Positions 1 to 64,000 of a stretch of DNA of 64,000 nt are shown piece by piece. Source of the stretch: Enteractinococcus fodinae. Its GTDB lineage: Bacteria; Actinomycetota; Actinomycetes; Actinomycetales; Micrococcaceae. The translations under genes were made by a program, and so were the position numbers. Location of the stretch: positions 992,001 through 1,056,000 of the forward strand of contig NZ_JAVDYJ010000001.1 in NCBI RefSeq assembly GCF_031458395.1, given 5' to 3'. Positions within the stretch are counted from its first letter, which is position 1. Each line of letters begins with the position of its first letter. The notes below the pieces were generated by a model that was given only the letters and a program-made list of their open reading frames with translations, was not told where the DNA came from and searched no databases.

Positions 1-1017
1 GCTTTTGAACAAGTACTGTCGGATGCCGGCATTTCCTACCAGGTCCGCGGTGCCGAACGCTTCTTCAACCGCCGCGAAGTACGCGATGGCATCTTGCAGT
101 TACGTGCTGCGGCCAAATCCGCCGACGGGGTAGCTGGATCCGAGGTTGTCACACGTGTCAAAGACGTCTTGGCCTCGCTAGGTTATACCCCGATAGCGCC
201 TCAGCAGTCCGGTGCGGTCAGAGAGCGCTGGGAGTCCTTGAATGCGATCGTGAACTTGGCTGAAGACCTTGTAACAGCTCGCGGGGACCAGGTCACCATG
301 GATGTGGTGGTCGCCGAACTCGACGAGCGTGCATCACATCAGCACGCCCCGGTGATGGACGGGGTCACGCTGGCATCGATCCACTCTGCTAAAGGCCTCG
401 AATGGGACACGGTCTTCCTCGTTGGGCTGACCGAAGGGTTGATGCCCATCAGTTTCGCTACCGAAGACAAGAATGTGGACGAAGAGCGTCGACTCTTGTA
501 CGTGGGCATCACTCGAGCCAAAACCCGCTTATTCCTGTCGTGGTCCTTGGCCCGGTCAGCGGGAGGTCGTGCCAGTCGCCGCCCGTCACGGTTCCTGCAA
601 GCGATTCGCCCATCCACCACTCGGTCAGCGTCTAGCTCCACCGAACGCACCGCCAAAACCCGTCGTGCCAAAGTCTCCAAATGCCGCACCTGTGGGGCAG
701 TGCTCTCGAGTGGTGCAGAGCGCAAAATCGGGCGCTGCCAAGACTGCCCGCCTACCTATGATCAAGCCGTCTTCGATAGTCTGGTGAGTTGGCGGAAGGA
801 CATCTCTACGGCGGATAAAGTACCAGCATTCGTCGTCTTTACCGATGCCACCTTGGTTGCGATCGCCGAAAAAATGCCGACTGATTTGCAACAGTTGCGC
901 CAGCTGCCGGGTATCGGGCCCAAAAAACTGGAACGCTACGGCGCAGAAGTACTGGCAATCCTCAGTTCTGGTAAGGCAACACAGCACCCGGGCCGAGGAT
1001 CGACCTCAAACGTCTGA
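1..1017 (+). CDS. uvrD2: ATP-dependent DNA helicase UvrD2, 3' part (5' end outside window)
   Basis: The frame is open from the first base, so the gene enters from the left; about 338 codons of a protein usually near 700 are present. The visible part covers the C-terminal superfamily 1 helicase core: a SIHSAKGLEWDTVFLVGL stretch (motif V region, about residue 125) and EERRLLYVGITRAK (motif VI region). It is followed by a tetracysteine motif (CRTC ... CQDC, about residues 229-247) and a C-terminal HRDC domain with the typical LPGIGPKKLERYG helix-hairpin. That core-tetracysteine-HRDC order is characteristic of actinobacterial UvrD2, a 3'-5' helicase of DNA repair and replication. The 3' end overlaps the convergent ThiF-like gene by 82 bases. 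Confidence 0.93.
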   Translation, partial: AFEQVLSDAGISYQVRGAERFFNRREVRDGILQLRAAAKSADGVAGSEVVTRVKDVLASLGYTPIAPQQSGAVRERWESLNAIVNLAEDLVTARGDQVTMDVVVAELDERASHQHAPVMDGVTLASIHSAKGLEWDTVFLVGLTEGLMPISFATEDKNVDEERRLLYVGITRAKTRLFLSWSLARSAGGRASRRPSRFLQAIRPSTTRSASSSTERTAKTRRAKVSKCRTCGAVLSSGAERKIGRCQDCPPTYDQAVFDSLVSWRKDISTADKVPAFVVFTDATLVAIAEKMPTDLQQLRQLPGIGPKKLERYGAEVLAILSSGKATQHPGRGSTSNV

Positions 1018-2054
1018 ACCCACCCATTGGCTAGATGCACACGCGTGAAGGTATTGAGTGTCATGCCGGGGACCACACCGTGTTTTGTGATGGGGACTTG
1101 ATGCCGTAGCTGTTGAGAATCCACCATCGTCAATACATCGGTGGCAATCAGACCTGCTACAAGATGGGCACCAGCGATGGTTTCAATACCGCCCGAATGT
1201 TCCCTGAGCGCGGTCATTCGTTGCAGCAGGGGAGTGTTGGATACGGTACTCGGGGAGATCAGACAAAGCGGACATGTATGACCCTGCTGCACGACCCACG
1301 GGCCGATATCGATCTCATCATCTCGCACCACCACCGGGAGATACGGGTGACGTTGGTTTTTGGCAGCGAGGATAGTTTCGGCGTTGAAACCGCCTAAGGT
1401 AATGTGCACCGTGGCCAACCCGGCCAGTTCGGGTTGGCGAAACCATCCGGTTGGGTGCACGCTGGGACGCCGGTATTTTGGGTTCAGAGCCGCCGCGGTC
1501 GCAAGCGCGCGAATCTGCCCGATATCGGATTCCCTGAGTCCTGTCCCAATGTCTGCGCTCGTAACCCGGGTCGCATCCCATACGTTGAGATGACCCAGCC
1601 CCGAATCCTGCAGAATCTTCGTTAGCGCAACTCCGGTGCGTCCCAAACCAAAAATCTGAATGGCGGCTCTGTGCCGCTGGGTTTGGAATTCCTGGCGGTC
1701 ATGGGGCGCCAGCCCATGGAACTTCCCTGCTTTGAAGACCGGAGTCACACACCGTAGGCGTGCCAAACTACCGCGATGATCCGGATCTGCGCTAATGACA
1801 AAATGGTCCTGGTTAAGTGTAGACACCAGCACGGGTGCCAGTTTGGTCAATAGCAGGTGGCAGTCCACTTCTGAGACTTGGCAGTCCTTTGCCACGATGT
1901 ATTCCTCACCATCGGCGATGCCTTCGCGCAGCCGGTGTAGGAAGGTTCGGACTGGGTGAGTCACGCCGGTCAGCTCAAGTGCGCGATATCCCGAACCGAT
2001 TTGGAAATGGGTGACCGACAGCTGGGTAAACGACAGGCCCGGATTGATTTGCAT
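936..2054 (-). CDS. ThiF/E1-like (cyclodehydratase-type) protein, orphan
   Basis: A 372-residue protein with a Rossmann-like nucleotide-binding segment near residue 138 (IQIFGLGRTGVALTKIL). It resembles the E1/ThiF superfamily and the leader-binding or cyclodehydratase-type proteins of azole peptide (TOMM) clusters. Candidate zinc cysteines are a CPLC pair near residue 263 and a GCC near the C-terminus. The N-terminal ~130 residues resemble the peptide-clamp half of such proteins, but this is inference. No precursor peptide, YcaO or dehydrogenase gene lies in the window, so no substrate can be named. The start is supported by GAGGAG six bases upstream of ATG. The last 82 bases overlap the uvrD2 3' end on the other strand. 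Confidence 0.7.
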   Translation of the reverse strand: MQINPGLSFTQLSVTHFQIGSGYRALELTGVTHPVRTFLHRLREGIADGEEYIVAKDCQVSEVDCHLLLTKLAPVLVSTLNQDHFVISADPDHRGSLARLRCVTPVFKAGKFHGLAPHDRQEFQTQRHRAAIQIFGLGRTGVALTKILQDSGLGHLNVWDATRVTSADIGTGLRESDIGQIRALATAAALNPKYRRPSVHPTGWFRQPELAGLATVHITLGGFNAETILAAKNQRHPYLPVVVRDDEIDIGPWVVQQGHTCPLCLISPSTVSNTPLLQRMTALREHSGGIETIAGAHLVAGLIATDVLTMVDSQQLRHQVPITKHGVVPGMTLNTFTRVHLANGWVQTFEVDPRPGCCVALPELRIASTSAP

Positions 2055-2199
2055 GACAACTCCTCGCTGGATTCAAGGTGTTACCATGATGATCGACCGC
2101 GACGCGTCGTGCCGTACGTTTTCCACAGTGGTAGTACTTCCGTAGTGTTATCCACATGGTGAGGTCGTCACGCCACGGGGCATTATCCAATGGTGCAGC

Positions 2200-2823
2200 A
2201 TGAAGGGCATGAACACTATTTCAACTCTGGTACGCGATAATATTGAGCAACTGTCCGGGGGACGTATTGCCTCGGTAGTCGAAATCGATGGAGAACCCAT
2301 CCGTCTCATTGCCTCGGCCCGCCGTCGCAAGACCGTCTCGGCATCCGTGCGGGATGGCATGATTCAATTGTCGGTGCCCAGCACCATGCGAGACGCCGAC
2401 ATTGTCACCTCAGCGCGGGGGCTCATCGCCAAGATCAAAGCGAGACAACGCGCAAGTCAGCGATTCCAATCCAACCCAGAATTGTTTGCCCGTGCCGTCC
2501 ATCTAGCTAGGGTATGGCTCAATAGTGAAGTGCATCCCAACTCGGTGACTTGGTCGGAGCGGCAAACCACATTGTGGGGATCATGTACGGCCACCACAAA
2601 ATCGATCCGCATTTCGACCATGCTGCGTGGGATGCCCCAGTGGGTGATCGATGGAGTGCTCGTCCATGAGCTGGCACATCTGAAATATGCCGGTCATGGG
2701 GAGGACTTTCAGACGTTCACGAGACGGTACCCGCGAATGGCCGAAGCGGACGCGTTTTTGGAAGGGGTCACCTTTGCACAGCGACGCGAGCAAGGCACCC
2801 CGTTTCCAAACGCCTACGATTAG
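2200..2823 (+). CDS. YgjP/WrpP-type metallopeptidase (DUF45 / M48-like)
   Basis: A 207-residue protein with the zincin signature VLVHELAHLKYAGHGEDF near residue 150. The HELAH supplies two zinc histidines and the downstream GHGEDF histidine is the usual third ligand of the YgjP-like (DUF45) family. The preceding WGSCTATTKSIRIS segment is also typical of that family. It is probably a small cytosolic metal-dependent hydrolase of unknown substrate. ATG at 2200 and at 2209 are both possible starts, and neither has a strong ribosome binding site. It is divergent from the ThiF-like gene and its stop overlaps the convergent zincin-like gene by four bases. Confidence 0.85.
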   Translation: MKGMNTISTLVRDNIEQLSGGRIASVVEIDGEPIRLIASARRRKTVSASVRDGMIQLSVPSTMRDADIVTSARGLIAKIKARQRASQRFQSNPELFARAVHLARVWLNSEVHPNSVTWSERQTTLWGSCTATTKSIRISTMLRGMPQWVIDGVLVHELAHLKYAGHGEDFQTFTRRYPRMAEADAFLEGVTFAQRREQGTPFPNAYD

Positions 2824-4190
2824 TTGTCTTCGTAACCGCCCTCGAGCAGCTTCTTCAAGTCCTCATCAAGGCTTGCGGATTGCTCGGCGGCGCTTTCGCG
2901 ACGTTTCATATACCCTTGGGGATCATCGAGATCTTCCTGGGTGGGCAGTCGAAGTTGCGACTCCCAGATCGCGTCCCGGTATTCCCGACCTTCCGATTCT
3001 TCGATCGTGCTCCACAACTCAGCGGCATCGTTGAGCCGACGGGGGCGTAAGTCCAATCCGACTAAGGAGCCAAACGCGTGCTCGGCGGGTCCGCCGGAGG
3101 CACGGCGCCGGTTGATCATCTCCCGCATCGCATCGGCTGATTCTAACGGTTTAGCGGCTTCGGTGACCACCACGTCGACCCAGCCTTCTACCAAGGCCAG
3201 GAGTGTTTCGAGTTGCTCAATGGCAGCTTTTTGGGCACCTTCTGGTTCGGGAATGAACATGGATCCAGAGAACATTTGATTCATGGATTCTGGGTCCATA
3301 GGGTCCAGAGTCTGGACGGCGTCTTCAATAGCCGACACATCGATGCTGATGCCGGCAGCATACTGCTGCACCATAGCGGTCAGGTCACGCGCCAACCACG
3401 GTGAATTCGCGTACAGACGCATCCGGGCAGCCTCACGCAGCGCGAGATAAATCCGAACTTGATCGGGCTCAATATCGAGTCCGTCACCGAATTCTTCGAT
3501 ATTGACCGGCAGCATCGCCATCCGCTGTCCTGCTACCGGGAAACCGGTATCGGTGCCGGACAAGACTTCCTGAGCCAGTTCACCGATGGCATGTCCCAGC
3601 TGCAGTCCGAACATAGAGCCGCCGAGATTTTTCATCATCGGTTCCATATTGCCCATGGCCCCTTGCAGCTCTTCGGGCAATTGACCTGGAAGTTGTTCGG
3701 TGACTGCTCGGGTGAGGGCCTCGGACAGGGACAATACGACTGGTTCGGTCATCTCACGCCAGTTGTCCATCGTGGATTCAACCCACTCTGCCCGCGACCA
3801 CGACACGACCGGCACATTGGCTGGCTCAAGGGTGGTGGCCTGATCTAGCCAGGAGTCAGCAAGGCGAAGAGCATCGCTTATTTCCTTGGCTGCAAAGGAA
3901 CCCACGGAGGGGTCTTGACCGGCAACTGTTTGGCGAGCTGTCTGCTTGGCCAAATCCCATTTGACGGGGCCTTCTTCGTCAGAAGAGTGCATCATGAATT
4001 GGAACTGCTGCATCATGTTCTGGATCATTTGTGGATCCATCATGGAGGGATCAAATGGCATCCCACCACCGAATTGGTTCATGGCGCGTTGGATTTCTTC
4101 TGGATCGGGGGCGTTGCCACCAAACATGCGCCGAAACATTTCGGACATTGGGTCGTGGTCGTCACCGTTTGTTGGGCCTTGGTTGCTCAT
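2820..4190 (-). CDS. Zincin-like protein of the DUF2342 family (F420-associated / putative hydrolase)
   Basis: A 456-residue protein beginning with a Met/Gln/Pro-rich, low-complexity region (about 1-70). It then matches the actinobacterial DUF2342/Zincin_2 family in general layout: a LGHAIGELAQEVL segment near residue 200, LPVNIEEF, and a C-terminal region GSLVGLDLRPRRLNDAAELW. The place where the family normally carries HEXXH reads YLALREAARMRLY, and no HEXXH occurs anywhere in the protein, so catalytic zinc binding is doubtful. Rv3195 of M. tuberculosis is, from memory, its counterpart and also lies near uvrD2 and the PDZ protease. GGAGAGAT precedes the ATG. No signal peptide or membrane segment is visible. 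Confidence 0.8.
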   Translation of the reverse strand: MSNQGPTNGDDHDPMSEMFRRMFGGNAPDPEEIQRAMNQFGGGMPFDPSMMDPQMIQNMMQQFQFMMHSSDEEGPVKWDLAKQTARQTVAGQDPSVGSFAAKEISDALRLADSWLDQATTLEPANVPVVSWSRAEWVESTMDNWREMTEPVVLSLSEALTRAVTEQLPGQLPEELQGAMGNMEPMMKNLGGSMFGLQLGHAIGELAQEVLSGTDTGFPVAGQRMAMLPVNIEEFGDGLDIEPDQVRIYLALREAARMRLYANSPWLARDLTAMVQQYAAGISIDVSAIEDAVQTLDPMDPESMNQMFSGSMFIPEPEGAQKAAIEQLETLLALVEGWVDVVVTEAAKPLESADAMREMINRRRASGGPAEHAFGSLVGLDLRPRRLNDAAELWSTIEESEGREYRDAIWESQLRLPTQEDLDDPQGYMKRRESAAEQSASLDEDLKKLLEGGYEDN

Positions 4191-4232
4191 ATCTCTCCAC
4201 GTTACTGTAGCGTCGGGTTGAAAAAATAGACC

Positions 4233-7200
4233 TTACTCGCTTGGCGCAGAGTGAACGTCTTGCGCCGCTGCTTCCTTCCTGGCTTGGTGCCGACTCACAG
4301 TCTCTGCGGTGCCCTCCGTCATACGGTATAGCACCGGCACAATGACCAATGTGATCAGTGTCGAGGCCACCAGACCGCCGATAACTGCCACCGCCATCGG
4401 GGCCGAAACGAAGCTCGACTGGCTCGCCAACCCAAGCGCCGGTGGAATCAACGCGCCGATGGTTGCGGCTGCCGTCATAATGATAGGTCGGACACGGTTC
4501 TGCGCACCGGCAAGAATCGCGTCCTCCAGCGTGGCATCTCGACGACGATACTGGTTGATCAAGTCCATTAAGACAATCGAGTTGGTCACCACGATCCCAA
4601 TCAGCATGAGCATCCCGACCAAGGTGGTCGCACCGAGCGGTGTACCGGTAATCAGCAAGGCTACAATCATGCCGGTTGCTGCAAACGGTATGGCTACCAA
4701 CATCACCAGCGGTTGGACCAAGGATTTCAGCAACCACACCAACACGACATAGATCAGTAGCACCGCGGCGATCATCGCCAGCGCAAGCTGCTCGAAGGTC
4801 GTATCGATCTCCTCTGCCACACCGGCAAGTTCGGACTGCACTCCATCTGGAAGATCGGCGTTATCGATCGCTTCGGACAGTGCGGCGGTGGTTGCCCCGA
4901 CATCATCAGTCGAGGCGGGAGTCACCGAGATGGTCACGGTGCGGATAGCATTCATCGTGCTCACCGTCGGTGGGATGTTCACGCGGTTGACTTCGGCGAG
5001 GTCGGTCAGTGGAATACCGAATAGGTCTAAGTTTTCGAGGTCTTCGACAGTCTCCACGGCGGCTGAAGATTCGATATAGACCTCCAGGTCGCGGTCGTTG
5101 ATGGTTACTTCAGATACCGGGAACTCGGCGGTGTGAGAAACAATCAGACCCATCGCATCGGCAACGGTCATCCCGTACTGGGCGACCTCGTCTTCTCGCG
5201 GGATGATCTCGATCGAGGGCTGTTCTGCCGTAAAGTCCGACTCGACCTGGGCCGTCTCGTCGAGTTCTTCAAAAGCGTTCACTAGGGTCTCCGATGCCTC
5301 ACCGAGGTCATCCTCGTTGAGCGCATCAAGACGGACATCGACAGTGTCAGAGCCCATCATGGCGTCCCCGGTTTCCATCTGGAATTCACCGTGATCGGGA
5401 TTTTCTGCGAAGAAGTCTTCCAACGTTTGTTGTAGGTTCGCTTCGACTTCCGGCTGGTCAGCGCTAGCCTCGGTAATCAGCGTAAATGTCGCCTCGTCAT
5501 CGCCGGGACTCATCATGGTCTGGCCACCACCGATATCGACTTGGACTGTTTCGACCGCTTCGACGTCCGCCAGAACAGTTTCCAGATCGCGGGCAAGTTC
5601 AGACGTACGTTGCAGCGAGGAACCTTGCGGTGCGTTATACGTAACCACCTGCATATTCATCCCCGTGTCGCCCAGCAGATTCACCTTCAGCGCCGGCACC
5701 AGCGCGATTGAACCGACAAATACTGCCAGCGCAGCGATTGCGGTGGTCCAGCGCGTCGCCCGGGACCGAATCGCCCAGGTAATGATCGGACGGTAGATGC
5801 GAGCCAACCGGTTGGTGGTGACTCGAAGGTCAGTATTTTCCATCACGCGGGCCTGGTCTCCACGAATGCGCTTATTGCGCATAAACCAGTACGCCAATAC
5901 GGGCACGATCGTGAGTGCTACCAGCGTTGAGCCCACCATAGCCAACACGACGGTCAACGCAAAAGGTCGGAATAGCTCTCCGGCGACGCCTTCGACCAGC
6001 AAAATAGGCACGAAAACCAAGACAGTGACGACCGTTGAAGAAATGACCGCCGATGAGACTTCTCCGGTGGCGCGGGTGATCGTTTTGAGTTTGGACTCAC
6101 CTTCGGGCGCCTGCCGGAGATGTCGCATGATATTTTCGATCACAACAATCGAGTCGTCGACCATGCGCCCAATGGTGATCATCAGCCCCGCAAGCGACAT
6201 CATGTTGACGGTCGTGCCAGTGGCCAACATGCCGACAAAAGCAAACAGCACCGATAGCGGAATAGTGATACCGGTAATGATGGTGGGACGCACGGCTAAG
6301 AGGAACACGAAGATAACTAACACAGCCAGCGCGAGCCCCCACAGACCCTCATTGGCTAGGCCGGCGATCGCGTCTTCAATGAAATCGGCCTGATCAAAAA
6401 CGATCGTGAATTCGGTGCCGTCGGCCATTTGCACCGCAGCCTCATCCATGATGGCTTTGGCCTCTTCGGATAGTTCGATGAAGTTAGCATCATTGGAAGG
6501 CAAAATCATCAGCGAAATGGCATCGTCACCATTTGTCCGAGAAACGGTTTGGGTCTCAGCTTGTGTTTGTTCGACCTCAGCGATCTCCGATAAAGGCACC
6601 GGTGGGCCTTCTTCGACGGCCACCAAAATGGATCCCATATCGTCGACTTCGTTGAATTCCTTGCCGATGGCGATATCTAAGGATTCATTGTTGTCACTGA
6701 CGCTGCCCCCGGGGACCACTGCTCCAGCGTCTTCGAGCGCGTCAATGAGATCGGTGCGGTCGATACCTTGCTCGGTGAGCGCATCATCGTCGGGATTGAT
6801 TCGCACGATCTCTTCCTCGGCGCCGAATAACTGAACTTGGGAAACACCAGAGATATTTTCCAGGTCGGATCGGGCTGCTTGATCGAATCGTTCGCTGAGT
6901 TCAGCAGGATCAAGTTGCGACGAGATCGACACGGCCATTGCCGGAATATTCGAAGTGCCACCGGTTAAAGTGGTGGTGTTCGTGCCGTCGGGCAATTCCT
7001 CGTCGAGTGAATTTAACAAGACATCAGTTTGCGAAGCCGCGCGGAAAACGTCTGACCCGTACTCTAACTCCAGAGTGATCAAGGAGAAGTTAGAGTTCGA
7101 GGTCGACGTCGTGGATACGGCGTTATCGACGGTGGACAACTGGCGTTCGATGGGCTCAGCTACTTGTTCTGCCATCTGTTCCGATGACGCACCAGGGTTG

Positions 7201-7352
7201 GTCGCTGTGATTGCAACCGCGGGTAACTCAACCGGCGGGATGAGTTCTCGCCGTAGCATGTTAAGCGAGATGAGCCCCAGTACCATGATGACGATGGTGA
7301 CTAATGCGATGAACGCACGATTCTTCATGCTGAGTTTGACGAGCCAGTCCAA
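4233..7352 (-). CDS. RND-family efflux transporter permease (AcrB/SwrC-like)
   Basis: A 1039-residue protein of the usual RND length and two-fold layout: an N-terminal membrane helix, a large extracytoplasmic loop, helices 2-6, helix 7, a second large loop and helices 8-12. The fourth-helix region GRMVDDSIVVIENI carries the paired Asp residues of the proton relay. Sequence character resembles Gram-positive SwrC/AcrB-type (HAE) proteins rather than MMPL lipid exporters. No membrane fusion protein or outer-membrane channel gene adjoins it, as is usual in a monoderm host. Substrate is unknown. It sits between the zincin-like gene and the PDZ-Lon gene, which are closer together in related actinobacteria, so it may be an insertion into an older gene order. 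Confidence 0.93.
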   Translation of the reverse strand: MDWLVKLSMKNRAFIALVTIVIMVLGLISLNMLRRELIPPVELPAVAITATNPGASSEQMAEQVAEPIERQLSTVDNAVSTTSTSNSNFSLITLELEYGSDVFRAASQTDVLLNSLDEELPDGTNTTTLTGGTSNIPAMAVSISSQLDPAELSERFDQAARSDLENISGVSQVQLFGAEEEIVRINPDDDALTEQGIDRTDLIDALEDAGAVVPGGSVSDNNESLDIAIGKEFNEVDDMGSILVAVEEGPPVPLSEIAEVEQTQAETQTVSRTNGDDAISLMILPSNDANFIELSEEAKAIMDEAAVQMADGTEFTIVFDQADFIEDAIAGLANEGLWGLALAVLVIFVFLLAVRPTIITGITIPLSVLFAFVGMLATGTTVNMMSLAGLMITIGRMVDDSIVVIENIMRHLRQAPEGESKLKTITRATGEVSSAVISSTVVTVLVFVPILLVEGVAGELFRPFALTVVLAMVGSTLVALTIVPVLAYWFMRNKRIRGDQARVMENTDLRVTTNRLARIYRPIITWAIRSRATRWTTAIAALAVFVGSIALVPALKVNLLGDTGMNMQVVTYNAPQGSSLQRTSELARDLETVLADVEAVETVQVDIGGGQTMMSPGDDEATFTLITEASADQPEVEANLQQTLEDFFAENPDHGEFQMETGDAMMGSDTVDVRLDALNEDDLGEASETLVNAFEELDETAQVESDFTAEQPSIEIIPREDEVAQYGMTVADAMGLIVSHTAEFPVSEVTINDRDLEVYIESSAAVETVEDLENLDLFGIPLTDLAEVNRVNIPPTVSTMNAIRTVTISVTPASTDDVGATTAALSEAIDNADLPDGVQSELAGVAEEIDTTFEQLALAMIAAVLLIYVVLVWLLKSLVQPLVMLVAIPFAATGMIVALLITGTPLGATTLVGMLMLIGIVVTNSIVLMDLINQYRRRDATLEDAILAGAQNRVRPIIMTAAATIGALIPPALGLASQSSFVSAPMAVAVIGGLVASTLITLVIVPVLYRMTEGTAETVSRHQARKEAAAQDVHSAPSE

Positions 7353-7399
7353 AATGGTCCTTTACCGAAGCGGAAAGTCAGAATGCTGGTCTCAATTTA

Positions 7400-7416
7400 C
7401 CCTAGATAGGCTAGGG
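7400..7416. promoter_or_regulatory. Inverted repeat in divergent RND / PDZ-protease intergenic region
   Basis: CCCTAG and CTAGGG flank a five-base loop (ATAGG) in the 98-base gap between two divergent starts. It could be an operator or overlap a -10 element. Seen in sequence only; no regulator is assigned. Confidence 0.3.
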
Positions 7417-7450
7417 ATCCTCAATCGGGAATCGGGAACGAAAGCGGTAT

Positions 7451-8503
7451 ATGGACGTTCAAACTAAACTTCGGCCACGGGCCAAGCGCGCAGGTGTCTA
7501 TCTGGCGGTCTTGGTTTTCATCACGCTGTTCATCCCTACCCCGTACACCATTCAATCTCCGGGGCCGACATTCGACACGTTGGAACAAGTCGAATTCGAC
7601 GGGGAAGCACACGACATGGTTGAAATCGACGGTGCCCCAACCTACCCGACCGAGGGCAGACTTGATCTAACGACGATCTCGGTGTCAGGTCCGCCAACCT
7701 CTTCATCACTGATGCTGGAGGTCCTTTATCATGCGGTACAGCCGTATCCTGCCATAACCCCTGCGCAGCTGATCTACCCGCCTGACACCACCGGTGATGA
7801 AGTTCGCAGTCAAAACGCTGAAGCGATGGCCGATTCGCAATCCTGGGCGGTCGCAGCCGCGCTCGAACACCTAGATATCGACTATCAGCAGCGCTTATTT
7901 GCGCTGGATTTCACAGAAGAGTCGCCTGCTGCCGGCATCCTCGAGCCCGATGATGAAATTCTCAGTGTCAACGGGACCGAAATAACCGGCCACGCCCAAT
8001 TAGTCAATACGATCCAGGAAGCCCAGGGCCAACCGGTTGAGTTGCGGGTTCGTCGTGATGACGACGAACAGACCTTTACGATCCCCGTGACGCAAGGTGA
8101 GGACGGAACGTATCAGATCGGGGTCTACCTGGATTCCGAGTTTGAGTTCCCCCTGGATGTAGATATTCATCTGCAAGACGTTGGTGGACCCTCTGCCGGT
8201 TTGATCTTTAGCTTGGCTCTGATTGACCGGATGACCCAGGAGTCGGTGACCGAGGGTGAACATATCGCCGGGACCGGGACGATTGATCCGGACGGCACCG
8301 TCGGGCCGATCGGGGGGATCCAGCAGAAGGTCATCGCAGCGGCTTCTGAAGGGGCCACCATTTTCTTGGCACCGGAACGCAACTGCCAAGAAATAACTTA
8401 TGTTCCAGCTAACATCACCGTTTACAGTGTGGATACACTAGACACGGCATTGGAAATTCTGGATGCGCCAACAGGTGAAAGAAATTACGCAACCTGTTCG
8501 TGA
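7451..8503 (+). CDS. PDZ domain-containing Lon-like (S16) serine protease, YlbL family
   Basis: A 350-residue membrane-anchored protease. Residues about 14-34 form one membrane helix, a PDZ domain spans about 155-220 (GILEPDDEILSVNGTEI), and the C-terminal S16 domain carries the Ser-Lys dyad: Ser in GGPSAGLIFSLALID and Lys in GPIGGIQQKVIAA. The domain faces outward and probably degrades or processes envelope proteins. In M. tuberculosis the equivalent (Rv3194c) precedes the UPF0182 gene, as here, where UPF0182 begins 73 bases downstream, suggesting co-transcription. Confidence 0.93.
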   Translation: MDVQTKLRPRAKRAGVYLAVLVFITLFIPTPYTIQSPGPTFDTLEQVEFDGEAHDMVEIDGAPTYPTEGRLDLTTISVSGPPTSSSLMLEVLYHAVQPYPAITPAQLIYPPDTTGDEVRSQNAEAMADSQSWAVAAALEHLDIDYQQRLFALDFTEESPAAGILEPDDEILSVNGTEITGHAQLVNTIQEAQGQPVELRVRRDDDEQTFTIPVTQGEDGTYQIGVYLDSEFEFPLDVDIHLQDVGGPSAGLIFSLALIDRMTQESVTEGEHIAGTGTIDPDGTVGPIGGIQQKVIAAASEGATIFLAPERNCQEITYVPANITVYSVDTLDTALEILDAPTGERNYATCS

Positions 8504-8576
8504 GCTGGCAGTTGGCTAGAATTTTACTAATTTGAAAACAAACGAGTCGGGCATTGCCCGCAGATAGGGAACTACC

Positions 8577-11500
8577 GTGAGTTTCGGACAAGGATTCGGC
8601 GGCATTTTTGGTCGCCCCGATGATCCCTCCGGTGGCTCTGGCGATTCCGGCGGGTCATCGACCCGTGGATACGGATTTTCGTCAGGCAACGGAGGCTCAG
8701 GAAGCGACGACAGGGCAGGTGGGGAAGGCGCAGGTTCGCGTCGTCCCGGTGCTTTACTGCTAACACTGATCATTCTCGGTGTACTAGTAGCTCTGTTTGT
8801 GCTGTTCACCATGGTGTACACCGAGGTGCTGTGGTTCAACCAACTGGGCTACCAGCAGGTGTTCTGGATTGAGAATGTCACAAAGGCAATACTGTTTGTT
8901 ATAGCCGGTGTGCTCATGGCCGTCGTGACGTGGCTGGCCCTGCATTTAGCGTATAAGTACCGGCCGAAAAATCTCGCCGGACAGCTTCGCCAGAACGTCG
9001 AACAGTACCAAAAACAGCTTGAGCCAATCCGTCGGTTGGTATTTATCGGCGCCCCGATTCTCATCGGGTTCTTTGCTGGAACCGCAGCAATGAACGCATG
9101 GGAAGACGTACTGCTCTTCATGAACCAAGTTCCCTACGGCACAGGCGACCCTGAATTCGGACTAGATCTGACCTTCTTCATGGCCACGCTGCCGCTGTTG
9201 TCTACGGTCGTGTCGTTCCTGACGTCGATCGTTTTGGTGGCCGGGATCGCTGGCATCATTGTGCATTACCTCTACGGTGGTATTCGCATAGAAGATGGCG
9301 CGGGAATCACCGTTGAACGCGCAGCGCGGATCCATATTCTGGTCTTCGCTTCGCTGTACATGCTGCTCCAAGCCGCACGCTACTGGCTCAACCGTTACCA
9401 GACTCTGCAAGACCAGTCGGGCAACTGGGCCGGTGCAATGTACACCGATGTCAACGCTGTCATTCCTACCTCGACGATCTTGGCGATCGCAGCGCTGTTA
9501 GTTATCGGGCTCTTCATCGCTACGATGATCAACGGCAGCTGGCGGTTGTCCATTATCGGTGTGGCAGGGTTCTTGGTGGCGGCACTGATCGCCGGTTCGA
9601 TCTACCCGTTCCTCATTCAGCAGTACCAGGTATCGCCGACTGAGCAGACCATGGAAGCGCCTTACCTGGAGCGCAACATTGAATACACTCGAGAAGGCTA
9701 TGACGTAGCCGACGTCGAGTACACCCCATATGCCGGCGAAACCGAAACCGAAGCCGGTGCCTTGGAGGGTGAAGCGGCAACTACCGCCAACGTCCGTTTG
9801 ATGGACCCGAACCTGCTGAGCGAAACCTTCGGGCAGTTGGAACAATTCCGTCCGTACTACACCTTCCCGAGCACGCTGCACGTCGACCGCTATGAAATCG
9901 ACGGCGAAGTGCGTGACACGATCCTGGCGGCGCGTGACATTAACCCGCCGGCTGATGACTCCTGGGTCAACCAGCACGTTATCTACACCCACGGTTACGG
10001 ACTCGTCGCAGCTGACGCCTCAGAGGTAGGGGGCGGCGGTCGTCCGGCCTTCTTGCTCAACGGCATCCCGACTTCGGGTCCGCTTGCCTCGGAAGACGAT
10101 TACGAGCCGCGTATCTATTTCGGTGGCAACTCACCTGAGTACTCGGTGGTTGGGAAAGAAGAAGGCGAACCGGACCGCGAACGTGACCGTCCACAGGAGA
10201 CCGGGGCAGAACAGGACACCACCTACACCTTCAGCGGTGACGGTGGACCCTCAGTGGGCAACATGTTCAACCGATTGGCCTATGCGATCAAGTTCGGTTC
10301 CACCGATCTGTTCTTGTCGCAGGACGTGAACTCACAGTCGCAGATCCTCTTCGACCGCGATCCCGTAGAACGCGTGGAGAAAGTCGCGCCGTACCTGACC
10401 GTTGATACCAACACCTATCCCGCCATCGTGGATGGCCGCGTGAAGTGGATCGTGGATGGCTACACCACCTCGGACGCCTTCCCATACTCCGACCAATCAC
10501 AGCTAGAATCTGCGACCGTCGACGCGCTCAACGTTGATCCGAACCTCGTGCTCACCGGGCAGATCAACTACATCCGCAACTCGGTCAAAGCCACCGTGGA
10601 TGCCTACGACGGTAGTGTCGATCTGTACGCTTGGGAGCCCGAAGATCCACTGCTGCAAGCCTGGATGAATGTCTATGAGGGTACGGTTCAGCCGTATTCA
10701 GAAATGTCCGCTGAACTGCTCGATCACGTCCGCTACCCACAGGACATGTTCAAAGTGCAGCGTGAAGTCCTGGCTCGGTACCACGTTGACGATCCAGGTG
10801 ACTTCTACGAAGCCAACGACGCCTGGTCCGTCCCAGACGATCCAACCGCGGGCGGCGAAGCCGGTGTGCAAATCCCGCCGTACTACATGACCATGCAGAT
10901 GCCGGGGCAAGATGAACCCGCATTCCAGCTGACCACGCCGTTTATTCCACAAGCCCGTGAAGGGGCCACACAGCGAAACGTGCTGTATGGCTTCCTGGGT
11001 GCTAATGGTGACGCGGGTACCGGTGAGGATGGCGTAAAGGCCGATACTTACGGGCACATGCAGATGCTGGAGCTGCCACGTCAGACGTCCACTCCAGGGC
11101 CCGGACAGGCGCAGAACAACTTCAACTCCAATGATGTCGTGTCGCAAGAGCTGAACCTGTTACGCCAGGGTGCCTCCGATGTGATCAACGGCAACATGCT
11201 GACCTTGCCGGTAGCCAACGGTATTCTCTACGTGCAACCGGTCTATGTCCGCTCTACCGGGGAAACTTCTTACCCGGTACTGCAGAAGGTCCTGGTGGCC
11301 TTTGGTGACGAAGTCGGATTCGCCGATACTCTCGCCGAGGCCCTGGACCAGGTCTTCGAAGGTGACTCGGGCGCAGAAACACCTGAAGAGCAGCAAGTCG
11401 AAGACGTACCAGAAGGTGAAACTGACGCGTCGCCAGAGGCTGATGATCAGGCTGAACCGCCAATGGCTACTTCACCGGCCGATCAACTCGACGAGGCACT

Positions 11501-11705
11501 CAATGACGCCCGCGATGCGATGTCTCGCTCGGAGAGCGCCATGGCTGACGGCGACTGGGCAGCGTACGGTCAGGCTCAAGCCGACCTGCAAGAAGCTCTG
11601 GAACGCGCCCTTGCACTCGAAGAGGGCGAGGACCCAGATGCTGCTGACACCGACGCCGACGAAGGTGACGCTGCTAACAACGACACCGAAGGGCAGGGTG
11701 ACTAG
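8577..11705 (+). CDS. UPF0182 family integral membrane protein
   Basis: A 1042-residue protein starting at GTG. After a Gly/Ser-rich cytoplasmic tail (about 1-55) come seven predicted membrane segments within about 60-345, then a large extracytoplasmic region (about 350-950) containing the conserved family blocks YTREGYDVADVEY, QQFRPYYTFP-like and VNQHVIYTHGYG. It ends in a long, very acidic Glu/Asp/Ala-rich tail (about 940-1042). Function is unknown in all members; the family is nearly universal in actinobacteria and sits next to the PDZ-Lon protease gene, as here. Start choice follows the GTG after GGGAACTACC; the ribosome binding site is weak. Confidence 0.93.
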   Translation: MSFGQGFGGIFGRPDDPSGGSGDSGGSSTRGYGFSSGNGGSGSDDRAGGEGAGSRRPGALLLTLIILGVLVALFVLFTMVYTEVLWFNQLGYQQVFWIENVTKAILFVIAGVLMAVVTWLALHLAYKYRPKNLAGQLRQNVEQYQKQLEPIRRLVFIGAPILIGFFAGTAAMNAWEDVLLFMNQVPYGTGDPEFGLDLTFFMATLPLLSTVVSFLTSIVLVAGIAGIIVHYLYGGIRIEDGAGITVERAARIHILVFASLYMLLQAARYWLNRYQTLQDQSGNWAGAMYTDVNAVIPTSTILAIAALLVIGLFIATMINGSWRLSIIGVAGFLVAALIAGSIYPFLIQQYQVSPTEQTMEAPYLERNIEYTREGYDVADVEYTPYAGETETEAGALEGEAATTANVRLMDPNLLSETFGQLEQFRPYYTFPSTLHVDRYEIDGEVRDTILAARDINPPADDSWVNQHVIYTHGYGLVAADASEVGGGGRPAFLLNGIPTSGPLASEDDYEPRIYFGGNSPEYSVVGKEEGEPDRERDRPQETGAEQDTTYTFSGDGGPSVGNMFNRLAYAIKFGSTDLFLSQDVNSQSQILFDRDPVERVEKVAPYLTVDTNTYPAIVDGRVKWIVDGYTTSDAFPYSDQSQLESATVDALNVDPNLVLTGQINYIRNSVKATVDAYDGSVDLYAWEPEDPLLQAWMNVYEGTVQPYSEMSAELLDHVRYPQDMFKVQREVLARYHVDDPGDFYEANDAWSVPDDPTAGGEAGVQIPPYYMTMQMPGQDEPAFQLTTPFIPQAREGATQRNVLYGFLGANGDAGTGEDGVKADTYGHMQMLELPRQTSTPGPGQAQNNFNSNDVVSQELNLLRQGASDVINGNMLTLPVANGILYVQPVYVRSTGETSYPVLQKVLVAFGDEVGFADTLAEALDQVFEGDSGAETPEEQQVEDVPEGETDASPEADDQAEPPMATSPADQLDEALNDARDAMSRSESAMADGDWAAYGQAQADLQEALERALALEEGEDPDAADTDADEGDAANNDTEGQGD

Positions 11706-11739
11706 GCCTGATGCGGTTCCGATGAACTAGTCCTCCGAT

Positions 11740-11768
11740 TTGCATTCCATTTCCGCGGTGTGTACAGT
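11740..11768 (+). promoter_or_regulatory. Promoter of tRNA-fMet
   Basis: TTGCAT (-35, 11740-11745) and TACAGT (-10, 11763-11768) are separated by 17 bases. Transcription would start just before the tRNA 5' end at 11781. Pattern match only. Confidence 0.6.
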
Positions 11769-11780
11769 AGAGAAAGACGC

Positions 11781-11854
11781 CGCGGGGTGGAGCAGTTCGG
11801 TAGCTCGTCGGGCTCATAACCCGAAGGCCGCAGGTTCAAATCCTGCCCCCGCAA
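11781..11854 (+). tRNA. tRNA-Met, initiator (CAT anticodon)
   Basis: A 74-base cloverleaf without encoded CCA: acceptor CGCGGGG/CCCCGCA, D stem GAGC/GCTC, anticodon stem TCGGG/CCCGA around CTCATAA, and T arm GCAGG TTCAAAT CCTGC. The unpaired C1-A72 position and three consecutive G-C pairs in the anticodon stem are the diagnostic initiator features, so this is tRNA-fMet rather than elongator tRNA-Met. Confidence 0.97.
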
Positions 11855-11866
11855 CTGAATAACGTG

Positions 11867-11896
11867 AAAGGCCCCCGAGATTCTCGGGGGCCTTTT
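11867..11896 (+). terminator. Rho-independent terminator after tRNA-fMet
   Basis: A perfect 14-base-pair stem (AAAGGCCCCCGAGA and its complement) with a one-base loop ends in TTTT. It lies 12 bases past the tRNA. Confidence 0.9.
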
Positions 11897-12246
11897 GCGT
11901 TCCGTCTACTTTCTACCTTCCCATTGTGCGCTACTAAGGAATACCGGTCGACGTTCGTCGGTAGCCATTTTCTCGCGTTCGCTTTTCTTTTCCGCTTCGC
12001 TGTGCGTGCTGCATCACTACGAGGTTTTCGACACTTCACTGCTAGAGCACGATTTCGGAGGAGCTGGACCCGAGCGCACTGTGGTGTCGGTCGGTAATCT
12101 ATAGAGGAAGCCGCTCGGAGCGGTTCTGCCGCGATCCTGGAAAACTTGGACCGACCTCGCAGGGGACGACCAGGAAGTGTTCGGGCTTCATGACGTCGAC
12201 ATCCAGAAAAATATATCAAAATAGAGCTGACAGGAAAGGACGGCGA
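11897..12246. other. Non-coding gap before htrA-like gene
   Basis: 350 bases with pyrimidine-rich stretches and no convincing gene. Short open frames on both strands lack ribosome binding sites or recognisable sequence. The only signal is AGGAAAGG just before the ATG at 12247. The promoter of the protease gene presumably lies here but I cannot place it. Confidence 0.5.
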
Positions 12247-13491
12247 ATGCCCCAAACATGGCCACACGACCCAGAGCGTCGAACTGACCAGCCCGAGAAC
12301 GGCTCCTATAACCCACCTCCGCCACCACCGGCATCGCAACCGAACGAGCGCAAGTCGAAGCGTTTCGGTTGGCCCGCGCTGATTGCAGCGGTGGCGGTCG
12401 CGGCTCTATTGGGCGGCGCCGTCGGGGGCTTGGCCGTCAACTCCCTAGGGACATCAACCGTTGAGGGTGCACCACAACAGACTCCACAACTCAACCGCAC
12501 AGATGACGTCACACCGACCACCGAAGCCGCCTCAGTCGCTGGCCCCTCAGTGGTGACCTTATCCGTGGGAGGGGACCAGGCACTGGGATCCGGTTCAGGT
12601 GTCATTCTGGACGACCAAGGCCACATCCTGACCAATACTCACGTGGTGACGCTCGGCGGACAGACCGCAGCAGCCAGCGTGTTGGTACAGACCTCTGACG
12701 GGGAAGTATACGAAGCCGAAGTCGTCGGTTTGGACCCAATGTCTGATCTTGCGGTCATTCGCATTGAGGCAGAAGGCCTCACCCCCATTGATATGGGCAG
12801 CGTAGATGATCTCAACGTGGGCGACCAGGCGGTAGCCATCGGCGCTCCGCTAGGCCTAGCCGGAACGGTCACCGAAGGCATTATCTCCACCTTAGACCGG
12901 ACAATTTCGGTCGCGTCCTCGGCGGTCCCAGAAGAGCCCGATACCCCCGAACAGGAAAACCCATTTGAATTCCGTCTACCGGACCAGTCAGACCCGCCAA
13001 CCGCGCAGGGCCAGATTCACCTCAACGTGATCCAGTCCGATGCGGCCATTAACCCGGGTAACTCGGGTGGGGCACTGGTGGATCATGCCGGACGACTCAT
13101 CGGCATTAACGTGGCCATTGCCACCCGTACGGAGGGCAACGTTGGACTCGGCTTTGCTATCCCTGTGGATTATGCCCAGCGGGTCGCTGAAGAACTCATC
13201 GAACATGGGGAAGCGTCGCACGGCATGCTTGGCGTGACCATCGTTCCAGCGGGGGACCAGTACGTCTCGTCTGGCGCTCAGGTTGTTGAAGTTCTCGAAG
13301 GCGGCCCGGTCGACGACACCGAGATTCGTTCTGATGATGTGATCGTGGGTATTGACGACAAAACGATCAATGATCCGGGCTCATTATCGGCGACGGTTCG
13401 AGAATACCCGGCCGGTGCGGAGGTCGAGTTAACCGTCGAGCGTGACGGCGAAGAGTTCACCGAAACGGTCACGTTGGGCGGCACGAACTAG
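12247..13491 (+). CDS. HtrA/DegP-like membrane-anchored trypsin-like serine protease (S1C)
   Basis: 414 residues from ATG 12247, chosen because AGGAAAGGACGGCGA precedes it; an upstream in-frame ATG at 12190 has no such site. A Pro-rich cytosolic tail (1-38) is followed by one membrane helix (about 40-62), a chymotrypsin-fold protease with His in ILTNTHVVTL, Asp in SDLAVIRIE and Ser in NPGNSGGALVD, then a C-terminal PDZ domain (about 310-405). The layout matches actinobacterial PepD/HtrA-type envelope quality-control proteases. A roughly 20-residue acidic/Pro insertion (EEPDTPEQENPFEF) lies before the catalytic serine. It is monocistronic or read into the PIG-L gene 16 bases on. Confidence 0.93.
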   Translation: MPQTWPHDPERRTDQPENGSYNPPPPPPASQPNERKSKRFGWPALIAAVAVAALLGGAVGGLAVNSLGTSTVEGAPQQTPQLNRTDDVTPTTEAASVAGPSVVTLSVGGDQALGSGSGVILDDQGHILTNTHVVTLGGQTAAASVLVQTSDGEVYEAEVVGLDPMSDLAVIRIEAEGLTPIDMGSVDDLNVGDQAVAIGAPLGLAGTVTEGIISTLDRTISVASSAVPEEPDTPEQENPFEFRLPDQSDPPTAQGQIHLNVIQSDAAINPGNSGGALVDHAGRLIGINVAIATRTEGNVGLGFAIPVDYAQRVAEELIEHGEASHGMLGVTIVPAGDQYVSSGAQVVEVLEGGPVDDTEIRSDDVIVGIDDKTINDPGSLSATVREYPAGAEVELTVERDGEEFTETVTLGGTN

Positions 13492-13507
13492 GGCTACACT
13501 GGTAGCC

Positions 13508-14263
13508 GTGCTTACCAAACCTGTTTTCGCAGCTGATCTCGTCTCGACTTCCAATATCCGGCGTGCGCTGGCCATTGCCGCCCACCCCGACGACATTGAC
13601 TTCGGTGCCGGGGCAACCATCGCCGCACTGACCGATGCCGGGGTAGAGGTCACCTTTTGCCTGGTGACCTCCGGCGATGCCGGCGGGTTTGAACTGGATC
13701 AGACCCGTGAACAGATGGTGGCACGTCGGCAGCAAGAACAACGCGACGCCGCACGCGAGCTCGGGGTGGATCAGGTGTGCTTCCTGGACCATTCGGATGG
13801 TTACGTCGAGCCCACGCACCGGCTGATCAGTCAGCTGGTTGGGGTCATGCGCCAGGTGCAACCCGAGGTGGTCATCAGCCAACACCCGCAGCGGAACTGG
13901 GAACGAATCCAGGCGTCCCACCCCGACCATCTAGCCGTCGGAGAAGCGACCGCGCGTGCGATCTATCCGGCGGTGGAAAATCCCTTTGCCTACCCGGAAC
14001 TTGAGCTGCCGGCATTTCACATCGGTCAATTATGGATGATGGGAGCTCCCACAGAACTGGCGAACCTGGCCGTGGACGTAACCGATCACGTGGAGCGCAA
14101 GCTCAGTGCACTGCATCGGCACGTTTCCCAGCACCCTGATCCGAAGGTCATGGACGATCGGGTGCGAGCCGCCCTGGCCGCAAATCATCCCGAGGTCGAT
14201 CGTGCCGCCGAGCGTTTTCACGTGGTGGCCGTCAATGACGAAACCACGTTTGCCGGGTTCTAA
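13508..14263 (+). CDS. PIG-L family deacetylase
   Basis: 251 residues from GTG 13508; an earlier in-frame ATG at 13442 would overlap the protease gene and adds non-conserved sequence. The metal-binding AHPDDIDFGAGA near residue 25 and the later SHPDHLAVGEAT supply the His-Asp-Asp and His ligands of the zinc-dependent N-acetylglucosamine deacetylase (LmbE/MshB) fold. MshB and Mca of mycothiol metabolism belong here, but nothing specific points to either. TACACT lies ten bases before the GTG and could be a -10 element of a nearly leaderless transcript. The 3' end overlaps the convergent sigma/anti-sigma fusion gene by four bases. Confidence 0.85.
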   Translation: MLTKPVFAADLVSTSNIRRALAIAAHPDDIDFGAGATIAALTDAGVEVTFCLVTSGDAGGFELDQTREQMVARRQQEQRDAARELGVDQVCFLDHSDGYVEPTHRLISQLVGVMRQVQPEVVISQHPQRNWERIQASHPDHLAVGEATARAIYPAVENPFAYPELELPAFHIGQLWMMGAPTELANLAVDVTDHVERKLSALHRHVSQHPDPKVMDDRVRAALAANHPEVDRAAERFHVVAVNDETTFAGF

Positions 14264-15633
14264 CCGTCGGTGAGTGGCATTTCGACCAGCGCAGCGCTTG
14301 AAGGGGTATCTGAGCCAGTCTCGGGCTCAACCGTGATCCACAACAGTTCATAAGAGTTCACCCCGCGGAACCGTACCTCGTCGTTTTCCATTTGCTCGGC
14401 AGTAAAAAGTCCTACAGACACGACATGACCGCCCGGTTCTTCAAATAACCACACCTGATAGCGTTCGTCCTCGGCAAGCTCGGGGACCTCATTGAACGAC
14501 AGGTAGGCGGCATCTTCTTCAGTCGAATAGTGCCCGGCCACCGTGGAGCCATCAAGGTCGGCGGTCACGCTGGTCACGTCGTCGGCACTATCCACCGCGC
14601 TACGGATGCGCTGGTTACCGGTATTCAGGAAAATCACCGCAACCAGCACTGCGATGACCAACACCGCACCGATGATAATGAACATCGTGCGGCTCCGCCG
14701 TTGTTGCGCTGGGTCCTCTTCGACCTCGTAGTCATCAACAGACTCGATGAACCCAATGCCCACGTTTTGTTCGGGCAGTTGATCTAACACTGATTCCAAT
14801 AACCGCGCCGGTGGGTGAGCCGAAACCCGACGATACGCCCAGGTCAGCATGCGCTGGAACAGGGCAGTCCGGGCGCGCAGTTGTGCCGCGATGTCGCGAT
14901 CCTGCCGGTTAATCCAGGCCTCCACCGCGACGGCATCATCGTCGTTGAGTGCTTGTAGTGCGTTCAGCGTGGCTAATTCACTGCCCAGCCCGACCTGAAG
15001 GTCGGTGCTCACATCGTCGGAAAATGCTGCCGTTTGACCGCCCGTTGACGACAGCGATCCCGTCACCCGGGTGGTCAGCAGCGGATCGGTGTCAGCGTTG
15101 GCCCGAATTTCGGACAGATAGTGACGAGTCAGCCGCACCGCAGCATCCCGAAGACGTGACTTCAAAGTCGGCAAGGCCACGTTGAGGTCTACAGCAGCCT
15201 CTTCGACGGTCCGACCGCCCAACCACACGGTGGTTAACGCCACGGCCTGGGCAGCGGTCAGTGGCTCCAACTCGGTTAGCTGTCCTGCGATGGCCTGCAT
15301 ACGCTCGACGGAACCGACTTCCTCGGCATCGGGACGGTGGTAGCGCCCGGTCTGCTGGGCGATCGAGTTAATCCACGCCACCACTGTGCGGTCCCGTGCT
15401 TTTTCGTCGGCGTGGTCGACATTGAAATCGAAGGTAAAGTGCGGCGCTTGTCGCCACAAGGAGATGTAGGCGTCCGTGGTGGCCTGCAGCGCGTCGTGCT
15501 CGGTGGGAAACATCGAGGTGAGCATGCCGTATACCTGCGGCGAGGTGACATCATAGAGCGCGGCGAAAGCAGCCGTGTCATCATCGCCAGCGGAACGGAG
15601 CAGTTGTGCGGGGCCAGGAGTGTAAGTGTCCAT
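14260..15633 (-). CDS. ECF sigma factor-like / RskA-type anti-sigma factor fusion, membrane-bound
   Basis: 457 residues from ATG 15633 (an in-frame TTG at 15642 is possible). Residues about 15-100 read as ECF sigma region 2 of the SigK type: AAFAALYDVTSPQVYGML, then AYISLWRQAPHF and VVAWINSIAQQ. Residues about 127-170 read as sigma region 4, with a helix-turn-helix GGRTVEEAAVDLNVALPTLK followed by SRLRDAAVRL. After a linker, about 218-265 resembles an anti-sigma domain, about 317-336 is a single membrane helix (MFIIIGAVLVIAVLVAVIF), and about 342-453 is an RskA-like extracytoplasmic domain (YQVWLFEEPGGHVVSVGLF). Normally sigK and rskA are separate adjacent genes. The region 2.4 segment lacks the basic residues usual there, so the sigma half may be degenerate or act only as a binding partner. 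Confidence 0.82.
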   Translation of the reverse strand: MDTYTPGPAQLLRSAGDDDTAAFAALYDVTSPQVYGMLTSMFPTEHDALQATTDAYISLWRQAPHFTFDFNVDHADEKARDRTVVAWINSIAQQTGRYHRPDAEEVGSVERMQAIAGQLTELEPLTAAQAVALTTVWLGGRTVEEAAVDLNVALPTLKSRLRDAAVRLTRHYLSEIRANADTDPLLTTRVTGSLSSTGGQTAAFSDDVSTDLQVGLGSELATLNALQALNDDDAVAVEAWINRQDRDIAAQLRARTALFQRMLTWAYRRVSAHPPARLLESVLDQLPEQNVGIGFIESVDDYEVEEDPAQQRRSRTMFIIIGAVLVIAVLVAVIFLNTGNQRIRSAVDSADDVTSVTADLDGSTVAGHYSTEEDAAYLSFNEVPELAEDERYQVWLFEEPGGHVVSVGLFTAEQMENDEVRFRGVNSYELLWITVEPETGSDTPSSAALVEMPLTDG

Positions 15634-15692
15634 CACCGTCAAGCTTACCGAGGACTTGAAGACCCGGAAGGCCCGGCGCGCCCTATGGCCGG

Positions 15693-16202
15693 CTAACTCC
15701 CAGCGAAATCGTGTTGACGCCAGGCTTCATAGAGCACGATCGAGGCCGAGTTGGCAAGGTTGAGTGATCTGCGTCCGGATTGCATGGGTAAATACACGGT
15801 CTCGGTGATCATCTCGTCGGTTAACACTTCGGCGGGCAATCCGGTGGACTCCTGACCAAAGACGAGCACATCGCCGGGTTGATAGGCAATCTCGTCGTAG
15901 CGCACGGTGCCGCTGCCGGTGAACGCAAAGACGCGTTCGGGCTGCAGGGCCTCCCACGCGGCAGCAAGATTGGCGTGGAGGGTGACGAGCGCCAGGTCGT
16001 GATAGTCCAGCCCAGCCCGACGCAGGTGTGCGTCGTCGAAGTTAAATCCAAGCGGTTCAACCAGGTGCAATTCTGCTCCGGTGATGGCGGCTAAGCGGAT
16101 GGCATTGCCAGTGTTGCCAGGGATCTCCGGGGTGTGAAAGAGCAGGCGGAACTGCGGATTCGTGGCCTGCGGGGTACGGGGTGCGGTTTCGTGTGGATTC
16201 AT
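15693..16202 (-). CDS. trmL: tRNA (cytidine(34)-2'-O)-methyltransferase, SpoU/TrmL family
   Basis: 169 residues. After a short disordered N-terminus the protein is a minimal SPOUT methylase: LLFHTPEIPGNTGNAIRLAA (motif 1), GDVLVFGQESTGLP (motif 2) and SLNLANSASIVLYEAWRQ (motif 3), which together form the trefoil-knot AdoMet site. That pattern and length fit TrmL, which 2'-O-methylates the wobble base of tRNA-Leu isoacceptors. The ATG overlaps the stop of the upstream J-domain gene by four bases, so the two are probably translated together. Confidence 0.9.
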   Translation of the reverse strand: MNPHETAPRTPQATNPQFRLLFHTPEIPGNTGNAIRLAAITGAELHLVEPLGFNFDDAHLRRAGLDYHDLALVTLHANLAAAWEALQPERVFAFTGSGTVRYDEIAYQPGDVLVFGQESTGLPAEVLTDEMITETVYLPMQSGRRSLNLANSASIVLYEAWRQHDFAGS

Positions 16203-17068
16203 AATTTGGCGATGAGTTGTCCCATGGCGGCCCGGTCGACGACGTTGTGTTCGCCGGTGCCGATAAAGAATTTGATGTCCCGGACCGCGTCCATGATTGA
16301 GGCTGGTACTTCGGTCAGTCCCAAGGTGTTGAGGCGGTCAGGGGCCTGGATGGTGGGAGCGTGGGGATTGGATGAAAACAACACCGCGAAACCGCCGACC
16401 TCGAAATCGGGGAGGAGTTTTTTCAGCTCGGCCACCGAGTCGGTCAAATCGGGTAACTCGATGCGTTTGCGGCCGACGAGCTCGCTGCCGTTGAACTGGT
16501 ACACGTCTGGCGGGGTGTGTTGGACAGCAAAGACTGCGACTTTTGTGCCGCCCAGCAGCACGGTGTCCAGCGTCAGTTTTCTGGACAGTTTCACTCCGTG
16601 AAAAATACGAACAGCGGGCAGGGCCGCTTGTACGCGCGATTGCAGAACTTCGGATAACCGGGCGTGGAGCGCACGCTGTTTTCTGCCGAAAAACCCACTG
16701 GGGATACTGCCGTGCACGAGCTGTTGGGCCAACAGCGAATCAACGGTTATCGGTGGTTTCGTCTGAGTGCGAACTGGGCCGTCAGCAAGAGGCGGCCGGA
16801 AGCGTACCGGTTCTGGTTCCGAGCGGGGTTTCGTGCTGGTGCGTCTTGGACGCGGCGACTCGGGAGCCGGTTCTGGCGAGGAATCAAGCTCGGACAGTTG
16901 GTTCCATGCCTTGGTGATTTGATCGAAGCGCGCCGCGTCGCCACCGCGGTCCGGGTGGTGCTTTTTAGCCAACGCTAAATAGGCTCGGCGAATCTGTTTT
17001 TCGCTCGCCGATGGGCTGACCCCAAGCACGCGGTAGGGGTCCAGGGAGTTACCACGATTGTCTGACAC
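16199..17068 (-). CDS. J-domain (DnaJ-like) protein with uncharacterised C-terminal domain
   Basis: 289 residues. Residues about 10-60 are a J domain with the HPD tripeptide in AKKHHPDRGGDAARF, expected to stimulate DnaK ATPase. There is no Gly/Phe region or zinc-finger domain, so it is not DnaJ itself. A basic/Pro linker (about 62-110) leads to a C-terminal domain (about 115-289, beginning VDSLLAQQLVHGSIPSGFF) that I do not recognise; its alternating hydrophobic segments suggest a mixed alpha/beta fold. Four-base overlap with trmL downstream suggests the pair is one transcript, linking a chaperone cofactor with a tRNA methylase. Confidence 0.8.
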   Translation of the reverse strand: MSDNRGNSLDPYRVLGVSPSASEKQIRRAYLALAKKHHPDRGGDAARFDQITKAWNQLSELDSSPEPAPESPRPRRTSTKPRSEPEPVRFRPPLADGPVRTQTKPPITVDSLLAQQLVHGSIPSGFFGRKQRALHARLSEVLQSRVQAALPAVRIFHGVKLSRKLTLDTVLLGGTKVAVFAVQHTPPDVYQFNGSELVGRKRIELPDLTDSVAELKKLLPDFEVGGFAVLFSSNPHAPTIQAPDRLNTLGLTEVPASIMDAVRDIKFFIGTGEHNVVDRAAMGQLIAKL

Positions 17069-17106
17069 GGGCCATATTCTACCCGCGCTGTTCTACACTA
17101 GAAGAC

Positions 17107-18318
17107 ATGTCCCGCATTTATCTTGATCACGCTGCCACCACGCCGGTTCGTGACGCCGCACTCGAGGCGTTTATCGCCCAGGCGAAACGACCAGGCAATG
17201 CGTCTGCGCTGCATTCAGCAGGACGCTCGGTGAAGCTGCACGTCGCTGATGCGCGCGATCGCTTGGCTGCTACCTTGGCTGCGGATCCTACCGAGGTGAT
17301 CTTCACCGCCGGTGGGACAGAGTCGGATAACCTCGGCATCAAAGGGCTCTACCTGGCGGCTCGTGCGGCTGACCCCGCCAAGAACGTGGTTATCGCTACT
17401 CGCATTGAGCATCCAGCCGTGATGGAATCCCTGGAATGGCTCGAGTCCCACGAGGCTGCCGAGTTGGAATTCGTTGATGTTACCGATGAGGGTTTTGTCG
17501 ACGTGGATGCGTGGCAGGCCGCGTTGGACCGTCATCGGGGTCGGATCGCATTGGCCACGTTGATGTGGGCCAATAACGAGATTGGCACGATCCAACCGAT
17601 CGAGCAGATCGCTGCCCTATGCCAGGCCGAGAACGTGGCCTTTCACGTTGACGCGGTGCAAGCGTTTGGCGCGCTGCCCATCACGTTTGCCGAAGGGATC
17701 ACCACGATGGCCCTGTCGGGTCACAAGATTGGTGCCCCGGTTGGTATTGGTGCCCTCTTAGTGCGACGGGATGCCAAGCCGATGCCAGTGCTGCACGGCG
17801 GGGGACAGGAGCGCGACATCCGTTCGGGCACGACCGCCGACGCCTTGATCGCTGCGTTTGCTGCAGCCGCCGAAGAAGCCACGAACAACCTGCCCGACGA
17901 AACTGCTCGACTCGCCCGACTGCGCGATCAGCTCATCGCGGGCATCCAAGCGGCCATTCCGGAAGCCAAACTTCAGGGGCCCCGTGACCCCAAATATCGG
18001 CTGCCAACGAACGTGCACTTTTCCTTTGCACAAGCCGAGGGTGACTCGTTATTATTTGGGTTGGACATGGCGGGGATTGAATCCTCTACGGGATCTGCCT
18101 GTAACGCCGGGGTATCGCGCCCCTCACAGGTCATCTTGGCCACCGGTCAAGACGAAGCCGCCGCACGATCAACCCAGCGTTTTTCCCTGGGCCACACAAC
18201 GACCCAAGAAGATATCGACGGTGTGCTCACCGCGCTGCCGGGTATTTACCGGGCAGCAGCCCAAGCCGGCATGGCAGCAGAAAAGTCCTCCATCCGCACG
18301 GCGAATTCCCACCGATAA
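17107..18318 (+). CDS. Cysteine desulfurase (IscS/NifS family)
   Basis: 403 residues of the class V PLP aminotransferase fold. The start [11 protein letters not shown] is typical, the PLP lysine lies in [18 protein letters not shown] (about residue 205), and the catalytic cysteine in [16 protein letters not shown] (about residue 330). The enzyme removes sulfur from cysteine as a persulfide. MnmA starts about a dozen bases downstream, so it most likely feeds sulfur to tRNA 2-thiouridine synthesis, as the iscS-trmU pair does in mycobacteria. No SufU or IscU is adjacent. Confidence 0.95.
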
Positions 18319-18329
18319 CGGAGATGAAG

Positions 18330-19478
18330 ATGAAAAAGTTGAAGGTTTTAGCCGCTATGTCAGGTGGTGTGGATTCAGCAGTTGCCGCCGCACGCGCCGT
18401 CGATGCCGGCCATGATGTCGTAGGCGTGCACCTCGCGTTGTCCCGGATGCCCGGCACGCTGCGCACCGGCTCGCGCGGGTGCTGCACCATCGAAGACGCC
18501 TCAGATGCCTGGCGTGCTTGCGAAAAGCTCGGCATCCCCTACTACACTTGGGATTTCTCCGAACGGTTCCAAGAAGAAGTCGTTGATGACTTCATCGAAG
18601 AATACGCCGCCGGCCGCACCCCCAACCCTTGCATGCGCTGTAATGAACGTATCAAATTCGCGGCACTGCTCGAACGCGCCCTGGCCCTGGGCTTCGACGC
18701 CGTCGTGACCGGGCATTACGCCAAGGTCATTGAAAACGACAACGGCGAGCTGGAACTCCACCGTGCCGCCGACGACGCCAAAGATCAGTCCTACGTGCTG
18801 GGCGTGCTGACCGCCGAGCAGCTCAAACACTCGATGTTTCCGCTGGGAGATACTCCCTCGAAGGAAATGGTTCGCGCCGAGGCCGCAGAACGCGGCCTGT
18901 CGGTTGCCCAGAAGCCTGACTCGCACGACATCTGCTTCATCCCCGACGGGGACACTCGCGGCTGGCTGGAAGAAAAAATCGACATGCAAGATGGTCCGAT
19001 CCTCGACACCGAGGGCGAGGAAGTCGGCACGCATCCTGGCGCACAAGCCTTTACCATCGGCCAGCGCCGCGGACTTGCCATTGGCAAACCCGCAGAGGAC
19101 GGCAAGCCGCGTTTCGTATTAGAAATCCGTCCCAAGGAAAACACCGTCGTGGTCGGGTCCCGCGAAATGCTCGCTGTAGACCGCATCACCGGTATCCGCC
19201 CATCCTGGGCTGGAGCTCCACTGGCCGAAGAAGCCACCGGTGCATGGTTCGACTGCCGCGTGCAAGTTCGGGCTCACGCCGAGCCGGTGCCCGGCCGCGC
19301 ACGCGTCACCACCGGTGATGTCGATGGCGACACGGATGTCGTATGGGAGATTGAGCTCGATGACACCATCACAGGCGTTGCGCCTGGTCAGACAGCTGTC
19401 CTGTACCAAGGTACGCGTGTGCTTGGTCAGGTAACCATTCACAAGTCGATCAACGCTGAACGTCTGGCGCACGTCTAA
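18330..19478 (+). CDS. mnmA: tRNA-specific 2-thiouridylase MnmA
   Basis: 382 residues from ATG 18330. An ATG at 18324 directly abuts GGAG (18320-18323), leaving no spacing, whereas 18330 lies six bases beyond it. The PP-loop [15 protein letters not shown] binds ATP, the catalytic cysteines lie in [12 protein letters not shown] and the motif [11 protein letters not shown], and the C-terminal beta-barrel domain is complete. It forms s2U34 in tRNA for Lys, Glu and Gln using sulfur passed from the cysteine desulfurase encoded just upstream. Confidence 0.97.
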
Positions 19479-19488
19479 ACTGGAGACC

Positions 19489-19824
19489 ATGACTTACGAT
19501 TCGACTGCGTCTTCGTTGACGGGCACCACCGATCCGGCGATCCTTGAAGAACTGTTGGCCATCCGCTCTAGCATCGACAATATTGATGCCACGCTGGTGT
19601 ATTTATTAGCTGAGCGGTTCAAATGCACTCAAAAGGTGGGCAAACTCAAAGCCGAGCACGACTTACCGCCCAGCGACCCCGAACGCGAAAAGGCTCAAAT
19701 CAAGCGGCTCCACGCCCTGAGCCAAGACGCAGATCTAGATCCCGCATTCGCCGAGAAGTTCCTGAACTTCATCATCGACGAGGTCATCCGCCACCACAAG
19801 GCCATCTCTCAGGAGCGTCCTTGA
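19489..19824 (+). CDS. Chorismate mutase, AroQ class
   Basis: 111 residues with the all-helical AroQ pattern: ELLAIRSSIDNIDATLVYLLAERF, then KVGKLKAEHDLPPSDPEREK and a last helix FLNFIIDEVIRHHKAISQ. The catalytic Arg, Lys and Gln/Glu positions of the fold are recognisable. It converts chorismate to prephenate for Phe/Tyr synthesis. GGAG lies seven bases before the ATG. It lacks a signal peptide, so it is the cytosolic form. It is in line with mnmA (10-base gap) and overlaps the next gene by four bases. Confidence 0.93.
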   Translation: MTYDSTASSLTGTTDPAILEELLAIRSSIDNIDATLVYLLAERFKCTQKVGKLKAEHDLPPSDPEREKAQIKRLHALSQDADLDPAFAEKFLNFIIDEVIRHHKAISQERP

Positions 19825-20798
19825 CCCAGCCGATCGGTGTGGTTGAAGGGACGTTTGCCGGTACCGATCCGCACGCCGTCTACGCACTTGAGCTTTCGGA
19901 GATCAGCTCCCCACACATTCCGGCGCTCGCAGAATTGCCCGACGTCGGGCCGCATGCCACCGGTCTGGGGAACATCGCTGCCAACATCAGCCTGCCCTTC
20001 GAGCTGCGTACTTATGGGTGGCAGCTGCAACGCGGGGTCCGCATTAGTTCCTCCGATCAACATCGGGCCATAGCGCATCGAGACAGCGTGATCCAAGCCC
20101 TCGTCGATGTCGCCCAAGATGATGCCGTGCCAGAAGTGTCAGTAAGGCTGCCCGGCCCGGTGACCACGATGATCGACGGGATGTTGCCCTCTGGACAGCG
20201 CATCGTGCGCGATCCGGGTGCACGCCATGATGTTGCAGCAGCATGGGTCGACGCGGTTGAAAATCTCACGAGTCGAATCCACGACGTCGTCGGCGCTCGC
20301 ACCACAATCTTTGTGCAAGAACCACAGGCCGGCCAGGCAATCGAAGGGCGAATCCGCTCAGTGTCAGGCGCCGATGTCGAACGAGCCTTGGACATCAACG
20401 AGGTGCGCTTTATGTGGCAGCAAGCGGCGACCACAGGCGCGACCGTGTTGATCGACACGACCACCGAGCTAGCTGCCACGGCCGCAGAAGTGGGATCAGT
20501 TGCATTGGCCTTGCCGAAGGGGAGAACGCATCAGGCCGAGCGCACATGGGAACTCGTCGATACACTTATCTCCGCTGAGAAACCCGTAGCCCTGTACATG
20601 CCGCGCCACGGCGACCCGAACCGCTTTGCCGAGGAATTTATTCACCAGTACCTCGATTGGGGACTACCACCGGAAAGCGTCGGCTATCTTCGATTAACGA
20701 GCCGATTCGAAATGGGCTCCGAGCAGACAGTTGGCCCCGGCCTGGAATGGCTGCGCACCATGGCCGAGCATGCACCTGGATATCTCTCGACGCTGTAA
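19821..20798 (+). CDS. MetE-like (cobalamin-independent methionine synthase fold) protein
   Basis: 325 residues from TTG 19821. The start is fixed by AGGAG five bases upstream and by a TTGA overlap with the chorismate mutase stop; a longer in-frame extension to 19623 would run wholly inside that gene. The protein resembles the short actinobacterial methionine synthase/UROD-like TIM-barrel proteins (Rv3015c type), with conserved-looking LPGPVTTMIDGMLPS and a C-terminal GSEQTVGPGLEWLRTMAEHA. I do not see the classic His-Cys-Glu-Cys zinc set of MetE, so true methionine synthase activity is uncertain. It ends the cysteine desulfurase-mnmA-chorismate mutase run and is followed by a terminator. Confidence 0.72.
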   Translation: MTQPIGVVEGTFAGTDPHAVYALELSEISSPHIPALAELPDVGPHATGLGNIAANISLPFELRTYGWQLQRGVRISSSDQHRAIAHRDSVIQALVDVAQDDAVPEVSVRLPGPVTTMIDGMLPSGQRIVRDPGARHDVAAAWVDAVENLTSRIHDVVGARTTIFVQEPQAGQAIEGRIRSVSGADVERALDINEVRFMWQQAATTGATVLIDTTTELAATAAEVGSVALALPKGRTHQAERTWELVDTLISAEKPVALYMPRHGDPNRFAEEFIHQYLDWGLPPESVGYLRLTSRFEMGSEQTVGPGLEWLRTMAEHAPGYLSTL

Positions 20799-20812
20799 AA
20801 CACAAAGTATCT

Positions 20813-20849
20813 GCCCTGTTCTTAGCATTGCTGGAACAGGGCTTTTGTT
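20813..20849 (+). terminator. Rho-independent terminator
   Basis: GCCCTGTTC and GAACAGGGC form a nine-base-pair stem with a 12-base loop, followed by TTTTGTTTT. It closes the 17.1-20.8 kb operon. Confidence 0.88.
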
Positions 20850-21130
20850 TTCTGAGCGATTTCGCAGCTTGTGCGTCTGGGCCTCGTGAGGCATTTTCGA
20901 ATTTTGCAACCGTGTCGCGTCAAGATGTGGATATCCCAGCCACAAGACGCTAATTATCCACAGTACAATACGTTAAATATCTCCATAATCGTTTTATTTT
21001 ATTTATAAACTATTCGAGTTCTGTAGAGCGTTCAACAAAACAATAGAATATGCTTAAATACTTGCCGGTTTCTCCCTAGGTTAGTAAAATAGAGGCATAT
21101 ACGTTCGACCCTCGAATATTAGGGGAGTGC
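20850..21130. other. AT-rich non-coding block upstream of DUF222-HNH gene
   Basis: From about 20940 to 21090 the sequence is far richer in A and T than the surrounding genes, with runs such as CGTTTTATTTTATTTATAAAC. It contains a TTATCCACA (20954-20962) and an inverted near-copy (20926-20934), both DnaA-box-like. No gene is visible. A promoter for the downstream gene lies at its right end. Confidence 0.6.
21062..21090 (+). promoter_or_regulatory. Promoter of DUF222-HNH gene
   Basis: TTGCCG (-35) and TAAAAT (-10, 21085-21090) are separated by 17 bases, 40 bases before the ATG. Pattern match only. Confidence 0.5.
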
Positions 21131-23203
21131 ATGGAGATACCGACGGTCCTACCGCCCCTAGGTGAGCCGGTCTCTACCGATTTGCTGAATCTGGCAGCCT
21201 TGGACGACGCTAGCTTCGGAGAAATTCTGCACGCTGCCACACTCCTGACTCGTATTGTCACCCAGCAAATTGCTGATCCGCAGACCTATCATCAGGTAGC
21301 CACGTTCGCTGATGCAAACGGAGCTGATTGGTCAGGATTCCAGCCGCCCTCAGAGCAGGCTAACCTTCTTAAAGAGCCGCCGTCGGATAACTCACCTACT
21401 GGCACAGCTGAGGACACAACACAGCCACCGCCGACAGCACCAGCCGCGCCCGATAACTATTGCGATACGCTGCCAGCCATTGGGCATATGTTGAGTCAGT
21501 TGACGCGGTATCAAGAAGTGAATTTGACGCACTTTTCGAGGTACCTCGAGGCTTCGATGAAAGAGCAGCGAAGTTATTTAGGCACACCGTATAAAGATAG
21601 CCATTTTAAAGATGCCATTGACTATCTAGTAGAAACCATGCGCATCTCGCGACATTCGGCGCGTAAGATCGTTCGACGGGGTGTGTATTTCGCTCCGCGG
21701 CCTGGTACTGATCCGCAGCTTCGGTCTGGGCAGCCTGTTTTCAATGGTCTTGCCAAGTCATTGGCGGCAGGCCGGCTGCCCATAGAGAATGCCGACAAGA
21801 TCATCGCGCTGGATGAAGATCTCACGAAGTATTCAGAGAAAACCCACCAGCCAGCGGAGCGGAAAGACCTCGCACTTCAAGCCTTCGAATCAACGCTGAT
21901 TGAAGCCGGAGAAGCTGCCACCCCTGACGAGCTCTCAAAAACAAAGCACCGCTGGCTCAACCATATTGCTCACTGGGTCTGCCCAGACGGTCCGTCCCCG
22001 GCCCAAGCGATGGCGAAACAGGCCGATAACGAATTGCGTATGCGGGAACACGCGGACGGTAGCGCTACGTATTCGATGCATGCCACAACAGAGGCATCAG
22101 CGGTTTTCAAGAACTTCATGTTGCACCAACTCAACTTCAACGGCAGCCCGGTGAAAATCCCGGAGAAGGTGTTCAGTTTATTAAACACCTTCAAAACAGC
22201 CCGAGACGCCCAGGATCCCCCGAGCCGCCCAGAGAACTCGCAAGCTGAGACGGGTGCAGATGATCAGCCCACCGGCGGAAGCTTTAAATCAGGCACCTCC
22301 ACGGTCCAAAGAGATTCCTCCGAACCTCGTGTCGAAGAACGAGGCCCAGAAAATGAGACGAAGTGCGCCACGGGACGAACTGGGGCGACCTATAGTGCCG
22401 GAGAAGTCCTCGGACCAATCGATACTTGGGACACCACCCCGGATTTAGACGATGTCGTAGCCGAAGATTCAAATGGTGAACCTGTCAGCGCCCGAGAAGT
22501 AGACCTCCTGGACCATATGACCACTGGACAGCGGCTAGGCACGATCCTAGTAAGCCTGTTTTATAACATGGTGTCTTTAGATCCTGGACTTCTAGGGGCT
22601 AAGAAAGCGCATGGGGCCTCGGCGCAACTGATGATTGTGCAAGATATTGAGACGGCCTACGAAACTCTCGGTCTCGAACAAATTCCAGAGGCCGCTCGAA
22701 GACCGCGAGGCTCGCCAGGTCTCCAGACCTCGGTTATAAAACGTCCCAATCCAGACGAACCAGAGAAACGGGCTTGGACCCCGTATCAATCTGAAGCTGT
22801 GAATATTGGACCGATTCATCCAAGGGATGCGGAAATTCTCGCGTGCAGTAGTGATCTGGTCGGCCAAATATGGGACGGCCCAGACACGGTTCTACAGCAG
22901 AAACGAGCACAAAGATTCTTTACGCTCGCCCAACGCCGTGCCATCCTTGCAAGGGACAAGGGGTGCCAAGCACCCGGGTGTGCCATCCCAGCGGTCAACT
23001 GCGCCATCCACCACATCAAAGAATGGTTTGAAGGTGGCATGACCGACGAGACGAATGGCGTGACTTTGTGTCCCCGCCACCACGCCGCCGTGCATAACGG
23101 AAAGTGGGTTATCCGGCGACACGAGGGACTGCTGTTCTTTCAGCCGGCACCCTGGCTGGACCCCACCCAACCACTGCTCCGCAACATCTATTGGAATATC
23201 TAA
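21131..23203 (+). CDS. DUF222 / HNH endonuclease-motif protein (13E12 repeat-like)
   Basis: 690 residues. The N-terminal half is DUF222-like, with a divergent Pro/Ser/Glu-rich insert (about 350-440). The C-terminus (about 600-690) is an HNH nuclease motif: RDKGCQAPGCAIP, then CAIHHIKEWFEGG, TNGVTLCPRHHAAVHNGKW, giving the two zinc Cys pairs and the catalytic His. These proteins are multicopy and very variable in actinobacteria, related to the REP13E12 repeats of M. tuberculosis; their role is unknown. GGGGAG three bases before the ATG supports the start. Its AT-rich upstream block and isolation between unrelated operons suggest acquisition or local amplification, which is inference. Confidence 0.9.
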   Translation: MEIPTVLPPLGEPVSTDLLNLAALDDASFGEILHAATLLTRIVTQQIADPQTYHQVATFADANGADWSGFQPPSEQANLLKEPPSDNSPTGTAEDTTQPPPTAPAAPDNYCDTLPAIGHMLSQLTRYQEVNLTHFSRYLEASMKEQRSYLGTPYKDSHFKDAIDYLVETMRISRHSARKIVRRGVYFAPRPGTDPQLRSGQPVFNGLAKSLAAGRLPIENADKIIALDEDLTKYSEKTHQPAERKDLALQAFESTLIEAGEAATPDELSKTKHRWLNHIAHWVCPDGPSPAQAMAKQADNELRMREHADGSATYSMHATTEASAVFKNFMLHQLNFNGSPVKIPEKVFSLLNTFKTARDAQDPPSRPENSQAETGADDQPTGGSFKSGTSTVQRDSSEPRVEERGPENETKCATGRTGATYSAGEVLGPIDTWDTTPDLDDVVAEDSNGEPVSAREVDLLDHMTTGQRLGTILVSLFYNMVSLDPGLLGAKKAHGASAQLMIVQDIETAYETLGLEQIPEAARRPRGSPGLQTSVIKRPNPDEPEKRAWTPYQSEAVNIGPIHPRDAEILACSSDLVGQIWDGPDTVLQQKRAQRFFTLAQRRAILARDKGCQAPGCAIPAVNCAIHHIKEWFEGGMTDETNGVTLCPRHHAAVHNGKWVIRRHEGLLFFQPAPWLDPTQPLLRNIYWNI

Positions 23204-23242
23204 CACACCTCGGATGCACCGAGATCCCTCCACACCTATGGC

Positions 23243-24535
23243 TTAGAGACGCCCGGCAGCTTTCAACCGCAGGTAGGCATCGCCCACCGCCATCGGCAGG
23301 TCGTCGGGCTGAGCTTCCACTACCTCAGCACCGTAGCGGTTGAGCAGTTGGATCAGATTTCGATTCCGCAATTTCTGCGCCTCAGCGCTTGCAGCGATAA
23401 AGGCGCTGTCGGGGGTATCTCGCTGTTCGGCCATCTCATCGAGTTCGGGATCCGCCACAGCCGCTACAAGCACGACGTGGCGATGCGTTAAGACCGGTAA
23501 AATGGGGAGCAGCCCTTCTTCGATGGCACCGGAGTCCAGCGGCGTGACCAGGACTATAAGCGCCCGTTGCCGGCTGATTGCCGCGATTTCGGGAGGCAGA
23601 ATAGACCAGTCGGCGGCTAATAATCGAGGGAAAACTTTCGCCAATACCGTCGCTACACGGTGCAGCAGGTGTCCCTTTTCCTCCGACGACGACCGCGCAC
23701 GTACTGTCTGGTCCAAAGCTAATAGATCCACGCGGTCTCCGCCGGCGTTAGCTAACGCAGCCATAAATAGAGCAGCTTCGATACCGGCATCAAAGCGCGT
23801 TTCATCGCCCACCCGAACCGCTGAAGCCCGCGAAGAATCAAGGACTACCACCACACGGCGATCGCGCTCGGGACGATACGTCCGGACGATAAGTTCATCG
23901 GACCGCGCAGATGCTCGCCAATCAATCGTGCGCACATCATCACCGCGAACATACCCACGCAGGGAATCGAATTCATGACCGGCCCCGGGCATATGCACCG
24001 CTGAGCGGCCATCGATTTCGCGTAATTGTTGGATACGGGACGGTAGATGTCGACGAGACCGAAAAGGTGGCACAACCGTGACTTCGCCACTTAAGGCGTG
24101 CGTATATTGGCGACCCGCTAGACCCAACGGGCCTGTCGTGCGGATCGTGAGCTTGCCGGTACGCACCGTGCCTCGCCGGCTTGGTGTGACCACGGTCGTG
24201 AAACGTTGAGTGGACCCGGGTGCAAGATTCAGTGCCTGGAGGGGCTGGTCGGCGTGGGCTGAAGGTTGCCAGCCGTCGCGAATATGTCCGCGCATCCGGC
24301 GACGAGCGCGGTTAGAGACTTCTACCCACACTTCCAGGGGCGTGTCTAAACGGACCTGTTTGTTGTCGCTACGTCGGATCGCTACTGCTCTTGGGGATGG
24401 AGTCAAGCTCAGCTCGATAGCCAACACGAGGGCAAGTAGCCCGACCAGTGCGAAGACGGTGCCCCAGCTGGGCCACAACACCATCGGCACAAAACCGATG
24501 GCAGCTAAGAGAACAAACCGAGACGAAACAAACAT
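23243..24535 (-). CDS. DUF58 domain-containing protein
   Basis: 430 residues. Two short membrane helices near the N-terminus (about 8-48) are followed by a beta-rich region and a von Willebrand A-like DUF58 domain: VRGDDVRTIDWRASARSDELIVRTYRPERDRRVVVVLD, where the DIDWRAS-like core and VVVLDSSRAS metal-site-like motif are typical. Such proteins are the usual partners of MoxR ATPases and probably act in assembly of envelope complexes. Its ATG shares one base with the stop of the upstream moxR-like gene (TGATG), so it is translationally coupled. It is the last gene of the five-gene operon. Confidence 0.9.
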   Translation of the reverse strand: MFVSSRFVLLAAIGFVPMVLWPSWGTVFALVGLLALVLAIELSLTPSPRAVAIRRSDNKQVRLDTPLEVWVEVSNRARRRMRGHIRDGWQPSAHADQPLQALNLAPGSTQRFTTVVTPSRRGTVRTGKLTIRTTGPLGLAGRQYTHALSGEVTVVPPFRSRRHLPSRIQQLREIDGRSAVHMPGAGHEFDSLRGYVRGDDVRTIDWRASARSDELIVRTYRPERDRRVVVVLDSSRASAVRVGDETRFDAGIEAALFMAALANAGGDRVDLLALDQTVRARSSSEEKGHLLHRVATVLAKVFPRLLAADWSILPPEIAAISRQRALIVLVTPLDSGAIEEGLLPILPVLTHRHVVLVAAVADPELDEMAEQRDTPDSAFIAASAEAQKLRNRNLIQLLNRYGAEVVEAQPDDLPMAVGDAYLRLKAAGRL

Positions 24536-25488
24536 CAGCGAGGAACCGGAACCGTAGCAATCAGACCGGACAATACCTGATCGGTGCTGACACCATCCAT
24601 CTCCGCCTCTGGCCGGAGCGAAACGCGGTGGCGTAAACAGGGCAGCACCAGCGCTTGGACATCGTCGGGAGTAATGAAATCCCGGCCCAACAACCAGGCC
24701 CAGGCTTTAGCAGTTTTCATCAGAGCGGTCGACCCGCGGGGTGAGACGCCGGCTTGGAACGAGGGGGACGTGCGGGTGGCTTGGACCAGATCCACGATGT
24801 ACGCCAGCACCTCGGGCGACGTTTTGATGTTGGCGATTTCGGCCCGCGCCGAGGCGATCGTGTGCTGGTCGGCGACGGGACGCAAACCGGCCTGGGCTAG
24901 TTCGGTGGGGTGGAATCCGTTGGCGTGGCGGTGGAGGATTTCGATTTCTTCGTCACGGGCGGGTAAATCGAGTTTGACCTTTAGCATGAAGCGGTCGAGT
25001 TGCGCTTCCGGTAGCGGATAGGTGCCCTCGTATTCGATGGGGTTCTGGGTGGCAATCACCATGAATGGTTCGGGCAGGGGATAGGTGTCGCCGTCGACCG
25101 ACACTTGGTGTTCTTCCATGGCTTCCAATAGCGCCGCTTGGGTCTTGGGTGGGGTTCGGTTGATTTCATCTGCCAGCATCAGGTTGGTAAACACCGGGCC
25201 CTCGCGGAATTCGAACCGTGCCGAGGAGGCATCATAGATAAGCGAACCGGTCACATCGCCGGGCATCAGATCCGGCGTAAATTGCACCCGCGTGTTGTTG
25301 AGATCCATGGCCTCGGCCAGGCTGCGTACCAACAAGGTCTTTGCGACACCGGGAACGCCTTCCAGTAGAACGTGACCATCGGCAAGTAATCCGATGAGCA
25401 GTGAGGTCACAGCATGGTCTTGCCCGACCACGGCCTTGGCAACCTCAGTCCGGACTTCATTGAGGGCAGGACGGGTGGTGGTGTTCAC
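24535..25488 (-). CDS. MoxR-type AAA+ ATPase
   Basis: 317 residues of the MoxR/AAA_3 family. Walker A is GVPGVAKTLLVRS (about residue 40), Walker B LMLADEINRTPPKTQAALLEAMEE, and sensor 1 follows in FMVIATQNPIEYEGTYPLPE; the AAA lid domain completes the C-terminus. MoxR ATPases act as chaperones for metal insertion or maturation of complexes together with vWA/DUF58 partners, here encoded immediately downstream. Its start overlaps the stop of the upstream DUF4350 gene by four bases. Confidence 0.94.
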   Translation of the reverse strand: MNTTTRPALNEVRTEVAKAVVGQDHAVTSLLIGLLADGHVLLEGVPGVAKTLLVRSLAEAMDLNNTRVQFTPDLMPGDVTGSLIYDASSARFEFREGPVFTNLMLADEINRTPPKTQAALLEAMEEHQVSVDGDTYPLPEPFMVIATQNPIEYEGTYPLPEAQLDRFMLKVKLDLPARDEEIEILHRHANGFHPTELAQAGLRPVADQHTIASARAEIANIKTSPEVLAYIVDLVQATRTSPSFQAGVSPRGSTALMKTAKAWAWLLGRDFITPDDVQALVLPCLRHRVSLRPEAEMDGVSTDQVLSGLIATVPVPR

Positions 25489-26675
25489 GAGGACTCCTTC
25501 GATGGTGTGCTGTAGCGATGGCGCACGGTGGCTTCAAGGTCATGTAACTGCTTTGACCAGGTAACAAATTGTGCCGAGCTGAGGCGGTCGCGCGGTGGCG
25601 TGTACAGGGCTTGGATCTGCTGCAACGGCATGCCGAGCTGTTTGGCGGTTTCGGCCAGGACAGTGTCGTCCGGGGTGCGTGGCCCAAGTTGCAACAACCG
25701 GGCTAAGCGCGCAAGCGAAGCCCGCTGGAGCGTGGTCATAGCGTGGTGGTGGTGTTTTGCTCGGGCGTAGAGGCGTCCGCGACCCACGGTGGTTTCGGCG
25801 GCCGGCACTTCGGCTGGGAGCGGTTCGGTGATGACGGGTCCGGTGCGCCGTCCACGGTAGAACAAGTAAATACCCGTGACGATGACGGCCCAGACAATGC
25901 CCATGCGAACCCAGTCGGGCAGTTGAACGGGAGAGAGCTGACCGTCGGGGTCAGGGTCGAACTGGAAATTTGGCTGAAACCAGATCACCGTATCGGATCG
26001 GCCCAGCGACCAGGTCGCCAGGGTAGCGGTGCCGTTGTCGTGCAGCCCCGAGTTGGATAGCATCCGCCAGTCAGCGAAGATCACGGAGCCATCACCACTG
26101 TGGGCAAATGCGTAGGCGGTGGCATCCGTGGCCTCGTCCACGACGCTGAAGCAGCCGTAAGCATCATCGGTTAAGACCACGCCGTGACGGATGTTCGAGA
26201 TATCGCCGGCCTCGCGTGCGGCTTCGAGTTGGCAGGTGGCTTCTACCTCGAGGTGCTCTTCGAAGCCCAGTGGCATGGTTGTTTCCACGCCGTCAAGTAG
26301 AAACTGTCGTTGACGCTCCGACACACCCGCATAGACTCGCTGGTCAGGCGGGATCAAGCTGTCTAAGTCTTGGAGGCGCTCGTAGGATGCGCTGTCCATG
26401 GCGTGGTATTTGTCGTGGATGAGCACGGTGGCGTCTGGGTTCCGGTCCAGCTCGCTTTGCAGCTGGGTCATTGACTGGGCTGGGCGCACAGCGATGCCAT
26501 GGTCTTCCAGCACATTGGTTATCGCGGCGGCACCCGGGCCGGTCTCGTCATCGAGCCCGAGGTTGCCGTCATCGCGGTGGGGCTGGAACGCAAGCCAGAT
26601 CATCACCGCAAGCCAGGCGGCGACGGTCGCGACCACCAGCACAATCAGGCCGAGCTTTCTGCGACGTTGGATCAT
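25485..26675 (-). CDS. DUF4350 domain-containing membrane protein
   Basis: 396 residues: one N-terminal membrane helix (about 9-30), an extracytoplasmic DUF4350-like domain (about 40-260) starting GPGAAAITNVLEDHGIAVRP, a second membrane helix (about 266-287), and a cytosolic C-terminal tail with a His-run (KHHHHAM). Typical companion of MoxR/DUF58/DUF4129 genes in actinobacteria; biochemical function unknown. Four-base overlaps with both neighbours indicate tight coupling. Confidence 0.85.
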   Translation of the reverse strand: MIQRRRKLGLIVLVVATVAAWLAVMIWLAFQPHRDDGNLGLDDETGPGAAAITNVLEDHGIAVRPAQSMTQLQSELDRNPDATVLIHDKYHAMDSASYERLQDLDSLIPPDQRVYAGVSERQRQFLLDGVETTMPLGFEEHLEVEATCQLEAAREAGDISNIRHGVVLTDDAYGCFSVVDEATDATAYAFAHSGDGSVIFADWRMLSNSGLHDNGTATLATWSLGRSDTVIWFQPNFQFDPDPDGQLSPVQLPDWVRMGIVWAVIVTGIYLFYRGRRTGPVITEPLPAEVPAAETTVGRGRLYARAKHHHHAMTTLQRASLARLARLLQLGPRTPDDTVLAETAKQLGMPLQQIQALYTPPRDRLSSAQFVTWSKQLHDLEATVRHRYSTPSKESS

Positions 26676-27316
26676 CGAGGCATCAGCCTTGACGGATCAT
26701 TGATGTTACCTCCGGGGTGGGGGTGTGCGGTGGCGATGGTGGTGGCCAGTTGAAGGACGGTTTCGGTGGCCTCTCGGGTGGGAATGTTGCCGCCATAACT
26801 GATGCGGTTGAACTCGGTGGAAGCCTCGGTGAGGCCTTCACGATACGCCGGCAGCACGGCCCCCAGAGACCATCCGAAAGTGGTGGCTGTGGTGGCAGGC
26901 GTGACCTCGACCAGTTCACGGTCGGATGCGCTGCGCACGATAAATCGGTAGGCCTGCAGGTAGGCCTGATCGAATTGGTCGGCGTTGAACAAGCGATGGG
27001 CAGCACGGAGGTAATCCTCGGCCGGGACACTGGGGTCTGCAAGTTGAGCTTCCTGCCGGGTGCCTGCCGGCGAGACCGAGGGTCGAAAATACCGAAACAG
27101 GGCAAATGCCAACACCCCAACGGCGATGATCAATAGAACCTGCACGATGACACTGCCGGTGCCGGTGGGATCGATATTGATGGCCAGTGCGTCGTTGAGC
27201 CAGCCGATGATGCGCTCCCAGAGGGTCATCCCGGCCGGATCGAGGTCATAGGTCTCAATGCGCTCATCGAGCAGTTGCCGGGCATCGTCGTCATCGGGAG
27301 TCCAGGGGATGGTCAC
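26672..27316 (-). CDS. DUF4129 domain-containing membrane protein
   Basis: 214 residues. One membrane helix (about 54-76, GSVIVQVLLIIAVGVLAFALF) separates a short N-terminal part from a C-terminal cytosolic DUF4129-like domain with YLRAAHRLFNADQFDQAYLQAYRFI. In other genomes this domain is often fused to transglutaminase-like proteins within MoxR clusters; here it is free-standing. Four-base overlap with both neighbours. Confidence 0.85.
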   Translation of the reverse strand: MTIPWTPDDDDARQLLDERIETYDLDPAGMTLWERIIGWLNDALAINIDPTGTGSVIVQVLLIIAVGVLAFALFRYFRPSVSPAGTRQEAQLADPSVPAEDYLRAAHRLFNADQFDQAYLQAYRFIVRSASDRELVEVTPATTATTFGWSLGAVLPAYREGLTEASTEFNRISYGGNIPTREATETVLQLATTIATAHPHPGGNINDPSRLMPR

Positions 27317-28683
27317 TGCTCAGACCCCGGCGGGGTCGGTGGTGCCGGTGGTCCCTGCGGTCCGGATTGCCCGGGATGAGGGGGCTGCTGGGTTGGGTAG
27401 GGGTAATGCGGCTGGTTCAGTGGGCTGTGTTGACCTGTGTTGTGCAGGCCGGGCCCAAAGGGAGCACCGGAGGTTGCCGGGGTGGCATGTCGACCCGGGA
27501 TCGTGTCATCAGCTTCGTCGTCGGCTCCTACCGGTTGTTGCATGGAGGTATCAAATCGATCCGAACGGGCACCGGCTGCATATTGGGACGCTAATTGCTG
27601 GAAGTGTAGGCTGAGGCCTTCTTTCCGGAAGCGGTAATCGAAGTAGAAGAAAATAGAGATCAACACGGCCATATTTGTGACAATAAAGGTGATCAGGGTG
27701 GCGATCGCGTTGATGAGCAGGTTCACCACCATGACTGAACCAAACAGCTCCGCCTCCGTGCCAGCGCTGGCCACGATAAAGCCCGAGATGAAACTCAGCG
27801 GACTGGTGATGATCGCCGAGACGATCCCCAGGATCAACGCAAATAACAGTACTATGCCAAGCGTGCGCCAGAAGTGCCCGCGGGTCAGGCGCCAAGACCG
27901 ACGAAGTGCTGCAAAAATGCTGACGTCTTCGATAATCATCGTCGGAATGACCAGATACCAACGAATCACCAAGAACAACGCCACCACCAAGGGCGCGAAG
28001 ACAGCCACGAGCACGCTGATAACGGTAGCTGCCACACCGGCGCCGCTTTGTGGTTCTCCGCCAGCAAATGCCACAGCGATGACCAGAAATACCAACAGCG
28101 CCACGACGAGCCAGACCACCACGACAGCGGCGATCAACAGGGCGATCAGTCCGATGAGTCTGCCCCATTGCCCCCGTAGTAATCGGAAGCCTTGGCCCAG
28201 AGAGGTCTTCATCCCGATGGCCCCGCGTGCGACCATCGCGGAGTACATCCCCCAGTTAAGAGTTTGGCCCAAGAGCATGACGAGCTGCGATAGCATCATG
28301 GCCCCAAAGAAGCCGAGCCCAAGACCGCTAAAGATTTGGTCGAAGGCGGCAGAGGGGTCAAACATTGCGGTCCCAAAGGAGCGCAGCAGAAAAAACTCGC
28401 CGGTAGCAGCAAGGATGGCGGCTATCGAGCCGAAGATCAGGGCGGCCCCAAAAAATAGGCCGGGGGATTTTCGAATCGTGGTAAACATTGAAGCGAAGTA
28501 ATCACCCAGAGTCAGGGGACGCAGCGGCAAGGTACCTGGTTGACTTGCGGCCACATATGGGGCTTGCCCGCCATAATTTGGGTATGGACTCGGCTGGGCG
28601 TCCTGCGAACTCCAACTATAGGAGCCCGGCTGTTGTGGCCCCTGGTGTTCAGGGGGTGGATTGGGTGGGCCGTACTGTGACAT
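27313..28683 (-). CDS. Multi-pass membrane protein, GDPD membrane-domain-like
   Basis: 456 residues with a Pro/Gln/Tyr-rich N-terminus (about 1-55) and a similar Pro-rich C-terminus (about 395-456) flanking about six membrane helices (first near 75-100). A block near residue 240 (RWYLVIPTMIIEDVSIFAALRRSWRLTRGHFWR) matches the conserved signature of glycerophosphodiester phosphodiesterase membrane-domain proteins. No catalytic GDPD domain is present, so enzymatic activity is not implied. It is the first gene of the MoxR/DUF58 operon and its divergent partner is mtrA. Confidence 0.85.
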   Translation of the reverse strand: MSQYGPPNPPPEHQGPQQPGSYSWSSQDAQPSPYPNYGGQAPYVAASQPGTLPLRPLTLGDYFASMFTTIRKSPGLFFGAALIFGSIAAILAATGEFFLLRSFGTAMFDPSAAFDQIFSGLGLGFFGAMMLSQLVMLLGQTLNWGMYSAMVARGAIGMKTSLGQGFRLLRGQWGRLIGLIALLIAAVVVVWLVVALLVFLVIAVAFAGGEPQSGAGVAATVISVLVAVFAPLVVALFLVIRWYLVIPTMIIEDVSIFAALRRSWRLTRGHFWRTLGIVLLFALILGIVSAIITSPLSFISGFIVASAGTEAELFGSVMVVNLLINAIATLITFIVTNMAVLISIFFYFDYRFRKEGLSLHFQQLASQYAAGARSDRFDTSMQQPVGADDEADDTIPGRHATPATSGAPFGPGLHNTGQHSPLNQPHYPYPTQQPPHPGQSGPQGPPAPPTPPGSEQ

Positions 28684-28823
28684 GGGCTCCTCATAACCTT
28701 GCGTGTGCCAGGGGTGCGTGACAAGAATCAGTCAGACGAGTAGTACGACAGATTCTAACCACGGTAGACCAGACTCGATGGGCAATTTTGGCGCGATTAC
28801 CTTAATATCCATTATGGAACAGG

Positions 28824-28852
28824 TTACGCGGAGTTGTCCGGTATGCTTTAGA
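28824..28852 (+). promoter_or_regulatory. Possible mtrA promoter
   Basis: TTACGC and TTTAGA are separated by 17 bases and lie 39 bases before the TTG start. Weak -35 agreement; low confidence. Confidence 0.35.
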
Positions 28853-28890
28853 CGGGAATTCATCTACCAGTCGCGCGGGAAGGAAGATGG

Positions 28891-29562
28891 TTGAAGACCA
28901 AAATTTTAGTGGTTGACGACGATGAAGCATTGGCCGAGATGATCGGGATCGTCTTGAGTAACGATGGGTTCGAAACCTACTTCTGTTACGACGGGAATCA
29001 AGCCAATGACATGTATCGTAGCGTCCGCCCGGACTTGGTGCTCTTGGACCTCATGCTGCCCGGCAAAGACGGAATCGAGATTCTGCGGGAGCTACGTAAA
29101 GAGTCCGACACCCCTGTGGTCATGTTGACCGCAAAGTCTGAAACCGCCGACGTCGTGCGTGGCCTCGAAGCCGGCGCCGATGACTACGTGCCCAAACCGT
29201 TTAAACCCGCCGAGCTGGTTGCCCGGGTGCGCGCCCGGTTACGCGAAACCGATAGTCGCGACCCTGAAACCCTACAGATCGCTGACTTGACCATCGACGT
29301 CGCTGGCCACGAAGTGACCCGCGATGGCGAAAGCCTCAGCTTGACCCCGCTGGAATTCGACCTGCTGGTGGAACTTGCACGTCGACCAGGCCAAGTGTTG
29401 ACCCGCGAAGAGCTACTCGAAGAGATTTGGGGCTACCGCCATCAGGGCGACGCCCGGTTGGTCAATGTCCACGTGCAGCGGTTGCGCGCCAAAGTGGAAA
29501 AAGACCCTGACAATCCAGAAGTGATTCTCACCGTGCGCGGGGTCGGATATAAAGCCGGTTGA
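28891..29562 (+). CDS. mtrA: Two-component response regulator MtrA
   Basis: 223 residues. The receiver domain has the acidic pocket VVDDDEAL, the phospho-acceptor Asp53 in LVLLDLMLPGKDG and Lys82 in MLTAKS. The C-terminal OmpR-type winged helix ends in VNVHVQRLRAKVEKDPDNPEVI and TVRGVGYKAG. Start is TTG with GGAAGGAAG upstream; a nearer ATG at 28887 is out of frame. MtrA is the conserved actinobacterial regulator of cell wall and division genes; mtrB and lpqB follow in their usual order. Confidence 0.96.
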   Translation: MKTKILVVDDDEALAEMIGIVLSNDGFETYFCYDGNQANDMYRSVRPDLVLLDLMLPGKDGIEILRELRKESDTPVVMLTAKSETADVVRGLEAGADDYVPKPFKPAELVARVRARLRETDSRDPETLQIADLTIDVAGHEVTRDGESLSLTPLEFDLLVELARRPGQVLTREELLEEIWGYRHQGDARLVNVHVQRLRAKVEKDPDNPEVILTVRGVGYKAG

Positions 29563-29564
29563 TC

Positions 29565-31319
29565 ATGTCCACCGACATTGCAACCCCGGCCGAAGCGCCG
29601 CCAGAGCAGCAAAGACCCTCATGGTTTCAACGCCTTGGTCGCATGGCCAATCGCGCTCGCCGTCGGTTCTTGTGGCGCTGGGATTCGTCGATGTCTCTGC
29701 GTACCGCCGTTATCGCGGCGGCAGCAACCATCATCGGGTCCTTGTTCCTGGCGTTTTTTCTTACCCAACAGATCACCAGCGGGTTGTTTCGATCTCGGTT
29801 CAATCAAGTCCAAGCCGAAGCAAACCACGCGTTGCAACAGACCCGCCAGGTCTTTGAAAACGCCGCGACCGCGGACGAAGAATCCACCACTTCACTGGTT
29901 GCTGACACGCTGCGGCAGCTGACCACTGACGACACGGCTTTCGCCCGGGACTTCTTGCTGTTGCCACTTGACGAAGACGACAGCCTGTATGTGGGTTCGA
30001 TGAGTTCCGGAGGCGCCACGGAACAACTCATCACCGATGAGTTAGCCGAACAGGTTGCTTCCGGGAGTGGAATTTATTACCAATCCATTTCCTTGCCGGA
30101 TGCGGGCTCCACCCAACCCGGCCTGGCATTTGGGACCCAGGTTGTACTGCCGCCCGGCAACTACTACGCGCTGTATTTCATCTATGATCTGTCCGACGTC
30201 CAGGCGACCATTGACTACCTGATGAACATCCTGCTGGTAGCCGGAGTGGTGTTGGTGTTCATGAATATCGGCATTGCACTGTGGGTCACCCGCTCGGTCG
30301 GAAAACCTATTCAACAGGCTGCCCAAACTGCCGAATGGCTCTCGTCGGGGGATCTGTCGGTCCGGATGGACGTCAAACGCACCGACGAAATCGGCTCACT
30401 GTCCGAGTCGTTCAATAAGATGGCCGACAACATTCAGGACCAGATCACCCAGCTGGCTGACCTGTCACAGATCCAGCAACGCTTCGTCTCCGATGTGTCC
30501 CACGAGTTGCGCACCCCGTTGACGACGGTGTCCATGGCTTCGGAAGTGCTGTATGAGTCCCGTGGTGAGTTGGATCCGGTGCTGCGTCGTTCGACTGAAT
30601 TGATGCATCACCAAGTTCAGCGGTTCCAAGCGTTATTGGAAGACCTGCTAGAAATTTCTCGTTTCGACGCCGGAGTGGCTGAGGTCGCCGTCGAGAAAAC
30701 TGATCTGCTGCACCTAGCTGCTGATGTCGCGCTCACGGCCCAGCCTTTGGCAGACAAGATGGAAACACAACTGTCAGTCGTGGCCAAAGGAGACTCCTTC
30801 ACCGCTGAAGTTGACTCGCGTCGTATCGAACGCATTCTGCGCAATCTGGTCAATAACGCGATTGAACACGGGTTGTCCAACCCGGTGGATGTCATATTAG
30901 AAGGTGACGATACCGCAGTGTCCATTGTGGTACGTGATCACGGTATGGGCATGACCGAAGAGCAACTCGAACACGTCTTTGATCGGTTCTGGCGCGCCGA
31001 CCCGGCGCGTACCCGTACCACCGGTGGTTCAGGCTTAGGATTAGCCATCGCCGTCGAAGATACGCGCCTGCATAACGGTACCCTTGACGCCTGGGGCAAA
31101 ATCGATCAAGGTTCGGCGTTCCGGGTCACGCTGCCCAGGGTATCCGGCACCGTCGTGTCAGGGGCACCGCCGCTAGGCCTGCCGCCCGAATACGACCGGG
31201 CGCAACGTATTGCCCCCCGCGATGTGGATGTCACCGACGCTGAGGAACCGACCCATTCGGCCGTGTTCAATCGGATTACCGAACAACACCTGTACCAGCC
31301 GAAAAGTGAGTCCCCATGA
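29565..31319 (+). CDS. mtrB: Sensor histidine kinase MtrB
   Basis: 584 residues from ATG 29565 (a TTG at 29559 overlapping the mtrA stop is the alternative). Two membrane helices (about 46-70 and 220-244) bracket an extracytoplasmic sensor region, followed by HAMP (VGKPIQQAAQTAEWLSSGDLSVRM), the H box VSDVSHELRTPLTT with the phosphorylated His about residue 313, and a complete ATPase domain (NNAIEHG, DHGMGM, GGSGLGLAI). Partner of MtrA. The stop overlaps the lpqB start by four bases. Confidence 0.96.
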   Translation: MSTDIATPAEAPPEQQRPSWFQRLGRMANRARRRFLWRWDSSMSLRTAVIAAAATIIGSLFLAFFLTQQITSGLFRSRFNQVQAEANHALQQTRQVFENAATADEESTTSLVADTLRQLTTDDTAFARDFLLLPLDEDDSLYVGSMSSGGATEQLITDELAEQVASGSGIYYQSISLPDAGSTQPGLAFGTQVVLPPGNYYALYFIYDLSDVQATIDYLMNILLVAGVVLVFMNIGIALWVTRSVGKPIQQAAQTAEWLSSGDLSVRMDVKRTDEIGSLSESFNKMADNIQDQITQLADLSQIQQRFVSDVSHELRTPLTTVSMASEVLYESRGELDPVLRRSTELMHHQVQRFQALLEDLLEISRFDAGVAEVAVEKTDLLHLAADVALTAQPLADKMETQLSVVAKGDSFTAEVDSRRIERILRNLVNNAIEHGLSNPVDVILEGDDTAVSIVVRDHGMGMTEEQLEHVFDRFWRADPARTRTTGGSGLGLAIAVEDTRLHNGTLDAWGKIDQGSAFRVTLPRVSGTVVSGAPPLGLPPEYDRAQRIAPRDVDVTDAEEPTHSAVFNRITEQHLYQPKSESP

Positions 31320-33007
31320 GGTCGGTGCGCTACCTCACGCTCGTTGTCGCGGTGTTTGTAGCCACCATCCTGGCCGGCTGCGCCAGCATCCCGCAATCCA
31401 GTCAGGTCGGCGAATCTGATCCGCAAGCTGACATCGACCGAGACGTGGCCTACACCTTCAACCCAGCCGGCCCGGCAACCGACGCCACCCCAACCTCGGT
31501 CATCAACGGGTTCATCCTGGCGGCAACCGGCATTCAGGGAGATTTCTCTACCGCCCGTGAATTTCTGACCGACTCCGCAGCCGCCAACTGGGACCCGGCG
31601 GCCCAAACCACCATCTACACCGGACGGCCCATCGTGGATGCCACCGGCGACAACAACTACACCGTCGAGCTTGCCGTCGTCGGTTCCCTGGATGATGTCG
31701 GAGTGCTGGAGATCGCCGATGACGGCGCCACCCGCGAAGCCGACTTTGGGCTCGTGCAAGTTGATGGTCAGTGGCGAATCGATGAGGTCCCCGACGGCAT
31801 TCACCTTGACGCTGCACAATTCCGTGCACTGTTTAACACCCAAACGCTGTACTTCTATGACCCGACGTATCAGTATGCGGTACCCGATGTCCGGTGGATG
31901 CTCAACACTCCGGACCAACCCACCACGATCGTCAATGCGTTGCTAGATGGGCCAGCGCGGTATTTGGAGGGGGCGGTCGTGACGGCCTTCCCGGCCGATG
32001 CGGACCTGTACCGCGATGTGGTGCCGGTGACCAGTGGTATCGCCCAGGTCGATTTCACCGATGAGACCTTTCAAAACACTTCTGAACTCGGTCGATATCG
32101 CATGGCACAACAGCTGGAGCTGACGCTGCAGCGATACCCCGGTATTTCGGAACTTGCGATGACCCGTGAGCGCACCACCTTGACGTTCGAGGATCCCCCG
32201 GACGGTTTTGTCGCTGCCGATAGCACCGTGACCCCGGGTAATACTCAGGTGGGTGTCGATGCGGATACGGATCAATTGGTCAGTTACGAAGCCAATAGCA
32301 CCGGTACACTGCCGGGCTTTCCAAACGTGGCAAACCTCGAGCCCACTGACCCCACCATCAACCGCGAGCGCGACACCGCCGCCTTTGTGAACAGCGACCG
32401 TGACACGCTCTATATCGCCACCGATGCTACGCAGGCCTATGAAATCGCCACCGGATCAGAGCTGACGGCTCCATCACTTGATGTGCACGGCTGGGTATTT
32501 ACGGTCACCGATGGCAACACGATCATCGCTTCCAATACCAATCGCAACGGCCAAGTGTTAGAGATTATGCACCCCTGGGCCGGCCGCGACGAAGAAATCA
32601 TTGACCTGCGAATCTCACCGGAAGGCACCCGAGCCGCGGTCGTGGTCGAATCAGAAGATGACCCCGCCCAGCTGTACATCGCTGGGGTCATTCGCGACGA
32701 AGACAGCCAACCCCAAGCGCTAGGCAACACGTTCCGGCTCCAGACCGACGAACCTCCCAACCAAGTTTCGTGGTACTCCACCGCCGAGATCTTGGCCGGC
32801 CAAGTGTCTGCCCGAGACCGTGTCGAATTGGAACTCATCGGGTTTAGCGGCCCGTCTGTGAGTTTCAAACCGATGCTGGGAATGATCAACTTTTCGACCG
32901 GTGCTGGCAATACCTATGCCGAAACCGAAGACAACGTGTACCTGCGCGTCGGTAATAACTGGCGTGCCCAGCCCGAGGCTCCCACCCAACTGTCCTACCC
33001 GGGCTGA
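31316..33007 (+). CDS. lpqB: Lipoprotein LpqB
   Basis: 563 residues. The signal peptide ends in a clear lipobox (VATILAGCAS), so the mature protein is lipidated at Cys22 or so. A GerMN-like domain (about 170-290) and a beta-propeller-like C-terminal half follow, as in LpqB, which interacts with the MtrB sensor domain in mycobacteria and is the third gene of mtrAB-lpqB. The ATG overlaps the mtrB stop (ATGA). The stop codon lies inside a 17-base tandem repeat. Confidence 0.95.
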   Translation: MRSVRYLTLVVAVFVATILAGCASIPQSSQVGESDPQADIDRDVAYTFNPAGPATDATPTSVINGFILAATGIQGDFSTAREFLTDSAAANWDPAAQTTIYTGRPIVDATGDNNYTVELAVVGSLDDVGVLEIADDGATREADFGLVQVDGQWRIDEVPDGIHLDAAQFRALFNTQTLYFYDPTYQYAVPDVRWMLNTPDQPTTIVNALLDGPARYLEGAVVTAFPADADLYRDVVPVTSGIAQVDFTDETFQNTSELGRYRMAQQLELTLQRYPGISELAMTRERTTLTFEDPPDGFVAADSTVTPGNTQVGVDADTDQLVSYEANSTGTLPGFPNVANLEPTDPTINRERDTAAFVNSDRDTLYIATDATQAYEIATGSELTAPSLDVHGWVFTVTDGNTIIASNTNRNGQVLEIMHPWAGRDEEIIDLRISPEGTRAAVVVESEDDPAQLYIAGVIRDEDSQPQALGNTFRLQTDEPPNQVSWYSTAEILAGQVSARDRVELELIGFSGPSVSFKPMLGMINFSTGAGNTYAETEDNVYLRVGNNWRAQPEAPTQLSYPG

Positions 33008-33035
33008 GTTGTCCACAAGGCTGAGTTGTCCACAA
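33002..33035 (+). repeat. Two-copy 17-bp tandem repeat carrying TTGTCCACA
   Basis: GGCTGAGTTGTCCACAA occurs at 33002-33018 and again, identically, at 33019-33035. The first copy contains the lpqB stop codon. Each copy holds TTGTCCACA, which matches the high-GC actinobacterial DnaA-box form. Confidence 0.9.
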
Positions 33036-33084
33036 GCTGTGCTGATCCAGCCCCCTCGATGCTGCCATACGGCATGCTCGAAAC

Positions 33085-33849
33085 ATGCGTCTCTTACACC
33101 GTCTGGATAGCTTCATGACGTCGCCGGTGGCTCAACACGTCGGTCGGGCCTGGGGCGGTATGATGAATCTGCTGGTTCCCAATCCTTGTGCGCTGTGTGT
33201 TTGGTCTGATGCCGAAAAATACCATTTGTGTCGCGTGTGTACCGCTCTGCTCAGAGACCAAACCCGCCAGGTGATCCAGGCCCAAGATTTCGCCGATGCA
33301 TTACCGCTAGATATCGTGACGGGCCAACCTTTACCGGTATTTGCTGCCTCGTTATATACCCCGGAGATGGCAAGACTGGTCCTGAACTTCAAAGATCACC
33401 AGCGCATCAAACTCGCGCAAGTGTTTCGTCCGATTATGTACCGAACCCTGCAATACGCCACCCAAGACTGTGGCTCGCCATCCTATCGCGTGGTGCCTAT
33501 CCCAACCTCAGGTGCCGGTATGCGGAAACGCGGTTACAACCCAGTGACAATGATGCTGCCAAGCCCCCTGCCTGACAGGTTGCACTGCGATCCAGGTTTG
33601 TTGAAAACTCGATGGAATTTCTTTTCGCGCACTGCCCATCACGGCAGCGGGGTCCAGGCTCGGCGAGAAAGTGCTCGACGAAAGTTCCGGCTTGCTCGGC
33701 GACATCAAGAACCTGCAGAGCCTATTATCCTCGTGGATGACGTTTTGACTACTGGCGCGACACTCGCGGGAGCCGCCAGGACATTACAAGCGGCAGGTTT
33801 TGATATCGCTGCGGCTGTCGTACTGTCGACGGTGATACCGCGCAGTTAG
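33085..33849 (+). CDS. ComF-family phosphoribosyltransferase-like protein
   Basis: 254 residues. Two N-terminal Cys pairs (CALC ... CRVC, about residues 33-52) form the double-zinc-ribbon of ComF proteins. The C-terminal half has the PRPP-binding loop PIILVDDVLTTGATLAGAARTL (about 215). It is the Rv3242c type found between lpqB and hpf in actinobacteria. In naturally competent bacteria ComF acts in DNA uptake, but no competence genes lie in this window, so its role here is unknown. Confidence 0.9.
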   Translation: MRLLHRLDSFMTSPVAQHVGRAWGGMMNLLVPNPCALCVWSDAEKYHLCRVCTALLRDQTRQVIQAQDFADALPLDIVTGQPLPVFAASLYTPEMARLVLNFKDHQRIKLAQVFRPIMYRTLQYATQDCGSPSYRVVPIPTSGAGMRKRGYNPVTMMLPSPLPDRLHCDPGLLKTRWNFFSRTAHHGSGVQARRESARRKFRLARRHQEPAEPIILVDDVLTTGATLAGAARTLQAAGFDIAAAVVLSTVIPRS

Positions 33850-34035
33850 TCCGCCAGAGTGTCGAAGAAGTCCATAAAAAGTACTCGAGAGGTAGAGAGG
33901 CCAGACTAAATCTTATCCTGGCGGGCCACAGCAGGTAACATTGGGGTGACCAGCGAAGGCGGCGGAGCAAATAGGACGGGAGTTTTAGTTGTTTCGTCGT
34001 TAACTTTATTGTTCTAAGTACACGAGGAGGCTTTG

Positions 34036-34713
34036 ATGGCATTAGACATCAATTACCTAGCCCGCGACACAGATCTTACGGATGATTTTCGTTCTTACGT
34101 CGAAGAAAAGTTCGACAAGATCTCATCTTTGACCGAACAAGCGCAGCGTCTGGAGGTCAAACTCGTTTCTCGTGAATCACACACCGGAGCTTCCGGTCTG
34201 GTGACCGCTGAACTCACTTTGCATTCACCTCGAAACGTGGTTCGTTCCGAAGCTAATGATAACGATAAGCAAATCGCCTTCGATCACGCGTTTGCACGTT
34301 TACAGGAACGACTGCGCCGGCTTCGTGAACGAGCAAAAGGGGGGCGCCGTCGTCCCTCCGTGCAGGAACTTACCCAGAACTTCTCACCTGTACCATCTGA
34401 TGTCTCGCTGGTTGAAGAGGTCCTGGAGCAACAGGCCGCGGAGGCCAAGGAACAGGCTGAAGAAGAACGTATCAACCAGAACGGCGAAGTACCTGTGACG
34501 ATTCGTCGGAAGGTCTTCCCCACGGAGAAAATGACCCTGGATGATGCCATCGACAACATGGAACTGGTCGGACACGATTTCTACTTGTTTATTGATGAGG
34601 AGACCGATCTCCCATCGGTGGCCTATCGTCGTCGCGGTTGGTCTTACGGTGTGATCTCCATGGGGGATGAAGAAACTGAAACAGTACGCGATTATCGCCA
34701 GGCCGAATCCTAA
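34036..34713 (+). CDS. hpf: Ribosome hibernation promoting factor, long form
   Basis: 225 residues from ATG 34036, preceded by GAGGAGG at five bases. The N-terminal S30AE/RaiA domain (about 4-105) is followed by a linker and the C-terminal dimerisation domain of long HPF (about 165-220: KVFPTEKMTLDDAIDNMELVGHDFYLF). It binds the 30S decoding centre and pairs 70S ribosomes into inactive 100S dimers. In M. tuberculosis it likewise lies between comF-like and secA1. Confidence 0.95.
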   Translation: MALDINYLARDTDLTDDFRSYVEEKFDKISSLTEQAQRLEVKLVSRESHTGASGLVTAELTLHSPRNVVRSEANDNDKQIAFDHAFARLQERLRRLRERAKGGRRRPSVQELTQNFSPVPSDVSLVEEVLEQQAAEAKEQAEEERINQNGEVPVTIRRKVFPTEKMTLDDAIDNMELVGHDFYLFIDEETDLPSVAYRRRGWSYGVISMGDEETETVRDYRQAES

Positions 34714-34728
34714 AGCTAGCTGCTAAAC

Positions 34729-34762
34729 CATGATGCCCCGCCCGTAATGGTGGGGCATCATG
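34729..34762 (+). terminator. Hairpin after hpf
   Basis: CATGATGCCCC and GGGGCATCATG form an 11-base-pair stem with a 12-base loop. No strong T run follows, so it may be a weak or Rho-assisted terminator, or an mRNA end stabiliser. Confidence 0.6.
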
Positions 34763-34869
34763 TATGTCTAGGAGCCTGAAATTTGGTATCCGGGAAGCCT
34801 AGCGGCGTAGACTGTCAAATGTGTGCGGCAAAACCGCCATAGGAATAGACTTCGGGAGTACAAAAACAC

Positions 34870-37617
34870 GTGGCATCTTTTATCGAACGGATTTTGCGAA
34901 CCGGCGAGAAACGCACGCTGAAGCGGCTACGCCAATACGCAGACGCCGTGAATGCAGTTGAAGACGATTTCAAAAACCTCACGGATGCTGAGCTGCGTGC
35001 AGAAACCGATGCGTTCAAAGAACAGATCGCAGACGGCGTGAGCCTGAATGTTCTTTTGCCCGAGGCATTTGCAGCGGTCCGTGAGGCCGCGTCGCGCACC
35101 GTTGGGTTGCGGCATTTTGACGTGCAGCTCATGGGTGGCGCAGCGCTGCACGAAGGCATGATCGCTGAAATGAAAACCGGTGAAGGTAAAACCTTGGTCG
35201 CTACCGCACCGGCCTACCTCAATGCACTGACCGGTAATGCCGTGCACATCGTCACGGTCAATGATTACCTTGCCGAATACCAGTCGGAACTTATGGGGCG
35301 TATTTTCCGGTTCTTAGGGATGACGACCGGGGTGATTTCCTCGGGTCAACCGCCTTCGGAACGCAAAGCCCAATACGATGCTGATATTACCTACGGGACG
35401 AATAACGAATTCGGTTTCGACTATCTGCGTGACAACATGGTCATGAGCAAAGACAATATGGTCCAGCGTGGACACGGCTTTGCGATTGTCGACGAGATCG
35501 ACTCGATTCTGATCGACGAAGCTCGGACCCCGCTTATCATTTCAGGACCGGCGCAAGGTGGCGTTTCCGGTTGGTATTCTCAGTTCGCTGCGCTAGCCCC
35601 GCGCCTCAAACGCGACATCGACTACGAAATCGATGAGAAGAAACGCACCGTATCGGTCTTGGAATCAGGGATTGACAAGGTTGAAGATTGGCTGGGCATC
35701 GACAACCTCTATGAGTCTGCCAACACTCCACTGATCGGACATCTGAATAACGCCATTCGAGCCAAAGAGCTCTTTCTGCGCGGCCGGGAATACGAAATTA
35801 TTGATGGTGAAGTTCGTATTGTCGACGAACACACCGGACGTATGTTGCCGGGTCGACGCTTATCAGACGGATTGCACCAGGCTATTGAAGCCAAAGAAAA
35901 GGTCAAGGTGCAACCGGAAAACCAGACCCTTGCTTCGATTACCCTGCAAAACTATTTCCGCAAGTATGACAAGTTGTCGGGGATGACCGGTACCGCCGAA
36001 ACAGAAGCCGGCGAATTCATGTCCACCTACGAACTCGCCGTGGTTCCCATCCCTACCCATCGCGACGTCCAACGCGAGGATCGTCAAGACCTGGTGTATA
36101 AGAACGAAAAGGGCAAATTTGCCGCGGTGGTTGAAGACGTGGTGGAACGGCACAAGAAGGGGCAACCGATTCTTATCGGTACAACCTCGATTGAAAAATC
36201 TGAGTACGTTTCGAAACTGTTGGCCAAAGCTGGCGTCAAACACGAGGTGCTCAACGCCAAGAACTATGCGCGTGAAGCAGCCATTATTGCCGACGCCGGA
36301 CGTCTTGGTGCGGTCACTGTTGCCACGAACATGGCCGGTCGCGGGACCGACATTATTTTGGGCGGCAACGCAGAATTCGCGGCCGTTGCGGAGATGAATC
36401 GACGCGGTTTGGATCCCGAAGAGGACGCCGAAGAATATGAGGCCGTCTGGGCTGAAGTCTTCGCCAAAGCACAGGCAGCTAGTGAAGAGGAACGCGAAGC
36501 AGTTAAAGCGGCTGGAGGGCTGTACGTCCTGGGTACCGAACGTCACGAGTCCCGACGCATCGATAATCAGCTGCGGGGACGTTCCGGTCGTCAAGGAGAC
36601 CCTGGAGAGTCTCGGTTCTATCTGTCGATGACCGATGATCTGCTTCGCCTCTTCAACGCGGGGATGGCTCAACGCGTTATGAGTATGAGCAATTATCCTG
36701 ACGATATGCCCCTGGAAGCCAAGATGGTGAGCAAAGCGATCGAGCGGGCACAGGCGACCGTCGAGGAACGCAACACGCAACAGCGTAAAGATGTTTTGAA
36801 ATATGACCAGGTCATGAACTCGCAGCGTGAGGCAATCTATGCCGACCGGCGCCAGATCCTCGAGGGTGAAAACCTTGAGACGAGAATTCATGAGTTCATT
36901 GAAGACTCTATTTCAGCTATCGTTGACGAAGCATACATGCTGGAAAGCTCCGAAGAAGTCGATGGGGATCAGCTGTGGCAGAATCTGAGGGCGCTATACC
37001 CGATTTCTCTGTCGCAAGAAGATATCGAACAAGAACTGGGCGACCTGTCTTCTCTGAAGCCAGCCGACCTGAAGCGTGAACTCATCTCCGATGCGAAAGT
37101 TCTCTATGGTCTGCGTGAGGAAGAACTTGGCGCTGAGCAGTTGCGGGAACTCGAACGCCGCGTGTTGTTGGAATCTATCGGACAGAAGTGGCAAGAACAT
37201 CTCTACGAGATGGATTACCTGCGCGAAGGTGTTGGATTACGTGCCATGGCCCAACGCGATCCACTGGTCGAGTATCAGCGCGAAGGCCATACGATGTTCC
37301 AGTCGATGATGCAAGCGATCCGCGAGGATACTGTGCATAAGCTGTTCCACCTCAAGATTCGTAAACCTGAAGTCAAAGTCGGATCGCAAATGCCCGGTGT
37401 TGCGGCAGATTTCTCGCAGATCGCAAACTTTGGCAATCGCCAACAACAGCCTCTGCAGTTTTCCGGTCCCTCGGCAGAAGCCCCCGGTTCAACGACTACC
37501 CAAACACGGGCGGCTGATGGCCAGCGAGTCAAAACGCAGCAAAAGTCTCGAACGGACCGCAAAACTGCACAACGTGAGGCCCGGAAGGCAGCTAAGAAAG
37601 CGCGTCGGGATTCCTAA
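34870..37617 (+). CDS. secA: Preprotein translocase ATPase SecA
   Basis: 915 residues from GTG 34870. The nucleotide-binding domain has Walker [18 protein letters not shown] (about 98) and the DEAD-type box [19 protein letters not shown]; the preprotein cross-linking domain, NBD2 ([15 protein letters not shown]) and helical scaffold are complete. The tail ends in a basic, Lys/Ala/Arg-rich stretch and lacks the CXCX8CH zinc domain found in SecB-using bacteria, as is normal in actinobacterial SecA1. It drives export through SecYEG. It ends four bases into the convergent Rv3235-like gene. Confidence 0.98.
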
Positions 37618-38261
37618 CCAACCTCCAGAGCAATAACCCGCCAGCGATCGCGATGCAGCTGTATTCGCATTGCGATCGCGCGGGCTCGTTTCCCCACGCG
37701 AATGGTCATCGAGCTTTCCCATTCTCCGTTGCGATGCATGGCAGCCCGCACCCCAATGGTTTTTACCGAGGGCACCTTTCGAGAGGCTTCGCCACGACGA
37801 GCTGCCACATGCTTTGCATTGGCGCTGTGGTAAACCCGTGCTTTGAGTTTGTGAAATAGGTCGAATTCTAACCATGAGCTCAATTGGCCGAAGGACCGAA
37901 TACCCAGTTCGGCTTCAATAAATGCTGACCCGACGGCTTGGGTTACTTTCTTTATATCTGCCAGCAACTTGGCGTGTTGATGATCGACTGGTTGGGGACG
38001 TTCGGCGCTACGGAACGTAAAGACGTTCGATCGGCCGCGTTGAGCTCCCACCTCTTGAGCTGGGGCGAACTCCTCTCGGGGATCCAGTGGAACATGTTCA
38101 GGGCGGGCCGCCTGGCGAAGTCTCGTGGCCGGTAGGATCGCGGCCGAGCCAATCTGAAGTGGCGGGGCCTCTACTGCTTGTAGATGTCGTCTCTGGCTGG
38201 GCGTATCTTGGGTCTCTTCGAGATGATCAGACAGGGTGGAGGCAGTGAGAGCTGAGTACAT
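37614..38261 (-). CDS. Rv3235 family protein
   Basis: 215 residues. The C-terminal half (about 105-215) has alternating hydrophobic and charged strands matching the Rv3235 family in length and in its position beside secA; function is unknown. AAGGA lies eight bases before the ATG. It follows the LysM gene by 35 bases on the same strand, so the two probably form an operon. The N-terminal third is poorly conserved-looking and rich in Gln, Arg and Pro. Confidence 0.8.
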
Positions 38262-38296
38262 GATGTTTTTCCTTTTTCTCGGGATGGGGGATGAGA

Positions 38297-39265
38297 TTAG
38301 CTGGTAAATGGCGGAGCTTTTAGGACTGTCCCTGGACTCAGGACGTGAGGGTCTTCCCCAATTACTGCGCGGTTATGGTCCCACCAATGTCTCCATCGTT
38401 GATCGATCTGGAACAGCGTCGCGTCGGCCCCGAGCTCGTTGTGGGCGATGTCCCAGAGGCAGTCACCGGTCTTGATCACCACCGTGGGATCTTCTGTGTT
38501 CCGAGTCGGCTGTGGCGCGGCAATATAGGGTGACGGGATGGGTTGTTGTGGTGTGAAACGGTTCCCCGGTTGTTGCAGCTGCGGATCAGTTTGAGTCTGT
38601 GAGTCAGGTTCGAATTCGAGCTCGATGGTAGAGGTCTGGCGTGGCATGGGATCTACGTCTTCAGCTAGTGAAGGTGACGCTTCAGGTGTTGGAGTGATAG
38701 TTGCCTCACTCAATTGACGTGGTTCAACTGCGGGGGAAGGTGTCTCAGTATCAGAGCTCGTGGGGGAGGCCTCTGGTACAAGCCCATCGGTCGGTGACTC
38801 AGACTCGGTGGGGTCAACTTGAGGATCGTAAACCTCTGGCATAAATGGCTGGTGATCTTCGACGTGGGGGGCTTCGGTACTCTCGTGTTCGTTGGGTAGT
38901 GCGAACGCTTGTGGAGCGACAGCTACTTGCAGGCCTACCACCGAAATGATGAGACGGCGCAGAAACTTTGGCGTAAACACTTCGGCCCAGTACGCTAGCG
39001 CAGCATTGCGAGTTCTCAGCCCGATGATCATGCCCACCCCAGCTAGGAAAAAGAGTATCCACAGGACGGATAGAGCTATGCCGCCAAACCCGCAAACGAG
39101 AGCGATCCAGTATTCCAGTGTTTGACCTGAGGTCGCTGCTGAAAGGCTCTGCCATGATCGACTCAACCACCAGAGTATGGGCCCGGTGGCGAGACTCAGC
39201 ACGCACAGCAAGAGATCTTCAGCGCTAATGCGGGACTTGATGGGTGTAACTTGAGGACCCGTCAT
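38297..39265 (-). CDS. LysM-domain membrane protein
   Basis: 322 residues. Two membrane helices near the N-terminus (about 14-35 and 52-80), a further hydrophobic segment near 103-122, then a Pro/Glu/Thr/Ser-rich linker (about 125-260) and a C-terminal LysM module (about 262-320: VVIKTGDCLWDIAHNELGAD ... LSPGTVLKAPPF). It would tether the membrane to peptidoglycan. GGAGAAAAT precedes the ATG. Helically phased TTTGAT repeats lie 55-100 bases upstream and are shared with the BldC-like gene, suggesting joint control. Confidence 0.88.
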   Translation of the reverse strand: MTGPQVTPIKSRISAEDLLLCVLSLATGPILWWLSRSWQSLSAATSGQTLEYWIALVCGFGGIALSVLWILFFLAGVGMIIGLRTRNAALAYWAEVFTPKFLRRLIISVVGLQVAVAPQAFALPNEHESTEAPHVEDHQPFMPEVYDPQVDPTESESPTDGLVPEASPTSSDTETPSPAVEPRQLSEATITPTPEASPSLAEDVDPMPRQTSTIELEFEPDSQTQTDPQLQQPGNRFTPQQPIPSPYIAAPQPTRNTEDPTVVIKTGDCLWDIAHNELGADATLFQIDQRWRHWWDHNRAVIGEDPHVLSPGTVLKAPPFTS

Positions 39266-39319
39266 ATTTTCTCCGATAGTTCAACGATCAATGATGACAG
39301 TAGTTTTACAGAGATAAAC

Positions 39320-39365
39320 TTTGAATGTCAATGATGCATTTTGATATCGTTTGATAAACTTTACT
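39320..39365. promoter_or_regulatory. Five helically phased TTTGAT-like repeats upstream of the LysM gene
   Basis: TTTGAA, AATGAT, TTTGAT, TTTGAT and TTTACT begin at 39320, 39330, 39340, 39350 and 39360, exactly 10 bases apart. The two central copies (39340-39355) are perfect. This is a probable binding array for the BldC-like regulator encoded 0.7 kb away. Confidence 0.6.
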
Positions 39366-39473
39366 CGTCCAGGGTCGATATGGTGCGTTGAAAAAGCTCT
39401 AAGAGGCGGAAAATCTCGCCCGAGCGGACAGGCCGTCAATGCTTTTGACTAGTGGGCGACATAAGGTGATCAC

Positions 39474-40043
39474 ATGCGATGGAACGACTTATTTGCAGAT
39501 CTCGAAGCGCAATTAGAATTTGGCCAATGGCAAGCGGTGGAACAGGATGCCGCAGAACTAACCCGTGGTCTGTGGGCGGAATTAACCCTGATGGATCGAC
39601 TCCGAGCGGCACTAGGTCAACAGGTGCGCATTATGCTGCGCGACGGTCGGCTGCAAACGTTGGTGCTCAAAGCGGTTGGACCAGCATGGGTAGGTGGTGC
39701 CGATGGGGCAAATGCTCTGCTGGTCCCTCGCGAAGCGATCCTCAGCGTTGATGCCGACTTGCGGCGCGCTGTAGTCCCGAGCAGACCATTACAGGCCGGC
39801 CCAAAGATGGGCTCCGTCTACCGGATGTTGGCTCGGCGGCGTGAGCCGGTTCAAATCGTGGCGCGTCACGGCGACACCCTAGCCGAGGGGACGATCGACC
39901 GGGTGGGATATGATCATCTCGATCTTGCGCTGCATGCGCGTGACGAATTCCGTCGCACCACGGCACTGCGAGGTTTCAGAATCGTGCCATTCGAGGCGAT
40001 CCAATTGGTGCGTGCTTCGCCGATGGGATTAGATGAGGTATAG
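39474..40043 (+). CDS. Conserved hypothetical protein
   Basis: 189 residues, no membrane segment or signal. An acidic N-terminal third (about 1-40) precedes a beta-rich part (about 45-185) with strands such as VRIMLRDGRLQTLVLKAV and PVQIVARHGDTLAEGTIDRVG, suggesting an SH3-like or Sm-like barrel. I do not recognise a family. AAGGTG lies five bases before the ATG. It is convergent with the BldC-like gene (10-base gap) and divergent from the LysM gene. Confidence 0.75.
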   Translation: MRWNDLFADLEAQLEFGQWQAVEQDAAELTRGLWAELTLMDRLRAALGQQVRIMLRDGRLQTLVLKAVGPAWVGGADGANALLVPREAILSVDADLRRAVVPSRPLQAGPKMGSVYRMLARRREPVQIVARHGDTLAEGTIDRVGYDHLDLALHARDEFRRTTALRGFRIVPFEAIQLVRASPMGLDEV

Positions 40044-40053
40044 GGGCAGCGGG

Positions 40054-40281
40054 TTATTGGTGCTGTTCAGTGTGTTGTTGCTGTTCGGTCTCGACACGTT
40101 GGCGTTGTTCAGCATGAAGTTGTTCGATGAATGCTTCGAACTTCTGGGAGTCGACCCGCCATTGACCCCGGCCGCCAATTTGAAACGCTTCGAGTTCACC
40201 CTTCAATACCATAGTGCGAACCGCGGCGGTTGAGATCTGGAGCTCTTCTGCAACATCCGTCAAGGTCATGAATCGAGGCAC
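40054..40281 (-). CDS. BldC-like small MerR-type helix-turn-helix regulator
   Basis: 75 residues, start ATG 40281. The fold is the single winged-helix of BldC/excisionase-type proteins: LTDVAEELQISTAAVRTMVLKGELEAF then IGGRGQWRVDSQKFEAFIEQL. The tail is Gln/His/Glu-rich and looks disordered. BldC of Streptomyces binds direct repeats head to tail; its likely target here, TTTGAT repeats at 10-base spacing, lies 24-49 bases upstream of its own start and again ahead of the LysM gene. Autoregulation is inferred from position. Confidence 0.88.
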   Translation of the reverse strand: MPRFMTLTDVAEELQISTAAVRTMVLKGELEAFQIGGRGQWRVDSQKFEAFIEQLHAEQRQRVETEQQQHTEQHQ

Positions 40282-40304
40282 CGCAGCTCCTTCAAAGGCT
40301 AAAA

Positions 40305-40330
40305 TTTGATGTCGTTTGATGCTCTTAGAC
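40305..40330. promoter_or_regulatory. Phased TTTGAT repeats upstream of BldC-like gene
   Basis: TTTGAT at 40305 and 40315, and TTAGAC at 40325. The core 40305-40320 differs from 39340-39355 by a single base. Same array type as in front of the LysM gene. Confidence 0.6.
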
Positions 40331-40488
40331 TACTTCAGCTTCAGGTTGTTCACAAGCGCACCGCAGTGAATGCATCCTGGGTACGGCGATGCGGTTCAAG
40401 AAGTTGTCCACAGTTGGGCCACGAGCTCTTTTGTTCTCGGGAGTGATGGGTCACAGTAGATGGTTGGAAGCATCACTGAGGGACAAGC

Positions 40489-41127
40489 ATGAACGATAAA
40501 CCAGCAGAAGCACGTCGCATTCGCCCGCCCGGTTGGCGGGACCCGCGCCTACTTATTGGGCTGCTTTTAGTAGCGCTATCAGTCACCGGGGTAGTGGCTC
40601 TGGTGCAATCCATTGACGAGCGCCAGGGTTACTGGGCGGCATCGACGGACATCGTTCCGGGAGCGCAAGTCACGGCCGAAGATTTTCATATAGTTCAGGC
40701 CAGTATTTCTGAGTCCGCGGAGCACTATTGGGAAGCCGATACGGAGCTGCCACCTGAATTTTTGGTCTCATCCACGATCCTGCAAGGGGAATTGCTCACG
40801 CAGCGTCAAGTCGCGCAATCGGATCCTGATGGTCGTCAACAAGTCGGGGTGCGAGTATCTGAGGACATGCCAGCCTCCGTGACCATCGGTTCACGAGTGG
40901 ACGTGTGGGTTGCTGCAGCACGCGAGGACGGCCGTGGCTATGAGGAGCCGACCAAGATGATCTCCAACGCTGAAGTAACGGGCACAGATAACAACACCTC
41001 TGCCTTTGCGGCGGCAAACACCACCACGGTCTACATGATGCTCGCACAGGATGCCGTTCCACCTGTACTGGATGCCCAGGCTAACGACGCAAAGATTGCG
41101 CTTGTGCCGGCGACTATCGGAGATTGA
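40489..41127 (+). CDS. SAF-domain membrane protein (CpaB/RcpC-like)
   Basis: 212 residues. One membrane helix (about 22-43, LLIGLLLVALSVTGVVALV) is followed by a SAF domain (about 50-125) with STDIVPGAQVTAEDF and SSTILQGELLTQRQV. In Tad systems the CpaB/RcpC protein with SAF domain is a periplasmic or outer-surface component controlling the pilus. The CpaE-like gene follows with a four-base gap. The rest of the Tad operon lies at 56.5-60.9 kb. Confidence 0.8.
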   Translation: MNDKPAEARRIRPPGWRDPRLLIGLLLVALSVTGVVALVQSIDERQGYWAASTDIVPGAQVTAEDFHIVQASISESAEHYWEADTELPPEFLVSSTILQGELLTQRQVAQSDPDGRQQVGVRVSEDMPASVTIGSRVDVWVAAAREDGRGYEEPTKMISNAEVTGTDNNTSAFAAANTTTVYMMLAQDAVPPVLDAQANDAKIALVPATIGD

Positions 41128-41131
41128 GCGA

Positions 41132-42703
41132 ATGTCCGAACTGAGTGTAGCCACCACAATTAATCCACGCTTCGACCATGTCACCCCGATTGAAGCAACT
41201 CAATCTTCAGTCACTATTACACACCGTTGCCAGGTCTTCGCTGAGCTCATGGCAGTTGCGCGGTCCGGCTTGGTTGACATCGTGCTAATCGCCGACGACA
41301 TTGAGCTTGTCGGATTAGAGACACTGCACCAGGTGCTTGATGGTGAGAGTCAAGGCCCAAAGGTGGCGGCGATATCGGATGTCGTGGAAGATCGTCAGCG
41401 ACTTGCCGATCTAGGCGTTCCTGTTGCTTCCCCGACGCTGACGGGCCCACAGCTTGTTGAGTGGCTGCGTCAGGCCCATCAGGATTCTGCTGCACCTTCC
41501 GAACAACCGGTCGAGTTTAGCGCTCATGACTTGCAGGTGTTGGAGCAGTTGGATCCCGACACGTTACCAAAGCGTAAAACCGGACGCAGGGCAGCACCCT
41601 ATGATCCAACCAAAGATCTGCCAACTCAATCTGAGACACCCGAAGCGCTGACTCACCTGCCCCAACCACCACCTGACCAGCTCAGCACCGTTGTGGCCTC
41701 ATCCGACACAATGGACCGGTACACCTCACCGGATCGAGTTGTCCGATGTGAGGACATGGCACCCGTGGGGTCAGATGAAACACCACGCGGTCAACTGACT
41801 GCGGTGTGGGGACCCATCGGTGCTCCGGGGGTGACCACGGTGGCGGTCAACCTGGCTGCAGAATCGGCACTGGATGGATACCGTACCTTGCTCATTGACG
41901 CGAATACTTATGGCGCGGCCGTAGCAGTGCAGCTGGGCTTATTAGATGACGCCGCGGCAATTGCCCAAGCCTGCCGAGCGATTGAGCACCGCGGTATTTC
42001 TGCCATCGAACTGGGAGACTACGCCCAGAATGTTCGTATTGACGGTGCGTCACTGGATGTCATTACAGGGTTGACCCGCTCCGAGCGTTGGCCGCAAATC
42101 CGGGCAGCAGCCTGGGAGCAGCTGCTAGAGACCGCTCGGGACGGGTGGGATCACATTGTTATCGACTGTGGTTTCGGACTTGAAGAAGACGAAGAGCTAA
42201 GCTTTGATATTCCAGCTCCTCAACGTAATGCCACCACTATCGGTGCCGTTACAGCCGCCAACACTGTCGTTGCTGTCGGCACTGGCGACCCAGTGGGTTT
42301 CGTGCGACTGATGAAAGGGATGGAACAGCTGACTGAAATCACTACCGGGCCCGTTGTTCCACTTGTCAATAAAGTCACAGCTATGACCGCTGGCATCGCC
42401 CCTAAACGCCAGCTAGAAGATGTCTGGGAGCGATTTGGCCCGAAGATTGAGCTACGCCACTTCATACCGTGGGCACCGGAAGTGACCGCTGCCGCTCTGC
42501 TGGAGGGTAAAACTCTGGCTGAGCGCGCACCGAAAGCGGAAGTGCGACTGGCGATTCGCCACCTACTCCACGCATGCGCCCCAGTCGGGATGACCCGCAC
42601 ACCCTCCCGAGGACCTACCGGACGCACTCGATCTCACTGGTCGTTTCGCAATATAATAAAGGGGCTCAAGAGCAGGCCAGAGACCGCTCGTAGCACTGAG
42701 TAA
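41132..42703 (+). CDS. CpaE-like ParA/MinD-type ATPase with divergent P-loop
   Basis: 523 residues from ATG 41132 (GGAG nine bases before); an earlier in-frame ATG at 41051 would run through the upstream gene. The N-terminal part (about 1-140) resembles a receiver-like domain, a Pro-rich linker follows (about 160-230), and the ATPase starts at VWGPIGAPGVTTVAVNLAAE, in which the Walker A lysine pair is replaced by Val-Thr. The later HIVIDCGFGLEEDEE holds the usual Asp of Walker B. CpaE localises pilus machinery. The loss of Lys suggests weak or non-canonical ATP use, although actinobacterial CpaE-like proteins often deviate here. Confidence 0.82.
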   Translation: MSELSVATTINPRFDHVTPIEATQSSVTITHRCQVFAELMAVARSGLVDIVLIADDIELVGLETLHQVLDGESQGPKVAAISDVVEDRQRLADLGVPVASPTLTGPQLVEWLRQAHQDSAAPSEQPVEFSAHDLQVLEQLDPDTLPKRKTGRRAAPYDPTKDLPTQSETPEALTHLPQPPPDQLSTVVASSDTMDRYTSPDRVVRCEDMAPVGSDETPRGQLTAVWGPIGAPGVTTVAVNLAAESALDGYRTLLIDANTYGAAVAVQLGLLDDAAAIAQACRAIEHRGISAIELGDYAQNVRIDGASLDVITGLTRSERWPQIRAAAWEQLLETARDGWDHIVIDCGFGLEEDEELSFDIPAPQRNATTIGAVTAANTVVAVGTGDPVGFVRLMKGMEQLTEITTGPVVPLVNKVTAMTAGIAPKRQLEDVWERFGPKIELRHFIPWAPEVTAAALLEGKTLAERAPKAEVRLAIRHLLHACAPVGMTRTPSRGPTGRTRSHWSFRNIIKGLKSRPETARSTE

Positions 42704-42785
42704 CCGGATGTCTCTGTGAACCCTGTTGCGGTGACGGGCCAGAAGCTAAGGTAAGTGGAGGCGGCAATGGGGCCGCCAACAGGTA

Positions 42786-45700
42786 ATGTCTTCCACAGAA
42801 AGTTGCATGATGCCAGCGAATGATCCGTTGTGGACAGCGCCGTCCGCGAACAGCCCGATACAAGCCTCTGATGAGTTGACTCAAGCCTATTTCCGGCATG
42901 TCGGCGTCGATGACCAACGTGCGCTTGGAGACAAGGGCCGAGCCGCTATGGTCCAGTCGCACCTGGAGCTTGCCGTGGCTGCTGCTGGGCAACCGAAAAT
43001 TGCCGTCATTCGTTCGGCCCGCCACGCTACTGTGCAAGTGGTCCATCCCGACATTCGGTACCTTGTCGACTCGGTTTCGGCTGAGCTGAACAAGCTCGAC
43101 GTCCCGATCTCTGTGATAGTGCACCCCATAGTTGTAGCGCAGCATGCCAATGACGACGGCAGACTGACCAATATCTTCGAACTGCCCCCACACCGCCCGC
43201 GGATCTCTGGTGACCCGGCGGTGCCCCTGGAACAGATCCCAGCATCGCCCGAGGGTTATCATGCAGAACTGCAGTCCTGGATCTCCATCCAAACGGCTAT
43301 TCCATTGGAACCTGACCAGGCAGAACAGTTAGAGCAAGCGGTGTATGCGTCACTTGCGGATGCACGGGCGGCACACGACGATTTCGGTTTGTTGAAAGAT
43401 GCTGCCACCCAGGCGGCCGAGGCGTTACGAACTGAAAGCCCTGACACCGCGCGCGGTGTTGAACAAGCAGCACAACTTCTGGAGTGGATGCGCGACGATA
43501 ACTTCGTCTTTCTGGGGTATCGAGAATACGAGTTGGCAACCAACGAACGAGGCGAGCACTACTTAGATGCCAGACCCGATACAGGTTTGGGAGTTTTACG
43601 GGAACAAGAGTCTCGGAAACAGCCTCTGACCAACTTAGGTCAACAGCAGATCGAGAAACCACAGCCGTTGATCATCACCAAAACGAATTCGCGATCTCGC
43701 GTGTACCGCAACGCCTATATGGATTTCATTTCGACCAAGCAGTACGACACGACCGGCGAAGTAGTCGGAGAGCGTCGTTTTATTGGTTTGTGGCGTCCCA
43801 CGTTGGGCTCTGTCCCCATCGACCAGGTTCCATACGCCCGCGAACTTGCTGAACAAGTCCAAGCTGAGGCTGGATTTGATCCGCAATCGCACTCGGGTGC
43901 AGCATTGGCTCATGAGTTGGAGCGCTACCCGCGTGACGAGATGCTCCAGATGAATGCCCAAGAGCTACTAGATACCATGCTCGGGATCTTGTCGCTCGGC
44001 CAGCGTCGCAGAACCAAGCTTTTCCTACGCCCCGATATCTACGGGCGGTTCATGACGGCCATGGTGTTGTTGCCTCGAGACCGCTACAACACCTCGGTGC
44101 GTCTACGTATCCAAGACGTGCTCGTGGAGCACCTCAACGCCGAGTCATTAGATTTCAATGTCTTCCTCGACGAGTCCGTGCTGGCGCGCCTGTTTTACCG
44201 TATCCAGTTGCCTCATGGTTGGGAAGGCTATGATTCGGTAGATTCGCACCAGATTGAAAAAGACCTGGTTATGGCGGTCCGGTCCTGGAAAGAGGGCGTG
44301 GATATCCAAGCCGTCGCGGTCTTCGGGGAGGACTCGGGGGTAGAAGCCGCGCAAGTCTGGGATGAAGCGTTCCCGCCCAATTACCGGGTACGGTTTGAAA
44401 TCGACGACGCGATGGAAGACATCTCGCGTTTGACGGCTCTGTCAGAGGATCGGCCTTCCATTTATCTGGAACCCCTAGAAAAGGGTGCGCGAATGAAGGT
44501 GTATTCGACGCAGCCCATCACTTTGACTACGCTTATGCCGATTCTGGGTGAACTTGGTGTGCAAGTCACGGATGAATACCCCTTCCGAATCACGCCACGC
44601 AATGGGCATATTTACTACCTCTACGACGTTGGTTTGGTCACCGAGGAGGATGTGAACCTCTCCAGTGTGAGCCAGTTGCTCGAAGATACCGTCGCGGCCG
44701 CGATTTCGGGCGATATTACCGCCGATGCGTTCAACAAATTAGTGCTGCATCAAGGCATCGATCCCCAGATGGTGGCGGTACTGCGCTCCTATGGACATTA
44801 CTTGCGTCAACTCCAAGTACCCACCTCGATCCAGTTCATGGCCGAAGTCCTCTTGGATAACCCGGGAATCACCGCTGGATTAGTCGAATATTTTGAGACC
44901 CGCTTTTCCCCAGAGCTAGCTGGCGTCGGTGATGAGAGCGATGGGGCAGCATCACAAGAGCGCACAAACAAACTGGATGAGATCGTCGGTAAGCTACACG
45001 AACGTTTTGAACAAGTTCCCACATTAGATGCCGATCGACTGTTGCGTCAGTACTTGACGGTCATGCAAGCCACGGACCGAACCAACGCTTATACCGGTCA
45101 CGGGTGGTTGAGCTTCAAACTCGCACCTCAACGCATTCCGTTTGCGCCCAATCCCCGTCCACTGCATGAAATTTGGGTGCACTCCCCGCAAGTCTCTGGG
45201 GTGCATTTCCGGTTCGGTGCGATTGCGCGCGGCGGGTTACGTTGGTCGGATCGGCGAGAGGATTTCCGGACGGAAGTTCTGTCACTGGTACAAACCCAAC
45301 AGACGAAAAATGCTGTGATCGTGCCGCAGGGCGCTAAGGGTGGATTCTATGCTCACCGGCTGCCTGATCCCAGAGTCGACCGCACTGCGTGGGTCGAAGC
45401 CGGCCGCGACGCCTACCGAACATTTATGCGCGGCATGTTAGACATCACCGACAACCAGAAAACCGGTGACGCCGGTATCGTAACCTGGACGCGGGATAAC
45501 ATCATCCGACACGACGGCATCGACACATACCTCGTGGTCGCAGCGGATAAAGGCACCGCAGGTTTCTCCGACACGGCAAACGAAATTGCTGCCGAATATG
45601 ATCACTGGCTCGGGGACGCCTTTGCTTCGGGCGGCTCCGTCGGGTATGACCATAAGGGCATGGGCATCACAGCCCGTGGCGCATGGGAATCAGTGAAGTC

Positions 45701-47669
45701 CCACTTTGGCATGCTCGGCATGGACGTCGAGAACGAGCCGTTCACCGTCGTGGGGATCGGCGACATGTCCGGGGATGTATTTGGCAATGGTATGCGGCGT
45801 TCCCGACACACCAAACTGCTCGCCGCGTTCAACCACTTACACATCTTCGTTGACCCAAATCCGGAGCCGGAGGCATCTTTCGACGAGCGCGAGCGCCTCT
45901 ACAACACGCCACGGTCGACGTGGGCAGACTATGATCCGGACTTGATCTCCGCTGGTGGGGGAGTCTTTGATCGCACCGCACGCTCTATCGACATCACCGA
46001 GGAAATGCGTCAAGCATTTGATATCGGCCCGAATGTCACAGAAATGACGCCCAATGAACTCATTAAGACCCTCCTCCAAGCACCGGTAGACCTCGTGTAT
46101 AACGGGGGCATCGGTACCTACATCAAAGCCTCGGACGAGACCCACGACGATGTTGGCGACCGGGCCAATGACCCCATTCGCATTGACGGGCGACAACTTC
46201 AGGCCCGCGTTGTTGGTGAGGGCGGTAACCTCGGTGCGACGCAAGCGGGGCGTGTGGAAGCTGCCCTGCACGGTGTGCGGCTCAATATGGATGCCATCGA
46301 TAACTCAGGCGGGGTGGACGCATCAGATCATGAGGTCAATATCAAGATTCTCATCGACACGATGCTGGCCCAGAATCTGATCTCACCTGAAGAACGCACA
46401 GACTTGCTGTTGTCGATGACCGATGAGGTCGCGGACCTGGTGCTGACCACAAACGTCAACCAGAACGCATTGTTACGGCTGGAAGAAGGTCTTGATGAAG
46501 ACTGGACGCCGACCCTTATCCGGCACACCGCATGGTTAGAAGAACACGCAGGCCTGGACCGAGAACAAGAATCCTTGCCTTCTGAAGAAGAAGTCCGCCA
46601 ACGGATGCGTGACGGTCGAGGATTCGTCACACCCGAACTAGCCGTCTTAGCGTCTTACACCAAGATCCAGCTGATGCAAGATTTGCTGGATTCGGACATG
46701 GTCGATGACGAGTGGTTTCGAGACTGGCTATGTGACTACTTCCCGAAAACGCTGCGTGACAAGGCGGGAAGCACAGTGTTTGAACACCCGTTGGCCCGTG
46801 AGATCATCGCTATGATGGTGGCCAACTACGTCGTCGATACCGGAGGCATCACCACCGTGTTCCGGGCCCAAGAAGAGACCGGAGCAGACACCCATACTGT
46901 CGTCGAATCCTTCTTGACAGCCCAGGCGGTATATGAGGTGGACGAATATCGCGAGGACCTCGACACACTGCCCAAAACCATGGATGCCTCGGTTCGTTGG
47001 GAATCCGGTTACCGGTTGCGACGTCTCAGCGATCGGCTCACTCGCTGGATCATTCACCACCAGCGTGCCGACCTGACGATGCATCAGCGCATCAGTGCAT
47101 ACAAAGATCAGGTCGTGGAACTGATCCCGGAGATCTCATCTGCATTTATCGGGGATACGAAGAAACGCTTTGAAACCGATCGCGACCGGTTTATCGAAGC
47201 GGGGTTCCCACCGCAACTGGCCGTTCGGACTGCACGCATGTTCGAAGCTTATTCACTCATGGACATCGTGGATCTCGCGGCACGACTCAACATGGACCCC
47301 AAACGGGTCATCGGCGTGTTTTTTGCACTCCACGACGAGTTCAACGTCAGCGAGCTTCTTGAATTGGTGAGTGGCCTGTCACGGCGGACCCGATGGGACG
47401 CGCTGTCTAGGGTCTCCATGCGCGAAGATCTCTACTCTTGGTTGACCGAACTGACCGGAGAGGTACTCGCCACTGAAGGCAGTCAAGGCCTAAGCCCAGT
47501 CGATGCCATCCGGCATTGGGAAGCGGACCATCTCCGCCGCGTGGCAAGGGTCAGGAGCTTCTTGGATGGCATCTCGGAACAGCTCAAGGCACAAGTCACC
47601 GCGACCGGGTACACGGATCTTTCCATGCTCACAGTCGTGCTCCGCCGGCTCCGGACGTTGATCCTGTAG
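42786..47669 (+). CDS. NAD-specific glutamate dehydrogenase (large, GDH-180 type)
   Basis: 1627 residues, the usual size of the large NAD-GDH. N-terminal regulatory region about 1-730, catalytic dehydrogenase core with VIVPQGAKGGFYAH (about 845) and RGGLRWSDRREDFRTE, then GIGDMSGDVFGNGM (NAD-binding region), and a long C-terminal domain. It converts glutamate to 2-oxoglutarate with NAD, feeding carbon from amino acids. Homologous to Rv2476c. No nearby regulator is visible; ribosome binding site is weak (AACAGG before ATG). Confidence 0.95.
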   Translation: MSSTESCMMPANDPLWTAPSANSPIQASDELTQAYFRHVGVDDQRALGDKGRAAMVQSHLELAVAAAGQPKIAVIRSARHATVQVVHPDIRYLVDSVSAELNKLDVPISVIVHPIVVAQHANDDGRLTNIFELPPHRPRISGDPAVPLEQIPASPEGYHAELQSWISIQTAIPLEPDQAEQLEQAVYASLADARAAHDDFGLLKDAATQAAEALRTESPDTARGVEQAAQLLEWMRDDNFVFLGYREYELATNERGEHYLDARPDTGLGVLREQESRKQPLTNLGQQQIEKPQPLIITKTNSRSRVYRNAYMDFISTKQYDTTGEVVGERRFIGLWRPTLGSVPIDQVPYARELAEQVQAEAGFDPQSHSGAALAHELERYPRDEMLQMNAQELLDTMLGILSLGQRRRTKLFLRPDIYGRFMTAMVLLPRDRYNTSVRLRIQDVLVEHLNAESLDFNVFLDESVLARLFYRIQLPHGWEGYDSVDSHQIEKDLVMAVRSWKEGVDIQAVAVFGEDSGVEAAQVWDEAFPPNYRVRFEIDDAMEDISRLTALSEDRPSIYLEPLEKGARMKVYSTQPITLTTLMPILGELGVQVTDEYPFRITPRNGHIYYLYDVGLVTEEDVNLSSVSQLLEDTVAAAISGDITADAFNKLVLHQGIDPQMVAVLRSYGHYLRQLQVPTSIQFMAEVLLDNPGITAGLVEYFETRFSPELAGVGDESDGAASQERTNKLDEIVGKLHERFEQVPTLDADRLLRQYLTVMQATDRTNAYTGHGWLSFKLAPQRIPFAPNPRPLHEIWVHSPQVSGVHFRFGAIARGGLRWSDRREDFRTEVLSLVQTQQTKNAVIVPQGAKGGFYAHRLPDPRVDRTAWVEAGRDAYRTFMRGMLDITDNQKTGDAGIVTWTRDNIIRHDGIDTYLVVAADKGTAGFSDTANEIAAEYDHWLGDAFASGGSVGYDHKGMGITARGAWESVKSHFGMLGMDVENEPFTVVGIGDMSGDVFGNGMRRSRHTKLLAAFNHLHIFVDPNPEPEASFDERERLYNTPRSTWADYDPDLISAGGGVFDRTARSIDITEEMRQAFDIGPNVTEMTPNELIKTLLQAPVDLVYNGGIGTYIKASDETHDDVGDRANDPIRIDGRQLQARVVGEGGNLGATQAGRVEAALHGVRLNMDAIDNSGGVDASDHEVNIKILIDTMLAQNLISPEERTDLLLSMTDEVADLVLTTNVNQNALLRLEEGLDEDWTPTLIRHTAWLEEHAGLDREQESLPSEEEVRQRMRDGRGFVTPELAVLASYTKIQLMQDLLDSDMVDDEWFRDWLCDYFPKTLRDKAGSTVFEHPLAREIIAMMVANYVVDTGGITTVFRAQEETGADTHTVVESFLTAQAVYEVDEYREDLDTLPKTMDASVRWESGYRLRRLSDRLTRWIIHHQRADLTMHQRISAYKDQVVELIPEISSAFIGDTKKRFETDRDRFIEAGFPPQLAVRTARMFEAYSLMDIVDLAARLNMDPKRVIGVFFALHDEFNVSELLELVSGLSRRTRWDALSRVSMREDLYSWLTELTGEVLATEGSQGLSPVDAIRHWEADHLRRVARVRSFLDGISEQLKAQVTATGYTDLSMLTVVLRRLRTLIL

Positions 47670-47717
47670 ACGCGACACCACTTCGCAAAACCCGGAAGTC
47701 AGGACTACGCTACAACC

Positions 47718-49196
47718 ATGCACTCCTCGACTTCCGGGTTCTCCATTCCCGAAGACCATCGAGCTCAGCTTGAGCTCCTCACCGCCGAGTGGCAGATCAT
47801 CGCCGATTTGTCGTTTTGTGACCTGGTGTTGTGGTATCCCCAAGACACTAGCTTCGTCGCTCACGCCCAAGCACGGCCGGTGACCGCTCAGACGACGCTG
47901 CCACAGGACATGATGGGTATCACGGCCCCGACCAATATCATCGGTCTCCTGCGGCAAGTGTTTGCTACCCACGCGCCGGTAGCTGTCGATGGCGAGTATC
48001 CCAGCGGCCCACCGGGGGTGTCCGCATGGCCTGTCACATCGAAGGAGACAACGGTTGCGGTCGTGACCGTCCATCAAAACCTGGTGTCGCAGCGGCACGC
48101 ATCGAGACTCGAAGAGGTTTACCGCCAGTCCGCCCATGATTTATTAGTCATGATGTCGAATAGGATATGGCCGGCCCAAGATTCTAAAGCCTCTTCGACC
48201 AGTCACGGGAATCCGCGGGTGGGTGACGGCTTGGTGCGTATCGATGCCCACGGGCTGGTGACGTACGCGTCACCCAACGCCACCTCAGCTTTTCGGAAAC
48301 TCGGCATCCGCGAGGCGGTGGATGGCCGCCAATTGTCCCGGTTAGTAACGAACCAATTGGACCCTGGCATACCTATCGACGAACTCATGCCAACCGTGCT
48401 GTTCGGCCGGCAATCAGCTCGAGTCGATATCGAGACGCGCAAAATAGTTCTCTCAGCAAGGTCGATTCCACTTGTAAACCAGTCCGGGGAACGCTTCGCA
48501 GCTCTGGTGTTACTGCGTGACATTACAGAGATCCGTCGCCGAGACGAACAATTGATCAGCAAAGACGCGACGATCCGAGAGATTCATCATCGGGTCAAAA
48601 ATAACCTCCAGACTGTCGGCTCACTGCTTCGCATGCAGTCTCGCCGCATGCAGTCCGAAAGCGCTCGCCAAGCGCTTCTGCAAGCAATGGCACGGGTGGA
48701 TGCGATTGCCCTAGTTCATGAGACGCTGTCTCAAACCATGGACGCCACGGTGGATATGGATGACCTATTACACCGACAATTCACTATGGCAGTCGAGATT
48801 GCCGCACAGGACCGACTGATCCACACGCAGATCGATGGCAGCTTCGGCGAGTTACCGGGACAGCTGGCCACACCCCTAGCGTTGGTCGTCAACGAGCTGG
48901 CAACAAACGCGGTTGAACATGGCACGGCCGCCACCGGAGGGACGATTAAGTTGTTGACCAAACGTCAGCAACGGGTCGGTGAACCCCACCCATATCTACG
49001 AGTCGAAGTCATCGATGAAGGAGTTCCAAGTAACTCCGATGCTCCGACAGTCTTTGGCAGCGGCTTAGGCACCCAGATTATTCGCACGCTGGTCGAAGCA
49101 GATTTGCGAGGAACAATCACTTGGGAGCGTCAGCGTCCTGATCACCACGGGACAGCAGGCACACGGGCTATCATCAAGATCCCGTTGGATCATTAA
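47718..49196 (+). CDS. PdtaS-like sensor histidine kinase (GAF-PAS-HisKA_2)
   Basis: 492 residues, soluble. An N-terminal GAF-like region (about 1-140), a PAS-like domain (about 170-275), then the HisKA_2 signature IREIHHRVKNNLQTVGSLLR with the phosphorylated His about residue 290, and an HATPase domain (LVVNELATNAVEHG; DEGVPSNS; GSGLGTQIIRTLVEADL). It matches PdtaS of M. tuberculosis (Rv3220c), which phosphorylates the antiterminator PdtaR; PdtaR is not in this window. The WhiB1 gene is the convergent neighbour, as in mycobacteria. Confidence 0.9.
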   Translation: MHSSTSGFSIPEDHRAQLELLTAEWQIIADLSFCDLVLWYPQDTSFVAHAQARPVTAQTTLPQDMMGITAPTNIIGLLRQVFATHAPVAVDGEYPSGPPGVSAWPVTSKETTVAVVTVHQNLVSQRHASRLEEVYRQSAHDLLVMMSNRIWPAQDSKASSTSHGNPRVGDGLVRIDAHGLVTYASPNATSAFRKLGIREAVDGRQLSRLVTNQLDPGIPIDELMPTVLFGRQSARVDIETRKIVLSARSIPLVNQSGERFAALVLLRDITEIRRRDEQLISKDATIREIHHRVKNNLQTVGSLLRMQSRRMQSESARQALLQAMARVDAIALVHETLSQTMDATVDMDDLLHRQFTMAVEIAAQDRLIHTQIDGSFGELPGQLATPLALVVNELATNAVEHGTAATGGTIKLLTKRQQRVGEPHPYLRVEVIDEGVPSNSDAPTVFGSGLGTQIIRTLVEADLRGTITWERQRPDHHGTAGTRAIIKIPLDH

Positions 49197-49197
49197 A

Positions 49198-49237
49198 CAA
49201 TTGGGGTGTCACACCAGCTGGTGCGACACCCCAATTG
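49198..49237. terminator. Bidirectional terminator between PdtaS-like and whiB1 genes
   Basis: A 40-base near-perfect inverted repeat (outer arms CAATTGGGGTGTC / GACACCCCAATTG, inner CACCAG/CTGGTG, one mismatch). It separates two convergent genes and can form the same hairpin from either direction, although neither side has a strong T tract. Confidence 0.75.
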
Positions 49238-49248
49238 AACATCTGTAC

Positions 49249-49497
49249 CTATGAAGCGCGACGTGCGCGCGCTTTCCGGCGTTTCAGGGCGCGGCGTTCG
49301 TCTTCACTCATGCCACCCCAAACACCAGAATCTTGACCTGACTCGATGGCCCATTGGAGGCAAACTTCCTGCACAGGACAGGTCCGGCAGATCGCTTTGG
49401 CTTCCTCAATCTGCAATAACGCAGGGCCGGTGTTTCCGACTGGGAAAAATAGCTCCGGGTCCTTGTCCAGACAGGCTGCTCGACTGCGCCAATCCAT
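49249..49497 (-). CDS. whiB1: WhiB-family iron-sulfur regulator, WhiB1 type
   Basis: 82 residues. The four iron-sulfur cysteines are in AACLDKD and the CRTCPVQEVC cluster, followed by the SGVWGGMSEDERR turn and a basic tail (RKARARR) that binds DNA. Length and sequence match WhiB1, an essential nitric-oxide-sensing [4Fe-4S] regulator that binds SigA. Its position opposite a PdtaS-like gene also matches Rv3219. GGGAG lies nine bases upstream of the ATG. Confidence 0.93.
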   Translation of the reverse strand: MDWRSRAACLDKDPELFFPVGNTGPALLQIEEAKAICRTCPVQEVCLQWAIESGQDSGVWGGMSEDERRALKRRKARARRAS

Positions 49498-49840
49498 GAT
49501 GATCGCTCCCTAAGAAGACGCTTGTCAGCGTCCAAGTTAAATGGTGTTTTTGACCTGCAATCCAAGACGTTCAGATTAGTGCAACGACGCCTTGTGTCCA
49601 AGAATGACAAAGTGATTACTGATCTCCGTCAATATGTTATGAACCAGCTTTCCACGGAGTCCGCACCCGTTCAAGAGCTTTTCAAAGAATTCTCGCCGAA
49701 ACCGAGAGTGATTAATCACATTTCAAGTAAATTCAACATGACCGTGATGCCACGCTCACATTAACAGTTGAAACATGGCGTTAGGCTAAACCTAAATCGG
49801 CCGTCCTGCTCAGGCCATCGTTTGTTCCACGGAGTCGTAT
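49498..49840. other. Intergenic region upstream of whiB1 and of a membrane protein gene
   Basis: 343 bases between divergent starts. An 80-codon plus-strand open frame at 49522-49764 has no ribosome binding site and unlikely composition, so I do not call it. TTGACC at 49551 may be a -35 element but has no convincing -10. An iron-box-like inverted repeat lies at 49781-49795. Confidence 0.5.
49781..49795. promoter_or_regulatory. IdeR/DtxR-box-like inverted repeat
   Basis: TTAGGCTAAACCTAA, 46 bases before the ATG at 49841. It resembles the inner part of the DtxR/IdeR consensus but carries one extra A between the half-sites, so agreement is partial. Confidence 0.25.
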
Positions 49841-50251
49841 ATGTCGCAGTCCTCGCAGTCCAATAATCTGTCACCGTCGGTATGGATAGTTGCCATCGTT
49901 GTGTTTGCCCAAGCGCTGGCGTTAGTCGTCAATGCTGTGCTGACCATCGCAGATCCGGGCTCTCAGCAGTTGCCCGGTACAGCGATTTTTTTCTTGGTGT
50001 TCCTCTACCTGCTGGGTGCGGTCTGGTTGACCGGCGCGGGCCTCGGCGTGATTAGGGGGAAAGCCTGGCCTCGTGGCGCGCTCATTGTGATCGAGGTGTT
50101 GGCAGTGATTGTATCGATCAGTTATTTCCAACTCGGCGAACCGGTGCTCGGGATTGCTTTAGCTCTTTCCGGGGCCGTAGTGCTGATCGGATTGTTCACT
50201 CCGGCGCTGAACGAACACTTGGTGCAGCGCCGGAGCTCAACTGGTGGTTAG
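49841..50251 (+). CDS. Small four-helix membrane protein, function unknown
   Basis: 136 residues with four evident membrane helices (about 13-36, 45-66, 77-98 and 102-121) and short charged ends. No motif recognised; resembles generic actinobacterial small membrane proteins. Overlaps the convergent DUF1844 gene by four bases. An iron-box-like site precedes it, too weak to imply a role. Confidence 0.7.
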   Translation: MSQSSQSNNLSPSVWIVAIVVFAQALALVVNAVLTIADPGSQQLPGTAIFFLVFLYLLGAVWLTGAGLGVIRGKAWPRGALIVIEVLAVIVSISYFQLGEPVLGIALALSGAVVLIGLFTPALNEHLVQRRSSTGG

Positions 50252-50634
50252 TTTACTGGGCCGGTGTATTTTTCGCCGGGTCCTTGACCAGGGGGGTCTG
50301 GCACAATTGATTCTTCGCGGAAGGCCAGTTGCAGCGTACGCAGACCATCACGCAGCGGAGCAGCGTGGGCTGAACCCATGTCGGGTGCCCCAGCGACTAC
50401 GAGTCCCGCAAGAGCGGTAATCAATTTTCGCGCTTCATCCAGATCGATATGGTCGCGTGCATTGGGCATATCGCCAAGACCGACTTTAACGGCGGCTGCC
50501 GTCATCAAGTGCACAGCGGTAGTGGCAATAACTTCGGCTGCAGGAACTTCGTGTATTTCGCGAACCTGGTTTTCGACATCGTCGAGGCCAAATTCGTAGA
50601 CACCCTCTTGGGCGTGATCATGTGGTTCAGTCAT
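50248..50634 (-). CDS. DUF1844 domain-containing protein
   Basis: 128 residues from ATG 50634, which is preceded by TTAGGGGT; an in-frame ATG at 50667 would add non-conserved residues. The DUF1844 core is EVIATTAVHLMTAAAVKVGL, then ARDHIDLDEARKLITALAGL. Function is unknown; the family is usually beside infC in actinobacteria, as here. Mainly alpha-helical, no membrane segment. Confidence 0.85.
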   Translation of the reverse strand: MTEPHDHAQEGVYEFGLDDVENQVREIHEVPAAEVIATTAVHLMTAAAVKVGLGDMPNARDHIDLDEARKLITALAGLVVAGAPDMGSAHAAPLRDGLRTLQLAFREESIVPDPPGQGPGEKYTGPVN

Positions 50635-50723
50635 ACCCCTAAGCTTGGCACACCTTGACGCATTCAAATCATCGTCGCAGTAACTTTTCGTGCACAGAGT
50701 AGCTGGCGGGAGCCAACTTCAAA

Positions 50724-50752
50724 TTGATGGTGCCTGAAGAACATGCTAAGAT
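50724..50752 (+). promoter_or_regulatory. infC operon promoter
   Basis: TTGATG (50724-50729) and TAAGAT (50747-50752) with a 17-base spacer. Transcription would start near 50759, leaving a leader of about 225 bases before infC. Confidence 0.6.
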
Positions 50753-50758
50753 CATTAG

Positions 50759-50985
50759 CTGAATGACAAGTGGAGCACACCTCCCACCCGCCGACGGATC
50801 ATGTATCAAGTTATCGGGTAGCTCGGACCAGATTCTCGTATCGTCAGTCCGAATGACTGCGCTGAACTACGTTGGCGCAGCATTAGCCTCCACTGTCTTA
50901 CAGGGAGGCATTTTTTATGCCTTGCCCTGGAAGTCAGCCAGGGAGGTGGCGACTGACAGTATTCAACCTAACAAGGAGATATCTC
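50759..50985 (+). ncRNA. infC leader, attenuator-like RNA
   Basis: The untranslated leader holds a terminator hairpin 77 bases before the ribosome binding site. Such arrangements regulate infC-rpmI-rplT by ribosomal protein L20 in Bacillus; no matching actinobacterial element is known to me. A 75-codon open frame from 50763 overlaps the infC start but lacks a ribosome binding site. Confidence 0.5.
50886..50917 (+). terminator. Attenuator terminator upstream of infC
   Basis: GCCTCC (50886-50891) pairs with GGAGGC (50904-50909), followed by ATTTTTT. It lies inside the infC leader, after the promoter and before the start codon, so it can act only as an attenuator. Confidence 0.7.
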
Positions 50986-51705
50986 ATTAGCGAGCCAAGA
51001 GTAAACGAACGCATCCGCGTGCCCGAGGTCCGGTTAGTTGGCCCAGAGGGCGAACAGGTCGGCATCGTGCGCATAGAAGATGCGTTGCGGCTGGCTGTTG
51101 AAGCTGATCTAGATTTGGTGGAAGTCGCTCCGAAGGCGAAGCCACCCGTTGCAAAATTGATGGATTTCGGTAAGTGGAAATACGAGGCCGCTGTTAAGGC
51201 CCGTCAGTCCCGCCGAAACCAAGCAACCACCCAATTGAAGGAAGTCCGCTTCCGTCTCAAAATTGAAGACCATGACTATCAGACCAAGGTTGGCCAGGCT
51301 CAGCGTTTCTTGAAGTCGGGAGACAAGGTCAAAGCGATGATTCAGTTCCGCGGCCGTGAGCAGCAGCGGCCAGAATTCGGCGTGCAGCTCTTGGAGCGCT
51401 TTGCTGAAGATGTTGCAGAATTTGGCGAGATCGAATCCAGACCTCGTCAGGACGGACGCAACATGGTCATGGTGGTCGGGCCGCATCGCGGCACCCAGGC
51501 CACAAAAGGTAAAGGCGGCGCGCACAAACCACGCCAAGGTGGGGGATCACGTCGTGACCGTGAGGCAGCAGCTGCGCAGAAGGCCCGGGACGAGCAAGCC
51601 GACCAGGCTGAGCCGAAGAACTCTGTGGCTGATGCAATGCCTGAAGAACTGAAAGAGCAGGCGAAACAAGCCTCCGAAGGTCCAAAACCAGGACCCAAGT
51701 CGTAA
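50986..51705 (+). CDS. infC: Translation initiation factor IF-3, ATT start
   Basis: 239 residues from ATT 50986, which has AAGGAG seven bases upstream; the sequence [20 protein letters not shown] is the normal IF-3 beginning. IF-3 in E. coli also uses the rare AUU codon for autoregulation. The protein has the usual two domains (N about 1-75, C about 85-170: IMIKGREQQ-like [15 protein letters not shown]) plus a long charged C-terminal extension (about 175-239) seen in actinobacteria. It binds 30S and discriminates initiator tRNA. Heads the infC-rpmI-rplT operon. Confidence 0.93.
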
Positions 51706-51827
51706 ACAGTTCGACGATTTAGAAGTTTGCTAGGAACGTGGAGCGTTTCTGGTAGGTAACGTCTTGCCATAAGACTGAGCTGGTTCCAAGCGGAAGTCAG
51801 CGAACAACAAGAAGGAGAGCGGCCCTC

Positions 51828-52022
51828 ATGCCGAAAATGAAAACTCACAATGGTGCCCGCAAGCGCTTCCGCGTGACAGGGTCAGGAAAATTGATGCGCG
51901 AGCGTGCTAATCGCCGGCATTACCTGGAGCATAAGTCCTCCCGCTACAAGCGTCGTCTCAAACCAGACGTAGCGCTGGCAAAAGCTGATGTGGCACGTAT
52001 TCGCCGCATGCTAGGCATCTAA
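51828..52022 (+). CDS. rpmI: 50S ribosomal protein bL35
   Basis: 64 residues, strongly basic, with the family start [26 protein letters not shown] precedes the ATG. Second gene of the operon. Confidence 0.98.
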
Positions 52023-52091
52023 GTTTAGCTACCAGGTAGCATCCCAACAATTTTTTCCCACCCGGGAACCCACACTTAAGGAGAAGAACGC

Positions 52092-52475
52092 ATGGCACGT
52101 GTCAAACGTTCGATCAACGCAAAGAAAAAGCGCCGCACAGTACTGGAGCGCGCCAAAGGTTACCGCGGTCAGCGCTCACGTTTGTACCGCAAAGCACACG
52201 AGCAGCTGTTGCACTCGTATGTCTACAACTACCAGCACCGTCACAAGCGCAAAGGCGACTTCCGCCGGTTGTGGATCACCCGTATCAATGCTGCGGCTCG
52301 TGCTAACGGTATGACCTACAACCGCTTCATCCAGGGTCTGAAGCTGGCTGAAATCGATTTGGATCGCCGTATGTTGGCTGAGATTGCCGTATCTGATGCT
52401 GAGACTTTCACTTCGCTGGTCAAATTGGCTAAGGAAGCCCTGCCAGCTGATGTGAACGCACCGGCCGCTAAGTAA
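52092..52475 (+). CDS. rplT: 50S ribosomal protein bL20
   Basis: 127 residues, basic N-terminal half ([25 protein letters not shown] region) and the folded domain [26 protein letters not shown] lies eight bases before the ATG. It binds 23S rRNA early in 50S assembly and could repress its own operon. Confidence 0.98.
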
Positions 52476-52492
52476 AACTAGCGACTCTCTCG

Positions 52493-53359
52493 ATGCATAG
52501 CCGCCCCGTCAACTCGATGGACAACCCGAACGCTGAGCGCGTCAAACGGGTCGCCCAGTTGGCGGGGCGTTCTGCTGTCCGGATTCGGAGGCAGCGGTTC
52601 TTAGCAGAAGGCCCGCAATCAGCGAGTGAGGCCCTTCGTGCACACCTGGGATTGTTAGACCTGTCAGTTGAGGCCCTGAAATTCTGGCCCCCCGAACAGA
52701 CCGTGGCAGAGGTTTACTACACTGCACGGTTGGCCTCAACCCATCCAGAGCTGATGGAGCTTATAACCGAGCTTGACCATGGCGTTTTTGTAGCCGAGAC
52801 CACCGACCGGGTGTTACAGGCTATGTCAGATGCGGTGGTCCACCAAAACATTATTGTGGTTGCCAATCTGCCCGCAGCCCGAGGGGTCCCCTCCGATGAA
52901 GCTGCGTTGATTGCTGGGTTGGTACGAGTCCAGGATCCTGGCAACGCCGGTACCATCATTCGCGCCGCAGACGCGGCTGGAGCCGATTACGTTTTTACGA
53001 CTCCCGATACAGTGGACATTTATAATCCTAAAGCTGTGCGTTCCACAGCGGGATCACTGTTCCATCTCCCGGTCTACGCCAACGTGCCTTTAGCCGACTT
53101 TAGAACTCAGTATCGCGGTCAGATCCTAGCTGCTGACGGATACGGTGACGTTGGCTTAGATCAGACTGAAACGGGTATGCTCGCTCAGCACACGGCATGG
53201 CTATTCGGTAACGAAGCGCGCGGGCTTAGTGGTCACGATCTTGAATTTGCTGACGCTCGGGTTGCGGTGCCTCTCTACGGGCTAGCTGAATCCCTCAATG
53301 TCGCCACTGCCGCCACGATTTGTTTATATTCTTCGGCGATGGCCCAAAGCGGGGCTTAG
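52493..53359 (+). CDS. TrmH-family RNA 2'-O-ribose methyltransferase
   Basis: 288 residues (an ATG at 52517 is an alternative start). Residues about 1-110 form an L30e-like substrate domain; the SpoU methylase domain has VRVQDPGNAGTIIRAADAAGA (motif 1, about 145), WLFGNEARGLSGHDLE (motif 2) and PLYGLAESLNVATAATICLY (motif 3). It is the TsnR/23S rRNA-methylase-like gene that follows rplT in actinobacteria (Rv1644 position). Exact nucleotide target unknown. Ends four bases into the convergent FtsK-like gene. Confidence 0.9.
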   Translation: MHSRPVNSMDNPNAERVKRVAQLAGRSAVRIRRQRFLAEGPQSASEALRAHLGLLDLSVEALKFWPPEQTVAEVYYTARLASTHPELMELITELDHGVFVAETTDRVLQAMSDAVVHQNIIVVANLPAARGVPSDEAALIAGLVRVQDPGNAGTIIRAADAAGADYVFTTPDTVDIYNPKAVRSTAGSLFHLPVYANVPLADFRTQYRGQILAADGYGDVGLDQTETGMLAQHTAWLFGNEARGLSGHDLEFADARVAVPLYGLAESLNVATAATICLYSSAMAQSGA

Positions 53360-56328
53360 CCAATACAGAGTTGGACCTCGAGGCCACCTTGGGGCTGATC
53401 AGCGGTGACTAGCACTGCCCGTGCGGTCACGGGTGGTACTAACCGGAGCGTTGGCCAGATGAGCTGATGTTCTGCAGTGGAATTCTTCGGTATATAGAAC
53501 CGGTCTGGGATTGTCGCGAGCAACCGACCTCCAGCGAGCTCTCGAGCACCAAACACATACACAGTAAGCAACGGCGAAAATTGTCGCATCAGCCGGATTA
53601 GACATTCTTCAAGCCCTTGAAAACTTCCGGTTACAGGTGCATTGGCCCAGCTGCCCCATTCTGTGATCACCAGGGTAATATGCATCCCAGAGGCCAGTTT
53701 CGTTCGCAGGTCATCTAAAACATCCCTCAGGGCATCACTAGTAGCCAGATCAATGAGCATTTCGTAGTCCCACCCGGGAAGCGTTTGCGCCAGCTGACGG
53801 CCCTCAAACAGTATTTTGTGTTCCGCTGTCCTTACTACGTGGTTACTGACAACATCAACAAGAGCCTCGAGTCCGCTGCCTGCCGCGCCGATCCACGCCA
53901 CAGACCCGCTTAATCTGAGCTCATCGGAAGCCGTGCCAGACGTACCAATCTCCACAGGATACTGGCGACAATTGGCTGGATCATCAACCAGGCCAATGGG
54001 TGTGTGCAGTGCTGTAGTCCCGTATTGTTCTCGTAGAGTCGCTACTTCGATCTCATTCACGAGTGCCGGAAGTATCACTGGGGGCGGTGTGGGCAATACC
54101 GCAGCAGACTGCTGGAGCCGACGAACAACTCCGGGCCAGTCACTCGTCGATGCCACCTTGTGGACTCGTGGATCATCTTGGGGAACTATCAACAGGGGGT
54201 CGTCTTCTAGCGTGTACCGCGCGGTTTGGAACATACGTGGTGCGGCTGCTCCGGCTTTAAAGTATGCTCTTCCGGGTGTCACAGGAGATATTTGAAAGGC
54301 ATCGGCGCTACCTAATACGTCCCAGGAGTCGTGTTCTGTGGCAGTCCGAAGAGCAATTGTAGAACCAATATTTGCTCGAATATCCGCACTAACGGCTCCT
54401 TGGGTCCGCTGAGTAGCCAAGATCAAATGGAACCCGAGTGACCGTCCTGTAGCAGCCAAGTGCGCCAGCGTCGTCGCCGCCTCAGTGTTTTGGTCTACCA
54501 ACACTCGCAGTTCATCGATCGCGACAACTAATCGGGGCAGCAACCTCTGGGGAAAGGCTCGCCGATAAGCTGCATAATCAGCTACCAGATGCTTAGCAAA
54601 CAAGGCCTCCCGGCGATACAGCTCCGCGGCGATGGCCTCCAGTGAGCGAAACGAGGCGGCCGCCACATGGTTAGTTTCCACGCTCATTGTGTGAGGCAGT
54701 GCAGCCAGCACGTTGAACGAGGAACCACCCTTGAAGTCGAGCAGGATCAAGCTCATCTCAGATGGTGGGTAACGTTGTGCAAGACCCACAAGCACGGTCA
54801 AGAGCAATTCGGATTTCCCAGAGCCGGTGGTACCGGTTATGAGCAAATGCGGCCCCTCTCGTACAAGGTCGATGCTTAGCCCTAACTTTCCCGATCCGAC
54901 AGTAGTAAGCATCTGTGCGGTGGCAGTGCCCTCCAACAAGTTCTGCGTCAAGTTCAGATGATGTGGTTCTACTTGCTCGGCTGGCCTGGTCAGCAGAAGT
55001 TCCTGAGAAACCAGTTGCAACGTCGGTTCGCTAAGCCCGAAAACCTCCAGGTTTGTAGACCTATACGGACCTTCGATGGTCCCCTCATTGAGATCGACGA
55101 CTGCGGTTTCGTCGTCGGCAACTACGTTTGAATCCCGAAGGAAAATCAGCTGGTGCAGCTTTGGATCGGGGGCTGGGACGTATCCTTCCAAAACTTCCAC
55201 AGCGGGGGGCCCACCGACGTGAATACTTTCGTCTATGAAACCGGTGCCCGTCGCTTTTGCATGTCGCATGATCTGAGCAAGAAGCCAATGCTTTAGGGCA
55301 CGTCTCGTTGCCAAATCACCAGTAATAAGTGTCTGACTACCGGGTTCCAAACACAAGACACTAGAGACACGCCCGACAAGATGTGATGCCCACCGGTCAC
55401 TATCTTGGGAATCAGTCAGTTGAGCCTGACGAGCGCCTGTACCAACCGTTACTACAGGGAAGGTGGGCTGAAGCCCGGTAAGAGCGAGTGGATCCTCATC
55501 CGGACTGGAAAATGCGCCGATCAATTCGTGCGGAGTAAATACATCTGCTGCGAATCGGTCTGCGACCCTCTGCAGTTCATCGTGGATCGCAGCAATGTGG
55601 CGTGATCTGGCTCGACGATATTGCAAGATGAGGACGGCTGCGATAATGACCGAGATACCGGAAAATAGTAGAAAATACCACATTCCAGTTACTAGCATTA
55701 ACACCACACCGATTAGCAGCGGTGCAGCAGCTCCAATGATCTGCAAGAGGAGGTTTGGGGGAGATGGAGGTTGACCCGGTGAGATTGCATAGTCCCCTGG
55801 ATCACGTGGGGCATGAAGAGGGCCTTGGATGCCGCGACGCAAAACGAACGTCGTTTGGCCTGAGATAAAAACGTCTCCATAGTCCCAGACTCGCGGTTGC
55901 GCTCCCGTAGAAATTATTGTGGGGCCATCTGAGGCTAAACGAATATCGAAATCATATCCGGACAACCACGGATCGCGCACCTGAGCCCGAGCCGAAGCGC
56001 GACCAACGGATAAATTGCGTCGCGTCAGAGGGAAAACACGACCCGCGTCTGGACCGGTCGTTGTAATGAGCTTCAGGTATGTCTCAGGTTCAACCCGGGG
56101 TTCGGCATCGGCGGGCTTGGCAAGGATTTGCGGAGGCTGTGTAGTCCAGAGTTCGGCTAGATCATGTTGCTCGTACTCGTCTAATAACTTGTTGCCACAG
56201 TAGAACTTTAGCCGTGAACCCAGAATGTCTCGCAGGGCTGCTGCCAACTCTGCTCCACCCTCGGCGGGCACACGACTTAAGTACCACCATGCAGGTGGTG
56301 AGGCTAGCCCAAAGATTTGTAGGTACAT
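53356..56328 (-). CDS. FHA-FtsK/SpoIIIE ATPase (EccC/EssC-like), orphan
   Basis: 990 residues from ATG 56328, which has AAAGGA six bases upstream; in-frame ATGs at 56358 and 56343 are possible, but the first directly abuts GGAGG. An N-terminal region with an FHA-like fold (about 80-165: LTRRNLSVGRASARAQVRD) is followed by two membrane helices (about 195-240) and two FtsK-type ATPase domains. The first has Walker A TGTTGSGKSELL (Lys about 505) and LILLDFKGG; the second is degenerate (GAAGSGLEAL, Leu at the Lys position, about 820). This is the layout of type VII secretion EccC/EssC, but no WXG100, EccB, EccD or EccE gene is in the window. It is divergent from the Tad operon. Confidence 0.85.
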   Translation of the reverse strand: MYLQIFGLASPPAWWYLSRVPAEGGAELAAALRDILGSRLKFYCGNKLLDEYEQHDLAELWTTQPPQILAKPADAEPRVEPETYLKLITTTGPDAGRVFPLTRRNLSVGRASARAQVRDPWLSGYDFDIRLASDGPTIISTGAQPRVWDYGDVFISGQTTFVLRRGIQGPLHAPRDPGDYAISPGQPPSPPNLLLQIIGAAAPLLIGVVLMLVTGMWYFLLFSGISVIIAAVLILQYRRARSRHIAAIHDELQRVADRFAADVFTPHELIGAFSSPDEDPLALTGLQPTFPVVTVGTGARQAQLTDSQDSDRWASHLVGRVSSVLCLEPGSQTLITGDLATRRALKHWLLAQIMRHAKATGTGFIDESIHVGGPPAVEVLEGYVPAPDPKLHQLIFLRDSNVVADDETAVVDLNEGTIEGPYRSTNLEVFGLSEPTLQLVSQELLLTRPAEQVEPHHLNLTQNLLEGTATAQMLTTVGSGKLGLSIDLVREGPHLLITGTTGSGKSELLLTVLVGLAQRYPPSEMSLILLDFKGGSSFNVLAALPHTMSVETNHVAAASFRSLEAIAAELYRREALFAKHLVADYAAYRRAFPQRLLPRLVVAIDELRVLVDQNTEAATTLAHLAATGRSLGFHLILATQRTQGAVSADIRANIGSTIALRTATEHDSWDVLGSADAFQISPVTPGRAYFKAGAAAPRMFQTARYTLEDDPLLIVPQDDPRVHKVASTSDWPGVVRRLQQSAAVLPTPPPVILPALVNEIEVATLREQYGTTALHTPIGLVDDPANCRQYPVEIGTSGTASDELRLSGSVAWIGAAGSGLEALVDVVSNHVVRTAEHKILFEGRQLAQTLPGWDYEMLIDLATSDALRDVLDDLRTKLASGMHITLVITEWGSWANAPVTGSFQGLEECLIRLMRQFSPLLTVYVFGARELAGGRLLATIPDRFYIPKNSTAEHQLIWPTLRLVPPVTARAVLVTADQPQGGLEVQLCIG

Positions 56329-56400
56329 CACGGTTCCTTTCATGACGTAGATTTCCATCCTCCGAAATAACAGGAGCCACCACCTAGGTCATGAGATCTG

Positions 56401-56437
56401 TCTGTGGACAAGCCACCCATTCCTACGGTTATCCACA
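56401..56437. promoter_or_regulatory. Opposed pair of DnaA-box-like nonamers before cpaF
   Basis: TGTGGACAA (56403-56411, reverse of TTGTCCACA) and TTATCCACA (56429-56437). They lie in the intergenic region between the FtsK-like gene and the tad operon. Confidence 0.4.
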
Positions 56438-56530
56438 GCGGAGTGGATCAGGGCTTGCAACTTGTGAAACCTTCTACCAAAGTGAACGTTGTCACAAAGC
56501 ATTTGGAAGAACAGTTGGTAGTGAAGCTGT

Positions 56531-57757
56531 ATGGAAGCAAAGCAGTTGTTGGAACTTGAAGTGCGCGAACTCATCCGAGCTCGTGGCCTTGATCCAACAG
56601 GGCAACCAGAAGAAATACGAGCCCTCGTCGCTAGCGCCGCAGCTGAATATGATGCTCGCAGCATGCAAGCGCCACTACCGATGGTCGAAGACATGGCCTC
56701 TACCCAGCAGGCGGTTTTCGACGCAGTCGCGGGTTTCGGACCGTTACAGCCTTTGCTTGATGATCCTGAAGTAGAAGAAATCTGGATCAATTCTCCGACC
56801 CAGGTCTTCTGCGCTCGAGCTGGGGTGACAGAGATGACCAATATTTCCTTGACTGCTCAGCAGGTCTCGGATCTGGTGGAGAAAATGCTGAAAAGCAGTG
56901 GGCGGCGCCTAGATCTGTCCTCCCCATTCGTTGATGCCGCATTACCTGACGGGTCTCGATTACACGTTGTGATTCCCGATATCACCTCACAACATTGGGC
57001 AGTCAATATTCGTAAGTTCGTGGTCCGTGCCCACAAACTCCATGATTTAGTGCGGAATAACAGTCTGACGGCCCAAGCCGCGGCTTTCCTCGATGCTGCA
57101 GTCAGAGCCGGACTGAACATCTTGGTTTCTGGCGCGACTCAAGCAGGTAAGACCACAATGCTCAATTGTTTATCCGCCTCGATTGGGCCCCGTGAACGCG
57201 TCATTACTGTGGAAGAGATTTTCGAATTGAAAATACCTCAGCGAGACGTGGTCAATATGCAGTGTCGTCAACCGAATCTCGAAGGAATCGGCGAGATATC
57301 GCTACGACGTCTTGTGAAAGAAGCCCTGCGCATGCGACCAGATCGCATTATCGTCGGCGAAGTGAGAGAAGCTGAAGCCCTAGATATGTTGGTAGCCATG
57401 AATGCTGGATTAGCTGGAATGTGTAGTGTTCACGCCAACTCCGCTCACGACGCGCTGACCAAAATTTGTACGCTGCCGCTCTTAGCGGGAGAAAATATCA
57501 GCCGCGACTTCGTAACTCCAACGGTTGCAAGTTGCTTCGACCTAGTCGTGCACTGCGCTCGCAATCCAAATGGCCAGCGTCAAGTTACGGAAATTTTATC
57601 GGTAGGAAACCGCGTCGAAGCGGGCTTGATCGAAACCGCCCCGGTATTTCGTATGCAGGATCATCAACTGACTTTTAACCCTACCGGGCTGATGGAGCAT
57701 CAGAAATACGCTCATGCTGGAATAGACATTCGGAGTGTGCTCGGAGAAGCGGCATGA
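56531..57757 (+). CDS. cpaF: Tad pilus secretion ATPase CpaF/TadA
   Basis: 408 residues of the type II/IV secretion ATPase family. Walker A is SGATQAGKTTMLNCL (Lys207), the Asp/Glu box VEEIFELKI and the histidine box GLAGMCSVHANSAHDAL follow, as in CpaF. It energises pilus assembly and forms a hexamer at the inner face. First gene of the plus-strand operon running to 60947; tadB overlaps its stop by four bases. Confidence 0.94.
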   Translation: MEAKQLLELEVRELIRARGLDPTGQPEEIRALVASAAAEYDARSMQAPLPMVEDMASTQQAVFDAVAGFGPLQPLLDDPEVEEIWINSPTQVFCARAGVTEMTNISLTAQQVSDLVEKMLKSSGRRLDLSSPFVDAALPDGSRLHVVIPDITSQHWAVNIRKFVVRAHKLHDLVRNNSLTAQAAAFLDAAVRAGLNILVSGATQAGKTTMLNCLSASIGPRERVITVEEIFELKIPQRDVVNMQCRQPNLEGIGEISLRRLVKEALRMRPDRIIVGEVREAEALDMLVAMNAGLAGMCSVHANSAHDALTKICTLPLLAGENISRDFVTPTVASCFDLVVHCARNPNGQRQVTEILSVGNRVEAGLIETAPVFRMQDHQLTFNPTGLMEHQKYAHAGIDIRSVLGEAA

Positions 57758-58602
57758 GCGCGATCCTGGGGTTGTTACTCGGGGCAGGGCTGCTACTTAT
57801 ATGGTGGTCGTGCTGGCCCCGTAAACCCCGAACTTCTGACCCGACGCCATCTAAAGCCCAGCAGCTGATAGCACGAAGCGGGATCCAGCGCATCACAGTA
57901 ACCGGCGTGGTTACGTTATCACTCGTTGTGGGAACGGTCGTTTTCATAGGCCTCACAGCCTTGACCGGGGCTGCGCCGATTGGTTTGTGCTTCGCTGTAT
58001 TCGCCGCCGCACTACCGTGGGGCGCGCTCACCTGGCAAGCCAAACGTCGCCAAACAGTCTTGCGTGAGGTTTGGCCCGATGCCATCGACAACCTTCGGTC
58101 AGCAATCAGAGCAGGTCTCACCCTGCCCGAAGCGCTCGCCGACTTGGCAGAGCGTGGTCCCGTTGAACTTCGGGAAGCATTTGCCAGTTTCGCTACCGAC
58201 TACCGATCGGGGGCCCGGTTCAATGATGCACTTGACCGGCTTAAGGATATCCTCGCCGACCCGACCGCAGATCGGCTGGTCGCAGCGCTCCAGGTGACAC
58301 GCGAAGTGGGCGGGGCGGATATTGGCCGTCTGCTAGAAACACTGTCCGACTTCCTGCGAGATGATGCACGGACTCGAGCAGAACTTGAAGCCCGACAATC
58401 ATGGACAGTTAATGGGGCACGACTAGCCGTGGTTGCGCCATGGTTAATTCTATTGTTGCTCGCCATGCAACCCGAGGCAGCTGCTGCCTACCAGTCGCTC
58501 GCGGGTCTCATCGTGCTGCTGGTGGGCATGGGAGTTTCCATTATCTGTTACCAGCTCATGCTACGGATTGGCTCTCTGCCTCCAGAGCGGAGAGTCTTGT
58601 GA
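57754..58602 (+). CDS. tadB: Tad assembly platform protein TadB
   Basis: 282 residues. Two N-terminal membrane helices (about 2-18 and 47-90), a cytosolic T2SSF domain (DAIDNLRSAIRAGLTLPEALADLA, about 110-225), and two C-terminal helices. It is the inner membrane platform partner of CpaF and TadC. Starts within the cpaF stop (ATGA) and overlaps tadC by four bases. Confidence 0.9.
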   Translation: MSAILGLLLGAGLLLIWWSCWPRKPRTSDPTPSKAQQLIARSGIQRITVTGVVTLSLVVGTVVFIGLTALTGAAPIGLCFAVFAAALPWGALTWQAKRRQTVLREVWPDAIDNLRSAIRAGLTLPEALADLAERGPVELREAFASFATDYRSGARFNDALDRLKDILADPTADRLVAALQVTREVGGADIGRLLETLSDFLRDDARTRAELEARQSWTVNGARLAVVAPWLILLLLAMQPEAAAAYQSLAGLIVLLVGMGVSIICYQLMLRIGSLPPERRVL

Positions 58603-59528
58603 CGACGATGTGGACAGCTGTATCTCTGGCCGTCGTATGTGGCCTCGGACTGACCATGATCGCGGTAGTCCTCGTGCGTCGAAGTAGACCGAGCTTAATT
58701 GAGCGCGTAGCACCACAGATGCGGGCACAGACTACTGCCAAGCACCACGAAACATCGACCTTAACAACACTTGGAACACTTTCGACTCTGGCGGCCCCAG
58801 TTATCGAGGTGGGTGTTGCACAACTCAACAAACTCAATCTTGGCAACGCCCAACTTACAGCGCGTCTAGCCCAAGCCGGTTCGAAACTTACGGTGACAGA
58901 CTATCGAGCACAACAACTCATCATGGCGGTCCTCGCGGCCGCTACCGCCACTACGGCCTGCATCTGGGCGGCCATAAACTACAGCCTGCATCCGCTGGTG
59001 GGATTGATCATGATCTTGGCCGTGACGCTCCTGGCATTTTTCCTACGAGATAATCTTCTGACTGCGCAAATCACAAAGCGGCGCGCCACCATCCTCGCGG
59101 AATTCCCTACGGTGGCGGAACTCTTAGCCTTGTCCGTCACAGCTGGAGATTCAGCGCAGGGGGCCGTCGAACGGGTCGTGAACACCGCCCGTGGAGAGCT
59201 GGCCTATGAATTCAATGTGGTGCTTGCTGACGTCCGTTCAGGAGACAGTCTCACAACGGCGCTCAAGTCTTGTTCAGATCGGCTCAAACTCCACTCCGTT
59301 GAACGCTTCATCACAGGTCTAACAGTGGCCTATGAACGTGGCACGCCGTTAGCCGGGGTACTTCATGCTCAAGCGATGGATGTGCGTGAACTTACCAAAC
59401 GAGAACTCCTCGAGGTAGCGGGTAAGAAAGAAATCAATATGCTTGTCCCGCTTATCTTTGGCATTATGCCCCTCACGGTGGTGTTTGCCGTGTTCCCAGG
59501 CCTCTCATTACTCAATATCGGAATCTAA
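58599..59528 (+). CDS. tadC: Tad assembly platform protein TadC
   Basis: 309 residues from GTG 58599, which overlaps the tadB stop as GTGA; an open frame extending upstream to 58440 lies inside tadB. T2SSF domain (FPTVAELLALSVTAGDSAQGAVE, about 165-290) with membrane helices at about 4-24, 105-150 and 285-305. Forms the platform with TadB. Confidence 0.9.
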   Translation: MTTMWTAVSLAVVCGLGLTMIAVVLVRRSRPSLIERVAPQMRAQTTAKHHETSTLTTLGTLSTLAAPVIEVGVAQLNKLNLGNAQLTARLAQAGSKLTVTDYRAQQLIMAVLAAATATTACIWAAINYSLHPLVGLIMILAVTLLAFFLRDNLLTAQITKRRATILAEFPTVAELLALSVTAGDSAQGAVERVVNTARGELAYEFNVVLADVRSGDSLTTALKSCSDRLKLHSVERFITGLTVAYERGTPLAGVLHAQAMDVRELTKRELLEVAGKKEINMLVPLIFGIMPLTVVFAVFPGLSLLNIGI

Positions 59529-59546
59529 TCTCGAAAGGAACCCACT

Positions 59547-59735
59547 ATGCACCTCATTCACAGCCTCATTGGATATTTCTCTATCGACCGTCTCGCCGAC
59601 GAGAGAGGTGATGTCCCCGGGTGGGTGATGATCACCTTGATGTCAGCGATACTAGTTGCCGGACTTATTGCCCTGGCCGGTCCGGCTCTCAATGGCCTCT
59701 TTGAAGACGCAATCGCACGGGTGTCTGGAGCCTAA
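59547..59735 (+). CDS. Small Flp-pilin-like membrane protein
   Basis: 62 residues with AAAGGA seven bases before the ATG. A charged N-terminus (DRLADERGDVPG, about 14-25) precedes one membrane helix (WVMITLMSAILVAGLIALAG). Its place after tadC and its size suit the Flp-type major pilin. It does not carry the normal Gly-X4-Glu cleavage site, since the fifth residue after the Gly is Trp. It could be a divergent pilin or a helper; the three following proteins have clearer sites. Confidence 0.7.
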   Translation: MHLIHSLIGYFSIDRLADERGDVPGWVMITLMSAILVAGLIALAGPALNGLFEDAIARVSGA

Positions 59736-60113
59736 ATGCGGCGGCGAGAGGATGACGGTGCCATTGTCGCGGAATCGGCAATGATTATCGCACTGGTCAC
59801 GTTGCTGTGCGGCACTATCTTGCAGGTGGGGGTTATCATCCACACCAAAAACACACTGATCGATGTGGCCTCCGCAGGAGCTCGTCATGCTGCGCTGGCG
59901 GATCGTAACCTGGCGGAGGGGCAAGATCGAACCGCGATGCTGCTTGCAGAAGCCATTCCAAACTCTGGAAATGCGCACATCCAGGTCGCTCGCGAATCTG
60001 ACGGGGAACGCATCACCGTGACGGTCTCGCATCGCGTGCCGCTGTTTGGATTCCTGACCGGACCAATCCCGTTGTCCGCTACCGCCCAGGCATATGATCT
60101 CACACCACAATGA
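59736..60113 (+). CDS. TadE-like pilus protein
   Basis: 125 residues starting directly after the pilin stop, with GGAG five bases before the ATG. The N-terminus DDGAIVAESAMIIALVTLL contains Gly then Glu at +5, a type IV prepilin-like cleavage site, before a single membrane helix. The C-terminal domain is extracytoplasmic. TadE minor pilin is the best fit. Confidence 0.85.
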   Translation: MRRREDDGAIVAESAMIIALVTLLCGTILQVGVIIHTKNTLIDVASAGARHAALADRNLAEGQDRTAMLLAEAIPNSGNAHIQVARESDGERITVTVSHRVPLFGFLTGPIPLSATAQAYDLTPQ

Positions 60114-60519
60114 CACCGGCTCCGCCACAGTAGAATTTATCGGCCTGACAGTGCTGTTGCTTATCCCTGCGATGTATGTGCTGATTACCATTTCTCAGTT
60201 ACAAGCGGCAGGTTATGCAGCCGTTGCTGCCTCAGATCAGGCCGCAAAAACTGTTGGCCACACGAGTGCGGAGGCAGACGCCGAGAGTCGTGCTGTCAGC
60301 GTGGTCCATCTCACTGCTCAGGACTATGAACTCGACCCCGACATGACGACCACAACGATCGACTGCAGTAACCCAGTCTGCAGCACCCCAGGAACGCGTA
60401 TCAGCGTGCACGTCAGTATCGATGTTCCGTTGCCCTTAGTGCCTACCTTCTTTGGTACCCCCACCAGAATCGCCACCATGAGCGCTACAGGTCACCACGT
60501 CATCGGAGAGTTCGAATGA
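60094..60519 (+). CDS. TadE-like pilus protein, second copy
   Basis: 141 residues overlapping the previous gene by 20 bases in another frame. TGSATVEFIGLTVLLLIPAM holds Gly followed by Glu at +5, then a membrane helix and a soluble domain with one Cys pair (CSNPVCSTPG). Probably a second TadE or TadF minor pilin. Confidence 0.82.
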   Translation: MISHHNDTGSATVEFIGLTVLLLIPAMYVLITISQLQAAGYAAVAASDQAAKTVGHTSAEADAESRAVSVVHLTAQDYELDPDMTTTTIDCSNPVCSTPGTRISVHVSIDVPLPLVPTFFGTPTRIATMSATGHHVIGEFE

Positions 60520-60947
60520 TCCAGAAATTCCGCGACGATGATGGACAAACTTCCATCTTTATAATCGGAGCCACGGTTGTCATTCTGCTCTTCGCTGTGA
60601 CAATCGCAGCCATCACGTCGGTCACCCTCCAGCATCGCAAGTTGCTATCTTTGACCGATTCAGCAGCCCAGAGCGCAGCGACCGCTTTTACAGTAGCCAG
60701 CCCCGAGCAACTGTCTCTATCCATCAATCCCGTATCCGCTAGCAACCAAGTCGCCCAACATCTCAACGATGTTGACGCCGCCCAGCGTTTTTCTAACCTC
60801 AGCATCGACTCGGTACAAGTAGTGGACGATACAAGCATTGTGGTCCAGCTTTCAGCAACTGCACATCCTCCTATTGTCAACTGGATGCTGCCCGCCGGGG
60901 TGCGCGTCGTGGCAGAAAGTACAGCGCGAACGCAACTAGAGCAGTAA
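60516..60947 (+). CDS. TadG-like pilus protein
   Basis: 143 residues; ATG overlaps the preceding stop by four bases. DDDGQTSIFIIGATVVILLFAV resembles the Tad/TadG N-terminal helix but has Phe rather than Glu at the +5 place. Rest is a short extracytoplasmic domain of unknown function, far smaller than classic TadG. Last gene of the operon. Confidence 0.75.
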   Translation: MIQKFRDDDGQTSIFIIGATVVILLFAVTIAAITSVTLQHRKLLSLTDSAAQSAATAFTVASPEQLSLSINPVSASNQVAQHLNDVDAAQRFSNLSIDSVQVVDDTSIVVQLSATAHPPIVNWMLPAGVRVVAESTARTQLEQ

Positions 60948-60955
60948 CAAGAAAG

Positions 60956-60985
60956 TTATGCGCCTTAGCGCATTTCGCGTATCCT
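60956..60985 (+). promoter_or_regulatory. Possible prfB promoter with overlapping palindrome
   Basis: TTATGC and TATCCT with an 18-base spacer, just before prfB. ATGCGC-CTTA-GCGCAT (60958-60973) is a perfect inverted repeat overlapping the -35 and spacer, possibly an operator. Confidence 0.35.
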
Positions 60986-60994
60986 TGAGAAATA

Positions 60995-62104
60995 ATGGCT
61001 GATATAGACTTTTCCGCAGAAATCGCAGACCTGCGTCACACCTACGAATCCATCGAGGCCGTATCTGATATCGATCAGATCCGCGCCGAGATCGCTGAGC
61101 TTTCCGAACAGGCCAGCGCCCCCGACCTGTGGAATGATCCCGCAATCGGACAACAGGTTACTTCAGCCCTGTCTCGTAAAGAACACGAACTTGAACGACT
61201 CACCTCGTTGTATAACCGCATCGACGACCTCGAAGTCATGGTGGAACTGGCCCAAGAAGGCGCAGACGCTGATCTGCGAGCCGAGGCCATGGGTGAATTG
61301 GAAAGTATCAAAAAATCGCTTGGCCAGCTCGAAACCGTAACGCTGCTCAGCGGTGAGTACGACGAGCGCGAAGCCGTGGTCACTATCCGTGCTGGAGCCG
61401 GGGGAGTGGACGCCTCCGATTTCACCCTGATGCTGATGCGCATGTATCTACGGTGGGCAGAACACAACGGATACCCGACTCGGGTTATGGATACCTCGTA
61501 TGCTGAAGAGGCAGGACTGAAATCCGCGACCTTCGAGGTGAACGCTCCATACGCGTATGGCACCTTGTCTGTTGAAGCCGGTACGCATCGACTGGTACGC
61601 ATCTCACCGTTCGATAACCAGGGGCGCCGTCACACCTCGTTTGCTGCAGTTGAAGTTGTCCCGCTGATCGAATCGGACGACTCTATTGAGATTCCGGACA
61701 CCGAATTGCGCGTGGATGTCTTCAGGTCTTCAGGACCCGGAGGTCAGCACGTCAATACCACTGACTCGGCGGTGCGACTCACTCACCTTCCGACCGGGAT
61801 CGTCGTATCGATGCAAAATGAGAAGTCGCAGCTCCAAAACCGTGCAGCGGCCTTGCGTGTTCTCAAGTCACGCTTGCTGTTGTTGCGAAAAGAACAAGAG
61901 GATGCCAAGAAGAAGGAACTGGCCGGTGACGTCAAAGCCTCTTGGGGCGATCAGATGCGATCTTATGTGTTGAATCCGTACCAGATGGTCAAAGATCTTC
62001 GTACGAGCCACGAAGAAGGCAATCCGGAGAAGGTCTTCAACGGCGAAATAAATGACTTTATTGACGCAGGGATTCGTTGGCGAGCCGAAGCTCGTCACGA
62101 CTAA
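60995..62104 (+). CDS. prfB: Peptide chain release factor RF2
   Basis: 369 residues in one continuous frame. The SPF anticodon-like tripeptide ([12 protein letters not shown]) identifies RF2 (UAA/UGA), and GGQ is in [17 protein letters not shown]. There is no internal TGA or frameshift site near codon 26, unlike E. coli prfB; actinobacterial prfB commonly lacks it. ATG start with no strong ribosome binding site. Confidence 0.97.
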
Positions 62105-62308
62105 CAGAGCTCCGAGGGCAGACTCTTAGAAACCCCTGAAACACTCCGCTGGTGCGTCTCTCGGAGCGAGTCCAAGCTTCGATAGCGGCACGTTTACAGT
62201 TAGACGACGTTCACACCAGACGTAAATCTAAGGCTATACAAGTGACCGGCTGTGGCGCTTCTTACGCTAGACTATGTGGGGTACCACACACAGAATTTAG
62301 GAGTCACT

Positions 62309-63499
62309 TTGCCTACGTCACCACGCGACGCAGTGATTATCGGCGGATCTCGCACCCCATTCGGACGCCTTCTAGGTGCGCTAGCCGACTTCACAGCCAT
62401 CGATCTGGGCGCGCACGCTATCAAAGGCGCACTTGAAGATGCCGGCGTATCCGCAGAAGCCGTTGATACGGTCATCATGGGTCAGGTCATTCAAGCCGGG
62501 GCCGGTCAAAACCCCGGACGTCAAGCAGCGCTGCAAGCAGGAATCGGCCGCAACGTTCACGGCATCACAATTAACAAAGTATGCCTATCGGGCGCCACCG
62601 CAGTCATTGACGCAGCCCGACTGATCGCCCTGGGAGATGCCGATGTGGTTGTGGCCGGCGGCCAAGACTCCATGACAAATGCTCCGCACATGATCCCCGG
62701 TGCTCGGCGGGGTCATAAGTATGGACCTGTTACCATGCTCGACGCTACTGATCATGACGCTTTGGTCGATCAGGACAGTGGCGGCTCCATGGGGGTACTT
62801 ACCGAAGAGGGCAACCAAAAACACTGCATCGATCGGCAGAGCCAGGATAAGGTTGCCGCTTTATCGCATCAGCGGGCAGTGGACGGTGCAGCAATGCGTG
62901 CCGAGGAAATCAGCCCGGTGGAGATACCGCAGCGCCGTGGTGAGCCCATCGTCGTCGATAGTGATGAAGGGGTGCGCGAAGGCACCACCGAAGAATCGCT
63001 AGCCAAACTGCGCCCAGCGTTTGCCAAAGATGGCACTGTCACAGCCGGGAACTCTTCACAACTTTCTGACGGCGCAGCAGCGGTGCTGGTGGTATCGCGC
63101 GAATATGCTGAACAACACGGTCACACCATCCTAGCTACGGTCGCCGGTTACGGGCAGGTCGCAGGCCCGAACGATGCCCAGTTGCATTCACAACCGTCGA
63201 ACGCGATTCTGAGCGCCATTAACCGTGCCGGGTGGTCCACTACCGATCTGGACTTCATAGAAATCAATGAGGCCTTCGGCGCGGTGATAGTCCAATCGCT
63301 GAAAGACTTAGGCGACTACCCGCTTGAGCAGACCAACCCTTATGGTGGAGCGATCGCCTTAGGACACCCAGTGGGAGCCTCTGGCGCTCGCCTCATTCTG
63401 ACCGCAGCCAAAGAGCTTGGTCGCCGAGGATCCGGCAAAGCCGCCATCGGTCTTTGTGGTGGTGGCGGCCAAGGCGAAGCCGTTTTGCTGAAACTTTAA
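62309..63499 (+). CDS. Acetyl-CoA acetyltransferase (thiolase)
   Basis: 396 residues from TTG 62309, with AGGAG five bases upstream; an in-frame extension to 62252 is possible but lacks a site. Thiolase residues: nucleophilic Cys in [15 protein letters not shown] (about 88), NEAF, the [11 protein letters not shown] histidine and Cys in [14 protein letters not shown]. It interconverts acetyl-CoA and acetoacetyl-CoA in fatty acid breakdown or ketone/polyhydroxyalkanoate routes. It sits between prfB and ftsE, which are usually close neighbours. Confidence 0.92.
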
Positions 63500-63521
63500 T
63501 AAAAAACTCAACACGCCGACT

Positions 63522-63590
63522 GCACCAGCCCCAAGATCCCACGGATGTTATCGAACCGTGACTAGTCTTGAAGGGCTGGTGCTTTTGCTT
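63522..63590 (+). terminator. Terminator after thiolase gene
   Basis: GCACCAGCCC (63522-63531) pairs with GGGCTGGTGC (63573-63582), followed by TTTTGCTT. Inner complementary segments (CAAGA/TCTTG, CACGG/CCGTG) extend the stem. Confidence 0.85.
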
Positions 63591-63647
63591 CCCCAACCCT
63601 GACCGGGCGCCAGTGAATCGTGTGCCGATTCGGTCAAGGAAATACAC

Positions 63648-64000
63648 ATGATCCGATTCGAAGATGTCACGAAGGTCTACGACACGACCTCGCGTCCCGC
63701 ACTCAATGGAGTGACCACGGAAATAGAGCGTGGCGAATTCGTGTTCCTCGTCGGTCCCTCTGGATCCGGGAAATCCACTTTTATCCGACTCGTCCAGCGC
63801 GAAGAAAAAGCCTCCACGGGTACCGTCTATGTTTCCGGACGCGACGTCGCCCGCCTCTCTTCATGGCGTGTTCCGCATCTTCGGCGCGACTTGGGCGTCG
63901 TCTTTCAAGACTTCCGTTTGTTACCGAATAAAAATGTGTTCTCGAATGTCGCGTTCGCGATGCAGGTGCTGGGGAAGCGCCGCGGCCTCATCAACCAAGC
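63648..64000 (+). CDS. ftsE: Cell division ABC transporter ATPase FtsE, 5' part (3' end outside window)
   Basis: About 117 codons of the N-terminus are present (family about 229). Walker A is VGPSGSGKSTFIRLV; the Q-loop follows in VVFQDFRLLPNKNVFSNVAF. The opening MIRFEDVTKVYDT and downstream-of-prfB position identify FtsE, which with FtsX regulates cell wall hydrolases at the septum. AAGGA lies eight bases before the ATG. The gene runs off the right edge. Confidence 0.94.
   Translation, partial: MIRFEDVTKVYDTTSRPALNGVTTEIERGEFVFLVGPSGSGKSTFIRLVQREEKASTGTVYVSGRDVARLSSWRVPHLRRDLGVVFQDFRLLPNKNVFSNVAFAMQVLGKRRGLINQ

Follow-up and report, generated by a model that had tools for sequence, protein, structure and literature searches.

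A sigK-rskA gene fusion in Micrococcaceae with a probably inactive sigma half

On the minus strand of the window, which is the whole 64,000-nucleotide stretch of Enteractinococcus fodinae DNA analysed here, a single open frame (ATG at 15633, stop at 14260-14262) encodes a 457-aa protein in which a SigK-like sigma part and an RskA-type anti-sigma factor are joined in one chain. The gene is shown here to be orthologous to the separate sigK-rskA operon of other Micrococcaceae, and we assign a probability of roughly 0.6 to the reading that it is a former sigK-rskA pair whose sigma half would no longer serve RNA polymerase as a sigma factor (a pseudo-sigma), its product being a membrane-bound one-chain regulator. 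Judging from aligned residues, the sigma half has probably ceased to work as a sigma factor; that it was kept after losing residues needed for transcription start points to a new job. That the two parts form one chain had been proposed in a sequence-only reading of the window and is confirmed by 49 stop-free fused ORFs from six genus-level groups, namely g1 (the Yaniella/Enteractinococcus group, to which the window belongs; 8 ORFs) and five others, g2 (1), g4 (8), g13 (22), g15 (9) and g17 (1).

Layout and homology of the two halves

The features of the gene and of its surroundings are collected in Table 1. The protein has the RskA-type layout of a cytosolic anti-sigma domain, a membrane helix and RskA_C. 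The last of these scores far over the Pfam cut-off in the window's protein (65.9 bits, E 5.9e-18), and the anti-sigma model NF052375 matches residues 225-447 (E 3.7e-24, 85.9 bits, model cut-off 100). There is one hydrophobic segment, at about residues 312-343, with basic residues preceding it, and by hydropathy and flanking charge the N-terminus probably lies inside. The linker created by the fusion carries a motif of the DP..L..VT type that is common to five of the six genera and missing from g15.

Table 1. Coordinates of the fused gene, its parts and its neighbours in the window
Feature	Position	Strand	Basis or remark
HtrA-like protease	12190..13491	+	found in 45/47 loci, split and fused alike
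PIG-L family deacetylase, converging on the fused gene	13442..14263	+	found in 46/47 loci
Fused SigK-like/RskA-like gene	14260..15633	-	457 aa; profile searches and relatives
RskA_C outer domain (residues 345-457)	14263..14601	-	Pfam
Membrane helix (residues 317-336)	14626..14685	-	hydropathy and flanking charge
Anti-sigma domain, RskA type (residues 205-290)	14764..15021	-	NCBIfam, PDB match, alignment
Linker arising from the fusion (residues 173-204)	15022..15117	-	alignment
Sigma region 4-like helix-turn-helix (residues 122-171)	15121..15270	-	Pfam, conservation
Recognition-helix core PTLKSRLRD (residues 155-163)	15145..15171	-	88% identity among five genera; 69% once g15 is included
Sigma region 2-like part (residues 8-100)	15334..15612	-	PDB match, alignment, profile-profile comparison
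Region 2.3/2.4 equivalent (residues 84-100)	15334..15384	-	SigK HRRAVD replaced by QQT, a two-residue gap and G
Region 2.2 equivalent (residues 45-62)	15448..15501	-	T-D in place of the SigK Q-E pair
trmL-like gene	15693..16202	-	its end lies 59 nt upstream of the fused ATG; 46/47 loci
dnaJ-domain gene, upstream of trmL	16199..17068	-	found in 42/47 loci

In the sigma half of the window's protein, the Pfam models Sigma70_r2 (15.4 bits, E 0.016) and Sigma70_r4_2 (14.9 bits, E 0.022) both remain under their cut-offs, so that on Pfam alone the test of this half is only borderline. The NCBIfam SigK model PRK09646 matches residues 9-169 (E 7.8e-19, 68 bits, model cut-off 226), the best phmmer match in the PDB is SigK 4nqw_A (E 9.5e-10), with its RskA partner 4nqw_B matched weakly over residues 219-285 (E 0.34), and when the profile of 18 fused proteins is compared with that of nine split SigKs the probability is 99.8% (E 2.9e-30). 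At a Pfam threshold of E<=0.01, region 4 (PF04545) is detected in 13 of the 18 fused proteins and region 2 in one, against nine of nine for each in the split control, while RskA_C is detected in all 18 and RskA_N in ten; RskA_N is absent from the window's protein. The HMM check of the sigma regions suggested by the sequence-only reading came out positive for the SigK model, the PDB and the profile-profile comparison, and borderline for the single Pfam domains of the window's protein. On these sequence comparisons, the sigma homology of the N-terminal half is clear despite the single-domain Pfam scores.

The locus and the reach of the fusion

In other genera, the same place is occupied by sigK and rskA as adjacent genes, ordered as in the fusion, and in the two split loci that were read completely the rskA start lies one base past the sigK stop. 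We take these two loci to contain, in addition, a methyltransferase-like and two electron-transfer-flavoprotein-like genes that are absent from the window. The neighbours were followed in 47 loci (32 fused, L058 and 14 split); L072 has no conserved neighbour, and in L039 the PIG-L gene is 4.5 kb away and the stretch covered stops short of HtrA. An unrooted tree built by a quick search from TrmL, PIG-L and HtrA, with L072 and 16 short-flanked fused loci omitted, separates 33 fused from 13 split loci on either side of one branch (SH-aLRT 100), a pattern that looks like one fusion event in the ancestor of the six genus-level groups. The nearness of the HtrA-like protease gene, which the sequence-only reading had remarked on, carries no special weight because HtrA also lies near the split operon.

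Two further genes of the window deserve mention in their own right. At 19623-20798 (+), beside mnmA, a 391-aa protein is encoded that is 55-59% conserved in seven named relatives and that matches nothing in Pfam or NCBIfam at E<=1. At 7451-8503 (+), a PDZ plus Lon-type (S16) protease resembles SepM with 134.4 bits, under the model cut-off of 200.

The fused set was drawn from named loci and from a search of 295 genomes of Micrococcaceae. Seven named relatives, from Enteractinococcus, Yaniella or a Micrococcaceae MAG, are 78-82% identical to the window's protein. One of the 49 ORFs, L040, contains a short N run, and two g15 sequences were left uncounted, namely L058, in which an N stretch is followed by a stop, and a weak match in G139; a third g15 genome, G155, is 71% complete and gave no match to the fused protein. 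With these relatives and 49 stop-free ORFs at hand, the stop or frameshift error that the sequence-only reading had advised looking for was not found, and the fusion, whose conservation it had also wished to see compared, is conserved in six genus-level groups of the family. The same 49 ORFs from six genera rule out that two genes were merely joined by an error in sequencing or assembly.

Outside the family, no stop-free match over both halves was among the matches listed in a search of 396 genomes of the order, nor in a search of 394 genomes of the class, an overlapping sample; the profile leans to Micrococcaceae and the class search used a strict cut-off (1e-36), which means that remote fusions may have gone undetected. 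Both halves were matched in G470 and G733 outside the family, and these were rejected as fusions as they contain stops and correspond to split pairs. Among the fused proteins, a conserved C-terminal tail of the GP.YGG type follows RskA_C in those of g2, g4 and g15 and in some of those of g13 (e.g. L074, L075, L031, L029), and is absent from g1 and g17.

Residues, selection and promoters

The exact residues of region 2.2 that contact the beta-prime clamp come from sigma-70 work, and the RRAVD motif of region 2.4 has a role in reading the -10 element. Regions 2.1/2.2 are described as the clamp-binding part of sigma, and RskA as sandwiched between sigma2 and sigma4, in PMC7406223. The Q-E/D pair of region 2.2 is present in all 14 split SigKs and in none of the 49 fused proteins, and the same counts hold for the second R and for the D of RRAVD. 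Fused and split sequences, once aligned, bear out the earlier remark that region 2.4 is devoid of its expected basic residues, and the accompanying hint of degeneration was right; residues for clamp and -10 contacts are lost in 49/49 fused proteins. The lost core and -10 positions differ between genera. Part of these motifs survives, which counts against the pseudo-sigma reading: the first R of HRRAVD is retained in 29/49 fused proteins, the second clamp position is E or D in 9/49 (all eight g1 rows have D), and the clamp Q persists in 1/49. Nor would the absence of a few contact residues be proof that core binding is gone. The two cysteines tied to SigK activity with RskA in PMC7509140 are present in 14/14 split SigKs, and in 1/49 and 0/49 fused proteins. 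The separate SigK-type sequences of the fused genomes serve as a control, and all 22 examined (out of 25 matches, with motifs read by eye) keep Q[ED] and RRA[VI]D.

The KSR motif of the region-4 recognition helix is kept in 40/49 fused proteins, including 8/8 of the window's genus, and in 14/14 split SigKs, and is found in 0/9 of g15; since the gene persists in g15 with a decayed recognition helix, DNA binding is not the function common to the six genera. Between the five other fused genera the recognition-helix core is 88% identical, with 38% for region 2.2 and 32% for region 2.3/2.4, whereas the same segments of split SigKs reach 100%, 80% and 88%, respectively. Region 2.4 is conserved within each fused genus.

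Judged by dN/dS, the sigma half is under purifying selection, with values of 0.06 (g1; 0.061, dS being near saturation), 0.20 (g4), 0.23 (g13) and 0.43 (g15), as compared with 0.09 (0.090) for split sigK, so that the fused values exceed that of split sigK in g4, g13 and g15 and not in g1. The corresponding values for the RskA part are 0.06, 0.28, 0.33 and 0.46. These estimates used 8/8 genes in g1, 7/8 in g4, 16/22 in g13, 7/9 in g15 and 13/14 split loci. Identity in sigma minus identity in rskA amounts to 25.5 points in split pairs and to 2.7-8.6 points in four fused genera, with pairs more than 97% identical in rskA dropped, and from this shrunken excess the extra constraint imposed by polymerase and promoter seems to be gone.

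The pattern CCATCC-N15-CCGAAT, which we take to resemble the mycobacterial SigK promoter, was sought in the 700 nt upstream with at most one mismatch. It occurs at 13/14 split and 0/49 fused loci, and in less than 1% of shuffled sequence; the motif derives from the split loci together with a SigK consensus, which makes the split count partly circular but not the fused one. Sites with two mismatches are present at eight fused loci. Genome-wide, the exact pattern with a spacing of 15 or 16 has 43 matches in 14 split and 57 in 48 fused genomes (one each in a backward control), numbers that are not used as evidence, most of the matches having no assigned gene. The genome-wide pattern search and those for fasciclin genes, separate SigKs and RskA_C covered 62 genomes, with G073 omitted.

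A fasciclin gene is present in 13/14 split and 19/48 fused genomes. Upstream of it, CCATCC-N15-CCGAAY with at most one mismatch is found in 16 of 17 fused genomes examined (of the 19) and in 8/13 split genomes, and with up to two mismatches in 13/13 split genomes, a count without shuffled control. The fasciclin promoters of fused genomes at first spoke for an active fused sigma, and a separate SigK provides another source: it is found in 19/19 fused genomes with a fasciclin gene and in 4/29 without one. The idea that the surviving SigK-type promoters are served by the fused protein as their sigma was set aside on the separate SigK of all 19 genomes; the fused protein may still help. An RskA_C match adjoins the separate SigK in 22 of 23 fused genomes, the SigK of the 23rd (G148) being near a contig end. 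At E<=1e-25, no separate SigK was found in g1 (0/7, including the window's genome), g17 (0/1) or g15 (0/9), and in g1 genomes the sole RskA_C match is the fused protein. Three proteins of the window's genome match Sigma70_r2 at E<=0.01, none of them of the SigK type: one that we read as SigA-like, one of the SigH type and a helicase-sigma fusion.

In g13 genomes (e.g. L120, L110, L111), the separate sigK-rskA pair adjoins the fasciclin gene, and the fasciclin promoter is mostly CCATCC-N15-CCGAAC. The helicase-sigma ORF lies outside the window (G000:C1:300145-302376; L081:1-2232) and combines an SF2 helicase (ResIII, Helicase_C) with sigma-70 regions 1.2, 2, 3 and 4; among 100 family genomes at E<=1e-80 it has one other match, in G009, to the helicase half and within an 874-aa ORF, and none in the four same-genus genomes of that sample.

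Interpretation and comparison with known systems

The favoured reading would begin with fusion of sigK and rskA, followed by loss of the clamp-binding residues, of those reading the -10 element and of the SigK-type promoter, with true SigK work being done by a separate sigK-rskA pair or being absent. Less certainly, the pseudo-sigma may pack onto the anti-sigma domain of the same chain on the cytosolic side of the membrane, in the manner of SigK and RskA; predicted structures of the whole protein and of the sigma half (from eight close sequences) have a mean pLDDT of 40.7 and 47.3, and models of such low confidence lend the folded-back state no support. With similar reserve, the outer RskA_C domain may sense, or be held by, something outside the cell. 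More speculatively, opening of the pair, or site-1/site-2 proteolysis, might expose the region-4 helix-turn-helix, which could then bind DNA or a partner; the lost recognition helix of g15 speaks against this. A more specific version, offered tentatively and at less than even odds, is that the ex-sigma part would be unable to join RNA polymerase and would act as a gated DNA- or partner-binding module, with the ex-anti-sigma domain as its internal latch.

An active tethered sigma of the IutY type, stored at the membrane, freed by site-1/site-2 proteases and using new contacts in place of the lost ones, appears unlikely. The architecture does resemble that of IutY, whose sigma domain is released by Prc and RseP according to PMC5411451, the window's genome encodes an RseP/Rip1-type site-2 protease (TIGR00054, 143.5 bits, just below the cut-off of 147.55), HtrA is nearby, and the within-genus conservation of region 2.4 together with purifying selection on the sigma half would suit a working protein. 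The core and -10 residues, however, are missing from every fused protein, in ways that differ between genera, the separate SigKs of fused genomes keep them, and the SigK-type promoter was not found at the fused locus. Moreover, the sigma half is separated from the membrane by the entire anti-sigma domain, and cleavage within the membrane alone would leave the inhibitor attached. Release of a cis-tethered sigma by proteolysis, as raised in the sequence-only reading, is hence unsupported by the residues and the promoter, and it is also disfavoured by the separate SigK of all 19 fused genomes with a fasciclin gene.

It is quite improbable that the protein is an anti-sigma factor in trans, in which the sigma half would be a built-in decoy or binding regulator and the anti-sigma domain would act on another sigma. 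Such a role would fit the retention of the anti-sigma domain and of its sigma4-contacting helix, with Leu at the helix-1 contact position (named in PMC7406223) in 15 of 18 aligned sequences by eye; against it, the separate SigK of 22/23 fused genomes already has an RskA_C match beside it, none of the three Sigma70_r2 matches in the window's genome is of the SigK type, and a sigma half in cis should out-compete a partner in trans. Least credible is a relict heading for loss, in which the sigma half decays passively and what still matters is at most the RskA_C membrane part: divergence does grow, g15 combines a lost KSR in 9/9 with dN/dS that is high across the gene (sigma 0.43, RskA part 0.46), and L058 is broken, possibly through an assembly fault, but 49 ORFs from six genera are free of stops, the sigma half of g1, g4 and g13 has dN/dS at or below that of the RskA part, and five genera keep the recognition helix.

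If the protein is indeed a membrane-bound regulator with a pseudo-sigma half, one chromosomal place offers a comparable series, from split operon to fusion, to loss of sigma residues and to further decay in one genus, in which the motif-keeping SigKs of some of the same genomes are built-in controls. The question of whether a sigma factor can become something that is not a sigma factor is thereby made testable. The labels "sigma factor" or "anti-sigma factor" may mislead when applied to the fused proteins.

No description of a fused SigK/RskA protein was found in the open-access literature searched, and the 2021 ECF reclassification may list it. Among known systems, the C-terminal extensions of ECF41, ECF42 and CorE are not known to be membrane-anchored anti-sigma factors of the RskA type, and they are attached to an active sigma part. 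These soluble extensions share with the fused protein a regulatory part in cis (PMC8999054). SigK-RskA (ECF18/ECF19; complex 4NQW) is homologous over both halves, has the same gene order and is represented at this locus in relatives by a split pair that carries a SigK-type promoter; the fused protein differs in being one chain, in having lost Q-E/D, RRAVD and the cysteine pair, and in that the promoter was not found. The sequence-only reading knew of no example described in detail, which was not right, since IutY of Pseudomonas putida is a sigma/anti-sigma protein in a single chain (PMC5411451). IutY, listed as ECF243 in PMC8999054, likewise combines a cytosolic sigma, a membrane segment and an anti-sigma part in one polypeptide, and PMC5411451 describes its anti-sigma part as periplasmic and its sigma domain as working once released. 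In the fused protein, by contrast, an RskA-type anti-sigma domain lies between sigma and the membrane helix, and the sigma half appears inactive, unlike the working one of the known single chain IutY.
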